Shown: one piece after another, positions 1 to 64,000 of the stretch
Numbering within the stretch: the first letter of the stretch is position 1
How the letters are laid out: the number at the start of each line of letters is the position of its first letter
Source of the DNA: an uncultured Clostridia bacterium
GTDB lineage: Bacteria > Bacillota > Clostridia > UBA1381
Direction of reading: 5' to 3'
Assembly: GCA_947624485.1 (NCBI GenBank)
Contig: CANQKM010000011.1
Location: forward strand, 1 to 64,000
DNA: 64,000 bases
The notes under the pieces: model-generated
Told to the model about the DNA's origin: nothing
The model's database searches: none
The model's input: only the letters and a program-made list of their open reading frames with translations
Position numbers and translations under genes: made by a program

Positions 1-3
1 CAT
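1..3 (-). CDS. Start codon only of a minus-strand gene leaving the left edge
   Basis: Reverse complement reads CAAAAGGAGATTGCTATG: Shine-Dalgarno plus ATG at the window edge. Confidence 0.4.
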
Positions 4-105
4 AGCAATCTCCTTTTGTGTTATTGTTTTGTGGTAAATTCATTTTACACAAAAGTTGCTATGTTGTCTACTTTTTTTCTGTTGCACTTGAGATGATAAC
101 ATATC

Positions 106-190
106 GGGGACCGCCGGAGGCGGTGGAAGGGTTTTGTTAAATTAAACCCCTCAGACGCGCAAGTGCGCCGGCTCCCCTATTAGGGGAGCT
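106..190. repeat. Dispersed intergenic repeat, copy 1 (GGGGACCGCCGGAGGCGGTGG...GGGGAGCT)
   Basis: Same architecture as 8548-8662: GGGGACCGCCG-AGGCGGTGGA head, AA-rich centre, CCCC-CAG-CGCG tail, final inverted repeat. Confidence 0.7.
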
Positions 191-194
191 TTTT

Positions 195-485
195 TTATTT
201 CATCGAATTTATAAAATCGGCGAGGCTTTGTTGCTGCGCCGCGGTAAGCGATGCGAGCGCCGACATCAGGAACGGACTTATCACCGCTTCACGGTCAACG
301 AAAAACTCACCGAGCGTAATACCGAGCGCGTCGCAGAAATACGAGAGCGTCTCGACCGTCGGATTTTTATTTCCAAGCTCCACATCGCGCAGATAGCTCT
401 GCGAAATCCCCGCCATATTCGCGAGCCTGTTCACCGTAAGCCCCTTCGCCTCGCGAAGCTCCTTTATTCTCTGTCCCACTTCCAT
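195..485 (-). CDS. XRE-family helix-turn-helix regulator
   Basis: 96 aa; GQRIKELREAKGLTVNRLANMAGISQSYLRDVELGNKNPTVETLSYFCDALGITLGEFF. Confidence 0.85.
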   Translation of the reverse strand: MEVGQRIKELREAKGLTVNRLANMAGISQSYLRDVELGNKNPTVETLSYFCDALGITLGEFFVDREAVISPFLMSALASLTAAQQQSLADFINSMK

Positions 486-563
486 AATAACGGCACTCCT
501 TCATTTCATCAATTTTCACCTATATTTTAACATCAATAGTATAAAAACCTTATATCTAAAGAG

Positions 564-592
564 TTGACATATTATATTTATAGATATATAAT
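564..592 (+). promoter_or_regulatory. Sigma-A-type promoter
   Basis: TTGACA-17 nt-TATAAT upstream of the 626 ORF. Confidence 0.75.
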
Positions 593-625
593 ATTATTAC
601 TATGACGATATGGGGTGGAATATTC

Positions 626-2227
626 ATGAAAGAAAGAAACTTGAAAATTTTTACAATATTTCTGACGGTTTCGGCTGTGCTTCTTCTGACGCGCTTTGCT
701 TTGGGACTTGCGTACAAGCCGGTAATGGACGACTGGTTTCTCTACGGCGACCTGTACGGCGACGTGATAAACGGCTTCGCGCTGCCGAACGCGAAGTTCA
801 CGATAAGACCGCTCGCCGGGATTCTGGACATATTCCTTGCCGCGCCGCTTTTTGATCACCTGTGGATTGTCGAACTTATTATGACGCTGCTCCTCGCGGC
901 GGGAGCGGTGATATTGTACGACATTCTTTCGGATAACGGCTTCGCGCCGAGCGGACTTTTTCTTATATCGCTTTGCTTTGTGCCGATGAACATGGAAGCG
1001 ACCTACTGGCTCGCCGCGTCGATACGTATTTCATGCGCGCTGTTCTTTACCGCACTGACGCTGCGGCTGCTGAACGGTTATCTCAAAAGTGATAAAAAAA
1101 TATACGCCGTACTGTACGCCGTATCGGGATTTTTCGCCGTAAGCTTTTACGAACCGGCGATTGTGATTTACGTAATGCTTTTCGCTTACCTCCTGTACCG
1201 AAAACGCGGCAGGAAATACATACACCTCATATTCATAATCGCCGCGCACCTTACATACATTGCGCTTTACTACATACTTAACGGCGGCAGCGGCGAGCTT
1301 GCCGTACGCGGACATCTGTTTACGTCGAACTTCTTTTCTCAGGCAAGAGCCGTTACCGATATGGTCGGACGCGTGCTTGTTTTGTATGATTGGCGCGCGT
1401 TCGTGCGCGGCTTAAAATGCGGCGCGGAGCTTATACTGTCGCGCGGACTGTACATTCAAACTGCCGCGCTGCTTGGTTTATCGGTATTTCTCGGCATACT
1501 TGTGCGGCACGAAGGGAAAGACCGCAGTTTCAGCGTGAAACGGCTTTTAATATCGCTCGCGCTGACCGCCGGCGGAGTGGCGGTGTTTTACGTGATAGGT
1601 TTTTTGTACACGGCGATACGGTTCGTGTACTTCTCGTTTATCGGCATCGGTCTTGCCGCGTGCGAGCTTGCGCTTCTTACGCCGAAAAAAATACAACCCG
1701 TGCTGCGCACAGCCGTTACAGCCGCGCTGACGTTCGTTTTCGAGGTGTCGGGCATGGGTATCACAAGTCAGTATATAAAAACGTCCGAGGAGGACGTGTG
1801 TATCGTGAATGAAATTTTAGCCTTAGACACGGAAAATTTTGCCGTCAACCCCGACCGCAACACATACCTTCTCGGCGCGGAGCCGTACTATGACGATGTT
1901 CATAGCGTCGAATGGCTCGAAAGCATACGCGGCGCGTGCAGCGGCTACGCCGATCTTACGGGCTGTCTGCGCCATATGACGGGCGTGACGAACACGAACA
2001 ATTTAACGCCTGTGCGCGACGGCGAAGCTATATCAATGACGTATTACATAAACAGTCCCGAGATATGCCGCTTCTTCGCGCTCGACAAAAACGCGCGCGT
2101 AATAAGTGTGAGCGTGAACGAAACGGACGGCGGCTATGAGGTTACGGAAGAGGGCGGCGAAAGGTACGGCATGATTACCGCGGATGAAAGCGGAGTGTAC
2201 AGATTTTACCGAAACAAAATAGGTTAA
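626..2227 (+). CDS. Polytopic membrane protein, unknown function
   Basis: Many hydrophobic segments; start reassigned to ATG 626 (MKERNLKIFTIFLTVSAVLLLTRFALG). Confidence 0.7.
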   Translation: MKERNLKIFTIFLTVSAVLLLTRFALGLAYKPVMDDWFLYGDLYGDVINGFALPNAKFTIRPLAGILDIFLAAPLFDHLWIVELIMTLLLAAGAVILYDILSDNGFAPSGLFLISLCFVPMNMEATYWLAASIRISCALFFTALTLRLLNGYLKSDKKIYAVLYAVSGFFAVSFYEPAIVIYVMLFAYLLYRKRGRKYIHLIFIIAAHLTYIALYYILNGGSGELAVRGHLFTSNFFSQARAVTDMVGRVLVLYDWRAFVRGLKCGAELILSRGLYIQTAALLGLSVFLGILVRHEGKDRSFSVKRLLISLALTAGGVAVFYVIGFLYTAIRFVYFSFIGIGLAACELALLTPKKIQPVLRTAVTAALTFVFEVSGMGITSQYIKTSEEDVCIVNEILALDTENFAVNPDRNTYLLGAEPYYDDVHSVEWLESIRGACSGYADLTGCLRHMTGVTNTNNLTPVRDGEAISMTYYINSPEICRFFALDKNARVISVSVNETDGGYEVTEEGGERYGMITADESGVYRFYRNKIG

Positions 2228-2260
2228 AATTGACTTAATTTCCTTACCAAACATTGTTCG

Positions 2261-2289
2261 TTTACAAAACCAAAAAACTGTTGTATAAT
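2261..2289 (+). promoter_or_regulatory. Sigma-A-type promoter
   Basis: TTTACA-17 nt-TATAAT. Confidence 0.6.
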
Positions 2290-2334
2290 CAAAATGTAGC
2301 AATGCTGACAAAGCAAAAGAAGGGAAGGAATTAT

Positions 2335-3150
2335 ATGAAAAAAATGACATTGTTACTGACATTGACGGTTACGCTTACGGCTGCCTCGGCGGTGCCGGTG
2401 CAGGCGCGCACCGTTTCGGCGTCGTGCATGCTTAAATCGCTGATGTCAAACACTGCACAAACGACAAAATGCGATAAGGAAAACGTTATAAAGGATATAC
2501 TTAAAAGGTACGGCATAGATTTGGACAAGTATAACATACCGTCGTCTTGCCCGAACTCGAAACCGTCGGCAACGCCTGCTCCCGCGCCGCAGCCTACGGC
2601 AAAGCCGACTGCCGCTCCGACAGCAAAACCCACGGAAACACCCGTTCCGACGGCGAAGCCGACTGTTCAACGCACGGTTAAGCCGACCGCGACGCCCGTT
2701 CCCACAGCAAAGCCGACGGCTAAACCGACGGCAAAGCCCACGGCCGCGCCGAATATTTCATCGGAGAGCGCAATGGAAGAAGAAGTGCTTCGCCTTGTAA
2801 ACGAGGAGCGCACGTCGCGCGGACTTAACGCATTAAAGCGCGCGTCCGACCTCGACGCGCTCGCGAGAGCGCACAGCGCGGACATGATAAGCCGCCACTT
2901 TTTCGACCACACGAACCCCGACGGTCAGTCGCCGTTCGACAGAATGAGAGCGGCGGGCATAAGCTACCGCGCGGCGGCGGAAAACATCGCGTCGGGACAG
3001 CGCAGCGCGGCTGCCGTAATGGACGCGTGGATGAACTCGTCCGGTCACAGAAAGAACATACTTAACGCCTCGTACACCGAAATCGGTATCGGCGCCGTAA
3101 AGAGCAGCGGCGGCACAATATACTGGACACAGGAATTTGTAAAGAGATAA
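2335..3150 (+). CDS. Secreted CAP/SCP-domain (YkwD-like) protein with PT-rich linker
   Basis: Signal peptide; TAKPTAAPTAKPT linker; ARAHSADMISRHFFDHTNPDGQSPFDRMRAAGISYRAAAENIA...MDAWMNSSGHRKNIL. Confidence 0.9.
   Translation: MKKMTLLLTLTVTLTAASAVPVQARTVSASCMLKSLMSNTAQTTKCDKENVIKDILKRYGIDLDKYNIPSSCPNSKPSATPAPAPQPTAKPTAAPTAKPTETPVPTAKPTVQRTVKPTATPVPTAKPTAKPTAKPTAAPNISSESAMEEEVLRLVNEERTSRGLNALKRASDLDALARAHSADMISRHFFDHTNPDGQSPFDRMRAAGISYRAAAENIASGQRSAAAVMDAWMNSSGHRKNILNASYTEIGIGAVKSSGGTIYWTQEFVKR
2566..2754 (+). repeat. Low-complexity linker coding repeat (Pro/Thr/Lys/Ala)
   Basis: Imperfect tandem repeats encoding AKPTA/VPTAKPT. Confidence 0.75.
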
Positions 3151-3177
3151 CCTACATAATCATACCTCCTAATTGAG

Positions 3178-3205
3178 AAAGACCTCGTTTAACGAGGTCT
3201 TTTTC
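3178..3205 (+). terminator. Rho-independent terminator
   Basis: AAAGACCTCGTTTAACGAGGTCTTTTT. Confidence 0.85.
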
Positions 3206-3240
3206 CCTGTAAAAAACTTCCCGTAACACAAAAATCGACC

Positions 3241-3269
3241 TTGTTTTTACGCGCGAACAATGGTATAAT
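3241..3269 (+). promoter_or_regulatory. Sigma-A-type promoter for the PurF-like gene
   Basis: TTGTTT-17 nt-TATAAT. Confidence 0.6.
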
Positions 3270-3307
3270 AAGGGAAAGCAACACCACAGACAGCAATGGA
3301 GGTATTT

Positions 3308-4726
3308 ATGGGAGGAATATTCGGCGTAATTGCCAAGAAAAACTGTGTGTACGATTTGTTTTTCGGTATCGACTACCACTCGCATCTCGGCACGAAAAGG
3401 GGCGGCATGGCTGTGTACGGCAAGGACGGCTTCAACCGCGCGATACACAACATAGAAAACTCACCGTTCCGCACAAAGTTTGAAAACGACGTAAACGAAA
3501 TGGAAGGCACTTCCGGCATAGGCTGCATATCGGACAACGAGCCGCAGCCGCTTATCGTGCGCTCGCACCTCGGCAGCTTCGCGCTGACGACAGTCGGACT
3601 TATCTCAAACACCGACGAGCTTGTTGAAATGGCGTATAATAAGGGCAATCCGCACTTCCTCGAAATGAGCGGCGGTAACATCAACCAGACGGAGCTTGTC
3701 GCTGCGATAATCAATCAGGAAAGCACGCTTATCGACGGCATAAAGCACGCCCAGAATGTAATAAAAGGCTCGATGAGCATGCTCATTCTAACGCCCGACG
3801 GCATATACGCCGCGCGCGACCGCCTCGGCAGAACGCCTATAATTATCGGTCACAAGGACGGCGCGTTCTGCGCGTCGTTCGAGAGCTTCGCGTACCTGAA
3901 CCTCGGCTACAGCGACTACAAAAACCTCGGACCGGGCGAGATCGTGTTTATCACCGCCGACGGCGTCGAAACTGTGTCGCCGCCGGGGGACGAAATGAAG
4001 ATATGCACGTTTTTGTGGATTTACTACGGCTACCCGACCTCGTGCTACGAGGGCATAAACGTTGAAAATATGCGTTACCGCTGCGGCGAAATGCTCGCGC
4101 GGCGCGACATGAACGAGGGCAATGTGAAGCCCGATATGGTAGCCGGCGTGCCGGATTCGGGCATCGCTCACGCGATAGGCTACGCGAACGAGTCGGGTAT
4201 ACCGTTCGCGCGTCCGTTTATAAAGTACACGCCGACATGGCCGCGCTCGTTTATGCCGCCGAACCAGGCGGAGCGCGACATGATAGCGAGAATGAAGCTG
4301 ATACCCGTGCAGGATCTCATACATGACAAGAGCCTGCTGCTTATAGACGATTCCATAGTAAGGGGAACGCAGCTTCGCGAAACGACGGAGTTCCTGTACG
4401 AGAGCGGCGCGAACGAGGTACATATACGTCCGGCGTGTCCGCCGATAATGTTCGGCTGCAAGTATCTGAACTTTTCGCGCTCCACGTCGGAGCTTGACCT
4501 TATCGCGAGACGCGTTATAAGAGCGCGCGAGGGTGATGACGTGAGCGACGCGCTTCTCGCCGACTACGCCGATCCCGACAGCACGAATTACAAGGAAATG
4601 ATTGACGAAATCTGCGCCGAGCGTAACTTCACCTCACTGCGCTACCACCGCCTCGACGACATGATCGAGTCCGTCGGTCTGCCGGAGTGCAAGCTCTGCA
4701 CCTACTGCTGGAACGGTAAGGAATAA
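3308..4726 (+). CDS. Amidophosphoribosyltransferase-like protein (PurF family)
   Basis: N-terminal MGGIFGVIAKKN...HLGTKRGGMAVYG, PRPP-binding motif LLLIDDSIVRGTQLRE; Cys-rich C-terminus CKLCTYC. Confidence 0.85.
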   Translation: MGGIFGVIAKKNCVYDLFFGIDYHSHLGTKRGGMAVYGKDGFNRAIHNIENSPFRTKFENDVNEMEGTSGIGCISDNEPQPLIVRSHLGSFALTTVGLISNTDELVEMAYNKGNPHFLEMSGGNINQTELVAAIINQESTLIDGIKHAQNVIKGSMSMLILTPDGIYAARDRLGRTPIIIGHKDGAFCASFESFAYLNLGYSDYKNLGPGEIVFITADGVETVSPPGDEMKICTFLWIYYGYPTSCYEGINVENMRYRCGEMLARRDMNEGNVKPDMVAGVPDSGIAHAIGYANESGIPFARPFIKYTPTWPRSFMPPNQAERDMIARMKLIPVQDLIHDKSLLLIDDSIVRGTQLRETTEFLYESGANEVHIRPACPPIMFGCKYLNFSRSTSELDLIARRVIRAREGDDVSDALLADYADPDSTNYKEMIDEICAERNFTSLRYHRLDDMIESVGLPECKLCTYCWNGKE

Positions 4727-4735
4727 AATCAAATG

Positions 4736-4769
4736 AAAACGGTCTCCTCTGCGGGACCGTTTTTTTTTG
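4736..4769 (+). terminator. Rho-independent terminator
   Basis: AAAACGGTC...GACCGTTTTTTTTT. Confidence 0.8.
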
Positions 4770-4774
4770 TCGTG

Positions 4775-5020
4775 TTATTTACATCCATGCTTTTTCGCGT
4801 TTTTCTTAAGCGGCGTCGGCTCGTCGGTCAGTCCCGCTATATAGTCAATCGTGACGTTATACAGCTTTGCCAGACGTATTACGAGACAGAACGGTATCTC
4901 GCGGTAACCCTGCTCGTAATTCGTGTAGGTCGTTTTGTGCATTTTAAGAATTTCAACAAGCTGCGACTGCGTCAAATCGCTGTCCTCACGCAAATCTCTG
5001 AGCCTCGGATAATGTGCCAT
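4775..5020 (-). CDS. XRE-family helix-turn-helix regulator
   Basis: MAHYPRLRDLREDSDLTQSQLVEILKMHKTTYTNYEQGYREIPFCLVIRLAKLYNVTIDYIAGLTDEP. Confidence 0.85.
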   Translation of the reverse strand: MAHYPRLRDLREDSDLTQSQLVEILKMHKTTYTNYEQGYREIPFCLVIRLAKLYNVTIDYIAGLTDEPTPLKKNAKKHGCK

Positions 5021-5052
5021 AATCTTTCCCTCCGTAAAAATTAAATTCCCTA

Positions 5053-5081
5053 TTGACATAATACATCATTTGTTGTATAAT
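5053..5081 (+). promoter_or_regulatory. Sigma-A-type promoter for the methyltransferase gene
   Basis: TTGACA-17 nt-TATAAT. Confidence 0.75.
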
Positions 5082-5089
5082 CATGCTAT

Positions 5090-5111
5090 AAATACAACAT
5101 ATGTTGTATTT
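5090..5111. promoter_or_regulatory. Perfect 22-bp palindrome, putative operator
   Basis: AAATACAACATATGTTGTATTT. Confidence 0.7.
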
Positions 5112-5124
5112 GAGGGAGGTCAAC

Positions 5125-5736
5125 ATGATAATAGGAAAAATGAAATTTTACAGAATATGGAAGGATAAGTATTCTTCGTTTTGGAAAAAGAGACGGTTCA
5201 ATAAAATAATGAGACTACTCAAACTGCCGGAAAAGGAACGGATAAAGGTACTTGAAGTGGGTTGCTCGAACGGCAGGGATTTCATACAATTTCTGCCGCG
5301 TGACAAATTTGAAATATGGGGCGCTGACATAGACGCGGACTGCGGCGCGGACGCGGACATACATTTTGTGACCGCCGACGCAGCCGACCTGCCGTTTGCC
5401 GACGGCGAATTTGATTTGGTTGTTTCAATCGGACTTTTGGAGCATATCGAACCCGTTGAAAAGCTGTGCCGCATCATACGCGAAATGGAGCGCGTCGGGA
5501 CGCATCAGCTATCCGTAGTTCCGTCCGTCGCGACGCTGCTTGAACCGCACAGCGGCAAGGTGCTTTTCCCGCTCCGAGTGTGGCGCGAAATGATGTCGGA
5601 GCAGCCGTCAACGCCGCTGCACCTAAACTTTTACACCGAACACACATGGACGAAATTCACGGGTTTCACCGGCTGCGAAATAAAGCGATTTTTCTACATA
5701 CCGCCGTTCATAACAAATACGGTGATATACAAATAA
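5125..5736 (+). CDS. Class I SAM-dependent methyltransferase
   Basis: VLEVGCSNGRDFIQFLP...ADAADLPFADGEFDLVVSIGLLEHIE; GAGGGAGG RBS before ATG 5125. Confidence 0.85.
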   Translation: MIIGKMKFYRIWKDKYSSFWKKRRFNKIMRLLKLPEKERIKVLEVGCSNGRDFIQFLPRDKFEIWGADIDADCGADADIHFVTADAADLPFADGEFDLVVSIGLLEHIEPVEKLCRIIREMERVGTHQLSVVPSVATLLEPHSGKVLFPLRVWREMMSEQPSTPLHLNFYTEHTWTKFTGFTGCEIKRFFYIPPFITNTVIYK

Positions 5737-5741
5737 ACAAC

Positions 5742-5766
5742 AAAAGCGGAGCGTTCCGCTTTTTTT
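5742..5766 (+). terminator. Rho-independent terminator
   Basis: AAAAGCGGAGCGTTCCGCTTTTTT. Confidence 0.8.
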
Positions 5767-5863
5767 ATGCAAAAATATTTCAAAAACAGGCTGACAAACA
5801 GTAAAATAAATGATATAATGGTAAAAACGACAATAAAAACGGCGGTGAACAAGGAGGAAACAC

Positions 5864-6577
5864 ATGAAAACACTTAACATCTACGAGGAATTAAAGCAAA
5901 ACGCGTACCCGGGACGCGGAATTGTTATCGGCAAGTCGGCTGACGGGAAGTCGGCGGTGACGGCGTATTTTATTATGGGACGCTCGGAAAACAGCCGCAA
6001 CCGCGTATTTGTCGAGGACGGCGACGGAATCCGTACGCAAGCGTTCGATCCGTCGAAAATGAAGGATCCGCACCTCATTATTTACGCTCCGGTGCGTGTT
6101 CTCGGCAACAAAACGATCGTTACGAACGGCGACCAGACCGACACGATTTACGAGCTTATGAACCAGCAAATGACGTTCGAGCAGTCTCTCCGCGGACGCG
6201 AGTTTGAGGACGACGCGCCCAACTACACGCCGAGAATTTCCGGCATAATCAAGGTTGACGACGGACGCTTCAATTACGCGATGTCGATTTTGAAGAGCGA
6301 GAACGGCAATCCCGAATCGTGTCTCAGGTACACATATTCGTACAAGAACCCGATAGGCGGCGAGGGCAGATTCATCCACACCTACATGGGCGACGGCAGC
6401 CCGCTCCCCTCGTTCGAGGGCGAGCCGAAAAAGGTCGCAATACCGAGCGATATCGACGAGTTCACAAACGGCCTGTGGGACGCGCTCAACGAGGATAATA
6501 AGGTGTCGCTGTTTGTGAGATTTATCAATCTCGAAACGGGTGACGTTCAATCAAGGATTGTGAATAAAAATCAGTAA
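5864..6577 (+). CDS. IMP cyclohydrolase, PurO-like
   Basis: NAYPGRGIVIGKSADGKSAVTAYFIMGRSENSRNRVF...APVRVLGNKTIVTNGDQTDTIY; adjacent to a stand-alone AICAR transformylase. Confidence 0.8.
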   Translation: MKTLNIYEELKQNAYPGRGIVIGKSADGKSAVTAYFIMGRSENSRNRVFVEDGDGIRTQAFDPSKMKDPHLIIYAPVRVLGNKTIVTNGDQTDTIYELMNQQMTFEQSLRGREFEDDAPNYTPRISGIIKVDDGRFNYAMSILKSENGNPESCLRYTYSYKNPIGGEGRFIHTYMGDGSPLPSFEGEPKKVAIPSDIDEFTNGLWDALNEDNKVSLFVRFINLETGDVQSRIVNKNQ

Positions 6578-6591
6578 AGGAGAATTCTGAT

Positions 6592-6789
6592 ATGCTCACG
6601 GTTTTATATGTGCTGACGGGATTATTCGTATTCTTCGGCTTGATCTTTTGGCTTTTGGGCAATTTGATCGCCATAGCAAGCGCGTTCGGCGCGGCGGCAT
6701 TTTGCGGTGTTATGATATTTTTGTATTTTATCGTAAAGTGCGCGGTAAAGGATGCGATAAAAGAATATAGTGAAAATAATAAGCAATGA
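6592..6789 (+). CDS. Small membrane protein
   Basis: 65 aa, mostly hydrophobic, RBS aggagaa; overlaps the next gene by 4 nt. Confidence 0.55.
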   Translation: MLTVLYVLTGLFVFFGLIFWLLGNLIAIASAFGAAAFCGVMIFLYFIVKCAVKDAIKEYSENNKQ

Positions 6790-6902
6790 CGGATTTACCG
6801 AAAAGAAAAAGGATACGATTGGAAGAATATGATTATTCCGACGCCGGCGCGTATTTTGTCACGATATGTACAAAGTACAGACAATGTATATTGAGTGACA
6901 TC

Positions 6903-6929
6903 GTAGGGGGCGGCGCCCTCGACGCCCCG
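6903..6929 (+). repeat. REP-like hairpin within the RAYT reading frame
   Basis: GTAG followed by GGGGCG...CGCCCC inverted repeat. Confidence 0.65.
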
Positions 6930-7073
6930 CGTGTCGAATTAACATCGTATGGTAAAATTGTGGATGATGAAATTCAAAAATCAATGCGTATTTATCAACA
7001 TATTCAAATTGATAAATATGTCATTATGCCAAACCATGTTCATATGATAATCAATATTTTATATAACCCAAAC

Positions 7074-7100
7074 GGGACGTCGAGGGCGCCGTCCCATACG
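7074..7100 (-). repeat. REP-like hairpin within the RAYT reading frame
   Basis: GGGACGTCGAGGGCGCCGTCCC, encodes GTSRAPS. Confidence 0.7.
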
Positions 7101-7112
7101 GATAGGATGATC

Positions 7113-7139
7113 GGGACGTCGAGGGCGCCGTCCCGTACG
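7113..7139 (-). repeat. REP-like hairpin within the RAYT reading frame
   Basis: Second copy of GGGACGTCGAGGGCGCCGTCCC, encodes GTSRAPS. Confidence 0.7.
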
Positions 7140-7343
7140 AATGAAACGATTCCCGCATTTGTTTCAATGTTAAAACGGTTTACCAATAAACAATGCGACG
7201 AAAAAATATGGCACAGGTCGTATTACGACCACGTCATCCGCACCCAACACGATTACGCGCAAATATGGCAATACGTTGACGAAAATCCGACCAAATGGGA
7301 ATCGGACGAATACTACGAACAATAAAAGAAAGGAACATATATC

Positions 7344-8516
7344 ATGAACGAATTACAATTAAAATACGGCTGCAATCCAAATCAAAAACCGTCGCGGGTA
7401 TTTATCGAGAACGGCGATTTGCCGTTTGAGGCGCTTTGCGGAAAGCCGGGGTACATCAACCTGCTCGACGCATTGAACGGCTGGCAGCTCGTCAAGGAAC
7501 TTAAAAAGGCTACGGGACTTCCGGCGGCGACGTCATTCAAGCACGTGTCACCTGCTGGCGCGGCGGTTGGTTTGCCGCTTTCGGACACGCTCAGAAAGAT
7601 TTATTTCGTTGACGGAGTGGAGCTTACTCCGCTCGCAAACGCGTACGCAAGAGCGCGCGGCGCGGACAGAATGTCGTCGTTCGGTGATTTTATAGCTCTT
7701 TCGGACGAGTGCGACAAGGCTACGGCGCTCTTAATTAAAAAAGAGGTTTCCGACGGCGTGATCGCGCCGGGTTACAGTGACGAGGCTCTTGAAATTTTGA
7801 AGTCCAAGAAAAACGGAAACTACAACATAATTAAAATCGATCCGAATTACGTCCCCGCGGAAATCGAGCGCAAGCAGATATTCGGCATTACGTTCGAGCA
7901 GGGCAGAAATGAGCTTGACATCAACGACGAGCTTTTGTCAAACGTCGTTACCGCAAACAAAACGCTCACGGGCGAAGCGAAGCGCGACTTAAAAATAGCC
8001 TTGATCACGCTCAAATACACGCAGTCGAACAGCGTTTGCTACGTCAAGGACGGTCAGGCGATCGGCATCGGCGCGGGACAGCAGTCGCGTATTCACTGCA
8101 CGCGTCTCGCGGGCAACAAAGCTGACATCTGGTGGCTCAGACAAGCTCCGCAGGTGCTCGCGCTCGAGTTTGTGGACGGAATAAAGCGCGCCGACCGCGA
8201 CAACGCGATCGATGTGTACATCTCCGACGAGCACGACGATGTTTTGGCGGACGGCGCATGGGAGAAGATATTTAAGGTAAAGCCGCCCGTATTCACGAAG
8301 GCGGAGCAGCGCGAGTGGCTTGACAAAAACACGGACGTAGCGCTCGGCTCAGACGCGTTCTTCCCGTTCGGCGACAACATCGAGCGCGCGAGAAAGAGCG
8401 GCGTTACGGTAATAGCGCAGCCCGGCGGCTCGATAAGGGACGATAATGTTATTGAGACGTGCAACAAATACAACATGGCAATGGCGTTCACGGGAATACG
8501 GTTATTTCATCACTAA
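7344..8516 (+). CDS. AICAR formyltransferase (stand-alone PurH transformylase domain)
   Basis: LKYGCNPNQKPSRVF...PAATSFKHVSPAGAAVG...KYTQSNSVCYVKDGQAIGIGAGQQSRIHCTRLAG. Confidence 0.9.
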   Translation: MNELQLKYGCNPNQKPSRVFIENGDLPFEALCGKPGYINLLDALNGWQLVKELKKATGLPAATSFKHVSPAGAAVGLPLSDTLRKIYFVDGVELTPLANAYARARGADRMSSFGDFIALSDECDKATALLIKKEVSDGVIAPGYSDEALEILKSKKNGNYNIIKIDPNYVPAEIERKQIFGITFEQGRNELDINDELLSNVVTANKTLTGEAKRDLKIALITLKYTQSNSVCYVKDGQAIGIGAGQQSRIHCTRLAGNKADIWWLRQAPQVLALEFVDGIKRADRDNAIDVYISDEHDDVLADGAWEKIFKVKPPVFTKAEQREWLDKNTDVALGSDAFFPFGDNIERARKSGVTVIAQPGGSIRDDNVIETCNKYNMAMAFTGIRLFHH

Positions 8517-8547
8517 TACGATAAGGTTTATACTTACGGCGTGCGTT

Positions 8548-8662
8548 AGCCTCCCTTGTTAAAGGGAGGGGGACCGCCGAAGGCGGTGGAGGGATTCATT
8601 ATTAAAACAGAAAAGGAATCCCCCAGTCGCGCTACGCGCGCCAGCCCCCTTTGACAAGGGGG
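8548..8662. repeat. Dispersed intergenic repeat, copy 2
   Basis: CTCCCTTGTTAAAGGGAGGGGGACCGCCGAAGGCGGTGGAGGG...CCCCCTTTGACAAGGGGG. Confidence 0.7.
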
Positions 8663-8733
8663 CCTTTCGTAGGGGCTGGCGCCTCGACAGCCCGCAATGC
8701 CCAACACAATGTTACGGGACTGAGGGGTTTTAA

Positions 8734-8759
8734 CGGGCGACCGCAAGGGTCGCCCCTAC
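8734..8759 (-). repeat. REP-like element (GTAG plus hairpin), minus orientation
   Basis: GGGCGACCGCAAGGGTCGCCCCTAC. Confidence 0.75.
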
Positions 8760-8784
8760 ACCTATATTGTATAAAGCGCGCACC

Positions 8785-8821
8785 GTAGGGGCGACCCTTG
8801 CGGTCGCCCGTCCACGATAAC
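8785..8821 (+). repeat. REP-like element (GTAG plus hairpin), plus orientation
   Basis: GTAGGGGCGACCCTTGCGGTCGCCCGTCCACGATAAC. Confidence 0.75.
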
Positions 8822-8823
8822 AT

Positions 8824-8836
8824 GGGGACACTAAAA
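8824..8836 (+). repeat. GGGACACTAAA motif copy
   Basis: GGGGACACTAAAA, intergenic, tandem copy 1 of 3. Confidence 0.95.
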
Positions 8837-8839
8837 CAT

Positions 8840-8852
8840 AGGGACACTAAAA
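8840..8852 (+). repeat. GGGACACTAAA motif copy
   Basis: AGGGACACTAAAA, intergenic, tandem copy 2 of 3. Confidence 0.95.
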
Positions 8853-8856
8853 TATT

Positions 8857-8869
8857 GGGGACACTAAAA
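8857..8869 (+). repeat. GGGACACTAAA motif copy
   Basis: GGGGACACTAAAA, intergenic, tandem copy 3 of 3. Confidence 0.95.
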
Positions 8870-8883
8870 CGGAGGAAAACATT

Positions 8884-10143
8884 ATGAAAATTTTAGTAGT
8901 AGGCGGCGGCGGACGCGAGCACGCTATTGTTTGGAAAATCGCGCAGTCGCCGAAAGTTGAGAAGATTTACTGCGCGCCCGGCAACGGCGGTATCGCGGAA
9001 TTGGCGGAGTGCGTGAACGTGGCGGCTACGGATATTGACGGCATGGTAGCGCTCGCGAAGGAAAAGGCGGTCGATCTCGTCATGGTCGCGCCGGACGACC
9101 CGCTTGCAATGGGCATGGTGGACGCGCTCGAAAAAGAGGGAATACGCGCGTTCGGACCCCGCGCAAACGCGGCGATCATCGAGGGCAGCAAGGCGTTCTC
9201 GAAGGAGCTTATGAAAAAGTACAATATCCCGACCGCCAAATACGAGGTATTCGACGACAGCGCGAAGGCTGTTGCGTACATAAAGGAGCAGGGCAAATTC
9301 CCTGCCGTTATTAAGGCGGACGGGCTCGCGCTCGGCAAGGGCGTTATAATCGCGCAGGATTTAGCCGAAGCCGAGCAAGCCGTGCATGAAATGATCGACG
9401 AGGGCAAGTTCGGCAAGAGCGGCAGCCGCGTCGTTATCGAGGAATTTCTGACAGGACCGGAAGTGTCGGTTCTCGCGTTTACCGACGGAAAAACGGTCAA
9501 GCCTATGGTATCGGCGCAGGATCACAAGCGCGCGTACGACAATGACAAGGGCTTGAATACCGGCGGCATGGGCACGTTCTCGCCGTCGCGGCTCTACGAC
9601 GAGGCGAAGCAGAAGGAGTGCATGGAAAATATTTTCCTGCCGACGATAAAGGCTATGACCGCTGAGGGCAGACCCTTTAAGGGTGTGCTCTATTTCGGAC
9701 TGATGATGACGGCTGACGGCGTGAAGGTGATCGAATACAACTGCCGCTTCGGCGATCCCGAAACGCAGGTCGTACTGCCGAGATTAAAGACGGATTTGGT
9801 TGACATAATGCAAGCCGTTATAGACGAAAAGCTCGACGAAATCGAAATCGAGTGGGAGGACAACGCCGCCGTATGCGTTGTTATGGCATCAGGCGGCTAT
9901 CCGGTGAGCTATAAAAAGGGCTACGAGATCACAGGTCTTGACAGCGTGGACGGCGTTACGGTGTTCCACGCGGGAACGGCTGTAAAGGACGGAAAAATCG
10001 TGACAAGCGGCGGACGCGTTCTGGGCGTTACCGCGCTCGGCGCGAATATCGATGAGGCGCGCGATAAGGCGTACGCGGCGGTCGATAAGATTTCGTTCAC
10101 GGATGAGTTCCATAGGAGCGATATTGGGATAAAGAAGTATTGA
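8884..10143 (+). CDS. purD: Phosphoribosylamine--glycine ligase
   Basis: MKILVVGGGGREHAIVWKIAQSPKVEKIYCAPGNGGIAELAECVN; ATP-grasp; NTGGMGTFSPS; YNCRFGDPETQVVLPRL. Confidence 0.97.
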   Translation: MKILVVGGGGREHAIVWKIAQSPKVEKIYCAPGNGGIAELAECVNVAATDIDGMVALAKEKAVDLVMVAPDDPLAMGMVDALEKEGIRAFGPRANAAIIEGSKAFSKELMKKYNIPTAKYEVFDDSAKAVAYIKEQGKFPAVIKADGLALGKGVIIAQDLAEAEQAVHEMIDEGKFGKSGSRVVIEEFLTGPEVSVLAFTDGKTVKPMVSAQDHKRAYDNDKGLNTGGMGTFSPSRLYDEAKQKECMENIFLPTIKAMTAEGRPFKGVLYFGLMMTADGVKVIEYNCRFGDPETQVVLPRLKTDLVDIMQAVIDEKLDEIEIEWEDNAAVCVVMASGGYPVSYKKGYEITGLDSVDGVTVFHAGTAVKDGKIVTSGGRVLGVTALGANIDEARDKAYAAVDKISFTDEFHRSDIGIKKY

Positions 10144-10168
10144 TGGGATAAATTCGAGGTGATATTTA

Positions 10169-10648
10169 ATGAAACGAACCGATTACATATCATGGGACGA
10201 ATATTTTATGGGCATCGCGCTTTTATCGGCGCAGCGGTCGAAGGACTCTAACACACAGGTCGGCTGCTGCATAGTGAACAGCGAGAATAAAATATTATCG
10301 CTCGGCTACAACGGCATGCCTACGGGCTGCGACGACGACCTCATGCCGTGGGAGCGCGACGGCGAGCCGCTCGACACAAAATACATGTACGTCTGCCACG
10401 CGGAGCTCAACGCGATATTGAACCGCAGCTCCGGCTCGCTCGCGGGCGCGACGCTGTACGTGACGCTGTTCCCGTGCAACGAGTGTGCGAAAGCCATTAT
10501 ACAGTCGGGCATACGTGAGGTTGTGTACGCGTGCGACAAGTACGACGGCGAGGACGACAACGTTGCGTCAAAGCGCATGTTCGACATGGTGGGCGTAAAG
10601 TACCGCAAATACGAGCCGACGGGACGGCGGCTCACGATAGAGCTGTAA
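10169..10648 (+). CDS. Deoxycytidylate/cytidine deaminase family protein
   Basis: CHAELNAILN...TLFPCNECAKAIIQSGIREVVY zinc-deaminase motifs. Confidence 0.9.
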   Translation: MKRTDYISWDEYFMGIALLSAQRSKDSNTQVGCCIVNSENKILSLGYNGMPTGCDDDLMPWERDGEPLDTKYMYVCHAELNAILNRSSGSLAGATLYVTLFPCNECAKAIIQSGIREVVYACDKYDGEDDNVASKRMFDMVGVKYRKYEPTGRRLTIEL

Positions 10649-10659
10649 AGGAAAGAGCG

Positions 10660-11833
10660 ATGAACAAAAAAACCGTATCAAAAATCAATCTGTTTTTCTC
10701 CGGACTTTTGAGCCGCATGGAGGAAAACAGAGATTTTTTTACCGACATAACGATACAATTCAAATCGGGCGCAAAAATATTCCCCGCAAAAATACTGCTT
10801 GACGAAAACGGCGTGACGCTCGACTACCAGGCGGTAAAGCGCGCAGTCCCCGCCGACGGAATATGGGGCATAATCGCCGCCGAGCTTTTAAACTACGACG
10901 AGGCGCGCATAATATACGCGGAGCGCGGCGCGAGACTTGTGATAGAGGCGAGCGACAAAAAGGTCAATATGCGCCACGAGGACGCGCTCTCCGACGCGCC
11001 GCAGACGAGCGTGGTACAGACGGGGCGCGAGTACGTCGTGAACCCCGCGCTCGCGAAGAATTTACTGACGGAAATCGGCATACTCGCGAAAAACGGCAAA
11101 ATAAAGAACGACAAAATCAGGAAGTACAACCAGATCGACTACTTCGTGGAGCTTATGCATGGCGTGTTGAAGGAAATCGGCGACAGGGACGAGTACGTCA
11201 TACTCGACGCCGCCTGCGGCAAGAGTTATCTGTCGTTTGTGCTGAACTTCTACCTGCGCGAGATACTCAAAAAGAAATGCCGCTTTATCGGCGTTGACTA
11301 TTCAAAAACTGTGATCGACGCGTCAAAGCGTATCGCCGCGAACCTCGGCTACAACAACATGGAATTTATCGAAGCCGACCTCACCGAGTACACGCCCGAC
11401 GTACGCCCCGACATAGTAATATCGCTCCACGCCTGCGACACCGCGACCGACATGGCGCTGGGACTGGGCATACGCTCGAAGTCGCGCGCGATAGTGTGCG
11501 TGCCGTGCTGCCACAAGGATATTTTGAAGCAGTATTCCTACGAGCCGTTCGAGCCGATAATGAAGTACGGCATACTTAAAGCGCGGCTTGCCGACACGCT
11601 CACCGACGGCATACGCGCGGCGTATCTCGAAAGCGTGGGAGTACATTTCGCCGCTCGAAACGCCGAAAAATATAATGATACGCGCCGTGTACACGGGCAG
11701 GGAAAGCGCGAAGGCGAGAGCCGATTACGAAAATCTGAAGGAAATGCTGCACGTCGAACCGGCGATCGAACGGTTTTTGAAGCAAAAAATAGGGTTTAAG
11801 ATAACGAGAGGGGACAACGGACATGAAATTTGA
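10660..11833 (+). pseudogene. SAM-dependent methyltransferase with an apparent frameshift near 11630-11641
   Basis: Frame 1 carries VILDAACGKSYLSFVLNFYL...VCVPCCHKDI and loses sense after AAYLESVG; frame 2 resumes at EYISPLETPKNIMIRAVYTG...KARADYENLKEML. Confidence 0.75.
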
Positions 11834-12356
11834 GGAAAAGACGCTGAGCGTTGAGCCGATATACGACGGCAAGATTTTTAAGGTGAGGAAGGAGCAGGTC
11901 GAGCTGCCCGACGGCACGGAGTCAATGCGCGAGCTTATCTCGCACCCGGGCGGCGTGGGCGTGATTGCCGTACTGGAGGACAGACAGGTGTTCATGGTAA
12001 CGCAGTATCGCATAGCGGCAAGGTCGATGATGCTCGAAATACCCGCCGGAAAGCTCGAGTACGGCGAAAATCCGCTCGAATGCGGCAAGCGCGAGCTTAT
12101 CGAGGAAACGGGCTACGAGGCTGCCGACTTCACGCACCTCGGCGCGTACTACGCCACCCCGGGCTACTGCGAGGAGGTATTAAACCTCTACCTTGCGCAG
12201 AATCTTCACTTTGTCGGACAGCATCTCGACGAGGGCGAATTTCTGAACGTGAGAAAGTACGACCTCGACGAGCTTTACAATATGGCTATGAACAACGAGA
12301 TACGCGACGCGAAAACGGCGATCGCGATACTCAAAGCGAAAGCGATTCTGGGATAA
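11823..12356 (+). CDS. NUDIX hydrolase (ADP-ribose pyrophosphatase-like)
   Basis: LEIPAGKLEYGENPLECGKRELIEETGYEA NUDIX box. Confidence 0.93.
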   Translation: MKFEEKTLSVEPIYDGKIFKVRKEQVELPDGTESMRELISHPGGVGVIAVLEDRQVFMVTQYRIAARSMMLEIPAGKLEYGENPLECGKRELIEETGYEAADFTHLGAYYATPGYCEEVLNLYLAQNLHFVGQHLDEGEFLNVRKYDLDELYNMAMNNEIRDAKTAIAILKAKAILG

Positions 12357-12405
12357 ATCTGTACGAAAAGCGCGGAGATTTATATTAAAAACGAGGGTTT
12401 ATAAA

Positions 12406-13971
12406 ATGAAACTGAAAATATTTACAGCCGCGCTCACTGCGGCGGCGCTTATTTCGGCAACCGCGCAGGCGGCGGAAAAACCGGTGTATATATGCGCGTA
12501 TTATAACGGCGCGGGCGCGCTCATAAACGTGAAAAATTTCGCCGGGGACGAGCTTAAAAATGTGTTCGGCGCGTTTGCTCCCGACGACGCTGTAAAGGCG
12601 AAGCTGTTCCTCTGGGACGGTGAATTACAGTCGGAGGGCGGACTTACTGTGACCGATTACCCGCTTGAAGTCAAAAAACTCGGCAGTATCGCCACAGCGC
12701 CGAACGTGACGGCTGAAATGTGCGCTGCGTCGTTCTGGCAGGCGAAGGACAACTGCTCCGACGAGGTTATTATGACCGAAGCGGAGATAGCGGAGCTTAA
12801 CAGTAAAATCCTCAAAGCCGACGGCACGCACATGAACGACCTGACCGCCTTTGACGGAACATACGACGGCGTGTCTCTGGCGAAGTCGCTCGCCGATTTC
12901 AATAAGCCGTCCAAGGTGTTGTATTTGGGCGACAAGCCCGTGTCCGAAAGCTATTACGAGACGATACGCAAAAACATACGAAACGCCGCGGTTACAAAGA
13001 AAATGCCGTACAAATTCGGCTTTGCCGTGAACAGGACGATTATGAAGGACTATCCGTGTGAGGATTACCTGTCCGAATTTCCGTCCGATCCGGAGTGGGA
13101 CGAGATCACGGCGACGGGCGCGGCGGTGAACGAGCCGCTCGTTGTTCTGTTCCGGACCGCCGACGGAAAATTTACATATGTATACAGCCGATGCTATTCG
13201 GGCTGGGCGCCGACGGAGGATATTGCCGTGTGCGAAAGCAAGGCGGAGTGGGAAAGCCTGTTAAACCCCAAGGATTTTCTCGTCGTGACGGGTGAAAAGG
13301 TGTATCTCGAACCGAGCGCGGACGCGGATTTGAACGAAAAGCTGCTCACAATGGGGACGGTTCTGCCGCTCGATACGGAGTACACGGACGGTGCGGTCAC
13401 GAATCGTCTGCCGTGGAACAACTACGTTGTGAAAATGCCCGCGCGCGATGAAAACGGCAAATTTTACCAAAAGGACGCGCTTATCTCCGCTAACCGCGAC
13501 GTGAACGTCGGATATTTGCCGTACACGTCGGCGAACGTGCTGACGCAGGCGTTCAAGTCGCTCGGCGACCGTTACGGCTGGGGAGGCATGATGAACGCGC
13601 AGGACTGCTCGGCTTTCGCGCAGGAGGTGTACCGCTGTTTCGGATTTGAGCTTGCGCGGAACACTTCATGGCAGGCGGCGATGCCGGCTGACGTCACCGA
13701 TATGACAAAAATGACCGCGGACGAGAAAAAAGCCGTGATTGACACGCTCCCCGCCGGAGCGATACTTATAATGCCGGGACATGAGGTAATTTATCTCGGC
13801 GAGGAAAACGGACTGTATTACGTAATAAACGATTCCGGCTCGTTCGTACCGCCCGACGATCCAAACACGGCATTAAATCCGCGAAGCATTATAATAAACG
13901 ACCTTTCCGCGCGCAGGACGTCCGGAGGGACGTGGCTTGAAAATCTGACCTACGCGGTTGTTATAAAATAA
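12406..13971 (+). CDS. Secreted NlpC/P60-type cell-wall hydrolase with SH3-like region
   Basis: Signal peptide; FKSLGDRYGWGGMMNAQDCSAFAQEVYRCFGFELARNTSWQ. Confidence 0.85.
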   Translation: MKLKIFTAALTAAALISATAQAAEKPVYICAYYNGAGALINVKNFAGDELKNVFGAFAPDDAVKAKLFLWDGELQSEGGLTVTDYPLEVKKLGSIATAPNVTAEMCAASFWQAKDNCSDEVIMTEAEIAELNSKILKADGTHMNDLTAFDGTYDGVSLAKSLADFNKPSKVLYLGDKPVSESYYETIRKNIRNAAVTKKMPYKFGFAVNRTIMKDYPCEDYLSEFPSDPEWDEITATGAAVNEPLVVLFRTADGKFTYVYSRCYSGWAPTEDIAVCESKAEWESLLNPKDFLVVTGEKVYLEPSADADLNEKLLTMGTVLPLDTEYTDGAVTNRLPWNNYVVKMPARDENGKFYQKDALISANRDVNVGYLPYTSANVLTQAFKSLGDRYGWGGMMNAQDCSAFAQEVYRCFGFELARNTSWQAAMPADVTDMTKMTADEKKAVIDTLPAGAILIMPGHEVIYLGEENGLYYVINDSGSFVPPDDPNTALNPRSIIINDLSARRTSGGTWLENLTYAVVIK

Positions 13972-13976
13972 TATCG

Positions 13977-14003
13977 AGCGCCGCCGTTTTCGGCGGCGTT
14001 CTT
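13977..14003 (+). terminator. Rho-independent terminator
   Basis: GCGCCGCCGTTTTCGGCGGCGTTCTTAT. Confidence 0.6.
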
Positions 14004-14006
14004 ATG

Positions 14007-14042
14007 TAAAAAAATACGGAACGGCATAGTGCCGTTCCGTAC
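14007..14042 (-). terminator. Rho-independent terminator of the ilv operon
   Basis: Minus strand ACGGAACGGCACTATGCCGTTCCGTATTTTTTT. Confidence 0.8.
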
Positions 14043-14055
14043 GATATTTTTTAAA

Positions 14056-15090
<1,035 letters not shown>

Positions 15091-15131
15091 TTACCTCTTT
15101 CTTTATTTAAATTATTTTTTTACTGTGTAAA

Positions 15132-15632
15132 TTACTTGTCGAGCTTGAGCATATTCGCTCCTCTTTCAAGCGCCGTCATGCCCGTTCTCGAAAGCTCCTC
15201 TATGCCGTACGCGTCAACAAGGTCGAGAAAAGCGTTTACCTTTTTCTCATGACCCGTTATCTCGACGGTCAGCGTGTTCGGGCTTATATCGACTATATTC
15301 GCTCTGAACACGTTCGTGATCTCGATTACCTCGCTTCTCGTCTTGGGAGTAACCTTGATTTTTACAAGCGCGAGACCGCGCTTTACTATTTCGCTGTCAC
15401 GGAGGGTTTTTATTTTGATTACCTCCATGATTTTTGAAAGCTGCTTTGACACCTGCTCTACCGTCAGCGCGTCGCCGTTTACCTCTATCGTAATTCGCGA
15501 CACGTGCGGATCGTTCGTCGTGCCGACCGACAGCGAGTGAATGTTGAAGCCGCGTCTCGAAAACATTCCGACTACTCTTGAAAGTACGCCCGGATTATTC
15601 TCGACGAGTACGGATAATGTGTATCTTTCCAT
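15132..15632 (-). CDS. ilvN: Acetolactate synthase small subunit
   Basis: YTLSVLVENNPGVLSRVVGMFSRRGFNIHSLSVGTTNDPHVSRITIEV. Confidence 0.96.
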   Translation of the reverse strand: MERYTLSVLVENNPGVLSRVVGMFSRRGFNIHSLSVGTTNDPHVSRITIEVNGDALTVEQVSKQLSKIMEVIKIKTLRDSEIVKRGLALVKIKVTPKTRSEVIEITNVFRANIVDISPNTLTVEITGHEKKVNAFLDLVDAYGIEELSRTGMTALERGANMLKLDK

Positions 15633-15633
15633 G

Positions 15634-17310
15634 TCAGTTATCCTCCTTTCGGGGGAGCGGAGCCTCGTTAAGCACGTCGCCCGTAGGCTCGAAGGGGTTG
15701 ACCTCCACGACGAGCAGATACGACTTGTCGTCCGCGAGCATTTTGTCTATCGCCTTGCCGACCTCGCTGTTTTCCTTGACGGTCGAGGTGTTGAAGCCGT
15801 AAGCCTTCGCGAGCATTTCAAAATCGGGCGTGCCTTCTATATTGACCGCCTGGTAGTTGGCTTTGTACAAAAGGAACTGATGCTCGTGTACCATGCCGAG
15901 CCTGCCGTTTTTGAACAGTACCATTTTTACGGGTATGTCCCAATACGCCATTGTACCCATTTCCGGCAGATCCATCTGGAAAGAGCCGTCGCCCATTACG
16001 GCGATTACGGGCTTTTCGCCCTTCGCGGCGACGGACGCGCCTATCGCGGCGGGAAGTCCGTAGCCCATTGTTCCGAAACCGCCCGACGTAAGGAACGCGC
16101 GCGGCGTTTTGAAATTGTAGCTGTTCGCCGTCCAAATCTGGTTCTGACCGACCTCGGTCGAAACGTACGCGTCGGAATGTGTCTTTTCCGAAAGTACCGT
16201 CATAAAGTACTTCGGGTTTACAAAGCCGTTGTCCTCGTTAAACGGTTCATGCGTAAACCTTGCGCGCAGCTCCTCCGCTTCGCGGATCCATTCCTTTTCG
16301 GCTTTGTAGCCGCTCATGAGCGGAGTAAGCTGTTCGAGTACGTCCTTTATATCGCCGACAACGGGAATGTACGGCTGAACGTTTTTGCCTATTTCCGCGG
16401 GATCGATGTCAATATGTATGAGCTTATTGCCATCCTCGAGTCCCTTGATGTGCGCGACCGTTCTGTCGCCGAGACGCGAACCCATTACGATAACGGTGTC
16501 CGCGCGGTTAAAAATCATGTTCGCGCGCTTGACGCCGTGCGAGCCTATCATGCCGTAGTAGGAATGGTGGTCGCAGGGAAGTACGCCTATGCCCATCATT
16601 GTCGAAACAACGGGTATATCCGTTTCTTTTACGAATTTGCGCAGCTCGTTTACCGCGTCGGATATAACGATACCGCCGCCCGCGAGTATTACGGGCTTTT
16701 TGGACGACTTTATAGCCTCCGCGACCTTCTTCACCTGCGATTCGTTAGCCTTGCCGGTGATTTTGTAGCCGCGTATGCTGACGTTATCGTCCTCTTCGGG
16801 GTAATCGTACTCCGCCTTTAACAAATCCATCGGGAAGTCGATAAGCACCGGCCCCGGTCTGCCCGTCTCCGCGATGTGGAACGCCTCGTTTACCACTCTC
16901 GGTATATCGAGTCCGTCCTTAATAAGGTAGCTGTGCTTTGTGAAGGGCAGCGTCGCGCCGGTAATGTCTACCTCCTGGAACGCGTCCTTGCCGATGAGCG
17001 GCGTCGCTACCTGCCCTGTAAGCGCAACCATCGGAACAGAATCCATGTACGCCGTCGCGATACCCGTTATGAGGTTAGTCGCGCCCGGCCCCGATGTGGC
17101 GGTGCATACGCCCGCTCTTTTCGTGACTCTCGCGTAGCCCGACGCCATGTGCGCCGCGCCCTGCTCGTTTCGTGTCAAAATATGTTTTACGGAGGAAAGA
17201 GACAGCTTGTCTATTATGGGACAATTGGCAGCGCCCGGATATCCGAACACGACCTCAACGCCGTTCTTCTCCAAGGTTTTAACAACCATTTCAGCACCGG
17301 TCATTCTCAA
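15634..17310 (-). CDS. ilvB: Acetolactate synthase large subunit
   Basis: GAEMVVKTLEKNGVEVVFGYPGAANCPI...VCTATSGPGATNLITGIATAYMDSVPMVALTGQV...MGDGSFQM. Confidence 0.97.
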   Translation of the reverse strand: MRMTGAEMVVKTLEKNGVEVVFGYPGAANCPIIDKLSLSSVKHILTRNEQGAAHMASGYARVTKRAGVCTATSGPGATNLITGIATAYMDSVPMVALTGQVATPLIGKDAFQEVDITGATLPFTKHSYLIKDGLDIPRVVNEAFHIAETGRPGPVLIDFPMDLLKAEYDYPEEDDNVSIRGYKITGKANESQVKKVAEAIKSSKKPVILAGGGIVISDAVNELRKFVKETDIPVVSTMMGIGVLPCDHHSYYGMIGSHGVKRANMIFNRADTVIVMGSRLGDRTVAHIKGLEDGNKLIHIDIDPAEIGKNVQPYIPVVGDIKDVLEQLTPLMSGYKAEKEWIREAEELRARFTHEPFNEDNGFVNPKYFMTVLSEKTHSDAYVSTEVGQNQIWTANSYNFKTPRAFLTSGGFGTMGYGLPAAIGASVAAKGEKPVIAVMGDGSFQMDLPEMGTMAYWDIPVKMVLFKNGRLGMVHEHQFLLYKANYQAVNIEGTPDFEMLAKAYGFNTSTVKENSEVGKAIDKMLADDKSYLLVVEVNPFEPTGDVLNEAPLPRKEDN

Positions 17311-17497
17311 AAAAATTCCTCCTTTTCATTAAATATAGTGTCCTCGGCGCGTTTGTTTTTCCTGCGCCGTAAAACCATCTCATTTGGTTAGTCTTGTGGA
17401 AAACCGAAATTTTTTCGATGGTGCTGCCGACAGCCGAAGCTGTCCGCGCGGGTTTGCCGCGCATATGCGGGACTGCCGTTTCAGACCGCATATAGCT

Positions 17498-17526
17498 ATT
17501 TTATCAGCCTGTGACGTAATTGTCAA
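17498..17526 (-). promoter_or_regulatory. Sigma-A-type promoter of ilvBNC
   Basis: Minus strand TTGACA-17 nt-TAAAAT. Confidence 0.7.
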
Positions 17527-17596
17527 CAGCTTTTTAATACCTGTACGCAAATTTGAATTGACGCTTAAAAAATATGAACACAATCACCAAATATAA

Positions 17597-17625
17597 TTGA
17601 CATTTGGGCGCGAATAATGTATAAT
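17597..17625 (+). promoter_or_regulatory. Sigma-A-type promoter of the GH105 gene
   Basis: TTGACA-17 nt-TATAAT. Confidence 0.75.
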
Positions 17626-17663
17626 TAAACCAATGACTAATTTTATGCAAAGGAGACAGAACA

Positions 17664-19811
17664 ATGGGCTACTATTTTGACGATTCCGTGAGCATAAACG
17701 CTTACGAGGGTACGAATCCGCAGGCGATATTGTCCTCGCTCGCGTACCGCTACATGGGACAAAATCTGAAGCACGGTCTTTATTACCGCGCATATACAAA
17801 CAACGGCATCGTCCGCACTACGGACTATCGCTATCTTGTCGATTTTAATAAGATTTATCCGAACGCGAAAAGCAAGGACTGCGTTTGGGCGTTCGCGACG
17901 ACGTACAGCGACGGCGACGCTAATTTCGGCTTCGACATAAACTGCTTCGGACCGATGGAGATGTACGTAAACGGCGAATTGGTGTATAAGTCGGACATTT
18001 TTAAGGAAAGATATTCCGAAACCGCGACGCGTATTTTCTTTAATGTTCACAAGGGCTGGAACGATATCCGCGTTAAGTTTAAGAAAACTACCGCCGGCTT
18101 CGGCTCGCAGTTCGGCACGTGGATAGGCAAGTGGGACTTCTACACGATAATGCCGACAAAGGAGCGCATGGGCAGAGAGGGCTTCGTGTTTACCGAGCTT
18201 GTCCCCGACGACTATGAACCGCAGTTTGAGGTGGGTATGAGCGAAAAGGATTTTGACAAGAAGCTCTACCCCGAAACGGAATGGTCGGACGACGAGAAGA
18301 AAAAGGGCTGCCTTACGCGTATGTTCGGCACTCCCGAGGGTAAGTACGCGGTCGGTTACGCGAAGGTGTTCTTCGATGACATCAAGGACACAAAGCATAA
18401 AATAACGCTCGATACGCTCGGCGAAACAGTTGTCTATCTTAATAAGAAAGAAGTGTTCAAGACAAGCGGCGGCAGGGAGACTTTCGAGGTTGACGCGCCA
18501 TTGGGCGAATACGATTTATACGTAAAATGCGTATGCGGCGGCGACCGGGGCTACACGCTCGAATGTCCGACAGGTGAGCTGAGAAACGCGGCGCGCGTTA
18601 AGGGTACGAATGACATTTGGATGTATATCGGTCCGTTCGATGCGGATTACGATTTCCCGTTCGATAAGGCTTCGGATATGCTCCATGTTGTGGGAGAGCC
18701 GAAAACATACTGGCGGCTCGACGAGCCGGACACGTTCGTAAGACCGTACAACGAAAACACGCTGTTCGGAAGGTGGAATTACCCCTTGGGCGTTACGATG
18801 TACGGACTTCTTCACACGGCTATGCTTATCGGCTCGGAGGATATCAAGAAATACATAAAGGAGCATGTGCAGCTCTGTATCGACACGTTTGAGTACGCGA
18901 TGTGGGACAAGGAGCAGTACGGCGGCGCTACGTCGATACACAATCTGCTCACGTCGATAGACAGCCTCGACGACTGCGGCTCGTTCGCGTCGACTATGCT
19001 GGAGGTCCACAAGTATCTCGGACTTAAAGATGTGAAGGTCGTTGCGGATTACGTCGGCGACTACATCTTCAACCATCAGGACAGGCTCGAGGACGGCACG
19101 TTCTGGCGTAAGGATATGATGCACCACTTCCACAACCTTACGATGTGGGCGGACGATTTATATATGAGCGTTCCGTTCCTGACGCGCTACTACGAATTCA
19201 CCGGCGACCAAAAGTATATCGACGACGCGGCGAACCAGTTCTTCGGCTTCAAAAAGCGTCTGTTTATGCCGGAGCAGAGCATAATGTCGCACGTTTACGA
19301 CTTCAAATACGACACAAAGACGAATGTGCCGTGGGGACGCGGCAACGGCTGGGTCGTATTCTCAATGACGGAGCTTCTCGAAAAGCTGCCGGAGGATCAC
19401 CCGAAGAGAAACGATTTAATAGAGTTCCTCAACACTCTCTGCGAGGGTTATCTCAAACTGCAGGATGAGGACGGCATGTGGCATCAGGTAATAACCGATT
19501 GGGACAGCTACCCCGAAACGTCATGTACGTCGATGTTCATTTACGCGTTCTCGCGCGGAATCCGCTTCGGCTGGCTCAGAAATCCCGAAAAGTATGTTAA
19601 GGCTATATATAAGGGCTGGGAGGCTATCTCAAAGACGAGCGTTGACAGAGGCGGAAACGTTTACGGCGTATGCCGCGGCTCGGAGTTCTCGTTTATACCC
19701 GATTACTACAAATACGAGCTTGGCTGGAACCTCAACGACACGCACGGCACGGGCATAGTTATGCTTGCCGGAATAGAGGTTATACGTCTCGGAGAGTTCC
19801 TCGAAAAATAA
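17664..19811 (+). CDS. GH105/GH88-like unsaturated rhamnogalacturonyl hydrolase with N-terminal extension
   Basis: DGTFWRKDMMHHFHNLTMWADDLYMSVPFLTRYYEFTGDQKY...VPWGRGNGWVVFSMTELLEKLP...MWHQVITDWDSYPETSCTSMFIYAFSRGIRFGWL. Confidence 0.88.
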   Translation: MGYYFDDSVSINAYEGTNPQAILSSLAYRYMGQNLKHGLYYRAYTNNGIVRTTDYRYLVDFNKIYPNAKSKDCVWAFATTYSDGDANFGFDINCFGPMEMYVNGELVYKSDIFKERYSETATRIFFNVHKGWNDIRVKFKKTTAGFGSQFGTWIGKWDFYTIMPTKERMGREGFVFTELVPDDYEPQFEVGMSEKDFDKKLYPETEWSDDEKKKGCLTRMFGTPEGKYAVGYAKVFFDDIKDTKHKITLDTLGETVVYLNKKEVFKTSGGRETFEVDAPLGEYDLYVKCVCGGDRGYTLECPTGELRNAARVKGTNDIWMYIGPFDADYDFPFDKASDMLHVVGEPKTYWRLDEPDTFVRPYNENTLFGRWNYPLGVTMYGLLHTAMLIGSEDIKKYIKEHVQLCIDTFEYAMWDKEQYGGATSIHNLLTSIDSLDDCGSFASTMLEVHKYLGLKDVKVVADYVGDYIFNHQDRLEDGTFWRKDMMHHFHNLTMWADDLYMSVPFLTRYYEFTGDQKYIDDAANQFFGFKKRLFMPEQSIMSHVYDFKYDTKTNVPWGRGNGWVVFSMTELLEKLPEDHPKRNDLIEFLNTLCEGYLKLQDEDGMWHQVITDWDSYPETSCTSMFIYAFSRGIRFGWLRNPEKYVKAIYKGWEAISKTSVDRGGNVYGVCRGSEFSFIPDYYKYELGWNLNDTHGTGIVMLAGIEVIRLGEFLEK

Positions 19812-19834
19812 CGTTTGGTTAAATTAAACAAAGA

Positions 19835-19865
19835 AAAACGGCGGCTCAATAAACCGCCGTTTTTT
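19835..19865 (+). terminator. Rho-independent terminator
   Basis: AAAACGGCGGCTCAATAAACCGCCGTTTTTT. Confidence 0.85.
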
Positions 19866-20029
19866 ATCGTTAAATTTAACAATACATCTCCGGTTTTTTT
19901 ATGGACTTTTTAGCCTATTTTATGGTAACATGAGTTACGTCACATTAAATACATATGGCGCGGCGGTAGTGATTTTATACAAAACAACAAAATTTTTTAA
20001 AAAAAATTGCATTTTTTTCACAAAAAGTA

Positions 20030-20058
20030 TTGCAATCTTTACCGAAATGAGCTATAAT
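20030..20058 (+). promoter_or_regulatory. Sigma-A-type promoter of the ABC transporter operon
   Basis: TTGCAA-17 nt-TATAAT. Confidence 0.6.
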
Positions 20059-20160
20059 GTATTTATTAAATTTATGCCTTTGTGCAAATTGCGGATAAAC
20101 GCCCAAGATCCGCACTTTCCGCAAAGACTGTAAACACATAAAATTTAGGGAGGGTATGCT

Positions 20161-21156
20161 ATGGCTAAAGCTCAAAAAATTGTGCTTACTCCCGAGGAGA
20201 AAGCACATCAAAAGGTGAGAAGACGGGCGCAGATCAAGCGTGACAGATGGATATATCTGTTGCTCTTGCCCGGATTTTTGTATTTCATAATCTTTAAAAT
20301 CGTACCTATGTACGGCGTACTTATCGCATTTAAAGATTACTATGCGCCGAGCCAGTTCTTCGGACCGGGATTTTCCGAGTTCGGAAAGGATTGGGTAGGC
20401 TTTGAGAACTTCAGACTGTTCCTTACGGACTCATCCTTCTGGATGCTCCTAAGAAACACGCTGATAATTTCGGGAATGAATATTATATTCTTCTTCCCGC
20501 TCCCGATTGTTATGGCGCTTCTTTTGAACGAAATGAAGGTTCAGTGGTACAAGAAAGCTATCCAGACGCTTGTATACGTACCTCACTTCGTATCTATGGT
20601 AGTCGTATTCTCGATTACATACGTCCTTTTAAGAGCGCCTGCGGCAAAGGAATCGGGCGGTGCTATCTACGAGATTGTTAAAACCTTAAACGGCGGCAAC
20701 GGAGTGGATATAATGCAGGATAAGATTGCAATATATTGGGTTGTCCTTCTCCAGAATGTTTGGAAGGAAACAGGCTGGGGAACGATTATCTTCCTTGCGG
20801 CTCTGGCGGGTGTTGACGTAGAGCAGTACGAGGCGGCTATAGTTGACGGCGCTAACCGTTGGCAGCAGCTCATCTACATAACGCTTCCGGCAATCACGGG
20901 CACGATTGTCACAATGTTAATCCTCAGAATGGGCAGCGTTCTTAACACAGGTTACGAACAGCTCATCCTGTTAAAGAACAGCGGTAACGCGGACTCTATC
21001 CAGACCTTCGACACATACGTATACTTCCAAGGTATGCAAGGCGGTGAATACGGTTATACGACGGCGGTATCATTGTTCAAGTCAATTATCAGTATTATCT
21101 TCATCCAGTCGGCAAACGCTATCGCTAAGCATGCCGGTCAGGAAGGTCTTTATTAA
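20161..21156 (+). CDS. ABC transporter permease, LplB/YteP type
   Basis: KRDRWIYLLLLPGFLYFIIFKIVPMYGVLIAFKDY...GWGTIIFLAALAGVDVEQYEAAIVDGANRWQQLIYITLPAI. Confidence 0.93.
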   Translation: MAKAQKIVLTPEEKAHQKVRRRAQIKRDRWIYLLLLPGFLYFIIFKIVPMYGVLIAFKDYYAPSQFFGPGFSEFGKDWVGFENFRLFLTDSSFWMLLRNTLIISGMNIIFFFPLPIVMALLLNEMKVQWYKKAIQTLVYVPHFVSMVVVFSITYVLLRAPAAKESGGAIYEIVKTLNGGNGVDIMQDKIAIYWVVLLQNVWKETGWGTIIFLAALAGVDVEQYEAAIVDGANRWQQLIYITLPAITGTIVTMLILRMGSVLNTGYEQLILLKNSGNADSIQTFDTYVYFQGMQGGEYGYTTAVSLFKSIISIIFIQSANAIAKHAGQEGLY

Positions 21157-21176
21157 AGAAGGGAGGACGAGAGAGT

Positions 21177-22055
21177 ATGATAAGTATAAAGAGAAGAAGT
21201 CTCGGCGACTTCATCGGAGATATTGTTATATACGCCGTAATGACCATTCTTGCATTGCTCATGGTCATCCCCTTCATCTATGTAATTGCGGCATCCTTTG
21301 CTAAGGAGTCCGAAATTCAGACAAGACCGTTGTTCCTTTGGCCGGAGCAGCCTACGCTCGCGGCGTATAAAAAGGTATTTGATATGAATGACATGGGACC
21401 GACGGTATTCCGTTCGCTTGGTGTTTCAATCGGCGTAACGCTCGTAGGTACAATCATAAACATGTTGTTCACGACGACAATGGCATACGGACTTTCGAGA
21501 AAAGATCTTGTAGGTAAAGGCCCGATACTTAAAATGGTAATGTTCACCATGGTATTCAGCGGCGGTATGATTCCTACCTTCCTCGTTGTAAGAGCCTTGG
21601 GAATGTACGATACTTTTACGGCGCTTATTCTTCCGGGCGCGATCAGCGCGTACAACATGCTGATTGTAAGAAACTTCTTTATGGGACTGCCTATAGAGCT
21701 TGAAGAAGCCGCTGCGATAGACGGATGTTCCGAGATAGGAATATTCTTCAAGATAGCGCTTCCGCTTTCAATGCCTGTAATTGCGACCTTCAGCCTGTTC
21801 TACGGCGTTGGTCACTGGAACGACTACATGGCATCGCTCATCTACATAGATGATCAGAAGAAGTATCCGTTCACCCTGGTGCTCCGCAGCCTTGTAATGC
21901 AGAACGCCGAGGAAATGACGGAGGGTGAACTTCCCCCGTCGGATACGCTGAAGATGGCGGTTATCGTTATAGGTACAATTCCTATCCTCTGCGTATATCC
22001 GTTCCTGCAGAAGCACTTTGCGGCAGGTACGATGGTCGGCGCCGTTAAGGGTTAA
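21177..22055 (+). CDS. Carbohydrate ABC transporter permease, LplC/YtcP type
   Basis: VIPFIYVIAASFAKESEI...NFFMGLPIELEEAAAIDGCSEIGIFFKIALPLSMPVIATFSLFYGVGHWNDY. Confidence 0.93.
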   Translation: MISIKRRSLGDFIGDIVIYAVMTILALLMVIPFIYVIAASFAKESEIQTRPLFLWPEQPTLAAYKKVFDMNDMGPTVFRSLGVSIGVTLVGTIINMLFTTTMAYGLSRKDLVGKGPILKMVMFTMVFSGGMIPTFLVVRALGMYDTFTALILPGAISAYNMLIVRNFFMGLPIELEEAAAIDGCSEIGIFFKIALPLSMPVIATFSLFYGVGHWNDYMASLIYIDDQKKYPFTLVLRSLVMQNAEEMTEGELPPSDTLKMAVIVIGTIPILCVYPFLQKHFAAGTMVGAVKG

Positions 22056-22105
22056 TCCCGTCGGTGAAATCGGAATTAGACTTTTATGTAGGGAGGAATT
22101 AAAAT

Positions 22106-23743
22106 ATGACAAAAACTTTGAAAAGAGTTGTCTGCGCATCCGTCGCGTCGCTGATGCTTATCGGCGCGCTTGCGGGCTGCGGCAAGCAGACACAGCCCAT
22201 AGACGGTGAAAACCCGACGATAGATATTCTCTGTAAAGCGTTTAACGCGACTTCCGCGGGACAGAGCAGCCCCGTTGTACAGGAGCTTGAAAATTATCTT
22301 GCGGATAAAATGGGCGTAAACAGCTTGACGCTGAATCTGAAGTGGGCGCCGAGCGCCACATACAACGAAAAGACCGTTACGACAATGGGTTCGGGCGTTT
22401 ACCCGCACGCAATGCTCGTAAGTACGAGAAACTCGAGTGTTATCGTTGCCGCAAGAAAGGGTATATTCTGGAATATTACGGACGCATTTGCGCCCGACAG
22501 CCCGTATGAAAACCTTAAGCAGTCGAGCGAGCTTATAAACAGAAACATCTCGATTGACGGCGACAACTACGGCATTTACAGATCCAGAGAGCTCGGACGT
22601 GCCGGTATATCTATAAGAAAAGACTGGCTTGATAAGCTCGGCGAGCCTATCCCCGAGACGCTTGAGGATCTCGACAGAGTTATGAGACGTTTCACGGAGG
22701 ATGATCCGGACGGCAACGGTCAGGATGATACATACGGTATGATTATTTCTACATACCTCCAGGGACCGCTCGACAACCTCGCGCTTTGGAACGGTGCGCC
22801 GAACGCTTGGGGTATCGATCCCGCGACAGGCAAGCTTGCTCCGTCGTTCATGTTCGATCAGTATATCGAGGCTATGGACATGATCCACGACTGGTACAGC
22901 AAGGGCTACATAAACCAGAACATGGCTTCGCTTCCCGACGGTAAGTGGAATGAGGACTTCCTCAACGGAAAGGCGGGCATAATCATTGACGTTGCCGACC
23001 GTTCAAGAAGACTTGCTCAGAATATTGTGGAAATTGAAGGCCAGGAGAATGCGGTTGTTGACGTATTCGGTTATGTTAAGAAGGATGCCGAGTCGCCCAA
23101 GAGAACACTTCCGACAACCGGTTACGACAGCTTCTATGTACTGCCGACGCCGGCGCTTCCGACAGAGGAACAGCGTGACTTCATGCTTGGCGTAATGGAT
23201 CACCTGAACGACCTTGAAGCTGTAAACATGATGAACTACGGTATTGAAGGCGTTCACTACAATGTGGTTGACGGCAGCTACGCGGAGAAGGTTGACGACA
23301 GTGCGCTTCAGGCCCAGATCAACGACCTTAACCAGCTCTCGATGGGTATAGTATCGTTCGAGGACGGCTTCAAGACGAAGTACAACGATTCGGCAGCTGT
23401 TGTTGCCGAGAAGGTTGACGCGGTTTACGCGGACAACAAGCTTTGGGCGGTTGCTAACCCGGCTGAGCCTTACGTATCGCCGACGCAGACCAGAAGAGGC
23501 ACGACGCTTGACGATATTATGGCTAACGCGAAGGCTAAGTACTGCGTAGGTCAGATCAGTCTCGACGCTTACAAGACTGAAATCCAGAGATGGCTTGACA
23601 TGGGCGGTTATGACGTTATCGATGAAATTAACAGCTCATTCGATGTTGATGAGGTTGCTCAGGAAACAAAGCAGAGCATGATCGACGACGCAAACCAGAG
23701 AGGCGTTAAGATTGCGGACGGAGTAAACTACAACCGCGACTGA
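22106..23743 (+). CDS. Extracellular solute-binding lipoprotein
   Basis: Lipobox LIGALAGCG; long substrate-binding protein next to the LplBC-like permeases. Confidence 0.9.
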   Translation: MTKTLKRVVCASVASLMLIGALAGCGKQTQPIDGENPTIDILCKAFNATSAGQSSPVVQELENYLADKMGVNSLTLNLKWAPSATYNEKTVTTMGSGVYPHAMLVSTRNSSVIVAARKGIFWNITDAFAPDSPYENLKQSSELINRNISIDGDNYGIYRSRELGRAGISIRKDWLDKLGEPIPETLEDLDRVMRRFTEDDPDGNGQDDTYGMIISTYLQGPLDNLALWNGAPNAWGIDPATGKLAPSFMFDQYIEAMDMIHDWYSKGYINQNMASLPDGKWNEDFLNGKAGIIIDVADRSRRLAQNIVEIEGQENAVVDVFGYVKKDAESPKRTLPTTGYDSFYVLPTPALPTEEQRDFMLGVMDHLNDLEAVNMMNYGIEGVHYNVVDGSYAEKVDDSALQAQINDLNQLSMGIVSFEDGFKTKYNDSAAVVAEKVDAVYADNKLWAVANPAEPYVSPTQTRRGTTLDDIMANAKAKYCVGQISLDAYKTEIQRWLDMGGYDVIDEINSSFDVDEVAQETKQSMIDDANQRGVKIADGVNYNRD

Positions 23744-23763
23744 TAACCCTTAAAACAAAAATC

Positions 23764-23791
23764 AAAAAGAGCGCTTCGGCGCTCTTTTTTT
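23764..23791 (+). terminator. Rho-independent terminator with TTCG loop
   Basis: AAAAAGAGCGCTTCGGCGCTCTTTTTTT. Confidence 0.88.
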
Positions 23792-23900
23792 GCGTTTTCA
23801 AAACATTTTGACAACAAAATAAAAAAGTACTGTTTTTTTCGCGAATTTTATTGTATAATAAAAAATATAATAGGCATATTTTGGACAAGGAGGTCTGCAA

Positions 23901-24404
23901 ATGTCTGTGAATAAAATAACCTTTGTGATAAATTCGCGCAGTTACACGGTCGTCGCCGAGGAAACGCCGGAGTATCTCGAAAAGCTGTGTTCTCACGTGA
24001 ACGAGAAGGTGGAAAACGTGCTTCGCGGCGGGCAGAACATAATGGGCGAGCGTCCGCTTGTTCTTGCCGCGCTCAACATCTGCGACGAGTATTACAAGCA
24101 GCTTGAGGAAAACGACACGCTCAAAGGAAAAACGGCGGAGCTTAAAGAGAAAAACAGCAGGCTCGAACGTGAGGCGGAGAACGCGCAGGACGAGCTTGAC
24201 ATGGTAAAAAGCGGTCAGGTCTCGATCGACGAAGCCGCAATGCGCGCCGAGGTGAGCGACGCGAACGAAAAACTGAACGGCGCAAACAACAAGATTAAAT
24301 TCCTCGAGGGACAGGTAAAAAGCCTGAAGGAGAAAATCGTGAAGCTTGAAGAACGCGACAAAAAGCGCGAGCAGGACTTTCTCGATTTGATAGACAAGCA
24401 GTAA
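23901..24404 (+). CDS. zapA: Cell division protein ZapA
   Basis: NKITFVINSRSYTVVAEETPEYLEKLCSHVNEKVENVL; coiled-coil C-terminus. Confidence 0.85.
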   Translation: MSVNKITFVINSRSYTVVAEETPEYLEKLCSHVNEKVENVLRGGQNIMGERPLVLAALNICDEYYKQLEENDTLKGKTAELKEKNSRLEREAENAQDELDMVKSGQVSIDEAAMRAEVSDANEKLNGANNKIKFLEGQVKSLKEKIVKLEERDKKREQDFLDLIDKQ

Positions 24405-26341
24405 TGGCTATGGAACTACTTGCGCCGGCCGGAAATGAAACTGCTCTGCGCGCGGCGGTGCAGTCGGGCGCGGACGCGGTGTACCTCGGCGGTAAAAGCT
24501 TCGGCGCAAGACGTGCCGCGCAGAATTTCACCGCCGACGAAATCAAAAAACAGACCGAATACTGCCACCTGTACGGCGCCAAGGTGCATGTTACCGTCAA
24601 CACGCTCGTGAAGCAGCGCGAAATCGGAGAGCTTACGGAGTATGTAAAAAGCCTCAACGACGCTTGCGTTGACGCGCTTATCGTGCAGGATTTGGGCGCG
24701 GCGGAGATTATAAAAAATACCTGCCCCGACCTCACGCTTCACGCAAGCACGCAGATGTCGGTGACGACGGCGGACGAGGTAAAGGAGCTTGCGCGTCTCG
24801 GCTTTTCGCGCGTCGTGCTTGCGAGAGAGCTAAGCCGAGATGAGATAGAGAATATATGCCGCACGTCGCCTATTGAAATCGAGGTGTTCGTACACGGCGC
24901 GATATGCCAGTGCTACAGCGGCAAGTGCCTCATGTCGAGCATACTCGGCGGCAGAAGCGGCAACAGAGGCGCTTGCGCGCAGCCGTGCCGACTGCCGTAC
25001 GAGCTTTGCGGGGGACACAAAAGTATTAAAAACGGCTATCTGCTCTCACCGAAGGACATGGCTCTTATAGACGAACTAGGGACACTAAAACGTATGGGCA
25101 TTGCGTCGCTTAAAATTGAGGGACGGTTAAAACGCGCGGAATACGTGTCATCGGTTGTCGGTGTATACAGGAAGTATCTCGATCTGCTTGAAGTAAACGG
25201 GGACACTAAAGTTACAAAAGAGGACATGCAGATCCTCACCGACGCGTTTTCAAGGTCGGGCTTTACCAACGGCTACTTCAATAACAAGCTCGGCGCGGAC
25301 ATGATGAGCTACGCGTCTCCGTCGGGTACGGGGGACACTAAATATACGCGCGAAGCCGAGGAACGGTGTACCGAAAATGCGAATGTGCGCAAAATCGGTA
25401 TTGACATAACGGGGACACTAAAATTCAACTCGCCGCTCGAGGTTACATTTTCGGACGGCAGCAGAAACGTTCGGGCGGTGGGGACACTAAAATCCGAAAA
25501 ATCCGTAAATGTTCCGCTTGACATTGACAGGCTTAAGGCGCAGCTTTTAAAGCTCGGCTCGACTCCGTTTGCGTGTAACAGTATATCCGTCACGGTTGAC
25601 GATGGCGTAACGCTGCCGATTAAGGAGATAAACGCCGTGCGCCGCGCCGCCGCGGAAATGCTCGCGGACGAACGGGTAAGGCGTGAAAGGGGACGCGTGA
25701 CCGATTATGCTATACCGTCCTGCGAGCGCGAAATGCCCGATAAAATAGAGCTTGCCGCATACGTCACGACCGGCGAGCAGCGCCGCGCGGCGGAGCAAGC
25801 GGGCATACGCGCCGAGAGGTTCAGACCGTTTTCGGGGACACTAAACGTGTACAATTCGCTCACGGCGGATTACCTTGCAAAAGACGGCATTGTCACGCTG
25901 TCGCCCGAGCTTAACCTGCGTGAAATCGACGAGCTTTTACGGTACACGAACGCAAGGACAGAGGTAATCGCTTACGGCTCTCTGCCGCTGATGATAATGA
26001 AAAACTGCCCCGTAAACGCGCAGGGAAAATGTCAGAGCGGCAAACAGATATACAGCCTGCGCGACAGAAAAAAACGCGTAATGCCGATTATATGCGACGG
26101 CGAAAAAGGAAGGTGCAGAGCGGTTCTGTTAAATTCCGTGCCGGTTTACATGGCTGACAAGGCGGACGATATAAAAAGACTGAAAATAAATTGTGTGAGA
26201 TTGCTATTTACAGTTGAAAATTTCTCACAATGTGTTAAAATAATAGATGAGTACAAACGCGCGTTTGAAGAAGGCGGCAAAGTAAACGCGCCGCCCGGCA
26301 ACACCTTTACGAGAGGTCACTTTTACCGCGGCGTTGAATAA
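24404..26341 (+). CDS. U32 family peptidase/collagenase-like protein
   Basis: MELLAPAGNETALRAAVQSGADAVYLGGKSFGARR...EIEVFVHGAICQCYSGKCLMSSILGGRSGNRGACAQPCRLPYEL. Confidence 0.95.
   Translation: MAMELLAPAGNETALRAAVQSGADAVYLGGKSFGARRAAQNFTADEIKKQTEYCHLYGAKVHVTVNTLVKQREIGELTEYVKSLNDACVDALIVQDLGAAEIIKNTCPDLTLHASTQMSVTTADEVKELARLGFSRVVLARELSRDEIENICRTSPIEIEVFVHGAICQCYSGKCLMSSILGGRSGNRGACAQPCRLPYELCGGHKSIKNGYLLSPKDMALIDELGTLKRMGIASLKIEGRLKRAEYVSSVVGVYRKYLDLLEVNGDTKVTKEDMQILTDAFSRSGFTNGYFNNKLGADMMSYASPSGTGDTKYTREAEERCTENANVRKIGIDITGTLKFNSPLEVTFSDGSRNVRAVGTLKSEKSVNVPLDIDRLKAQLLKLGSTPFACNSISVTVDDGVTLPIKEINAVRRAAAEMLADERVRRERGRVTDYAIPSCEREMPDKIELAAYVTTGEQRRAAEQAGIRAERFRPFSGTLNVYNSLTADYLAKDGIVTLSPELNLREIDELLRYTNARTEVIAYGSLPLMIMKNCPVNAQGKCQSGKQIYSLRDRKKRVMPIICDGEKGRCRAVLLNSVPVYMADKADDIKRLKINCVRLLFTVENFSQCVKIIDEYKRAFEEGGKVNAPPGNTFTRGHFYRGVE
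25078..25090 (+). repeat. GGGACACTAAA motif copy
   Basis: AGGGACACTAAAA in the U32 gene, frame GTLK. Confidence 0.95.
25199..25210 (+). repeat. GGGACACTAAA motif copy
   Basis: GGGGACACTAAA in the U32 gene, frame GDTK. Confidence 0.95.
25331..25342 (+). repeat. GGGACACTAAA motif copy
   Basis: GGGGACACTAAA in the U32 gene, frame GDTK. Confidence 0.95.
25411..25423 (+). repeat. GGGACACTAAA motif copy
   Basis: GGGGACACTAAAA in the U32 gene, frame GTLK. Confidence 0.95.
25480..25492 (+). repeat. GGGACACTAAA motif copy
   Basis: GGGGACACTAAAA in the U32 gene, frame GTLK. Confidence 0.95.
25834..25845 (+). repeat. GGGACACTAAA motif copy
   Basis: GGGGACACTAAA in the U32 gene, frame GTLN. Confidence 0.95.
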
Positions 26342-26354
26342 GAAAGGAAAACGA

Positions 26355-26945
26355 ATGGCTGATTTTATACTGGCCTCCGCGTCGCCCAGACGTAGGGAGC
26401 TTATGGAGCTTATGGGACTCGATTTCGACGTGGTAGTGTCCGAAGCGGACGAGAGCGTCGTGCCGAAGGATCTGCCGATAAAGCTGTACGTTCAGGAGCT
26501 TGCGCTTTTGAAGGCGAGCGCGTCGGCGAAGCAGGTATTAAAAAACAAAAAAGCGCATGTCATAGCCGCCGACACGGTCGTAACGCTTGACGGCAAAATA
26601 CTCGGCAAGCCGAAGAATAAGGCGGACGCGGAGGCTATGCTCGCCGCGCTGTCGGGCAGGACGCACGAGGTATACACGGGTATTTGCGTCATGCGCATGA
26701 GCGACGCGAAATCGGTATGCAGGGCGGTATGCACGCGCGTCACCTTCAAGGAGCTTACGGACGACAAAATAAAAAAGTACGTAAAAACCAAAGAGCCGAT
26801 GGACAAGGCCGGCGCGTACGGCATACAGGGCAAGGGTTCGCTTCTCATAGACGGCATAGAGGGCGATTACTTCAACGTCGTCGGACTGCCTGTCGCGGCG
26901 CTTGCGGAGCTTTTGGAAAACGAATTTAATATAACTGTTTTATAA
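26355..26945 (+). CDS. maf: Maf-like nucleotide pyrophosphatase
   Basis: FILASASPRRRELMELMGLDFDVVVSEADE...VIAADTVVTLDGKILGKPKNKADAEAMLAALSGRTHEVYTG. Confidence 0.95.
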   Translation: MADFILASASPRRRELMELMGLDFDVVVSEADESVVPKDLPIKLYVQELALLKASASAKQVLKNKKAHVIAADTVVTLDGKILGKPKNKADAEAMLAALSGRTHEVYTGICVMRMSDAKSVCRAVCTRVTFKELTDDKIKKYVKTKEPMDKAGAYGIQGKGSLLIDGIEGDYFNVVGLPVAALAELLENEFNITVL

Positions 26946-26958
26946 AGGAGAAAACGAA

Positions 26959-27960
26959 ATGGGCTTTTTAACGAAAGATATAGGAATTGACCTCGGAACG
27001 GCGAACACGCTCGTATACGTGCAGGGAAAGGGCATAGTAGTGCGCGAGCCGTCCGTTGTGGCGATAGACAAGTACGAGGGCAAGGTGCTTGCCGTCGGAA
27101 ACGCGGCTAACGAAATGATAGGCAGAACGCCGGAAAATATTGTGGCGGTGCGCCCGATAAAGGACGGCGTGATCGCCGACTTCGACATCACGCAGGCTAT
27201 GATAAGAGCGTTTATAAAGGAAGCGAACGTCAGCAATATATTCAAGCCCAGAGTAATCGTGTGCATTCCCTCGGGCGTCACGGAGGTTGAACGCCGCGCG
27301 GTCGAGGAGGCGGTCATACAGGCGGGCGCGAAATCGGTCGCGCTCATAGACGAGCCTATGGCTGCCGCGATCGGCGCATCGCTGCCGGTAAACGATGCGA
27401 CGGGTTCTATGGTTGTCGATATAGGCGGCGGAACGACCGAGGTCGCCGTAATATCGCTCGGCGGAATTGTGTCGTCGCGCTCGATAAGAATAGCCGGCAA
27501 CGCGCTCGACAGCGCCATAGTAAACTACCTCAAAAAAGAGCATTTAATAAACATCGGAGACAAAATGGCTGAGGACATAAAGCTCACCGTCGCGTCGGCG
27601 TACGAGGATGACGAGGAAGCGGTGCGCGAGGTGCGCGGACGCGACGTGTCAACGGGACTGCCGAAAACGGTGCAGATAAAGGAAAGCGAGATAAGAGAAG
27701 CGATAAGCGAGAACATAAACGAAATGATCGAGGCGATAAAGCTCACTCTCGAAAACACGCCGCCGGAGCTTGCGGCGGACGTTATGGAGCGCGGCATAAT
27801 GCTCACGGGCGGCGGCGCGCTCATAAAGGGACTGGACAAGCTCATCACCGAGGTCACGAAAATCCCGACGCACGTCGCGGAATATCCGCTCGACTGCGTT
27901 GTGATAGGCACGGGCAGGTCGCTCGAAAACATCAAGGAGCTTACAGACAAGGCGAAGTAA
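26959..27960 (+). CDS. mreB: Rod shape-determining protein MreB
   Basis: DIGIDLGTANTLVYVQGKGIVVREPSVVAID...VDIGGGTTEVAVISLGGIV. Confidence 0.97.
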   Translation: MGFLTKDIGIDLGTANTLVYVQGKGIVVREPSVVAIDKYEGKVLAVGNAANEMIGRTPENIVAVRPIKDGVIADFDITQAMIRAFIKEANVSNIFKPRVIVCIPSGVTEVERRAVEEAVIQAGAKSVALIDEPMAAAIGASLPVNDATGSMVVDIGGGTTEVAVISLGGIVSSRSIRIAGNALDSAIVNYLKKEHLINIGDKMAEDIKLTVASAYEDDEEAVREVRGRDVSTGLPKTVQIKESEIREAISENINEMIEAIKLTLENTPPELAADVMERGIMLTGGGALIKGLDKLITEVTKIPTHVAEYPLDCVVIGTGRSLENIKELTDKAK

Positions 27961-27990
27961 TACCATAGTCTTATTTACGGGGGCTGAAAC

Positions 27991-28818
27991 ATGTTATCAT
28001 CACTATTAAAGAAAAAAAGCGTGAGGATCACGGCAATAATTACGGCGATAGTGCTTCTGTGCGTCGCGATAGCGCACTTCGGCGGCTCAAATCCCGTTTC
28101 AAACGCGATAAGAAGCGTTTTTGCTCCGTTTCAGAGCGGGTTTGCGTATATATCGAACAACGTAAAAAGCACGGCTGACTTTTTAGCCGAGTCCAAGGCG
28201 TACAAAGCGGAGAACGAACGGCTTGTCGCGGAGATCAACGAGCTTAAAAAGCAAAGCAGAGACGTCACGAACTACAGAGAGGAAAACGAGGAATTAAAGG
28301 GACTTCTGGAGCTTGGGCAAAGCATGAGCGAATACACGACCGTAGCCGCCACCGTAATAGCGTATTCTCCGAATAACTGGTACGACACCATCGAGATAAG
28401 CAAAGGCTCGCTGTCCGGCATAAATGTCGGCAACGCGGTAATAACGCCCGACGGCGTTGTGGGCAAGGTCATAGAGACCGGTCCGAACTGGTCGCTCGTA
28501 TCGACGATCATAGGTCCGGACAACGCGCTCGGCGTAAAAATAACGAGAACGGGCGACGTTGCCGTTGTTGAGGGCGACAGAGAAATGTACCGCAGCAGCG
28601 TGTGCAGGATGACGTTTATAGACAAGGATTCAAACCTCATAGTCGGCGACCTTCTTGAGACGACCGCCGCGGGCGGCGTATACCCCGACGGCCTTGTCGT
28701 AGGCTCTGTGCGCGAGATAAACGCTGACGCTATGGGCAACCTCAACTACGCGGTTGTTGAACCGGCGGTGGATTTTTCGCGGCTTTACGGCGTGCTTGTG
28801 ATAAACGGAATGAATTGA
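27991..28818 (+). CDS. mreC: Rod shape-determining protein MreC
   Basis: Single TM plus coiled coil; VIAYSPNNWYDTIEISKGSLSGINVGNAVITPDGVVGKV. Confidence 0.92.
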   Translation: MLSSLLKKKSVRITAIITAIVLLCVAIAHFGGSNPVSNAIRSVFAPFQSGFAYISNNVKSTADFLAESKAYKAENERLVAEINELKKQSRDVTNYREENEELKGLLELGQSMSEYTTVAATVIAYSPNNWYDTIEISKGSLSGINVGNAVITPDGVVGKVIETGPNWSLVSTIIGPDNALGVKITRTGDVAVVEGDREMYRSSVCRMTFIDKDSNLIVGDLLETTAAGGVYPDGLVVGSVREINADAMGNLNYAVVEPAVDFSRLYGVLVINGMN

Positions 28819-28831
28819 TTGGGTGACGAAG

Positions 28832-29338
28832 ATGCGAAATTTCAAAATCGGTGTGTGGATATTCTGCATATTTCTTATACAAACCGTAGTCCTTTCGGGA
28901 ATACACGTATATGACGCAGTGCCGTCATTGGTGCTGCCGTTTGTCGTATGCGTTGCGCTTATGGAGGAGGACGTTATAACAACCGCCGTTGTAAGCGGAA
29001 TATGCGCCTTTATCGCGGGCGCGTTCACGGGACACAGCTATATAGTGACGGCTCTGTATATTTTCTACGCGGGTATGCTTATATTCGCGCTCAAATCAAA
29101 ACCGCGGTATATAAGTAGAACCGTGAAAGCCTTTACATGGACGTTTATATTATCGGGACTTATGGAAACGATATTCCGTTTTATCGACGCGGGAACAGTT
29201 ACGGCGGACATGCTGCTTTATTCGGCGCTTCCGTTCGCCGTGATTAACACGCTGTTCGTGATACTTATTTACCCGCTTTTAACATGCACGATGTATAAGG
29301 AAGATAAGGAAAAGCTGTTGATAGGAGATTTGGTGTAA
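28832..29338 (+). CDS. mreD: Rod shape-determining protein MreD
   Basis: Polytopic 169-aa protein between mreC and PBP2 (GTG at 28823 is an alternative start). Confidence 0.8.
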   Translation: MRNFKIGVWIFCIFLIQTVVLSGIHVYDAVPSLVLPFVVCVALMEEDVITTAVVSGICAFIAGAFTGHSYIVTALYIFYAGMLIFALKSKPRYISRTVKAFTWTFILSGLMETIFRFIDAGTVTADMLLYSALPFAVINTLFVILIYPLLTCTMYKEDKEKLLIGDLV

Positions 29339-29341
29339 GCT

Positions 29342-31429
29342 ATGCCTAACAGTAAAGCGAGATTTTACGTTATAAGCACAATAATGGTTCTGATGTTCTG
29401 CGCGGTGATATGGAAGCTGTTTGATTTGCAGCTTGTAAAGGGCGACCAGTACGTCACGGTCGCGAACGACCGTCTCACGACGAACATAATCGCGAAAGCT
29501 CCGCGCGGAGAGATTCTGGACAGATACGGTACGCGCCTTGTTTCAAACAAGGTCGGGTACTCCGTTGTGATGCAGAAAACCGATTTGAAGGACGACGAGC
29601 TTAACAGCATAATAAAAAAGCTCATCGACGTTCTTTACGCGAATAACTGCGAGTATTTTGACAATCTGCCGGTAAGCTTTGCGCCGTATGTGTTCGAGTT
29701 TGAGGACGAGAACGAGGACGGCTCCGTAAACGATGAGCGCGCCGCGTGGTTTTCGTCGAACGCTTCAATGGGCATTAACGATACCATGAGCGCGAGCGAC
29801 GTTGTGCAGCTTCTGAAACGCCGCTACAACATAGGCGCGTCGTTCAGCGAGGACGAGCAGCGCAGAATAGCCGGCATACGCTACTGCGCCGAGGTGAGCG
29901 GTCTGTCGCAGACCGTGCTTTTCACGATAGCGGAGGATATACCGGTCGAGGCGGTAATGCAGATAAAGGAACGGCAGGACGAATTTAAGGGCATATCCGT
30001 CATAAACGACTATATCCGCAATTACGACATGCCCGGACTTGCGACTCACATACTCGGCAGAACCGGTAAGATAAGCGCGAAGGAGTACGAGGATAACAAG
30101 GATCTCGGCTACGGCTACAACGACATAATAGGCAAGCAGGGCATAGAGCTTTGGGGTGAGAAATACCTGCGCGGCACGGACGGCACAACCGGTACGACAA
30201 AGGAAGTAAACGGCAAGGATATAACGATACTTAACAACACCGAACCCGTGCCGGGCGATTACATTGTTCTCACGATAGATTCCGACCTTCAGCGCGTCGC
30301 GGAGGATTCGCTCGCGAACAACATACAGGCGATACGCAGCGCGAGCGGCGTGAAGCCGAAGGACGGCGCGGACTGTAACGCGGGAGCGGCGGTCGTTCTC
30401 GACATTAAAACGGGCGACACTCTTGCACTGGCTTCATGCCCGACGTATGACATGTCGCGCTTTGACGAGGACTACAGCTCGCTTGTCGAAAATGAGGCGC
30501 GTCCGATGTTCAACAGAGCCGTATGCGGCACGTACAGCCCCGGTTCGACGTTTAAGCCGCTTACAGCGATAGCGGGACTTGAGACCGGTAATATCACAAC
30601 GGGCGAAATAATCGTTGACGAGGGTGTTTACAAATACTATGACGACTACCAGCCCGCGTGCTGGATTTGGAACGAGTACAGGCTGACGCACGGCAGACAG
30701 AACGTCACGGCGGCTCTCGAAAATTCCTGCAACTACTTCTTTTACGAGGTCGGCAGACGCTTGAATATAACGGTACTCGGCGAGTATGCGAAGCGGTTCG
30801 GTCTCGGCGAGCATACGGGTATAGAGCTTCCCGAGGAAACCTCCGGTCACATGGCAAGCCCCGAATACAAGAAGCAGGTCGTTACGAACGTCACCAGTCA
30901 GGACTGGTACGACGGCGACACGCTCCAGGCGGCAATCGGCCAGTCGTACAGCCTGTTTACGCCGGTGCAGCTCGCGAATTACGCGGCGACGATAGCGTCG
31001 GGCGGCACGAGGCGCAAGGTAAATCTCGTAAAGAGCGTGCGCTCGTCGGTTGACGGCTCGATCGTGAAGGAGTTTAATCCCGAGATAGTGGATCAAATCG
31101 ACATGCAGCCGGAGGATATAAACGCCGTAAAGCAGGGTATGAAAAAGGTGGCCGACGAGGGAAGCGCGGCTGAGGTATTCGCGAATTACGGCATACAGGT
31201 CGGCGGTAAAACGGGTACGGCTCAGGTCGGAGACGGCTCGAACAACGCGGTATTTATCGCGTACGCGCCGTTTGACAATCCCGAAATAGCGGTCGCGGTC
31301 GTGCTTGAACACGGCGTACGAGGCACGAACGCCGCGCTTGTGGCGAAGGATATTTTTGACGCGTATTTCAATCTGCAGCCGACGAGCGCGCCGACACAGA
31401 CGCCGCAGCCGACCGGTTACGAGGAATAA
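29342..31429 (+). CDS. mrdA: Penicillin-binding protein 2
   Basis: RGEILDRYGTRLVSNK...TYSPGSTFKPLTAIAGLETG...AAIGQSYSLFTPVQLANYAATIASGG...VGGKTGTAQVG. Confidence 0.93.
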   Translation: MPNSKARFYVISTIMVLMFCAVIWKLFDLQLVKGDQYVTVANDRLTTNIIAKAPRGEILDRYGTRLVSNKVGYSVVMQKTDLKDDELNSIIKKLIDVLYANNCEYFDNLPVSFAPYVFEFEDENEDGSVNDERAAWFSSNASMGINDTMSASDVVQLLKRRYNIGASFSEDEQRRIAGIRYCAEVSGLSQTVLFTIAEDIPVEAVMQIKERQDEFKGISVINDYIRNYDMPGLATHILGRTGKISAKEYEDNKDLGYGYNDIIGKQGIELWGEKYLRGTDGTTGTTKEVNGKDITILNNTEPVPGDYIVLTIDSDLQRVAEDSLANNIQAIRSASGVKPKDGADCNAGAAVVLDIKTGDTLALASCPTYDMSRFDEDYSSLVENEARPMFNRAVCGTYSPGSTFKPLTAIAGLETGNITTGEIIVDEGVYKYYDDYQPACWIWNEYRLTHGRQNVTAALENSCNYFFYEVGRRLNITVLGEYAKRFGLGEHTGIELPEETSGHMASPEYKKQVVTNVTSQDWYDGDTLQAAIGQSYSLFTPVQLANYAATIASGGTRRKVNLVKSVRSSVDGSIVKEFNPEIVDQIDMQPEDINAVKQGMKKVADEGSAAEVFANYGIQVGGKTGTAQVGDGSNNAVFIAYAPFDNPEIAVAVVLEHGVRGTNAALVAKDIFDAYFNLQPTSAPTQTPQPTGYEE

Positions 31430-31447
31430 ACAAAGGAGGGCATTGTC

Positions 31448-32161
31448 ATGGAAAAGGAGATCATAAAGCTGAAGGGAGCGGGCGACGGCGTGAGAATTTA
31501 CCTCGACGCGTCAAGTCCCATTTCCGATATAACAAGCTCTCTTTATGACAAGCTGCGCCGATTCCGCAAGTTTTTCGGCGACGGTCACTGCAACATATAT
31601 TTTGCCGGACGCGAGCTTACGGACAGCGACAAAATGCGTCTCGAAGCCATAGTTAAGGCGATGCTGCCCGAAAGCACGGTAAATTACGGAGAACGTCGCA
31701 AAACGGAGGACGACTTCGCGGAAAAGACGCTTGAGCTTCCGAAGGATTTAAAGAGCGAGGAAAAGCCGGCTGACGACACGCAGTTCCGCGAGATACGCGA
31801 GGTCGTTACGACCAACTTCAAGTCGAGCCGCGCCAGATTTTATGAGGGTGTTGTGCGCGGCGGCAGAAAGGTGGAGTCCGACGGACATCTCGTGCTTGTC
31901 GGCGACGTAGAGGAGGACGGCAAGGTTGCTGCTGTGGGTAACGTGATCGTACTCGGCAGACTGCTCGGGCAGGTCGAGGCGGGCTGTATGGGCAGCAAGG
32001 GCGCGTACGTTATAGCACTCGACATGGCGCCGTCAGACATACGCATATCCGGCACGCACAGCTACTACGACAAAAACGACTTCCGCGGCGGTATGAAAAA
32101 AGCGTATCTGCGTGACGACAGGATAGTTACGGAGAATTTTACTGTCGGCACTGCCGAATAA
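31448..32161 (+). CDS. minC: Septum site-determining protein MinC
   Basis: VRGGRKVESDGHLVLVGDVEEDGKVAAVGNVIVLGRLLGQVEAGCMGSKGAYVIALDM. Confidence 0.9.
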   Translation: MEKEIIKLKGAGDGVRIYLDASSPISDITSSLYDKLRRFRKFFGDGHCNIYFAGRELTDSDKMRLEAIVKAMLPESTVNYGERRKTEDDFAEKTLELPKDLKSEEKPADDTQFREIREVVTTNFKSSRARFYEGVVRGGRKVESDGHLVLVGDVEEDGKVAAVGNVIVLGRLLGQVEAGCMGSKGAYVIALDMAPSDIRISGTHSYYDKNDFRGGMKKAYLRDDRIVTENFTVGTAE

Positions 32162-32293
32162 CATACTCAACTTATACAATTTTTGTATAGATAATTGAAA
32201 AATATTTGTATAATTTTTCATAAAAATATGGACAAACGCAAGAAACCGTGGTATAATCTGTATATGCTGCAGTTGAAAGGAACAAGACAAGCT

Positions 32294-33085
32294 ATGGGAA
32301 AAATCATCATAACGGCGTCCGGCAAGGGCGGTACGGGTAAAACGACCACGACCGCGAACCTCGGCGCGGCGCTTGCTTTAAGAGGACATCTTACTGCGGT
32401 GGCGGATATGGATATGGGGCTTCGCAATCTGGACATTGTTCTCGGTCTGGAGAGCGATATTGTATACGACATTTCGGACGTTATCGACGGCGGCTGCAGC
32501 CTTGACGAAGCCGTTATAAAGGACAGGGAATTTGAAAATCTCTATTTTATTCCCGCTCCGCAGACTCGCGGAATATCTTTTTTGAGCGACGAGGCGGTAA
32601 AAAATGTGTGGGAGCAGATAAGGTCGCGGTTTGAATACTGCATAGTGGATGTGCCGGCGGGTATTGACGGCGGATTTCTGTACGCCGCGCCGGCGGCTGA
32701 CGCTGCGCTTATCGTGACTATGCCGGAGCTTACGGCTCTGCGCGACGCGGACAGAACAGTTTCGGTGCTTGAGGACATGGGCGTTGCGGACATAAAGGTC
32801 ATAATAAACCGCATACGTCCCGACATGATCGACCGCGGCATAATGATAAACGTTGACGACTGCGTGGACAGGCTGCAGGTACCCGTGGCGGGACTTGTAC
32901 CCGACGACGAAGAGCTTGTGATTTCCGCATTAAGCGGAAAGCTCGCGGTCACGAATACATATTCGCGCGCGGGTACGGCGTTTAGGAACATTGCCGCGCG
33001 CATAGACGGCGAGAATGTGCCGATTATGGATTTTGACGAGAAGAGAGGATTTTTCAAACGGTTGTTTCAAAGGAGAAGGCAGTAA
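32294..33085 (+). CDS. minD: Septum site-determining protein MinD
   Basis: MGKIIITASGKGGTGKTTTTANLGAALALRGHLTAVADMDMGLRNLDIVLGLE; C-terminal amphipathic FFKRLFQRRRQ. Confidence 0.93.
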   Translation: MGKIIITASGKGGTGKTTTTANLGAALALRGHLTAVADMDMGLRNLDIVLGLESDIVYDISDVIDGGCSLDEAVIKDREFENLYFIPAPQTRGISFLSDEAVKNVWEQIRSRFEYCIVDVPAGIDGGFLYAAPAADAALIVTMPELTALRDADRTVSVLEDMGVADIKVIINRIRPDMIDRGIMINVDDCVDRLQVPVAGLVPDDEELVISALSGKLAVTNTYSRAGTAFRNIAARIDGENVPIMDFDEKRGFFKRLFQRRRQ

Positions 33086-33115
33086 GACACAGACGGTGAA
33101 AGGACGGTAAATCTC

Positions 33116-33520
33116 ATGAACATTGCACTCATTGCACACGACAAGAAGAAGGAGCTTATGATACAGTTCTGTATAGCATATTCGGGTATTCTGTCGCGCC
33201 ACTCGCTTTTTGCGACGGGTACGACCGGCAAGCTCGTAAGCGAGAGTACCGGACTTAACATATACCGCTTTCTTCCCGGACCGCAGGGCGGCGACCAGCA
33301 GATAGGCGCGAGAATAGCGTACAACGAAATTGACCTTGTGCTGTTTTTCCGCGATCCGCTGAACGCGGAGGGCTACGAACCCGACGTGTTCTCGCTTTTG
33401 AGGCTCTGCGACATGCACAACATACCTATCGCGACAAACAGCGCGACCGCCGAGGTTCTCATACACGGACTTGAACGCGGCGACCTCGATTGGCGCGATA
33501 TAGTAAATCCGAAAAAATAA
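33116..33520 (+). CDS. mgsA: Methylglyoxal synthase
   Basis: [43 protein letters not shown]...[30 protein letters not shown]. Confidence 0.96.
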
Positions 33521-33523
33521 ACG

Positions 33524-33547
33524 AAAACGCTCCCTCGGGAGCGTTTT
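33524..33547 (+). terminator. Rho-independent terminator
   Basis: AAAACGCTCCCTCGGGAGCGTTTTT. Confidence 0.85.
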
Positions 33548-33586
33548 TGCAGGGGGTTGATATTATTCGCCCATGCTTTCTATCTG

Positions 33587-34738
33587 TTACTGGTGTGTAT
33601 TGACATACTCTAACAGGCTATGTCCATTGTTTGAGGCTAAACAAACCCAAACATCATCATCCCATATAAAGTTCTTATCTTCCGAAATCTCACCGAACAC
33701 TGTACCGCGGGCGTTAGGACGTGTTTTTATAGCTATAACAGACCATTCTTTATCCCAATGTCCTTCCCCGGTCAGAGGATTTACATTGTAAAATGATGCG
33801 GCAGTCCAAGAGCCTGTTGAGTCATTACCATATTTGTTTGTAACCATTCTATCATTGGCAACCAATATATGAGGGGTTGCTGCTTTACCCTGTCCAACCA
33901 TTTCTGTCAAACCGATGTCCGGCGCAACGCCTTGACCGTAACCCAGCACGCCCGTCACTTCATCTATTTTCAATACTACCTGCGTGCCGTCCGCCTTTAC
34001 ATATATATCACCCTCACGCGCCAGACGCATATTTTCCTCCGTTCTGGGCTGGCCTTCGTAAATCGTTATGGGATTGTAGTTGTGCAGCGGATCGGGCGGC
34101 TGTGAAAAGTCGCGGCTCTCTCTTGTGGACGGTTCGGTTATGCGGTTCAGTACCGCCGCAGCAGCGGCGCGTGTCAGCGTGCCGTTAGGATCAAACGTGC
34201 CGATTTCATCCACTCCGCAGAGTATGCCGTTCTCGTATGCTGTAAGAACAAAATCGCGGTAGCTGCTATCGATTTTTTGGTTGTCGGGGATCGATGCCTG
34301 AACGTTTTCGGCGTATTGCTTTGAGAGCGTTTCGCCGCGCTTTTCAATGGCGCGCACCGCCACCATTGCCATTTCCTGCCGCGTTATGTCCTTGTCCATA
34401 TCGGTCTCGCTCATTTCACCGCTCGTTATTAAATTTGCGTCAACCGCAGCGCGGTATACGCCGTACCACCACGTATCGCCCTTTGCGCTTGTGTCGAGAT
34501 TTAAAATCCTGTCCACAACGGCAATAAACTCGGCGTGAGTCATTGTGTTTTCAGGCTTGAAGTAAACAGTGCCGTTTTCCTCGATTCCCGCAAATAACCC
34601 CTTGCCCGTCATTGCCGTAACCGTGTCGTAGTACCAATCGCCTGATTTCACATCGGGAAACGATGCCGCGCCTGCGGTATATGCCGCGCACATCAGCACG
34701 GAACACGTAAGTATCGCGCTCAAAATCCTCTTTTTCAT
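33587..34738 (-). CDS. Surface protein: signal peptide, three SLH-like repeats, unnamed C-terminal module
   Basis: FPDVKSGDWYYDTVTAMTGKGLFAGIEENGTVYFKPENTMTHAEFIAVVDRIL; C-terminal VNPLTGEGHWDKEW. Confidence 0.88.
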   Translation of the reverse strand: MKKRILSAILTCSVLMCAAYTAGAASFPDVKSGDWYYDTVTAMTGKGLFAGIEENGTVYFKPENTMTHAEFIAVVDRILNLDTSAKGDTWWYGVYRAAVDANLITSGEMSETDMDKDITRQEMAMVAVRAIEKRGETLSKQYAENVQASIPDNQKIDSSYRDFVLTAYENGILCGVDEIGTFDPNGTLTRAAAAAVLNRITEPSTRESRDFSQPPDPLHNYNPITIYEGQPRTEENMRLAREGDIYVKADGTQVVLKIDEVTGVLGYGQGVAPDIGLTEMVGQGKAATPHILVANDRMVTNKYGNDSTGSWTAASFYNVNPLTGEGHWDKEWSVIAIKTRPNARGTVFGEISEDKNFIWDDDVWVCLASNNGHSLLEYVNTHQ

Positions 34739-34761
34739 TTTCTGCCTCTTTTCTACGTATA

Positions 34762-35892
34762 TTACTTATTATAATACTCAAACACTACAAGTCCATTAGT
34801 AGAAGCTAAAATAACCCAAGTCATACCATTCCAAATATAATTTTTATCCGATGATATTTCTCCGTCTGTACCGTCTCCTCGAGGTCTTGTATAATAACTT
34901 ATGACAGTCCATTCACTGTCCCAGTGTCCCTCACCGGTCAAAGGATTTACCCAATACTGTGAATCACTAACTTCTTTACCTACTGAATTTGGTCCGTATT
35001 TGCCTGTTGTTAATGTACCGTTAGCTGTTAAATAACGTGTAGTCTTATTTTTTCCTTGTCCCAATTCATCCATTATACCTACGTCCGGCGCAACGCCTTG
35101 ACCGTAACCCAACACGCCCGTTACCGGATCGGTCTTAAGAATTACCTGCGTGCCGTCCGCTTTGACGAACGTGTCGCCCTCTCTTGCAAGGCGGTTATCG
35201 CGCGGCTGACCTTCGTAAATCGTTATGGGGTTGTAATTGTGCAGCGTATCGGGCGGCTGTGAAAAGTCGCGGCTCTCTCTTGTTGTCGGCTCCGTTATGC
35301 GGTTCAGTACCGCCGCCGCAGCGGCGCGCGTGAGCGTGCCGTCGGGATCGAATGTGCCGAGGTCGTCAACGCCGCAGAGTATGCCGTTTTCGTACGCGGT
35401 CAGAACGAAATCGCGATAGTAACTGTCGATTTTTTGGTTGTCGGGGATCGATGCCTGAACATTGTCGGCGTACTGCGACGAGAGCGTTTCGCCGCGCTTT
35501 TCAATGGCGCGCACCGCTACCATTGCCATTTCCTGACGCGTTATGTCGCTGTCCATATCGGTTTCGCTCATCTCGTTGCTCGTTATTAAATTTGCGTCAA
35601 CCGCGGCTTTATACACTCCGTACCACCACGTATCGCCTTTTGCGCTTGTGTCAAGTCCGAGTATTCTGTCCACCACGGCGATAAATTCCGCGTGCGTCAT
35701 TGTGTTTTCAGGCTTGAAGTAAACCGTTCCGTTTTCCTCGATTCCGGCGAATAACCCTTTACCCGTCATTGCCGTAACCGTGTCGTAGTACCAATCGCCC
35801 GACTGCACATCGGGAAAAGTCGCAGCATTTGCAGCCGCCCCAAACACAATCGCCGCAGCAGCTATTGCCGCCGTAATTTGTTTCGTTTTCAT
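34762..35892 (-). CDS. Tandem paralogue of the preceding SLH protein
   Basis: Near-identical SLH region; C-terminal VNPLTGEGHWDSEW. Confidence 0.88.
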   Translation of the reverse strand: MKTKQITAAIAAAAIVFGAAANAATFPDVQSGDWYYDTVTAMTGKGLFAGIEENGTVYFKPENTMTHAEFIAVVDRILGLDTSAKGDTWWYGVYKAAVDANLITSNEMSETDMDSDITRQEMAMVAVRAIEKRGETLSSQYADNVQASIPDNQKIDSYYRDFVLTAYENGILCGVDDLGTFDPDGTLTRAAAAAVLNRITEPTTRESRDFSQPPDTLHNYNPITIYEGQPRDNRLAREGDTFVKADGTQVILKTDPVTGVLGYGQGVAPDVGIMDELGQGKNKTTRYLTANGTLTTGKYGPNSVGKEVSDSQYWVNPLTGEGHWDSEWTVISYYTRPRGDGTDGEISSDKNYIWNGMTWVILASTNGLVVFEYYNK

Positions 35893-35925
35893 ATAATTTA
35901 CCTCGTTTTCGTATATAACAAAATT

Positions 35926-36669
35926 TTAATTCAAACTGTTTGCATCACGTATTGTCTGTAAATCTGCATCTGTCGGCTCTTGGGCATACATTGGTACCCA
36001 CCAACCTAAAGCCTCCATCCATATCCAATTTTTATCCTCAGACAACTGATACTCAAATGTACCGGCTGTTGCCGGCTCTGAGGTCATAGCCATCCATTCC
36101 GAACCCCAATGACCTTCGCCTGTTAATTTATTGACATAATAACGCGCATTTACAACAGATTTACCCGTTGAGTCCTTAAAGTCTGTCAAACCTGAAAACA
36201 CCCTATCTGTTTGAACCCTTCTGTTACCGCCTGTCGGAACTTCCAAACCGAGATCCGGCGCAACGCCCTGTCCTTCACCAAGCACGCCGTGCGGCCCTTT
36301 TTTCAGCACTACTGCCGTACCGTCCGCTTTTATAACGGTGTCGCCCTCTCTTGCAAATCTTCTTTGTGAAATTTCGCCCTCGTGGATCGTGATAGGCTCG
36401 TCGTCGCTTGCAGGCTCCGACGGTTCGGTTTGCGTGCTTATAGTAATCGTGTTATTCGTAAAGCCGACAGTAAAGCCGCCCACTGCATCGGCGATGTCGC
36501 GGAGCTTGAAGTAGGTGCTGTCATTTATGTTGTAGCCTTCGATTGACTTTGCAGCGCCGTCGACCTTGATAGGGAACGGGTTCGCCGTTACGGCGTATTC
36601 TACCGCAAAACCCGTCAGCGCGGAGCAAATAACGCCGCCTATTATAAAACCTAAAGTAAATCTTTTCAT
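35926..36669 (-). CDS. Secreted stalk/copper-amine-oxidase-N-like protein sharing the same C-terminal module
   Basis: NPFPIKVDGAAKSIEGYNINDSTYFKLRDIADAVGG N-domain; C-terminal VNKLTGEGHWGSEW. Confidence 0.8.
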   Translation of the reverse strand: MKRFTLGFIIGGVICSALTGFAVEYAVTANPFPIKVDGAAKSIEGYNINDSTYFKLRDIADAVGGFTVGFTNNTITISTQTEPSEPASDDEPITIHEGEISQRRFAREGDTVIKADGTAVVLKKGPHGVLGEGQGVAPDLGLEVPTGGNRRVQTDRVFSGLTDFKDSTGKSVVNARYYVNKLTGEGHWGSEWMAMTSEPATAGTFEYQLSEDKNWIWMEALGWWVPMYAQEPTDADLQTIRDANSLN

Positions 36670-36836
36670 AAAAAATCCCCCTTTCGATGTATTATATATC
36701 ATTCGGAGGGGAAAATCAAGGAGAACAATGAGGCGTTCAAACTTTATTCTCTCAATAATTCACATAACTGTTGAAAAATAGCAAAGGATATAGTATAATA
36801 TATACGTAAAACTATTGTCCTGCGAGGTGCAAGCAC

Positions 36837-37976
36837 ATGACCGATACCGTTTCAACAGTAAAATGCGAACGCTACGCCGATGCGCCGCGCGCCGTAAGAG
36901 AAGCGGTCGGGCTTATCGGCGGTATCGGCAGATTTGTGAAAAAGGGCGACAGGGTGCTTATCAAGCCTAACCTCGTGTCGCGGAAAAATCCCGACGAGGC
37001 GGTAACGACACACCCCGACATTCTCCGCGCGGTAATAGAACTCGTTGAGGAAGCAGGCGGAAAGGTGACCGTCGCCGAAAGCCCCGGCGGCCCGTATAAC
37101 GCCGCAATATTAAAAAGCGTGTACTCCGCGTGCGGCGCCGACAAAGCCGTGGAGGGTACGGGCGCGGTACTGAATTACGACACGTCGTTTACCGAGGTGT
37201 ATTTTCCCGAGGGCAGGACGATAAAGAAAATACCGATTATAAACCCCGTGCTTGAAGCGGATGTTATAATCTCGCTCCCAAAGCTCAAAACGCACGCCAT
37301 GACGAGCTACACCGGCGCGGTAAAAAACATGTTCGGCGTGATACCAGGCACGCACAAGGCGGAGCTTCATTTCAGGCTCGACGACCGCCGCGCGTTCTGC
37401 TCCATGCTCGTGGATTTGTGCGAGTGCGTCAAACCGACGTTAAGCATAATGGACGCGGTGTGGGGCATGGAGGGCAACGGCCCGACAGCCGGGCAAAGCC
37501 GCAGCATAGGGCTTGTGCTGGCGTCCGCGAACGCGTACGCGCTCGACAAGATTGCCTGCTCTCTTATAGGCTACGCGCCCGACGAGGTTGACACAGTGAG
37601 AGAATCGATAGAGCGCGGACTTACGGGTGAGATCAAAACGGTCGGTGAACCGCTTGAGCCGCTGATCATGCGCGATTTCGTAAAGCCCGAGAGCCATTTT
37701 AACCTTTTAAGACTGCTGTCATTGCCGCCGGCGGTGAACGCGTGGGCGAAAAACGCTTTAGCGTCACGCCCGAAAATAGATTATAAAATGTGCGTAAAAT
37801 GCGGCGCGTGCGCGGACTGCTGTCCGCCGAAGGCGATAAGCACGGAGAGCGGCAGACCGGTCATAGATAAAAAGAAGTGCATAAAATGCTTCTGCTGTCA
37901 GGAGCTTTGTCCGCAGAGGGCGGTTGGGATAAAACGACCGCTGCTCAACAGATTTATGCTGAAATTTCTGAAGTAA
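36837..37976 (+). CDS. DUF362 protein with two C-terminal 4Fe-4S motifs
   Basis: VLIKPNLVSRKNPDEAVTTHPDILRAV...CVKCGACADCCPPKAI...CIKCFCCQELCPQRAV. Confidence 0.9.
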   Translation: MTDTVSTVKCERYADAPRAVREAVGLIGGIGRFVKKGDRVLIKPNLVSRKNPDEAVTTHPDILRAVIELVEEAGGKVTVAESPGGPYNAAILKSVYSACGADKAVEGTGAVLNYDTSFTEVYFPEGRTIKKIPIINPVLEADVIISLPKLKTHAMTSYTGAVKNMFGVIPGTHKAELHFRLDDRRAFCSMLVDLCECVKPTLSIMDAVWGMEGNGPTAGQSRSIGLVLASANAYALDKIACSLIGYAPDEVDTVRESIERGLTGEIKTVGEPLEPLIMRDFVKPESHFNLLRLLSLPPAVNAWAKNALASRPKIDYKMCVKCGACADCCPPKAISTESGRPVIDKKKCIKCFCCQELCPQRAVGIKRPLLNRFMLKFLK

Positions 37977-37988
37977 GGATGGTATCGC

Positions 37989-38480
37989 TTGTTTAATATA
38001 GTATTGGTAGAGCCGCGTATTCCGCAGAATACGGGCAACATAGCGCGCACCTGCGCGGCGACTGGGTGCGGCTTGCACATAGTCCGCCCGACGGCGTTTC
38101 AGATTACGGATAAAAACTTAAAGCGCGCGGGGCTTGATTACTGGCATTTGCTCAATGTCAAGTATTATGATAATTTGGCTGATTTTTTTGAAAAGACAAA
38201 GGGCGCGCGTTACTTCTACGCGACCACAAAAGCGCCGCACACTTATGTTGACGTGGAGTACAAGGACAACGACTACTTAATGTTCGGGCGCGAGGACGCC
38301 GGGCTCTCCGAGGAGCTTCTGCACGAGCACGAGGAACGCTGCATAAGGATCCCGATGATACCCGACGCGCGCAGCCTGAATTTGTCAAACTCCGTGGCGG
38401 TAATAGTATACGAAGCGTTAAGACAGCAGGGTTTTGATAATTTGAAGAAATTGGGACAACTGACGAAATTTACGTGGTGA
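37989..38480 (+). CDS. trmL: tRNA (cytidine(34)-2'-O)-methyltransferase
   Basis: FNIVLVEPRIPQNTGNIARTCAATGCGLHIVRP...IRIPMIPDARSLNLSNSVAVIVYEALRQ; TTG start. Confidence 0.93.
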   Translation: MFNIVLVEPRIPQNTGNIARTCAATGCGLHIVRPTAFQITDKNLKRAGLDYWHLLNVKYYDNLADFFEKTKGARYFYATTKAPHTYVDVEYKDNDYLMFGREDAGLSEELLHEHEERCIRIPMIPDARSLNLSNSVAVIVYEALRQQGFDNLKKLGQLTKFTW

Positions 38481-38493
38481 AAGGAGACAACCC

Positions 38494-39387
38494 ATGAGCG
38501 ATATAAAAATAATAGTAGACACCGGCTCGGACATACCCGATGAGGCGCTTGAAAAATACAATATCGGCATTATACCGTTCATAACGCTGTTCGGTGAAAA
38601 GCAATACGTGCAGCGGCGCGATATAACGAACGAGCAGTTTCTCGATATGCAGGAGCAGTTCGACGGAGTGCCGAGAAGCTCCCAAACGCCGTACGCGGAT
38701 ATGTACGAATATCTCAAAAAAGCGACCGATGAGCATGAGAGCGTAATATATTTCACGCTGTCGAGCGCGGCGAGCGGACAGTATAATACTGCGTGTCTTG
38801 TGAGAGATGAAATACTAGAAGAAAATCCAAACGCGGATCTGCATATTTTCGATTCCTACAAATTTTCGCTCTACATAGCACAGACGGCGGTACACGCGGC
38901 TCAAATGGCGGCGGAGGGAAAAAGCGTTGATGAGATCATAAAGGACTGCGAGCAGTATATAGTTTCATGGCGGTGCTATCTTCTTGTAGACACGCTCGAA
39001 TATCTGCAGAAGGGCGGCAGACTGTCAAAAACAGCCGCGTTTGTCGGAACGCTCCTCGACATCAAGCCGATACTTACAATAGAAAACGGACTTGTGGAAA
39101 GCCTTGATAAGCTCCGCGGCAAGAAAAAGATCATACATAAGCTCGTCGAAAAGATAAAAGAGGACGAGGATGTTGATTTTGAAAACCCCGAATTTCTGAT
39201 AGTGGAATCGGACAAAAATAAGTACGATGAGGCTATGGAAGTGTTAAAGGAAGAATTCGGCGAGGACGTAAAAATAACAATGCACGGCGAGTTCAGCCCG
39301 CTTATAGCGACACACGTAGGACGCGGCGCATTGGCGATTATCCCGAGAATAAAGAGCGGGTTTAAGTATAAGAAAAGAATGGAGTGA
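38494..39387 (+). CDS. DegV family fatty-acid-binding protein
   Basis: IKIIVDTGSDIPDEALEKYNIGIIPF...LSSAASGQYNTA...LLVDTLEYLQKGGRLSKTAAFVGTLLDIKPIL. Confidence 0.95.
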   Translation: MSDIKIIVDTGSDIPDEALEKYNIGIIPFITLFGEKQYVQRRDITNEQFLDMQEQFDGVPRSSQTPYADMYEYLKKATDEHESVIYFTLSSAASGQYNTACLVRDEILEENPNADLHIFDSYKFSLYIAQTAVHAAQMAAEGKSVDEIIKDCEQYIVSWRCYLLVDTLEYLQKGGRLSKTAAFVGTLLDIKPILTIENGLVESLDKLRGKKKIIHKLVEKIKEDEDVDFENPEFLIVESDKNKYDEAMEVLKEEFGEDVKITMHGEFSPLIATHVGRGALAIIPRIKSGFKYKKRME

Positions 39388-39392
39388 CACCT

Positions 39393-39599
39393 ATGTCAAT
39401 AAAATCAACCGTAATTATACAAAAGGAAGAAAACTGGTATGTGGCGACGGCGATAGAATCGGGCGTAGCGTCGCAGGGAAAAACCATAGACGAAGCGCTT
39501 GCAAATCTTTCGGAAGCGTTGGAGTTGTATTATGAGGACAATGTTCCCGAACAGCCGTTAAGTTCCGTATTTGTCACTACTTTGGAGGTGGCTGTCTGA
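39393..39599 (+). CDS. HicB-like antitoxin
   Basis: VIIQKEENWYVATAIESGVASQGKTIDEALANLSEALELYYED. Confidence 0.82.
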   Translation: MSIKSTVIIQKEENWYVATAIESGVASQGKTIDEALANLSEALELYYEDNVPEQPLSSVFVTTLEVAV

Positions 39600-39817
39600 T
39601 GGGATCAAAATATCCTGTCTTGCCGCCGTCGAGAGTAATAAAAGCTCTTGAAAAACGCGGATTTTCATATGTCAGCCAAAAGGGCAGTCATATGAAGTAT
39701 TCCGACGGCAAATACATGGTTATTATACCTAATCATTCCGAGGTAGCCAAGGGAACATTAAAAAGTATTCTCGCTATGGCGCATATTGATTTGGACGATT
39801 TTCTTAAAATGCTATAA
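39599..39817 (+). CDS. HicA-like toxin (mRNA interferase)
   Basis: LPPSRVIKALEKRGFSYVSQKGSHMKYSDGKYMVIIPNHSEVAKGTLKSILAMAHID. Confidence 0.88.
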   Translation: MGSKYPVLPPSRVIKALEKRGFSYVSQKGSHMKYSDGKYMVIIPNHSEVAKGTLKSILAMAHIDLDDFLKML

Positions 39818-39836
39818 ATTGAAAGGGGAAAACAAT

Positions 39837-41048
39837 ATGAAATACATTGTAATTTTAGGCGACGGTATGGCGGATTATCCGGTGGATTATTTTGACGGAA
39901 AGACTATTCTCGAAGTCGCGGATAAGCCGACTATTGATTATATGTCAAAGCACGGTGAACTCGGCATGGTCAAGACCGTGCAGGACGGCATGAAGCCCGG
40001 CTCGGACGTGGCTAATCTGTCGGTTATGGGCTATGATACGAAAAAGTGTTACAGCGGACGCTCGCCGCTCGAAGCCGCGTCAATCGGCGTTGATATGAAG
40101 GACGACGACGTTACATTCCGCACAAATCTTGTGACGCTTTCCGACGAGGAGAATTACGAGGATAAAACCATGCTCGATTATTCCTCCGGCGAGATCACCA
40201 CCGCCGAAGCGGCTGAGCTTATGAAAGCCGTAGCGGCTGAATTGAATACCGACGTTATAAAATTCTATCCCGGCATCAGCTACCGCCACCTGTGTGTATG
40301 GAGCGGCGGCTCGACGAATGTGGACTTAACTCCGCCGCACGATATTTCCGACAGGAAAATCGGCGAATATCTCCCGAAGGGCGACGGCGCTGAGAAGTTC
40401 CTCGAAATGATGAAAAAAAGCGTGGAAATTTTAAAGGAACACCCCGTGAACAAGGCTCGTATCGCGGCGGGCAAAAATCCGGCGACTTCGATATGGCCCT
40501 GGGGCGAGGGAACGAAGCCGCAGCTTGAAAATTTCTACGAAAAATACGGCTTGAAGGGCAGCGTTATTTCGGCTGTCGATTTGATCAAAGGCATAGCAAA
40601 ATGCGCCGGAATGGACTCGATAGACGTAGAGGGCGCGACCGGTAACTGCGAGACTAACTGGGACGGCAAGGCTCGGGCGGCGCTCGAGGCTATCACGGGC
40701 GACAGCGATTTTGTGTACATCCATATGGAAGCCCCCGACGAAATGGGACATCAGGGACTTCCCGAAAAGAAGAAGTACGCTGTTGAAACGATAGATAAAA
40801 AGGTTGTAAAATTCCTGAAAGACGAGCTGGAAAAGCGCGGGATAGACTATAAAATGCTCATTATGCCCGACCACCCGACGCCTATCAAGCTCAAAACCCA
40901 CGTAAGCGATCCCGTGCCGTATGTTATATACGACAGCACGAAGGACAGCGGCTCGGGGCTTGCGTATACGGAGGAAAACGGAAAGAAAACGGGTATATTT
41001 ATTGAAAAGGGATATACGCTGATGGAGCGGTTTTTGGATAAAATATGA
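39837..41048 (+). CDS. apgM: Cofactor-independent phosphoglycerate mutase
   Basis: MKYIVILGDGMADYPVDYFDGKTILEVADKPTID...PGSDVANLSVMGYD...GRSPLEAASIGV. Confidence 0.93.
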   Translation: MKYIVILGDGMADYPVDYFDGKTILEVADKPTIDYMSKHGELGMVKTVQDGMKPGSDVANLSVMGYDTKKCYSGRSPLEAASIGVDMKDDDVTFRTNLVTLSDEENYEDKTMLDYSSGEITTAEAAELMKAVAAELNTDVIKFYPGISYRHLCVWSGGSTNVDLTPPHDISDRKIGEYLPKGDGAEKFLEMMKKSVEILKEHPVNKARIAAGKNPATSIWPWGEGTKPQLENFYEKYGLKGSVISAVDLIKGIAKCAGMDSIDVEGATGNCETNWDGKARAALEAITGDSDFVYIHMEAPDEMGHQGLPEKKKYAVETIDKKVVKFLKDELEKRGIDYKMLIMPDHPTPIKLKTHVSDPVPYVIYDSTKDSGSGLAYTEENGKKTGIFIEKGYTLMERFLDKI

Positions 41049-41064
41049 TTTGGCGGCACAAATG

Positions 41065-41091
41065 CGGGCGACCGCAAGGGTCGCCCCTACG
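41065..41091 (-). repeat. REP-like element, minus orientation
   Basis: CGGGCGACCGCAAGGGTCGCCCCTAC. Confidence 0.75.
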
Positions 41092-41137
41092 GATATATAA
41101 TTTGCGTTATCCGTTCAAATAACAAATATCAATGTGT

Positions 41138-41175
41138 CGTAGGGGCGACCCTCGCGGTCGCCCGTCCACGATAAC
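41138..41175 (+). repeat. REP-like element, plus orientation
   Basis: GTAGGGGCGACCCTCGCGGTCGCCCGTCCACGATAAC. Confidence 0.75.
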
Positions 41176-41185
41176 CCGATGTTAT

Positions 41186-41213
41186 CGTAGGGGCGGATAT
41201 TATCCGCCCGCCC
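41186..41213 (+). repeat. REP-like element, variant stem
   Basis: CGTAGGGGCGGATATTATCCGCCCG. Confidence 0.65.
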
Positions 41214-41242
41214 CACAACACAACTGAAAGGAGTCCATACAC

Positions 41243-43168
41243 ATGGAAAAATTCTACATTACAACGGCAATCGCGTACACGTCGAAAAAGCCTCACATCG
41301 GCAACACGTACGAGATAATTCTCACCGACGCGATAGCGCGCTTTAACCGCTTTATCGGCAGGGACGTGTTTTTCCTGACCGGCACGGACGAGCATGGTCA
41401 GAAGATACAGGAAATAGCCGAAGCGGAGGGCATAACGCCTAAAGAACACGTCGATAAAATAGCCGGCGAGATAAAGCAGATTGCCGACATGCTCAACATA
41501 AGCTACGACAAATTTATCCGCACCACCGACGATTACCACGAAAAGGCGGTGCAGAAGATATTCAGGACGCTCTACGAAAAGGGCGATATATACAAGTCGG
41601 AGTACGAGGGCTGGTACTGTACGCCGTGCGAGTCGTTCTGGACAAACACGCAGCTTGCTGACGGCAAATGCCCCGACTGCGGACGCGAGGTGAAAAAGGC
41701 GAAGGAGGAGGCGTACTTCTTCAAAATGAGCAAATACCAGGATAAGCTCATGGAGTACATCGAAGCTCACCCCGAATTTATACAGCCCGAATCGCGCAAA
41801 AATGAAATGGTAAACAACTTCCTAAAGCCCGGCTTGCAGGATTTATGCGTGTCGCGCACGAGCTTCTCGTGGGGAATACCGGTGGATTTCGATCCCGGAC
41901 ACGTCGTATACGTGTGGATCGACGCACTTTCAAACTATATCACCGCGCTCGGCTACTCACCCGACGAAAAGGGCGGGCTTTACAAAAAATACTGGCCCGC
42001 GGACGTGCATATTATAGGCAAGGATATTCTGCGTTTCCACACGATTTACTGGCCCATAATGCTCATGGCGCTCGGCGAGCCGCTCCCGAAGCAGGTGTTC
42101 GGTCACCCGTGGATGCTTGTCGGCGAGGAAAAAATGTCAAAGTCGCGCGGCAACGTGATATACGCCGAGGATCTCGTAAAGCATTTCGGCGTTGACGCGG
42201 TGCGTTACTATTCGCTCCACGAAATGCCGTTCGCACAGGACGGAACAATCACGTACGAGGTGTTCATAAGCCGCTTTAACAGCGACCTCGCGAACACTCT
42301 CGGCAATCTCGTGAACCGCACCGTCGCGATGATCAACAAGTATTTTGACGGTGTAATACAGCCCGGCGGTACCGCCGGTGAGTTTGACGGCGACTTAAAG
42401 GCTGTCGCCACGGGAGCGCTCGGCAAAATCATGAAGAAAATGGAGACGCTCCACGTCGCGGACAGTCTTGACGAAATATGGACGGTCGTAAACCGCGCGA
42501 ACAAGTATATCGACGAAACGATGCCGTGGGTACTCGCGAAGGACGAAAGTCAAAGAGCGCGTCTCGGCACGGTGCTGTACAACCTCATAGAAACAATCCG
42601 AATCATAACGTCGCTTTTAAGCTCGTACATGCCAGAAACGGCAGAAAAAATAGCGGCGCAGACGGGCGCGACGGCGCTTGATTTTGCAAACGCGGACAAA
42701 TTCGGCGTAACGGAAGCAGGCGTAAAGGTCGGCGAGGCGGTGCCGCTGTTCGCGAGAATAGACGCGGAAAAGAAGCTCGCGGAGCTTGAAGAGGAACTGT
42801 CGGCGGACGCGGAGGAAGAGAAAATCGAAATCGCGCCGTACAAGGACTATATCGAATTTGAGGAATTTGAAAAGCTCGACATACGCGTCGGCAAGGTAAT
42901 AGAGTGCGAAAAAGTACCGAAGTCCTCAAAGCTGCTGCGCTTCACTCTGCAGGTCGGAAGCGACACAAGGCAGATTTTATCGGGCATTTCAAAATATCAC
43001 ACGCCGGAGGAGCTTATCGGCAAAAATGTGCTGTTTGTGGCGAATTTGAAGCCGCGCAAGATGATGGGACTTGAATCGTGCGGCATGATTTTGTCGGCTG
43101 AATACAACGACGAGCTGACCGTTCTGACGACCTTGAAGGATATTCAGAGCGGCGCGGAAGTGGTATAA
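41243..43168 (+). CDS. metG: Methionyl-tRNA synthetase with C-terminal tRNA-binding domain
   Basis: YITTAIAYTSKKPHIGNTYEIILTDAIARF...GEEKMSKSRGNVI...FEKLDIRVGKVIECEKVPKSSKLLRFTLQVG. Confidence 0.97.
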   Translation: MEKFYITTAIAYTSKKPHIGNTYEIILTDAIARFNRFIGRDVFFLTGTDEHGQKIQEIAEAEGITPKEHVDKIAGEIKQIADMLNISYDKFIRTTDDYHEKAVQKIFRTLYEKGDIYKSEYEGWYCTPCESFWTNTQLADGKCPDCGREVKKAKEEAYFFKMSKYQDKLMEYIEAHPEFIQPESRKNEMVNNFLKPGLQDLCVSRTSFSWGIPVDFDPGHVVYVWIDALSNYITALGYSPDEKGGLYKKYWPADVHIIGKDILRFHTIYWPIMLMALGEPLPKQVFGHPWMLVGEEKMSKSRGNVIYAEDLVKHFGVDAVRYYSLHEMPFAQDGTITYEVFISRFNSDLANTLGNLVNRTVAMINKYFDGVIQPGGTAGEFDGDLKAVATGALGKIMKKMETLHVADSLDEIWTVVNRANKYIDETMPWVLAKDESQRARLGTVLYNLIETIRIITSLLSSYMPETAEKIAAQTGATALDFANADKFGVTEAGVKVGEAVPLFARIDAEKKLAELEEELSADAEEEKIEIAPYKDYIEFEEFEKLDIRVGKVIECEKVPKSSKLLRFTLQVGSDTRQILSGISKYHTPEELIGKNVLFVANLKPRKMMGLESCGMILSAEYNDELTVLTTLKDIQSGAEVV

Positions 43169-43193
43169 TCGGATATTGTGAAGGAGGATTAAC

Positions 43194-44546
43194 ATGGGCA
43201 AGCTATTCGGAACCGACGGCATAAGAGGTATCGCGAACAAGGATTTAACAGCCGATTTGGCGTTCAAAACAGGTCAGAGCGGCGCGTACGTGCTGACGAA
43301 GCACAGCACGGGACACCGTCCGCGCATACTCATAGGCAAGGACACAAGAAAGTCGGGCGATATGCTCGAAGCGGCGCTGACTGCCGGACTTTGCTCTATG
43401 GGAGCGAAGGTGATACCGCTCGGCGTAGTGCCGACGCCGGCTGTCGCGTATCTGACGCGGCTTTACAAGGCTGACGCCGGCGTTGTGATAAGCGCGTCGC
43501 ACAACCCCTGCGAGTACAACGGCATAAAGTTTTTCAATCAGGACGGCTACAAATTAAGCGACGCGATCGAGAACGAGATTGAAAGCTACATTCTGGGCGA
43601 AAAGAAAATAGAAAATCTCCCGACGCACGGCGGCGTGGGCTACGTCAGCGCGAACCACAACGCGGTCGAGGATTACGTCGCGTTCGCGGTATCGACGATA
43701 GACTGCCGCCTCGACGGCATGAAAATAGCGATTGACTGCGCGAACGGCGCGGCGTACGAAACGGCGTTCAAAGCGCTGAACAAGCTCGGCGCGAACGTTG
43801 AAGCGATCCACAACACGCCCGACGGCGTGAACATAAATTACAAATGCGGCTCGACGCACATGGAGAGCCTGCAGGCGTACGTCACGTCGATCGGCGCGGA
43901 CGTGGGACTGGCGTTCGACGGCGACGCGGACAGACTGCTCGCGGTTGACGAGAACGGCAATCTCATAGACGGCGACCAGATCATGGCTGCGTGCGCAAAG
44001 TTCATGCGCGAGAACGGCACGCTGAAGCAGAACACGCTCGTCGCGACCGTTATGAGCAACCTCGGTCTGTTTATCGCGGGCGACAAGTTAGGTTTGCACA
44101 TACCGCGCACGAAGGTCGGCGACCGCTACGTGCTTGAAGAAATGCTTGCTAACGGCTACAATATCGGCGGCGAGCAGTCGGGACATATAATCTTCCTCGA
44201 CCACAACACCACCGGCGACGGACTTGTGAGTGCGCTGCAGTTTTTGTCGGTGCTGAAAAAGACGGGCATGAAAGCGTCCGAGGCGGCCGGCATAGTAAAG
44301 GTGATGCCGCAGGTACTCAAAAACGCAGCGGTAAAGCCCGAAAACAAGAGTACATACATGGAAAACGAGGAAATAGCGGCGGCGTGCAAATCGCTTGAGG
44401 ACGAGTTCGCGGGCGAGGGCAGAGTGCTTATCCGCCCGTCGGGAACGGAGCCGCTCGTAAGAGTAATGATTGAAGGCAAGGACGTTGAGTACATAACGAA
44501 AAAGGCTGAGGAGCTTGCCGACATGATAGAGAGGATACTCGGTTAA
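43194..44546 (+). CDS. glmM: Phosphoglucosamine mutase
   Basis: GKLFGTDGIRGIAN...GVVISASHNPCEYNGIKFF...AFDGDADRLLAVDENG...IRPSGTEPLVRVMIEG. Confidence 0.97.
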   Translation: MGKLFGTDGIRGIANKDLTADLAFKTGQSGAYVLTKHSTGHRPRILIGKDTRKSGDMLEAALTAGLCSMGAKVIPLGVVPTPAVAYLTRLYKADAGVVISASHNPCEYNGIKFFNQDGYKLSDAIENEIESYILGEKKIENLPTHGGVGYVSANHNAVEDYVAFAVSTIDCRLDGMKIAIDCANGAAYETAFKALNKLGANVEAIHNTPDGVNINYKCGSTHMESLQAYVTSIGADVGLAFDGDADRLLAVDENGNLIDGDQIMAACAKFMRENGTLKQNTLVATVMSNLGLFIAGDKLGLHIPRTKVGDRYVLEEMLANGYNIGGEQSGHIIFLDHNTTGDGLVSALQFLSVLKKTGMKASEAAGIVKVMPQVLKNAAVKPENKSTYMENEEIAAACKSLEDEFAGEGRVLIRPSGTEPLVRVMIEGKDVEYITKKAEELADMIERILG

Positions 44547-44565
44547 ACGTATGGAGGTAAGGAAA

Positions 44566-45321
44566 ATGCTGAATTTGGTAACATGGGTGGCTGTGCTTGC
44601 AATGACCGCTGCCTGCGGCGTTACGGGCGGCACGAATACAGCTCCTGCCGAATCGGAGCTTAGCGGCAAAACGATAGCGTTTGTCGGCGACAGTATATGC
44701 TACGGCACAAACTATCACGGCGGCTACGCAAAGCTTATCGGCGAGGACGAGGGTATGAGCGTCACAAACGCCGGACTGGGCGGCGCGACGGTAGCGCGCG
44801 GCGTGAAGTGGACGGCTGACAGCGACGGCGTGCGTCCGAATATCATTGATATGACAGAAGGTCTTGACGGTGAGTTTGACTATATAATCGCCGAGGGCGG
44901 CGTAAACGATTTCTGGAACCACGCGCCTTTGGGTGAGCTTACGGACGGCTTTGAGGGTGACTTTGACGACACGACCTACGCGGGCGCGCTCGAAACGATA
45001 TTTTCCGATATACGCGCGCTCCACCCCGAAAGCAAGGCGGGTTACGTAATAATACACGATCCGTTCACGTATGACGCGGAAGAAGGCTTCGCGCCGTTTT
45101 ACGAGATGACAAAGGCGGCGTGCGACAAGTGGGGCGTGCCGTATCTCGATCTGTACGCCGTAAACAACCGGACCGTCGGCGTAAACGTGCGCGACGCGGA
45201 GCAAAAGAAAAAGTATTTCAGCGCGGGCGACAACCCCGACGGCGACGGCTGCCACCCGAACGAGGAGGGCTACAGGCAGATTTACGTAGGGCCTATGACC
45301 GAATGGCTGAAAACGCTGTAG
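44566..45321 (+). CDS. SGNH/GDSL hydrolase lipoprotein
   Basis: Lipobox MTAACG; IAFVGDSICYGTNYHGGY; GGVNDFWNH; DGCHPNEEGYRQI. Confidence 0.88.
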   Translation: MLNLVTWVAVLAMTAACGVTGGTNTAPAESELSGKTIAFVGDSICYGTNYHGGYAKLIGEDEGMSVTNAGLGGATVARGVKWTADSDGVRPNIIDMTEGLDGEFDYIIAEGGVNDFWNHAPLGELTDGFEGDFDDTTYAGALETIFSDIRALHPESKAGYVIIHDPFTYDAEEGFAPFYEMTKAACDKWGVPYLDLYAVNNRTVGVNVRDAEQKKKYFSAGDNPDGDGCHPNEEGYRQIYVGPMTEWLKTL

Positions 45322-45328
45322 GAGAAAC

Positions 45329-46057
45329 ATGAAAAATCTTATACAAAACGGAGCAAAGCAGCTTAATATACGGCTTGACGACAGACAGACGGAGCAGCTT
45401 GTGCGCTATGCTGAGATGCTCGTTGAGCGGAACGAAAAGGTAAATCTCACCGCGATAACTGACGGCGATGGCATAGCGACAAAGCATTTCCTCGACAGCC
45501 TTACGGCGCTCTGCACGGGACACGTTAAGGGAAAAGTCATAGACGTCGGTACGGGCGCGGGCTTTCCGGGACTTGTACTGAAAATCGCAAAGCCGGAGCT
45601 TAACGTAACGCTTCTCGACAGCCTTAACAAGCGGCTTGTATTCCTTAAAGACGTGTGCGATGAATTAAATATCGAAGGCGCGGAGCTTGTTCACGCGCGC
45701 GCCGAGGACGGCGGACGAGACGGGAAGTACCGCGGCATGTTCGACACCGCAGTATCGCGCGCCGTTGCGAATTTGACGGTACTGTCGGAGTGGTGCCTGC
45801 CGTTTGTAAAGCAGGGCGGTTACTTCCTCGCGCTAAAGGGACCGCTCGCCGACAAGGAGCTAAAGGACGCGCGCCGCGCGATAAAAATTCTCGGCGGCGA
45901 GGTAGAGGACGTGTACGGGGCGGACATACCGTTTACCGACCTCAGGCACAAGATAATCGTGATAAAAAAAGTAGGACAAACTCCCCTAAAATACCCGCGC
46001 AAAGCCGGTATTGCGACAAAAACTCCTATCGGAACTCCGTACAATTTATCGAAATAA
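45329..46057 (+). CDS. rsmG: 16S rRNA (guanine(527)-N7)-methyltransferase
   Basis: YAEMLVERNEKVNLTAITDGDGIATKHFLDSLT...IDVGTGAGFPGLVLKI...SRAVANLTVLSEWCLPFVK. Confidence 0.95.
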   Translation: MKNLIQNGAKQLNIRLDDRQTEQLVRYAEMLVERNEKVNLTAITDGDGIATKHFLDSLTALCTGHVKGKVIDVGTGAGFPGLVLKIAKPELNVTLLDSLNKRLVFLKDVCDELNIEGAELVHARAEDGGRDGKYRGMFDTAVSRAVANLTVLSEWCLPFVKQGGYFLALKGPLADKELKDARRAIKILGGEVEDVYGADIPFTDLRHKIIVIKKVGQTPLKYPRKAGIATKTPIGTPYNLSK

Positions 46058-46237
46058 AAAAATCATGTAAAACGGTGTCAAAACGCGGCGCACGATAACG
46101 CTTGCGCGCGCGGAAAAAAGTGCTATAATAATAACTGTAAGACAGACAAGTATCAAAAAGGTACATCACAACAGGGTTTCCCCAAGGCCCTGTCTACCCC
46201 CAAAATTGTCTTACACCTTCCACCACCGAGGGTAAAT

Positions 46238-46289
46238 GGCGATAATGTATATACATCATGTGTTTTCATCAATGGCGTACATTATCGCC
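46238..46289. promoter_or_regulatory. Perfect 12-bp inverted repeat with 28-nt spacer upstream of the ParB-like gene
   Basis: GGCGATAATGTA (46238-46249) ... TACATTATCGCC (46278-46289). Confidence 0.7.
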
Positions 46290-46346
46290 GCTTACTCTTT
46301 TTATTTTGTGAATTGCACGGAAAATCTGCCGATAGGAGACACCGAC

Positions 46347-47159
46347 ATGATAAAATTACTCAAAAAACAAACCGATCCCGACGCGCCGCGCGCGGAGCTT
46401 CTGCCGCTTGACGTTATCGCGCCGAACCCGAACCAGCCGAGAAGGTATTTTGAACAGTCGGCAATGGAGGAGCTTCGCGACTCGATACTCGAATACGGCG
46501 TGATACAGCCGATAACGGTGCGCCGCCTGCACGGAGAGTACGAGCTTGTGGCGGGCGAAAGACGCTTCCGCGCCGCGCAGATGGCTGGGCTTACGGAAAT
46601 ACCGGCTGTGGTAATTGACGCGGACAGCGACAAATCCGCGATTCTCGCGCTGTTGGAAAATCTGCAGCGTGAGGATCTGTCATTTTTCGAGGTCGCCGAG
46701 AGCTACAAAAGCCTTATACGCCGTCAGGGCATGACGGAGACGGAAATAGCCGAAAAGGTCGGAAAAAGCCGCTCGTCGGTCGCGAATAAGATACGCCTTT
46801 TGCGGCTTCCGCCGCTCGTAAAAAAGGTGATACGCGACTACGATTTAACGGAGCGTCACGCGCGCGCCCTTTTGCTGCTTCCCGACGAGGAAAAGCAGCT
46901 TGAAGCGGTAAAAACCGTGTGCCGCGATAATTTGAGCGTTGCGCAGACCGAGCGGCTTGTGCGCGACATGAACGCCGCCGCACGCAAGCGCGCAATGCCG
47001 ATAAACGAGCTGCGCGTCACAAAGGAAAACGACGTCAAGGTATTCCGCAACACCGTCACAAAGGCTGTCGATATGATGAAAAAGAGCGGTATCGACGCCG
47101 AGCTTGAAGAAAAAAATCACGACTGGGGTACGGAATACATAATAAAGGTTAAGAAATAA
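46347..47159 (+). CDS. ParB/Noc family DNA-binding protein
   Basis: LDVIAPNPNQPRRYFEQSAMEELRDSILEYGVIQPITVRRL...LVAGERRFRAAQMAGLTEIPAV...LLENLQREDLSFFE. Confidence 0.93.
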   Translation: MIKLLKKQTDPDAPRAELLPLDVIAPNPNQPRRYFEQSAMEELRDSILEYGVIQPITVRRLHGEYELVAGERRFRAAQMAGLTEIPAVVIDADSDKSAILALLENLQREDLSFFEVAESYKSLIRRQGMTETEIAEKVGKSRSSVANKIRLLRLPPLVKKVIRDYDLTERHARALLLLPDEEKQLEAVKTVCRDNLSVAQTERLVRDMNAAARKRAMPINELRVTKENDVKVFRNTVTKAVDMMKKSGIDAELEEKNHDWGTEYIIKVKK

Positions 47160-47181
47160 GGTGAAAAAGGTAAAAAAATGC

Positions 47182-47210
47182 TTGACAATGCTGACTAAAA
47201 CCTATATAAT
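47182..47210 (+). promoter_or_regulatory. Consensus sigma-A promoter of rpmH
   Basis: TTGACA-17 nt-TATAAT. Confidence 0.88.
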
Positions 47211-47289
47211 AGATAAGGTGTCTTGAATTAAGGATAGTTTACTAAGCCCGTCAAACGGGGCGGGAGAAAGCAGAGGAGGTGCTTCAGGA

Positions 47290-47424
47290 ATGAAAATGAC
47301 ATATCAGCCGAAAAAGCGTCAGCGCTCAAAGGAACACGGCTTCAGAAAGAGAATGTCCACAAAGTCGGGAAGAAAGATTCTTGCGGGAAGAAGACTGAGA
47401 GGCAGAAAGAAGTTATCTGCATAA
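47290..47424 (+). CDS. rpmH: 50S ribosomal protein L34 (below the size cutoff of the supplied ORF track)
   Basis: [44 protein letters not shown], 44 aa. Confidence 0.97.
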
Positions 47425-47493
47425 TATGGGACTTTGGCAGGAAGCATGAAGGGATTGTGCTTGCTGCTTTTTTTCTTAAAGGGTGCGAGAAAC

Positions 47494-47826
47494 ATGAAAA
47501 ACACTCAAAGCTTAAAGCTCAACCGCGACTTTCGCCGCGCCTATAAGGGCGCGAGCCATGCGGGCGGTTACACCGTGGTATACGCGAGAAAGAACCGCTG
47601 CGGCTTTAACCGTCTCGGACTTACCGTCAGCAAAACGGCGGGAAAGGCAGTCGTGCGCAACCGCTTAAAGCGGCTGATGCGCGAAAGCTACCGTTTAATG
47701 GAGGACGATATACGCGAGGGCTACGACATAATAATCGTGGCGCGCAACCGCGCGGTCGGAAAGACATTTGAGCAGATAAGAAGCGACGTCAGCTTTTCGC
47801 TGAACAAGCTTGAAATGAAGAAATGA
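47494..47826 (+). CDS. rnpA: Ribonuclease P protein component
   Basis: [61 protein letters not shown]. Confidence 0.95.
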
Positions 47827-48068
47827 AAAAGGTTTTAACAAAATCGATAGAATTTTACAGACACCACATATCACCGTATAAGGGCGGGGCATGCTGCCGA
47901 TTTTACCCGACCTGCTCACAATATGCACTCGAAGCAATCGAAATACACGGTGCGGCAAAGGGAACATACCTTGCCGTCAGGCGGCTTTTAAAGTGTCATC
48001 CGTTCCATGAGGGGGGATATGATCCCGTTCCCCCGAAAAAGGAAAAGGACGGCGGAAAGGAAAAATAG
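47823..48068 (+). CDS. yidD: Membrane protein insertion efficiency factor
   Basis: [63 protein letters not shown]. Confidence 0.97.
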
Positions 48069-48073
48069 CGTAT

Positions 48074-49060
48074 ATGTTTGAGTTTCTTATTACTCGGCCG
48101 ATGGGCTTTATCATAAAGTTTATTTATGATTTCGCGCAGAATTACGGCGTAGCCATAATTTTGTTTACCATCGTAATAAAGATGATTTTGCTGCCGCTCA
48201 ATGTAAAATCGCAGAAATCATTGCGCAAGCAGCAGAAAATTCAACCGTATATCATGGAGCTTCAGGAGAAATATAAAAACGACCAGCAGAAGCTCCAGCA
48301 GGAAATGATGAAGGTCTATAAGAACAACAACGTAAGCATGACGGGCGGCTGTCTGCCGATGCTTATACAGTTCCCGATACTCATAGGTCTTTATCAGGTT
48401 ATCCAGAGACCGCTGCAGTACATGCTCGGCGTGGTATGGGACGGCGCGTACAACGAGATACTTCACCTGCGCGACGCGGCGGCGAATCTTGCCGCGAGCA
48501 TCCCGGGAATTATGGGAAATTACGCGGGCGCTGAACCGTTAAACATTTGGAACCAAGGTCAGATATTCATATCGAAATGGGCTGCCGCAGTGGGAACGCA
48601 GGGCTCGACGCTCGAAGGCGTTTCCGGCATGGCGCAGCACCCGTGGGTAGTAAATTTTGACTTTCTCGGTCTCGATTTGTCAACGGTACCCGGAGACGCG
48701 TTCAATCACGCGATTTCAAGCGGCGCGTGGATGGGACTTATAATCTTCATAATCCCGCTGCTTGCCGTTGTATCGTCCATAGTGTCGATGAAAATCTCGC
48801 AGATGCAGGCGGGACAGAACAACAGCGCAAACAACCAGGCAAACCAGATGAACAAGACGATGAATCTCATCATGCCCATAATGACCGGCTTTTTTACGAT
48901 AATCCTGCCGGCAGGTCTCGGACTTTACTGGATAATAAGCTCTGTTGTGCAGATAGTACAGCAGCTTGCGGTTAATTTTTATTTAGAAAAGAAAGGGGAG
49001 GACATAGTTGTCACCATTCCTGAGAAAAAACAGCTCCACGGAAAAAAGCGCAAGAAATAA
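48074..49060 (+). CDS. yidC: YidC/Oxa1 membrane protein insertase
   Basis: NYGVAIILFTIVIKMILLPLNVKSQKSLRKQQKIQPYIMELQEKYKND...GGCLPMLIQFPILIGLY. Confidence 0.96.
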   Translation: MFEFLITRPMGFIIKFIYDFAQNYGVAIILFTIVIKMILLPLNVKSQKSLRKQQKIQPYIMELQEKYKNDQQKLQQEMMKVYKNNNVSMTGGCLPMLIQFPILIGLYQVIQRPLQYMLGVVWDGAYNEILHLRDAAANLAASIPGIMGNYAGAEPLNIWNQGQIFISKWAAAVGTQGSTLEGVSGMAQHPWVVNFDFLGLDLSTVPGDAFNHAISSGAWMGLIIFIIPLLAVVSSIVSMKISQMQAGQNNSANNQANQMNKTMNLIMPIMTGFFTIILPAGLGLYWIISSVVQIVQQLAVNFYLEKKGEDIVVTIPEKKQLHGKKRKK

Positions 49061-50006
49061 GGAGGAAGCGATAGAACTCGCTCTTACCGAACTTGGCGTA
49101 TCACGTGAGGACGCTGAAATAGAAATTTTGGACGAAGGCTCGAAGGGCTTTCTCGGAATAGGCGCGAGAGACGCCCGCGTAAAGGTCACCGTTAAGGGCG
49201 CGGCTGAGGAAGCTGCCGCTGATGATTACGAGGAAGCGGCTCCCGCGGCGGTAAAGAATGAAGTAAAAAGAGAAGCCGTAAGAGAGACAAAGAGAGAGCC
49301 GAAGAGGAACAAGCCGACGCGCGAGTCGCTTGGTTCTCCCGATATGGACGCGAAAAAGTTTCTGGAGGACATTTTCGCGGCTATGAAGCTCGACGTTAAG
49401 GTAGACGCGGACTTCGACGGTGAGACGGTGGACATTAAGCTTACGGGCAATAACATGGGTATCGTAATAGGCAAGCGCGGCGACACGCTCGACAGCATCC
49501 AGTACCTCACCTCGCTCGTCGTAAACCAGCGCAGCGAGGAGTATATCAAGGTTTCGATAGATACCGAAAACTACCGCGAAAAGCGCACAGACGCGCTTCT
49601 GGCGCTGTCAAACCGCCTTGCGGCAAAGGTTGCGCGCACGGGCAAGAAGTTCACGTTAGAGCCGATGAACCCGTACGAGAGACGCGTTATCCACGCCAAT
49701 CTGCAGGACAATCCCGACGTAACGACGTTCTCAGTCGGTCAGGAGCCGTACAGAAAGGTTGTTATCGCGCCGAAGAACTCAAAGCCGTACAAGAAGGACG
49801 GCTACAAAAAGAGAGGAAACAGACGCAGACCGCAGCATCACGATAAGCCGGTTGCGGAAAAGACGGGCGAAAGCTACATCACAACGTACGACAAGCCTGC
49901 CGAACACCTCACCTATAAGGCTGACTTCAAGCCGCCCGCTCATAAGGCTGAATTTAAAAATATCGACGAATATTTCGAGGCTCACAGCGGCGACGATACA
50001 ATTTAA
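49008..50006 (+). CDS. jag: Jag/KhpB RNA-binding protein (Jag_N, KH, R3H)
   Basis: KEEAIELALTELGVSREDAEIEILDEGSKGFLGIGARDARVKV...IVIGKRGDTLDSIQYLTSLVVN...MNPYERRVIHANLQDNPDVTTFSVGQEPYRKVVIAP. Confidence 0.93.
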   Translation: MSPFLRKNSSTEKSARNKEEAIELALTELGVSREDAEIEILDEGSKGFLGIGARDARVKVTVKGAAEEAAADDYEEAAPAAVKNEVKREAVRETKREPKRNKPTRESLGSPDMDAKKFLEDIFAAMKLDVKVDADFDGETVDIKLTGNNMGIVIGKRGDTLDSIQYLTSLVVNQRSEEYIKVSIDTENYREKRTDALLALSNRLAAKVARTGKKFTLEPMNPYERRVIHANLQDNPDVTTFSVGQEPYRKVVIAPKNSKPYKKDGYKKRGNRRRPQHHDKPVAEKTGESYITTYDKPAEHLTYKADFKPPAHKAEFKNIDEYFEAHSGDDTI

Positions 50007-50067
50007 AAAACAAAAAAAATATCCGCCCATGCAAGTGTGATATAAGACATCGTGAAACATGGTACTC

Positions 50068-50107
50068 AAAAAGCAAAAAGATGATTTTCTTCATCTTTTT
50101 GCTTTTT
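50068..50107. terminator. Bidirectional terminator
   Basis: AAAAAGCAAAAAGATGATTTTCTTCATCTTTTTGCTTTTT. Confidence 0.82.
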
Positions 50108-50169
50108 ATCATTCCATAATACATTGGATACATTTTTGTTGTTTGGCTAAAACATATATGACTATATGA

Positions 50170-50403
50170 TTAATTTTCAAAATATAAAAATTTATAGGCA
50201 GGTATATCAAGTGCCCGTGCAATTTTAAATAAAGTATCTAATGAAATAGCTTTGTAAATGTTGGGAGCTTCAATTTGTCCTATAAAAGAAACACCGCAAT
50301 TTAATTTTTCCGCAAGTTGCTCTTGCGTCAGAGAGTTCAATTTTCTATAATAAGCTATTTTCAATCCTATTTTTATATAATCATCTTTAAAATCTTTATT
50401 CAT
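50170..50403 (-). CDS. XRE-family helix-turn-helix regulator
   Basis: IGLKIAYYRKLNSLTQEQLAEKLNCGVSFIGQIEAPNIYKAISLDTLFKIARALDI. Confidence 0.88.
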   Translation of the reverse strand: MNKDFKDDYIKIGLKIAYYRKLNSLTQEQLAEKLNCGVSFIGQIEAPNIYKAISLDTLFKIARALDIPAYKFLYFEN

Positions 50404-50420
50404 TTTATCACCCAATATAA

Positions 50421-50442
50421 TTCTATCGTATTGACAATAGAA
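50421..50442. promoter_or_regulatory. Imperfect inverted repeat overlapping a -35 element, putative operator
   Basis: TTCTATCG-TATTGA-CAATAGAA; TTGACA at 50431. Confidence 0.55.
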
Positions 50443-50459
50443 TATAAATATGATATTAT
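50431..50459 (+). promoter_or_regulatory. Sigma-A-type promoter
   Basis: TTGACA-17 nt-TATTAT. Confidence 0.6.
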
Positions 50460-50512
50460 TAGTATAATTATTACCATATGGATAATAAATATATCAAAAG
50501 GAGAGATTAAAA

Positions 50513-51058
50513 ATGAAAGAAAGAGTACAAGGATTAATTACGGGAATTGTAACGGGAATTATTATTACGGGTTCAATAGGTGTATTAGCCGCCCAATATA
50601 CCGCTACAGAAAACACATTTCCTGTAAAGGTAAATGGACAGGAAACAACAATGGAAGGATATAATATTAATGGTAGTACATATTTTAAGTTGAGAGATAT
50701 CGGCGACCGCATGGGATTTAATGTTGATTTTCAAGATAATACAATATATGTTGGTGATGTTCCTAAATCCGGCGATATAAAATTTTATTCTGAAAAACCA
50801 TGGTGTCCCGATTTTGGGGCGTTTACGGGCGCGGCGCTGCTTGATACCCAAACATCTGACAGATTTACGGCATATACATACAGTATGTATTTTGACGGAA
50901 AAATATCCGATTATTATGATTTGATATTGGAATATACGGATTTGAGCTTAAATCCAGCTTCTACGGGTGATTTTATAATGTTTGAGAATTTAGAAACAGG
51001 TCATACCATATCGTGTATGTTAAATAAAGATGGTACGATAAAAATTATAGTAGAATAA
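50513..51058 (+). CDS. Secreted stalk/copper-amine-oxidase-N-like protein
   Basis: NTFPVKVNGQETTMEGYNINGSTYFKLRDIGDRMGFNVDFQDNTIYV, similar to the N-domain of the 35926-36669 protein. Confidence 0.75.
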   Translation: MKERVQGLITGIVTGIIITGSIGVLAAQYTATENTFPVKVNGQETTMEGYNINGSTYFKLRDIGDRMGFNVDFQDNTIYVGDVPKSGDIKFYSEKPWCPDFGAFTGAALLDTQTSDRFTAYTYSMYFDGKISDYYDLILEYTDLSLNPASTGDFIMFENLETGHTISCMLNKDGTIKIIVE

Positions 51059-51112
51059 TAAGATTAAAACAAACTTGTTGCATAAACAATACATTGTTTG
51101 GGTTGAAAATCC

Positions 51113-51142
51113 GTAGGGGCGACTTTTACAGTCGCCCCTTTA
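51113..51142 (+). repeat. REP-like element
   Basis: GTAGGGGCGACTTTTACAGTCGCCCC. Confidence 0.7.
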
Positions 51143-51255
51143 CGTGAATTTTAATGTCGGACGAGCGCGAGGGACTTTGTAAACCTATGACAACGTTCTT
51201 CTAAACTCAACAGCCCACTTTGCCACCCCACCTCACGCCGCCAGTAATTTTTATA

Positions 51256-51765
51256 TCAGCAAACATTTGTTTTACTGTAACTCGGCGCGTTTGCCTTTAG
51301 AATCAGCGCCAGCCTGTCCGCGCCGTTGTCGGACACCTCGCTTTTAATGACTATGCTAACGCTGTCCTCAGCGTGAAAGATGAAAATGTACTTTTTACCT
51401 TCCACGACCTCCTGCAGGTCCGCGTACCTGTAATCCGTTTCCTCACCGTTCGTCTTTTCGATAACGTGAGTGTCGAAAAAGCGGAAGCGCGTCGTCTGCC
51501 GCGACTTGCCCGCGCGCTTGCTCGGGCGGCGGTACGCCAGTCTCGGATAAATAAACATCACGATTGCGATCCACAGCGCGATAAGTATCCACACCATGCC
51601 GAACTTCATAACGTAAAAGTACGCCGTGAGCGCGAACGCCGCTGCCGCGATGCATGTTGATATAATATTGAAGGTGCGGTAGTGCTTTTTGAAGTAAAAT
51701 TTGTAAAAATCCTTGTAGATCTGCGGATTCATTTCCGTCACGGCTTTGTACAATGCCTTTTCCAT
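51256..51765 (-). CDS. YcxB-like membrane protein
   Basis: Two TM segments then FRFFDTHVIEKTNGEETDYRYADLQEVVEGKKYIFIF. Confidence 0.6.
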   Translation of the reverse strand: MEKALYKAVTEMNPQIYKDFYKFYFKKHYRTFNIISTCIAAAAFALTAYFYVMKFGMVWILIALWIAIVMFIYPRLAYRRPSKRAGKSRQTTRFRFFDTHVIEKTNGEETDYRYADLQEVVEGKKYIFIFHAEDSVSIVIKSEVSDNGADRLALILKANAPSYSKTNVC

Positions 51766-51778
51766 AACGCGCGCCCCC

Positions 51779-52213
51779 TTAATCCATTTTAAACACGCGC
51801 TTTATATACGCGCCTATGAGTATGCCGATAAACGAGAAAAGCACATACACAAGCCCGAACGCGAACAGCATATGCAGCGCCTGGCTCGGCATATACTCAA
51901 CGTAGAACACGATCGAAAGAATCGCTATCACGCTTATAAAGAACGGAAGCTTCAGATTAAAGCCCTTCTTTATGCCGTACAGGAACGCTATAACCGCGAG
52001 CAGAGAGCTGTTGAAATAAATCGCGAACTGCGTGTAAAGGCTCATAAGGTTCTGCTTCATGGCGAACGTAAGTCCGACAAACACGAGCGGAACGATATGG
52101 AATATAATCAGCGTCGCCAGGATGTACGCCTTTGAATCGTACGTGTTGAACTCGGCGCGCGGCAGCGGCTCCTTGCGAGCCGGAAGCGTCTTTCTTCTGT
52201 TTTTCTTGCTCAT
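51779..52213 (-). CDS. Conserved membrane protein, unknown function
   Basis: Four hydrophobic segments; overlaps the hisF end by 4 nt. Confidence 0.6.
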
Positions 52214-52968
52214 AATCTCACACTCTCCCCGTTATCCCTTAAATATTTTTTTAAATCCGATATTTCAATCTCGCGGAAGTGGAACAAACTCGCCGCCAGA
52301 ACCGCGTCCGCCCTGCCGTCGCGCAGCGCGTCGAGGAAATGCTCCATAGTCCCCGCACCGCCCGACGCTATGACGGGAATTTTCGCGTTTTCGCTCACGG
52401 CTCGCGTAAGCTCCACGTCGTAACCCGCCTTCGTGCCGTCGCAGTCCATGCTTGTCAGAAGTATCTCGCCCGCGCCAAGCTCCTCCGCGCGCTTCGCCCA
52501 CCAAAGAGCGTCTATGCCGGTGTTTACGCGTCCGCCGTTGAGGTACGCGTCCCAGCCGCCTTTACCGTTCCTTTTCGCGTCGATCGCGCACACGACGCAC
52601 TGACTGCCGAACCGCTCCGCCGCCTCGCTTATAAGCTCGGGACGCTTAAGCGCCGAGCTGTTTACCGATACCTTATCCGCTCCGGCGTTGAGTATTTTGC
52701 GGAAATCCTCGACCGTCCGTATACCGCCGCCGACGGTGAACGGTATAAACACCTCGCGCGCCACCGCGCGAACCATATCCTCAACCGTGTCCCTCGCGTC
52801 GGACGACGCCGTTATATCGAGGAACACAAGCTCGTCCGCTCCGGCTTTGTTATACACCTTTGCGCACTCCACAGGATCGCCCGCGTCAGTCAGATTTACG
52901 AAATTAACTCCCTTTACCACCCTGCCGTTCTTTACGTCGAGGCAGGGAATTATTCTTTTAGCGTACAT
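52210..52968 (-). CDS. hisF: Imidazole glycerol phosphate synthase subunit HisF
   Basis: [51 protein letters not shown]. Confidence 0.97.
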
Positions 52969-52977
52969 ATTTACTCC

Positions 52978-53580
52978 TTACAGGCTCACAAAATTCTTCA
53001 AAATAGTCATGCCGACGTCGCCGCTTTTTTCGGGGTGGAACTGCGCCGCGAACACGTTATCCTTCTCGACCGCGATCGCGAGCCGCGCGCCGTACTCGGT
53101 GTACGCGCTCACAATTCCACTATCCTCCGGCTTAATGTAATACGAATGCACAAAGTAAACGTACGGCTCATCGCCTATGCCTTTAAGTATGCGGCTGTCC
53201 TTTACTGCGTCAATGCTGTTCCAGCCCATGTGCGGAATTTTAAGACCGGTGTCGGGGATTTTGACGATTTTGCCCTTGAAAATACCAAGTCCCTTAGCTC
53301 CGGCGCTTTCCTCGCTTTCCTCAAAAAGCATATGCAGTCCGAGACAAATGCCGAGAAACGGCTTACCGTCCGCTATCGCGCGCTTTACCGCGTCAACGAG
53401 CGAGCTTTCGTTAAGCCTTGCCATAGCGTCGCCGAACGCGCCTACGCCCGGCAGTATTACCTTGTCCGCGTCCGATATAACGTCCGCGCTGCTCGTGACA
53501 ACGCTTTTTGCGCCTATAAAATCGAGCGCGTTTTTGACGCTGTGCAGATTACCCGCGCCGTAGTCAACTATTGCTATCAT
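52978..53580 (-). CDS. hisH: Imidazole glycerol phosphate synthase subunit HisH
   Basis: MIAIVDYGAGNLHSVKNAL...PFLGICLGLHMLFEESEE...QFHPEKSGDVG. Confidence 0.97.
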   Translation of the reverse strand: MIAIVDYGAGNLHSVKNALDFIGAKSVVTSSADVISDADKVILPGVGAFGDAMARLNESSLVDAVKRAIADGKPFLGICLGLHMLFEESEESAGAKGLGIFKGKIVKIPDTGLKIPHMGWNSIDAVKDSRILKGIGDEPYVYFVHSYYIKPEDSGIVSAYTEYGARLAIAVEKDNVFAAQFHPEKSGDVGMTILKNFVSL

Positions 53581-54232
53581 TCTGTTCTACCTCATCTATG
53601 AATATAAGCTCCTGCGCGTAGGGGAGCGACCGCGCCCAGTCGATAAACGACTTCGACCACTCCGTCAGCTTGTGGAAGCGCCTCTGTCCCTTTGAACACA
53701 TCGCGAGCAGGTTTTCGTAAGACATTGTTACCGTCCGCGTCTGCTGCCACGACGACGGCAGCCAGCGTATAAGCTCCTTCCAGTACGATTTGTCCTTCGT
53801 TTCAAGATACTTTACGCGCATGCTTTCCAAAAATTCGATATGTTTGTCCATAACGTCCCCGAGCCTTACGCCGCCGTAATCGAGGTCGGGCGCGTAATCG
53901 TCTGTTTCAAAGCATTCGCGCGTTATCGGCGTGGACGAGAGCTTGTGCATCGTGGACGTGCTGTTCGCGACCGTGCCGACCTTGTACGTGTCAAACTCCT
54001 TCCACCAGTACAGCGGACCGGTTATATCGACCGACACAAAAATCTGGCGCATAAATTTGCGGTGTTCGCTGCCCGACCGTATGAGCCTCTGCGCGAGACT
54101 TAAATCGTTTCCGCCTATCACGACGCGTCCGTTTTCTTCAACCGTGTCGTTCTTTTTCCACGATTCGAGCGGGTTTCTCATGCCGCGCATCGCCCGCGCG
54201 AAGCCGTAAACCTCGGTATTCTCAAACTTCAT
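53564..54232 (-). CDS. ThyX-like fold protein of unknown function
   Basis: RLIRSGSEHRKFMRQIFVSVDITGPLYWWKEFDTYKVGTVANSTSTMHKLSSTPITRECF resembles the ThyX core without RHR. Confidence 0.5.
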   Translation of the reverse strand: MKFENTEVYGFARAMRGMRNPLESWKKNDTVEENGRVVIGGNDLSLAQRLIRSGSEHRKFMRQIFVSVDITGPLYWWKEFDTYKVGTVANSTSTMHKLSSTPITRECFETDDYAPDLDYGGVRLGDVMDKHIEFLESMRVKYLETKDKSYWKELIRWLPSSWQQTRTVTMSYENLLAMCSKGQRRFHKLTEWSKSFIDWARSLPYAQELIFIDEVEQNDSNS

Positions 54233-55841
54233 TTTGCTTCTCCCTCATCATTTCAATATACTCGTCAAACGTACACATTCTGTCAACGATCGTTCCGTCC
54301 GCTTTAATGTCGATTATCCTGTTCGCGACGGTGTTCACAAATTCGTGGTCGTGCGACGCGAATATTACGTTGCCCTTAAACGCCTTAAGACCGTTGTTCA
54401 CAGCCGTTATCGACTCCAAATCGAGGTGGTTTGTCGGCTGGTCGAGGATAAGCACGTTCGAGCCGTACAGCATCATGCGCGACAGCATACATCTCACCTT
54501 TTCGCCGCCCGACAGCACGTTTACGGGCTTGAATACGTCGTCGCCGGAGAATAACATTCTGCCGAGAAATCCGCGTATATAGCTCTCGTTCTGCGTCTCA
54601 AATCCCTCCGCGCTGTACTGGCGCAGCCAGTCTACGAGGTTAAGCGTGCAGCCGTCGAAATATTTTGAGTTGTCCTTCGGGAAATAGCTCTGCGACGTAC
54701 TCACGCCCCACTTGACCGTTCCCGCGTCGGGTTCCTCCTCGCCGGCGAGTATTTGCAGAAGCGCGGTTACGGCAAGCTCGTTCTCACCGATTACCGCTAT
54801 CTTGTCGTCATGGTTCATCGTGAACGAAATATTATTCAAAAGCGTTTCGCCGTTTACCGTCTTTGACACGTCGCTAACAGTAAGCAAATCGCGTCCCGCC
54901 TCTCTGTCCATATCGAAGCCGACGAACGGGTAACGCCGCGACGACGCGGGCATCTCCTCAACGGTCAGCTTGTCGAGCATCTTTTTACGGCTCGTCGCCT
55001 GCTTCGACTTTGACTTGTTCGCAGAGAAACGCTGTATGAAGCTCTGCAGCTCCTTTATTTTTTCCTCCGCCTTCTTGTTCTGCTGCTTTATGAGAGCCTG
55101 AACCATCTGGCTCGACTCGTACCAGAACTCGTAGTTTCCGACGTACATCTTGACCTTTGAGTAATCTATATCAACTATGTGCGTGCATACGACGTTAAGG
55201 AAATATCTGTCGTGCGACACGACGATAACCGTGCCCTCGTAGTCGAGCAGGAAGTTTTCGAGCCACTCTATCGCCTGTAAATCAAGACCGTTCGTCGGCT
55301 CGTCCATGAGAAGTATGTCGGGGTTGCCGAAAAGCGCCTGCGCGAGCAGCGCCTTGACCTTTTCGTTACCGTCAAGCTCCGCCATTGTTTTGTAAAGCGT
55401 ACTCTCGTCGAGACCGAGTCCCTGCAACAGCTTTGACGCGTTCGATTCCGCCTCCCAGCCGTCCATTTCGGCAAATTCCGCCTCAAGGTCGGCGGCTCTT
55501 AAACCGTCCTCGTCAGAGAAATCCTCCTTCATATACAGAGCGTCCTTCTCCTTCATTATATCGTACAGCTTTTTGTCACCCATTATGATCGTGTCGAGAA
55601 CGGTGTATTCGTCGAACGCGAAATGGTCCTGCTTCAGCACCGACATGCGGCAGTTGGGATCTATCGTCACCTCGCCCGTCGTCGAGTCAAGCTCGCCCGA
55701 CAGGATTTTAAGGAATGTGGACTTACCCGCGCCGTTCGCGCCGATTACGCCGTAGCAGTTGCCCGGCGTAAATTTGAGGTTTACGTCCGAAAAAAGGTTC
55801 TGCCCGCTGAAGTTCAGGCTCAGATTTGTTACGTTTATCAT
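54222..55841 (-). CDS. ABC-F family ATP-binding protein
   Basis: Two ABC domains, LSLNFSGQNLFSDVNLKFTPGNCYGVIGANGAGKSTFLKIL; linker rich in K/Q; no TM. Confidence 0.95.
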   Translation of the reverse strand: MINVTNLSLNFSGQNLFSDVNLKFTPGNCYGVIGANGAGKSTFLKILSGELDSTTGEVTIDPNCRMSVLKQDHFAFDEYTVLDTIIMGDKKLYDIMKEKDALYMKEDFSDEDGLRAADLEAEFAEMDGWEAESNASKLLQGLGLDESTLYKTMAELDGNEKVKALLAQALFGNPDILLMDEPTNGLDLQAIEWLENFLLDYEGTVIVVSHDRYFLNVVCTHIVDIDYSKVKMYVGNYEFWYESSQMVQALIKQQNKKAEEKIKELQSFIQRFSANKSKSKQATSRKKMLDKLTVEEMPASSRRYPFVGFDMDREAGRDLLTVSDVSKTVNGETLLNNISFTMNHDDKIAVIGENELAVTALLQILAGEEEPDAGTVKWGVSTSQSYFPKDNSKYFDGCTLNLVDWLRQYSAEGFETQNESYIRGFLGRMLFSGDDVFKPVNVLSGGEKVRCMLSRMMLYGSNVLILDQPTNHLDLESITAVNNGLKAFKGNVIFASHDHEFVNTVANRIIDIKADGTIVDRMCTFDEYIEMMREKQNEV

Positions 55842-55860
55842 TTATTTTCACCCGATTTAG

Positions 55861-55889
55861 TTGATTTTACCAATAAATTATACTATAAT
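55861..55889 (+). promoter_or_regulatory. Promoter of the cobalamin operon
   Basis: TTGATT-17 nt-TATAAT, about 45 nt upstream of cbiD. Confidence 0.65.
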
Positions 55890-55933
55890 AATCATATAAT
55901 TGCAAGCAAAAAAACGACATATGGGGAACTAAG

Positions 55934-57001
55934 ATGAAAAGCGGCAGATTTTTGAGAACGGGCTTTACCACCGGAAGCTGCGCCGCGGCTGCCGCAAAGG
56001 CGGCTGTGAGCGCGCTCATGACGGGCGAAATACGTAAAAGCGTAAGCATACCGCTCCCGTCGGGCGGCAGAGCCGAAATAGAAATAACGGACGTGAAAAT
56101 TACGGAGAATACCGCGTCCGCGTCGGTAATAAAGCGCAGCGGCGACGATCCCGACGTTACGGACGGCATAACGATCTGCGCGTCGGTCAGAAAAACGGCG
56201 CGCGGCGTGACGGTTGACGGCGGCGAGGGTATAGGCAGAGTGACGCGCAATGGGCTTGACCGACCGGTAGGCGAAGCCGCGATTAACAGCGTGCCGCGCC
56301 GAATGATACGCGAAGCGGCGCTTGAGGCTTTGGGCGAATACGACGGCGGTGTCGAGATTATCATTTCCGCGCCGCAGGGAAGGGAAATCGCGAAAAAGAC
56401 CTTCAATCCGCGTCTCGGCATAGAGGGCGGCATTTCGATTCTCGGCACGAGCGGCATAGTCGAGCCGATGAGCGAGAAAGGGCTTCTCGACACGGTTTTT
56501 CTGGAGCTTAAAATGCGCCGCGCCGAGGGACACAAAACGGCTGTGCTTGTCCCGGGAAATTACGGCGAGGAATTTGCGGCGCGCGAAATGCACATAAAAA
56601 ACGCCGTTCAATGCTCGAATTACATCGGCGACGCGCTTGACTACGCGCAGGATCTCGGATTTAAGAGCGTCCTGATTATCGCGCACATGGGCAAGCTCGT
56701 CAAGCTCGGCAGCGGCATTATGAACACACATTCGCGCTGCGCCGACGGTCGAATGGAAACTCTCGCCTTGTGCGCCGCACTCGCGGGGTATGAGGATTTT
56801 GCGAAAATACTCGGCTGCGCGACGACGGATGAGGCGTACGAGTACATAAGGGACACTAAAACTATAGATATTTTAATGAGCAGAATAGACATGTATTTGA
56901 AACGCCGCACGGAGCTAAAGGCGGGAGCGGTGATGTTCTCGAACAGGTACGGCGTGATAGGCAAAACAAAGGATGCGGACGAAATAATAAAGGAGATATA
57001 A
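55934..57001 (+). CDS. cbiD: Cobalt-precorrin-5B C1-methyltransferase
   Basis: LRTGFTTGSCAAAAAKAAVSALMTGE...PVGEAAINSVPRRMIREA...GTSGIVEPMSEKGLLDTV. Confidence 0.96.
   Translation: MKSGRFLRTGFTTGSCAAAAAKAAVSALMTGEIRKSVSIPLPSGGRAEIEITDVKITENTASASVIKRSGDDPDVTDGITICASVRKTARGVTVDGGEGIGRVTRNGLDRPVGEAAINSVPRRMIREAALEALGEYDGGVEIIISAPQGREIAKKTFNPRLGIEGGISILGTSGIVEPMSEKGLLDTVFLELKMRRAEGHKTAVLVPGNYGEEFAAREMHIKNAVQCSNYIGDALDYAQDLGFKSVLIIAHMGKLVKLGSGIMNTHSRCADGRMETLALCAALAGYEDFAKILGCATTDEAYEYIRDTKTIDILMSRIDMYLKRRTELKAGAVMFSNRYGVIGKTKDADEIIKEI
56849..56861 (+). repeat. GGGACACTAAA motif copy
   Basis: AGGGACACTAAAA in cbiD, frame RDTK. Confidence 0.95.
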
Positions 57002-57754
57002 ATGGTACATTTTGTGGGAGCGGGCAGCGGCGCGCCCGACCTTATAACGCTGCGCGGCAAGCGGCTTCTGGAGGAAGCGGACATAATAATATACGCCGGC
57101 TCGCTCGTGAACGCCGCGCTTCTCGAATACGCGAATGGGGACACTAAAATATACGACAGCTCGCGCATGACGCTCGGCGAGGTCGTGGACGTGATGCGCC
57201 AAGGGGACACTAAAAATATAGTGCGGCTCCACACCGGCGACACCTCGATATACGGCGCGGTAAGGGAGCAGATGGACGCGCTTGAAAAAATGGGCATAGA
57301 GTACGACGTATGCCCCGGCGTGTCGTCCTTCTGCGGCGCGGCTGCGGCGTTAAGAGCGGAGTACACGCTTCCCGGAGTGTCGCAGACGGTGATAATAACG
57401 CGCGCGGAGGGCAGAACGCCCGTGCCGGAACGTGAAACGATACGCTCACTCGCGCATCACGGCGCGACAATGATAATTTTCCTGTCGGCAAACATGACGG
57501 AAAAGCTCCAGCAAGAGCTTACCGCCGGCGGCTATCCGCCCGACACGCCCGCCGCGATTGTGTACAAGGCGACGTGGGAGGACGAGAAGGTTATGCGCTG
57601 CACAGTGGGGACACTAAACGCAACGGCGAAATCGAACGGAATAACAAAAACGGCTCTAATAACGGTCGGCAATTTTTTGGGTGATGATTACGAGTTATCG
57701 AAGCTGTACGACGAGACCTTCCAAACCTCTTACAGAAAGGGCGTGGAGAAATGA
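57002..57754 (+). CDS. cobM: Precorrin-4 / cobalt-precorrin-4 C11-methyltransferase
   Basis: VHFVGAGSGAPDLITLRGKRLLEEADIIIYAGSLVN...VRLHTGDTSIYGAVREQMDALEKMGIEYDVCPGVSSF. Confidence 0.96.
   Translation: MVHFVGAGSGAPDLITLRGKRLLEEADIIIYAGSLVNAALLEYANGDTKIYDSSRMTLGEVVDVMRQGDTKNIVRLHTGDTSIYGAVREQMDALEKMGIEYDVCPGVSSFCGAAAALRAEYTLPGVSQTVIITRAEGRTPVPERETIRSLAHHGATMIIFLSANMTEKLQQELTAGGYPPDTPAAIVYKATWEDEKVMRCTVGTLNATAKSNGITKTALITVGNFLGDDYELSKLYDETFQTSYRKGVEK
57137..57149 (+). repeat. GGGACACTAAA motif copy
   Basis: GGGGACACTAAAA in cobM, frame GDTK. Confidence 0.95.
57203..57215 (+). repeat. GGGACACTAAA motif copy
   Basis: GGGGACACTAAAA in cobM, frame GDTK. Confidence 0.95.
57607..57618 (+). repeat. 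GGGACACTAAA motif copy
   Basis: GGGGACACTAAA in cobM, frame GTLN. Confidence 0.95.
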
Positions 57755-58755
57755 AAATTGCCGCGATAGCTTTTACGGAGCGCGGCGGCAATGTCGCGAA
57801 GCTCCTGAAAGACAAAATGAACGCCGACGGCTTTATTATACACACACACCCAACGGACGGACTTACAACGTTCACGAGCCTTGACGAGGTGACGCGTCTC
57901 GCGTGGGACGGGTACGACGCGCTTGTGTTCGTCGGAGCGTGCGGAATAGCCGTGCGCGCCATAGCGCCGTACATAAGGAACAAGGCGGAGGACAGAGCCG
58001 TCGTCGCGGCGGACGAGACGGGACGATACGCCGTTTCGCTGCTTTCGGGACACATCGGCGGCGCAAACGCGCTTGCAAGAGACGTTGCGCGTATCACGGG
58101 CGGCGAAGCCGTAATAACGACAGCCACCGATGTAAACGGCAAATTCGCCGTTGACACATTTGCGGTCTTAAACAATCTGCACATCGGGGACACTAAAATC
58201 ATAAAAGAAATATCGTCGCGCGTGCTTCACGGAGAGCCGATCGGACTTGTGTGCGACGCCAAAGCGAAAAACATTCCCGACATTTTTACCGACAGCGCCG
58301 ATGTGGGAATCTGCATAAGCGCGGAGGAGAAAAAGCCGTTTGACATAACGCTTAACCTCTACCCGAAAACGACCGTGATAGGTATCGGCTGCCGCCGCGG
58401 CGCGGAAAATATAGAAAAGAGTGCGCTTGAATTTTTGAGGCAGAACAATATAAGCGCACACTCTCTTTGCGCCGCCGCAACGGTTGACATTAAAAAGGAC
58501 GAGCGCGGCATAAACGAATTCTGCGAAAAATACGGCATTGAGCTTTTGACGTTCACGGCGGCGGAGCTTGGGGACACTAAAGGCAGCTTTACCGCGTCGG
58601 ATTTTGTGAAGAAAACGGTCGGCGTGGACAATGTGTGCGAGCGTGCCGTATGCGCCGCGGGCGCGGAGCTTACGCATAAAAAGACCGCGGCGGACGGCGT
58701 GACGTTCGCGCTGGGGACACTAAAATACACGGTTGATTTCGGAAGGGGACACTAA
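57751..58755 (+). CDS. cbiG: Cobalt-precorrin 5A hydrolase CbiG
   Basis: ALVFVGACGIAVRAIAPYIRNKAEDRAVVAADETGRYAVSLLSGHIGGANALARDVARITGGEAVITTATD. Confidence 0.95.
   Translation: MKIAAIAFTERGGNVAKLLKDKMNADGFIIHTHPTDGLTTFTSLDEVTRLAWDGYDALVFVGACGIAVRAIAPYIRNKAEDRAVVAADETGRYAVSLLSGHIGGANALARDVARITGGEAVITTATDVNGKFAVDTFAVLNNLHIGDTKIIKEISSRVLHGEPIGLVCDAKAKNIPDIFTDSADVGICISAEEKKPFDITLNLYPKTTVIGIGCRRGAENIEKSALEFLRQNNISAHSLCAAATVDIKKDERGINEFCEKYGIELLTFTAAELGDTKGSFTASDFVKKTVGVDNVCERAVCAAGAELTHKKTAADGVTFALGTLKYTVDFGRGH
58186..58198 (+). repeat. GGGACACTAAA motif copy
   Basis: GGGGACACTAAAA in cbiG, frame GDTK. Confidence 0.95.
58570..58581 (+). repeat. GGGACACTAAA motif copy
   Basis: GGGGACACTAAA in cbiG, frame GDTK. 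Confidence 0.95.
58713..58725 (+). repeat. GGGACACTAAA motif copy
   Basis: GGGGACACTAAAA in cbiG, frame GTLK. Confidence 0.95.
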
Positions 58756-58756
58756 A
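58745..58756 (+). repeat. GGGACACTAAA motif copy forming the cbiG stop codon
   Basis: GGGGACACTAAATG: TAA is the cbiG stop and the last A begins the cobJ ATG. Confidence 0.95.
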
Positions 58757-59478
58757 TGGAGATATACGTTGTGGGAACGGGCGCGGGCAGCGAGGACGGA
58801 CTGACGCGCGGGGCAAGGAAAACGCTTGAAGGTGCGGATTTGATCGTCGGCTACACCGTTTACACCGACCTCGTGAAGTCCTTTCTTCCGCAAAAGGAAT
58901 GTTATTCGACAGGTATGCGCGGCGAAAAGGAGCGGTGTATTTACGCAATAAACGCGGCGCGTGAGGGCAAAAGGGTATGCGTCGTGTGCGGCGGCGACGC
59001 GGGCGTGTACGGCATGACGTCGCTGCTTTACGAGCTTACGGCTGACGACGCGGATATAGAGATACGCGCCGTTGCCGGAGTGAGCGCGATGCTGTCGGGC
59101 GCGGCTCTTGTCGGCGCGCCGCTCGGTCATGACTTTGCTGTGATAAGCCTGAGCGACCTTTTAACGCCGTGGGAGACTATTGAAAAACGGCTTGTCTGCG
59201 CCGCTGAGGGCGATTTTGTGATTTGTCTTTACAACCCGTCCTCGAAAAACCGCGCGGACTACCTGCGCCAAGCGTGCAGCATTATAATGAAATACAGGGA
59301 CACTAAAACCGTCTGCGCCGCCGCGAGGAACATCGGCAGAGACGGCGAGGAATACGCCGTTATGACGCTCGGCGAAATGGCGGACTACAAGGCGGACATG
59401 TTCACGACCGTTTTTATCGGCAGCACGAAAACGCGCGAAATCAAGGGCAGAATGGTAACGCCGAGGGGCTATAAGTGA
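58756..59478 (+). CDS. cobJ: Precorrin-3B C17-methyltransferase family
   Basis: MEIYVVGTGAGSEDGLTRGARKTLEGADLIVGYTVYTDLVK...VCGGDAGVYGMTSLLYEL...GHDFAVISLSDLLTPWETIEKRL. Confidence 0.95.
   Translation: MEIYVVGTGAGSEDGLTRGARKTLEGADLIVGYTVYTDLVKSFLPQKECYSTGMRGEKERCIYAINAAREGKRVCVVCGGDAGVYGMTSLLYELTADDADIEIRAVAGVSAMLSGAALVGAPLGHDFAVISLSDLLTPWETIEKRLVCAAEGDFVICLYNPSSKNRADYLRQACSIIMKYRDTKTVCAAARNIGRDGEEYAVMTLGEMADYKADMFTTVFIGSTKTREIKGRMVTPRGYK
59296..59308 (+). repeat. GGGACACTAAA motif copy
   Basis: AGGGACACTAAAA in cobJ, frame RDTK. Confidence 0.95.
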
Positions 59479-59496
59479 CGCGGAGGGAGAAGTAAT

Positions 59497-60222
59497 ATGT
59501 GCAATGTGATTCTGTTCGGCGGCACGAGCGAGGGACGCATTTTAGCCGAATTTCTGCGTGACAGTAACATAAAACATATCGTGTGCGTCGCGACCGAGTA
59601 CGGCGCGGAGCTTTTGAAGGACTGCCGCGTCCGCGTCGGCAGAATGGACGAGCGTGAAATGGCTGATTTTTTCGCAGAAACGAAGCCGAAAATCGTCGTT
59701 GACGCGACGCATCCTTACGCAGACAAGGTGACGGAAAACATAAAAAAAGCGTGTACGTGCCGATATTTGCGCGTGACGCGCGGGGAAACGGACATGAGCT
59801 TGGGCGTAACGGTCGGCAGCGCGCGCGAGGCGGCGGAGTACCTGTCAAAAACGAGCGGAGAAATACTTATCACCACCGGTTCAAAGGAAATATCGGAGTT
59901 TTCCGCGCTTGCCGCAAGAGCATATGCGCGCGTACTGCCGTCGGACGAGTCGGTCAAAGCGTGCATACGCGCCGGATTTTCGCAGGAGCGGATAATAAGC
60001 GCCGCGCCGCCGTTTACGGAGAAGGAAAACATCGCGGTAATACGCGGAAAAAACATAAAATACCTCGTGACCAAAAGCAGCGGAGCAAGCGGCGGATTTG
60101 ACGCGAAAACCGCAGCCGCGCGGAAAACGGGCGCGGAATGTGTGATAATACGCCGTCCGACGCGAGAGAGCGGATTTTCGGTCGGGGAAGCGAAGAAAAA
60201 AATAACGGAGCTGATAAAATGA
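59497..60222 (+). CDS. cobK: Precorrin-6A / cobalt-precorrin-6A reductase
   Basis: VILFGGTSEGRILAEFL...VVDATHPYADKVTENIKKAC...LITTGSKEISEFSAL; no motif copies in this gene. Confidence 0.93.
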   Translation: MCNVILFGGTSEGRILAEFLRDSNIKHIVCVATEYGAELLKDCRVRVGRMDEREMADFFAETKPKIVVDATHPYADKVTENIKKACTCRYLRVTRGETDMSLGVTVGSAREAAEYLSKTSGEILITTGSKEISEFSALAARAYARVLPSDESVKACIRAGFSQERIISAAPPFTEKENIAVIRGKNIKYLVTKSSGASGGFDAKTAAARKTGAECVIIRRPTRESGFSVGEAKKKITELIK

Positions 60223-61379
60223 ATGTGTGCATAATCGGCGCGGGCATGGGCAGTGCGGAATATCTCACCCCTGCCGCGCGGAAAAAAATCGAAAACGCGG
60301 ATATTATAATCGGCACTAAGCGCGTAACAGAGCCTTATTCGCGCGGAAAAAAGACGTACTTCGAGTACGGAGCCGACAAAATAATGCGGATAATAGACGG
60401 CGCGGGCGATAAAAATATCGCGGTGCTTTTTTCGGGCGACGCGTCGTTTTTCAGCGGCGCGGCGCGCCTTGCAGCGATTTGCCCCGACGCGGAGATCGAG
60501 CCGGGAATAAGCAGCGCGTCGTATTTCTGCGCCAAAATCGGCGTGAGCATGGACGATATGAACGTTGTGAGCCTGCATGGGCGCAAATGCAACATAGTGA
60601 GCGAGGTGCGCCGAAATAAAAAGACGTTCGCGCTGCTTGGCGAAAATCCGTGCGGCAGACTGTGCGAATACGGTCTCGGCGGCGCGCGCGTATACATAGG
60701 CGAAAACCTCTCATACGAAAACGAAAAAATATATTCCGGCGCGGCGGCGGAGTTTAAAAACGCTGTACTGCCGCCGCTGTCGGTAATCGTGATAATAAAC
60801 AAAAACGCGTCGCCGCGCGTCAGGAGCGGCATAAATGACGGCGAATTTATAGCGGGCAATGTGCCGATGACGAAATCGGCTGTGCGTGCCGTGACGGCTG
60901 CAAGGCTCGAAACCGAACCCGACAGCGTTGTGTACGACATCGGCGCGGGCACCGGTACGGTCAGCGTTGAAGCCGCTCTCGCCGCGTATAAGGGAACGGT
61001 GTACGCGATCGAGAAAAATCACGAGGCGGCGGAGCTTATACGCGCGAACGCGGTAAAATTCATGTGCGACAACATCGTTGTCATAGAGGGCAGCGCGCCC
61101 GACGCTTTGGACGGTTTACCGAAGCCCGACAGGGTGTTTATAGGCGGCTCGTCGGGGACACTAAAACAGACTATTGAAAAATGCGGCTGCGAAAAAATTG
61201 TCGTAAACGCCGTGACGATCGAGACGCTCACGGGGACACTAAAAGCATTTGACGAACTCGGCTATGAATACGATATTGAGCAGATAAACGCGTCGTATGC
61301 GCGGAAAATCGGCGGATACAACATGCTCACGGCGCACAACGGCGTGTTTGTGATAAGCGGAAGGAGGAAGGCGGAGTGA
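60219..61379 (+). CDS. cobL: Fused CbiE/CbiT (CobL-type) precorrin-6Y methyltransferase/decarboxylase
   Basis: VCIIGAGMGSAEYLTPAARKKIENADIIIGTKRV...VYDIGAGTGTVSVEAALAAYKGTVYAIEKNHEAAELI; 4-nt overlap with cobK. Confidence 0.94.
   Translation: MNVCIIGAGMGSAEYLTPAARKKIENADIIIGTKRVTEPYSRGKKTYFEYGADKIMRIIDGAGDKNIAVLFSGDASFFSGAARLAAICPDAEIEPGISSASYFCAKIGVSMDDMNVVSLHGRKCNIVSEVRRNKKTFALLGENPCGRLCEYGLGGARVYIGENLSYENEKIYSGAAAEFKNAVLPPLSVIVIINKNASPRVRSGINDGEFIAGNVPMTKSAVRAVTAARLETEPDSVVYDIGAGTGTVSVEAALAAYKGTVYAIEKNHEAAELIRANAVKFMCDNIVVIEGSAPDALDGLPKPDRVFIGGSSGTLKQTIEKCGCEKIVVNAVTIETLTGTLKAFDELGYEYDIEQINASYARKIGGYNMLTAHNGVFVISGRRKAE
61154..61166 (+). repeat. GGGACACTAAA motif copy
   Basis: GGGGACACTAAAA in cobL, frame GTLK. 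Confidence 0.95.
61232..61244 (+). repeat. GGGACACTAAA motif copy
   Basis: GGGGACACTAAAA in cobL, frame GTLK. Confidence 0.95.
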
Positions 61380-62701
61380 AGCGCGTAATGTTCGCCGGAG
61401 AGCGCAGCGGCTGCGGAAAAACGACCGTCACCTGCGCGTTTATGCAGGCTGTGACGGAGCGCGGTCACAGAATTTCCGCCTTCAAATGCGGCCCGGACTA
61501 CATTGATCCGATGTTCCACAAAACGGTACTCGGCGCAGACTCGTACAACCTCGATAGCTTTCTGATGAGCGGCGACGCGATAAATTATCTGCTCGCGAAA
61601 AACAGCGGCGATATTAACGTGATCGAGGGCGTTATGGGCTTTTACGACGGCATGGGCTTTACCGGTAAGGGCAGTTCGCACGAGCTTTCCGAAATAACCG
61701 ACACGCCCGTAATCCTCGTTGTTGACTGCGGCGGCAGAAGCCTGTCGGCGGCTGCGGCGGTCAAGGGATTTAAGGAGTTTAAGGAAAACAAAATTGCGGG
61801 CGTTGTTTTCAACAACCTGAAGGACAGCCTTTACGCGGATATGGCTCGCGGGTGCCGCGAGGTCGGCATTGAGCCGCTCGGATATATGCCGCGCGTAAGG
61901 GGCGCGGAGATAGAGAGCAGGCATCTCGGACTTGTGACGGCTGCCGAAATCGGGGACATAAAAAATAAAATCCGCATACTCGGAGAGCAGGCGGAAAAGA
62001 CGATTGACATAGACCGCATACTTGAAATCGCGGAACGCGGGGACACTAAAACTGATTTTTCGCCGCCCCAAAAAACCGCGGACGTTAAAATAGCGGTCGC
62101 GCGCGACAAGGCGTTTTGCTTTTACTACGCCGATAATCTGGATTTGCTCAAATCTCTCGGCGCGCGTCTTTTGTTTTTCAGTCCGCTCGAAAACGAGAGC
62201 GTACCCGACTGCGACGGCATAATCATAGGCGGCGGCTACCCCGAGCTTTACGCGGACGTTCTCGCGAAAAATACGGGGACACTAAAATCACTGCGCGCAA
62301 AAATTTTCGGTGGCGCGCCGTGCATAGCGGAGTGCGGAGGGTTTATGTACCTGCACGAAAGCATAACTGTCGGCGGCGAAAAGCACGGCATGGTCGGCGT
62401 AATAAAAGGAACATGCCGCAAAACAGACCGCCTGCAGCGGTTCGGGTACATGGAAATGACGGCGCGGCGCGACAACATTCTCTGCAAAAGGGGACACAAA
62501 ATCCGTTCGCGCGAGTTCCACTATTTTGACAGCACAAACCCCGGAAACGGCTTCACCGCTCAAAAAAACGGCAGGTCGTGGGAGTGCGTGCATACCGACG
62601 GAAACCTTTTTGCGGGCTTTCCGCACCTGCACTTTTACTCGGACGTGACGCTCGCCGAAAATTTTATAAAAAGCTGTGAGGAATACAAATGCAAAAGATA
62701 A
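61376..62701 (+). CDS. cbiA: Cobyrinate a,c-diamide synthase
   Basis: GTG start; VMFAGERSGCGKTTVTCAFMQAVTERGHRISAFKCGPDYIDPMFHKTVLG...IAECGGFMYLHE. Confidence 0.95.
   Translation: MKRVMFAGERSGCGKTTVTCAFMQAVTERGHRISAFKCGPDYIDPMFHKTVLGADSYNLDSFLMSGDAINYLLAKNSGDINVIEGVMGFYDGMGFTGKGSSHELSEITDTPVILVVDCGGRSLSAAAAVKGFKEFKENKIAGVVFNNLKDSLYADMARGCREVGIEPLGYMPRVRGAEIESRHLGLVTAAEIGDIKNKIRILGEQAEKTIDIDRILEIAERGDTKTDFSPPQKTADVKIAVARDKAFCFYYADNLDLLKSLGARLLFFSPLENESVPDCDGIIIGGGYPELYADVLAKNTGTLKSLRAKIFGGAPCIAECGGFMYLHESITVGGEKHGMVGVIKGTCRKTDRLQRFGYMEMTARRDNILCKRGHKIRSREFHYFDSTNPGNGFTAQKNGRSWECVHTDGNLFAGFPHLHFYSDVTLAENFIKSCEEYKCKR
62039..62051 (+). repeat. GGGACACTAAA motif copy
   Basis: GGGGACACTAAAA in cbiA, frame GDTK. 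Confidence 0.95.
62275..62287 (+). repeat. GGGACACTAAA motif copy
   Basis: GGGGACACTAAAA in cbiA, frame GTLK. Confidence 0.95.
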
Positions 62702-63723
62702 AGGAAATCGACAGATCCGTTTACGACGCGGCGCGCGCGCGGTGGAAAAGCATCGCGAAGCCCTTGGGAAGCCTCGGCGCGTTCGAGGAAACCGTGTCTC
62801 GCATAGCCGCCGCGCAGGGGACACTAAAACCCGACATATCGAAGCGGCGCGTACTCGTCATGTGCGCCGACAACGGCGTTACGAGCGAGGGCGTGACGCA
62901 GACAGATTCGTCCGTCACATCACTCGTCGCGGAAAATATAACGCGCGAAATGGCGTGCGTAAGCCTTGCCGCGCGTACGGCGCACGCGGACGTTACAGCC
63001 GTTGACGTAGGTATGGCGCGTGACGCGGCGGGGACACTAAAACGAAAAATAAGATACGGTACGGGCAATATTTTAAGAGAACGCGCCATGACGCGCGCGG
63101 AAGCGGAAAAAGCCGTACAGCTCGGTATCGACCTTGCCGCGGAGAGCGCGGATGAAGGGTATAAAATACTCGTCGCCGGCGAAATGGGCATAGGCAACAC
63201 CACCACAAGCGCAGCCGCTGCGTGCGTACTGCTCGGAAAAACGCCCGAAACCGCCGCCGGACGCGGCGCGGGACTGTCGGACGAGGGACTTAAACGGAAG
63301 ATAGAAGTTATAGAAAAATCCATACGGTTGCATAATCCCGACAAAAATGATATAATAGACGTGATTTCAAAGGTCGGCGGACTTGACATAGCCGCCATGA
63401 CGGGCGTTTTCATAGGCGGCGCGGCGCGCGGTCTGCCCGTCGTAACAGACGGCTTCATATCGTCGGTCGCGGCGCTCTGCGCGAAACGGCTCTGCCCCGG
63501 CTGCGGCGGTTACATTATAGCGTCGCATGTGTCAAATGAGGGCTGCGCAAAGGAAATACTCGACGCGCTCGGTCTCGCCGCTCCGATACGCGCCGTAATG
63601 TTCCCCGGCGAGGGTACGGGCGGCGTGATGCTTCTGCCGCTTCTGGACGCGGCGATAGAAATATTCAACGAAATGCCGACTTTTGAGGATATAAATTTAG
63701 AGAGGTACAGGGAGTACAAATAA
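62689..63723 (+). CDS. cobT: Nicotinate-nucleotide--dimethylbenzimidazole phosphoribosyltransferase
   Basis: ARWKSIAKPLGSLGAFEETVSRIAAAQ...VLVMCADNGVTSEGVTQTDSSVT...GEMGIGNTTTSAAAACVLLG. Confidence 0.96.
   Translation: MQKIKEIDRSVYDAARARWKSIAKPLGSLGAFEETVSRIAAAQGTLKPDISKRRVLVMCADNGVTSEGVTQTDSSVTSLVAENITREMACVSLAARTAHADVTAVDVGMARDAAGTLKRKIRYGTGNILRERAMTRAEAEKAVQLGIDLAAESADEGYKILVAGEMGIGNTTTSAAAACVLLGKTPETAAGRGAGLSDEGLKRKIEVIEKSIRLHNPDKNDIIDVISKVGGLDIAAMTGVFIGGAARGLPVVTDGFISSVAALCAKRLCPGCGGYIIASHVSNEGCAKEILDALGLAAPIRAVMFPGEGTGGVMLLPLLDAAIEIFNEMPTFEDINLERYREYK
62817..62829 (+). repeat. GGGACACTAAA motif copy
   Basis: GGGGACACTAAAA in cobT, frame GTLK. Confidence 0.95.
63030..63042 (+). repeat. 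GGGACACTAAA motif copy
   Basis: GGGGACACTAAAA in cobT, frame GTLK. Confidence 0.95.
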
Positions 63724-64000
63724 TGCTTATTCTGGTAACGGGCGCGAGCGGTTCGGGCAAAAGCGGGTTTGCGGAAAACGCGGCTCTGCAGTTCGGACAG
63801 CACGTAACGTACATAGCCGCGATGAAGCCCGACGGCGCGGACGCGCAAAAACGCATAGACCGCCACCGCGCGATGCGGCAAGGCAAGGGCTTTCACACGG
63901 TCGAGCGTTACACCGACATAAAAAGCCTCGACGTGCGCACACCCGCGATTTTGGAGTGTCTGCCCAATCTTTTGGCAAATGAGATGTTTTCGCCCGAAGG
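63723..64000 (+). CDS. cobU: Adenosylcobinamide kinase/guanylyltransferase, truncated by the window edge
   Basis: MLILVTGASGSGKSGFAENAALQFGQHVTYIAAMKPDGADAQKRIDRHRAMR; start overlaps the cobT stop. Confidence 0.9.
   Translation, partial: MLILVTGASGSGKSGFAENAALQFGQHVTYIAAMKPDGADAQKRIDRHRAMRQGKGFHTVERYTDIKSLDVRTPAILECLPNLLANEMFSPE

Follow-up and report, generated by a model that had tools for sequence, protein, structure and literature searches.

Three tandem copies of a short DNA word stand immediately in front of purD in an uncultured member of the Clostridia, raising the question of whether they serve that gene or belong to something wider. The stretch analysed here, referred to as the window, is 64,000 nucleotides long. 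Within it, the copies occupy positions 8824-8835 (GGGGACACTAAA), 8840-8851 (AGGGACACTAAA, the G1A variant) and 8857-8868 (GGGGACACTAAA), all on the forward strand and with a period of 16-17. The third copy lies directly upstream of GGAGG and the ATG, and ends 15 nt before purD (8884-10143, forward strand), the gene for phosphoribosylamine-glycine ligase (NCBIfam TIGR00877, 561.7 bits against a cut-off of 288). Between the array and the PurH-like gene upstream of it lie REP-like inverted repeats (8521-8820; the GTAGGGGCGACCCTTGCGGTCGCCC repeats at 8540-8815), which close with the tail ...CGTCCACGATAACAT; on the other side, CGGAGGAAAACATT leads into the purD ATG. A preliminary description of this DNA had recorded three tandem copies of this period, following a REP-like element and close to GGAGG, and the sequence agrees. 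It was also right to place the last repeat letter at 8870, although 13 nt, and not the 14 it gave, then remain before the ATG.

The array varies in copy number among relatives, a variation that the same description had proposed to look for. There are three copies in the host genome (G000), three each in G011 and G010, two in G008, one intact and two decayed copies in G015, and none in G005, G001 or G018. The first copy is present in G011 and G008, reads AGGGACACTAAA in G010 and is absent from G005, G001 and G018; the second is the one missing in G008. Across these relatives the spacers drift and the words stay. The array is confined to close relatives of the host genome and to one genome that acquired this pur block, and G001 and G018 encode nearly the same purD protein with zero word copies in the leader. 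The REP-like repeats are independent of the word, as G005 lacks the array yet has a tail of this kind; their own number before purD varies among close relatives. A search of the window against Rfam matched no known RNA family, and the purD leader has no strong hairpin fold, unlike the inverted word pairs described below. A leader or regulator specific to purD was considered and rejected, as the copies are absent in relatives that have the same GGAGG and start. On these comparisons, a purD-specific regulatory role for the array is unlikely, and the array is probably incidental to purD expression.

What, then, is the word? Its 12-letter form is GGGGACACTAAA and its 11-base core GGGACACTAAA. The core occurs 167 times in the host genome (109 forward and 58 reverse), where the reversed-word control occurs zero times, and 151 copies of the full word are exact. 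Inside the window, GGGACACTAAAA with up to two mismatches gives 29 matches against 4.4 expected. In the 1.097 Mb of the host genome that was read, exact 12-mers number 119 and one-mismatch words only 24; ten of the latter are G1A, the commonest tolerated variant, and five are T9A. The flanks show weak preferences, with Y before the word and RY usual after it. Such overrepresentation of a short exact word on both strands is typical of the neisserial DUS and the pasteurellacean USS. In number and spread the word differs from them: its 151 exact copies are strongly clustered, and not spread genome-wide in hundreds to thousands. About half of all copies are intragenic. Between genes, the 1.1 Mb of the host genome that was read contains no fewer than 15 groups with two or more copies on the same strand. 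The purD array had been called the only intergenic tandem occurrence, which is true inside the window and does not hold for the genome.

The window has 27 word sites, all on the forward strand: the cobalamin operon accounts for 17 of them, a U32-family gene for seven and the purD leader for the remaining three. The U32-family gene (24404-26341) carries six exact copies and one variant over 25011-25845, starting at 25011, 25078, 25199, 25331, 25411, 25480 and 25834. The first of these is a T9A variant read as GHK, and sites in this gene are otherwise read as GTLK, GDTK or GTLN; the six exact sites are exact also in G011, G010, G005 and G008. The cobalamin operon (55934-63723) carries 15 exact or G1A copies and two variants. 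These lie in cbiD (56526-56860; 56526, a T9A variant, and 56849), cbiF (57137-57618; 57137, 57203 and 57607), cbiG (58186-58756; 58186, 58570, 58713 and 58745), cbiH (59296-59307), the cbiE/cbiT gene (61154-61243; 61154 and 61232), cobB (62039-62501; 62039, which has one G-to-T change in G011, 62275, and 62490, a T9A variant) and cobT (62817-63041; 62817 and 63030). In the frame where CACTAA would bring a stop, sites in the window either carry T9A (CACAAA) or use the TAA of the word as a real stop. The copy at 58745 (58745-58758, GGGGACACTAAATG) is of the second kind, providing the TAA stop of cbiG and overlapping the ATG of cbiH. Junction copies like this one were also seen in G003 and G018.

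In the host genome, 30 of the 33 GDTK tetrapeptides found in a proteome sample of 308,873 aa are encoded by the word. An alpha-L-rhamnosidase gene (L205:7477-7568) holds four copies within about 90 nt, forming a GDTK-rich insert, and a relative (L063) has an insert one unit shorter, in frame.

The copies inside genes are conserved at the level of DNA. Four-fold degenerate sites of the U32 and cob genes were compared inside the word and elsewhere in the same genes. Differences were found at 1 of 59 sites inside words against 251 of 1379 outside in G011, 0 of 57 against 240 of 1353 in G010, 0 of 19 against 84 of 255 in G008, and 0 of 19 against 83 of 262 in G005. The outside rate is thus 18-33%, and Fisher p values for the four relatives range from 4e-5 to 1e-3. 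Deeper pairs, at about 60% protein identity, behave alike (0 of 12 against 98 of 184 for G003/G014; 0 of 9 against 105 of 163 for G000/G014), and for G018 and G001, the pairs furthest apart, silent-site freezing did not reach significance. These results bear on the suggestion that the purD array is ordinary REP-like intergenic debris of no significance. Many arrays do exist elsewhere, as the preliminary description had foreseen for such debris, and the purD array does follow REP-like repeats. Debris is nevertheless the wrong word for sequences that different species keep unaltered within enzyme genes, in two frames and at silent positions, and we regard this explanation as very improbable. It is refuted for the word overall, though where the purD array sits may still be explained in this way.

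The copies are also maintained irrespective of strand. G014 and G003, with about 71% identical DNA, agree exactly at all three antisense copies in the haem operon, as do G018 and G033 at both antisense copies in two cob genes. That antisense copies are kept as exactly as sense copies argues that upkeep acts on double-stranded DNA and not on mRNA. Conservation at orthologous positions beyond coding constraint, seen here at four-fold sites and in antisense copies, is a further trait of DUS and USS. Yet orientation is far from random: by codon-trained gene calls, and so approximately, intragenic copies are 58 sense and 4 antisense. If tolerance of the encoded peptides were the only cause, a ratio of perhaps 3 to 1 in favour of sense would be expected, judging by non-word occurrences of the same peptides. 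Intergenic copies mostly fall within 60 nt of a stop codon and are nearly always sense to the nearest gene. A sense motif acting in mRNA, read by an RNA-binding protein or antisense RNA and with purD among the genes it regulates, would fit the sense excess in genes and the sense copies that mostly sit right after stops. We nonetheless think it improbable, since antisense copies should have decayed if the sense transcript alone mattered, the targets share no functional theme, and the motif is missing before purD in G005, G001 and G018. Moreover, DUS and USS also favour one orientation in reading frames (PMC2346458).

Between convergent genes the copies point inward, and the central pair forms an inverted repeat. 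Among the closest pairs in this inward (+-) arrangement, 12 of 14 have a 2-nt centre, and outward (-+) pairs are almost absent. The +- pairs often sit within AAAACG...CGTTTT tails, mostly between convergent genes, and their hairpins are strong folds (z-scores of -4.1 to -6.0). From their sequence they look like bidirectional terminators, and inverted pairs of this kind between convergent genes, as predicted terminators, are again shared with DUS and USS. Same-strand copies within 10 nt number 25 against 14 +- pairs.

In this genus, the word is found in genes for cobalamin, haem and trp, in the U32 gene, in hydrogenase maturation genes (hypDE, hydF), in the rhamnosidase gene and in others. In G064, from another genus of the family, the targets are apparent mutL, mfd, rsmI and tsaE, judged on N-terminal sequences only. 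The lack of a common function argues against a regulon and for historical local spread. A B12 regulon element was rejected, as the word is also in U32, trp, rhamnosidase, hypDE and hydF, and the G064 targets are unrelated; a cobalamin riboswitch is present, separate from the word. The word could instead be the site of a dedicated DNA-binding protein (a silencer, or one that structures the nucleoid or takes part in repair), with several exact sites per cluster held by selection for binding and no transfer involved. That would accord with several copies per target gene and clustering by operon (the cobalamin operon has 17 sites here and 15 in G018), with strand-independent upkeep, with the half-site-like RY flanks and with the 12+2+12 palindrome in the hairpins. 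Such sites are normally degenerate, however, and this word is not; spacing is not fixed, and the targets of this genus and those of G064 have no theme. We consider a binding site rather unlikely.

How copies arise can be read from sites where relatives differ. At one CbiG site, the word is present in the clade of the host genome and in G004, and all other relatives have unrelated codons with the length unchanged; the replacement is a block of 12 bases (GAAAATGTCGAG in G003 against GGGGACACTAAA). At other U32 sites, arrival of the word came with a gain of 9 nt or a loss of 36 nt, and arrays differ by whole units between close relatives. One might speculate that the word is a short selfish sequence that rewrites itself through templated writing, from a short DNA or RNA template or by template switching, and has no function for its host. 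Block replacement of 12 bases with the flanks untouched, few intermediates, whole-unit changes in arrays and local clustering would all be expected of it. No template or enzyme was found, however, and the flanks of REP-type transposase genes do not carry the word; further, orthologous sites that are kept genus-wide without flank copying need a continuing force. On balance, this explanation is unlikely. In three members of the genus with low core counts (27 in G002, 31 in G009 and 41 in G013), words at ancestral sites have decayed, as though these species had lost a trans-acting factor. No different word dialect was seen in the stretches read of G002 or G013. Other repeated words are overrepresented in G002 (L298-L309), namely AGCTTGGTAAC, CCCCATGTCCA, TGGGGTTATAA and CCAGACTGTTC.

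The purD array had also been proposed as a source or ancestral array, an idea that does not survive comparison: several gene-internal copies are common to species about 60% identical in that protein. Since gene-internal copies are shared by distant species and the purD array only by near relatives, the array is younger than those copies and not their ancestor. More broadly, the core is found in all 15 other genomes of the genus, at 27 to 165 copies; in the same family it is present in some genera and absent from others, and from the three remaining families of the order it is essentially missing. Three-copy arrays in the genome collection come only from 'uncultured Clostridia' MAGs from rabbit ('Lapin') samples. 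A phage or viral origin was rejected, as viral contigs held no array or full hairpin. Literature searches on the word strings and related topics returned nothing relevant to the word.

The surrounding pur block has a history of its own. The block (4800-10646 of the window) is 91-96% identical at the DNA level in G015 (C19, L326-L327), and the next 20 kb of that contig are mostly 72-77% identical. As it is far closer than genes on the same contig, the block has moved between species. In G018 (C6, L328-L329) only purH-purD match, in unrelated surroundings and with zero word copies, and in G001 (C108, L330) the block is likewise without a copy. To judge from these identities, exchange of the pur block has taken place both between species and between genera. 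It entered G018 without the word, so the word was not required for that transfer.

Uptake-type words are known from two proteobacterial groups, where they are tied to type IV pili. In the five richest genomes (G000, G005, G008, G010 and G011) and in G064, no T2SSE/PilB/ComGA-type ATPase (PF00437) exceeded the cut-off; the same profile matched all 14 of 14 control genomes. The five are drafts, 85-91% complete, and it is unlikely that the ATPase is missing from all of them by chance. ComEC is present.

We tentatively propose, with a probability of about 0.42, that a DNA word specific to this family, recognised on the double strand, works like DUS and USS, and that the purD array is one local tandem cluster of it. 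A sequence-specific step would favour DNA that carries the exact word; favoured copies would be gained by block replacement and purged of mismatches. Loop codons would accommodate the word in either frame that works, and at the ends of genes inverted pairs of it would have been recruited to make terminator-like hairpins. We infer that the favouring step may be uptake or exchange of DNA between cells. Judged by its sequence, the word behaves like an uptake word and is not classed as one, because its copies are few and clustered and a pilus-type ATPase is lacking. A more novel possibility, about which we are somewhat more doubtful, is a self-spreading word in a family of non-piliated Clostridia. 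Some process of templating or exchange would write exact 12-mers into genes in one step, and policing would then act on the DNA itself, giving a DUS-like signature without known uptake machinery. If uptake is involved, rabbit-gut Clostridia whose richest genomes are without a pilus motor would be a new kind of cell in which DNA is exchanged sequence-selectively. If it is not, such words can persist through something other than uptake. Either way, block gain and exactness inside enzymes make the writing and policing of words accessible by comparison of many strains.

Several known systems resemble the word in part. REP/RAYT palindromes are likewise repeated, intergenic and hairpin-forming, and a Y1_Tnp gene is present in the host genome; the unit here is 12 bp, however, half of the copies are intragenic, and RAYT loci lack the word. 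Mobility of the REP/RAYT type was rejected, as GGGACAC was absent within the 12 Y1_Tnp loci examined. Chi-type recombination words, as generally known, are also exact, short, placed in coding DNA and read in double strands, whereas the Clostridia word is longer, clustered, hairpin-paired and oriented with the gene, and no finding here ties it to AddAB/RecBCD. Rickettsia palindromic elements are insertions that measure roughly 100 bp or more. They too place repeat units in frame inside genes, but the 12 bases of the Clostridia word mostly replace existing codons.

The closest likeness is to the uptake words themselves, with several differences. The word falls far short of Neisseria in number, at about 150 copies against about 1,900 (1,892 exact and 815 one-mismatch DUS 10-mers in N. 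meningitidis Z2491; PMC2397512). Its copies cluster in few genes, although selection for uptake should spread them, and same-strand tandem copies are common, whereas in Neisseria such copies within 10 nt are rare (PMC1852404). The richest genomes lack a pilus-type ATPase above the cut-off. All of these points argue against uptake, as do the sense excess of 58 to 4, which exceeds the expectation from peptide tolerance, and the movement of the pur block into G018 and G001 without the word. The pasteurellacean USS (AAGTGCGGT) differs further in being another word; there is no long AT-rich extended motif here, and flanking preferences are weak. Nevertheless, DUS and USS are stringently conserved and originate from unrelated sequence (PMC2397512), and they form +- hairpins with A and T tails in tail-to-tail regions (PMC1852404). 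Like the neisserial DUS (ATGCCGTCTGAA), the Clostridia word is short and exact, stricter at orthologous positions than its surroundings, of block origin, inversely paired between genes lying tail to tail and biased in orientation within genes; with the USS it shares the same behaviours, including A/T-tailed +- hairpins and the orientation bias in reading frames.
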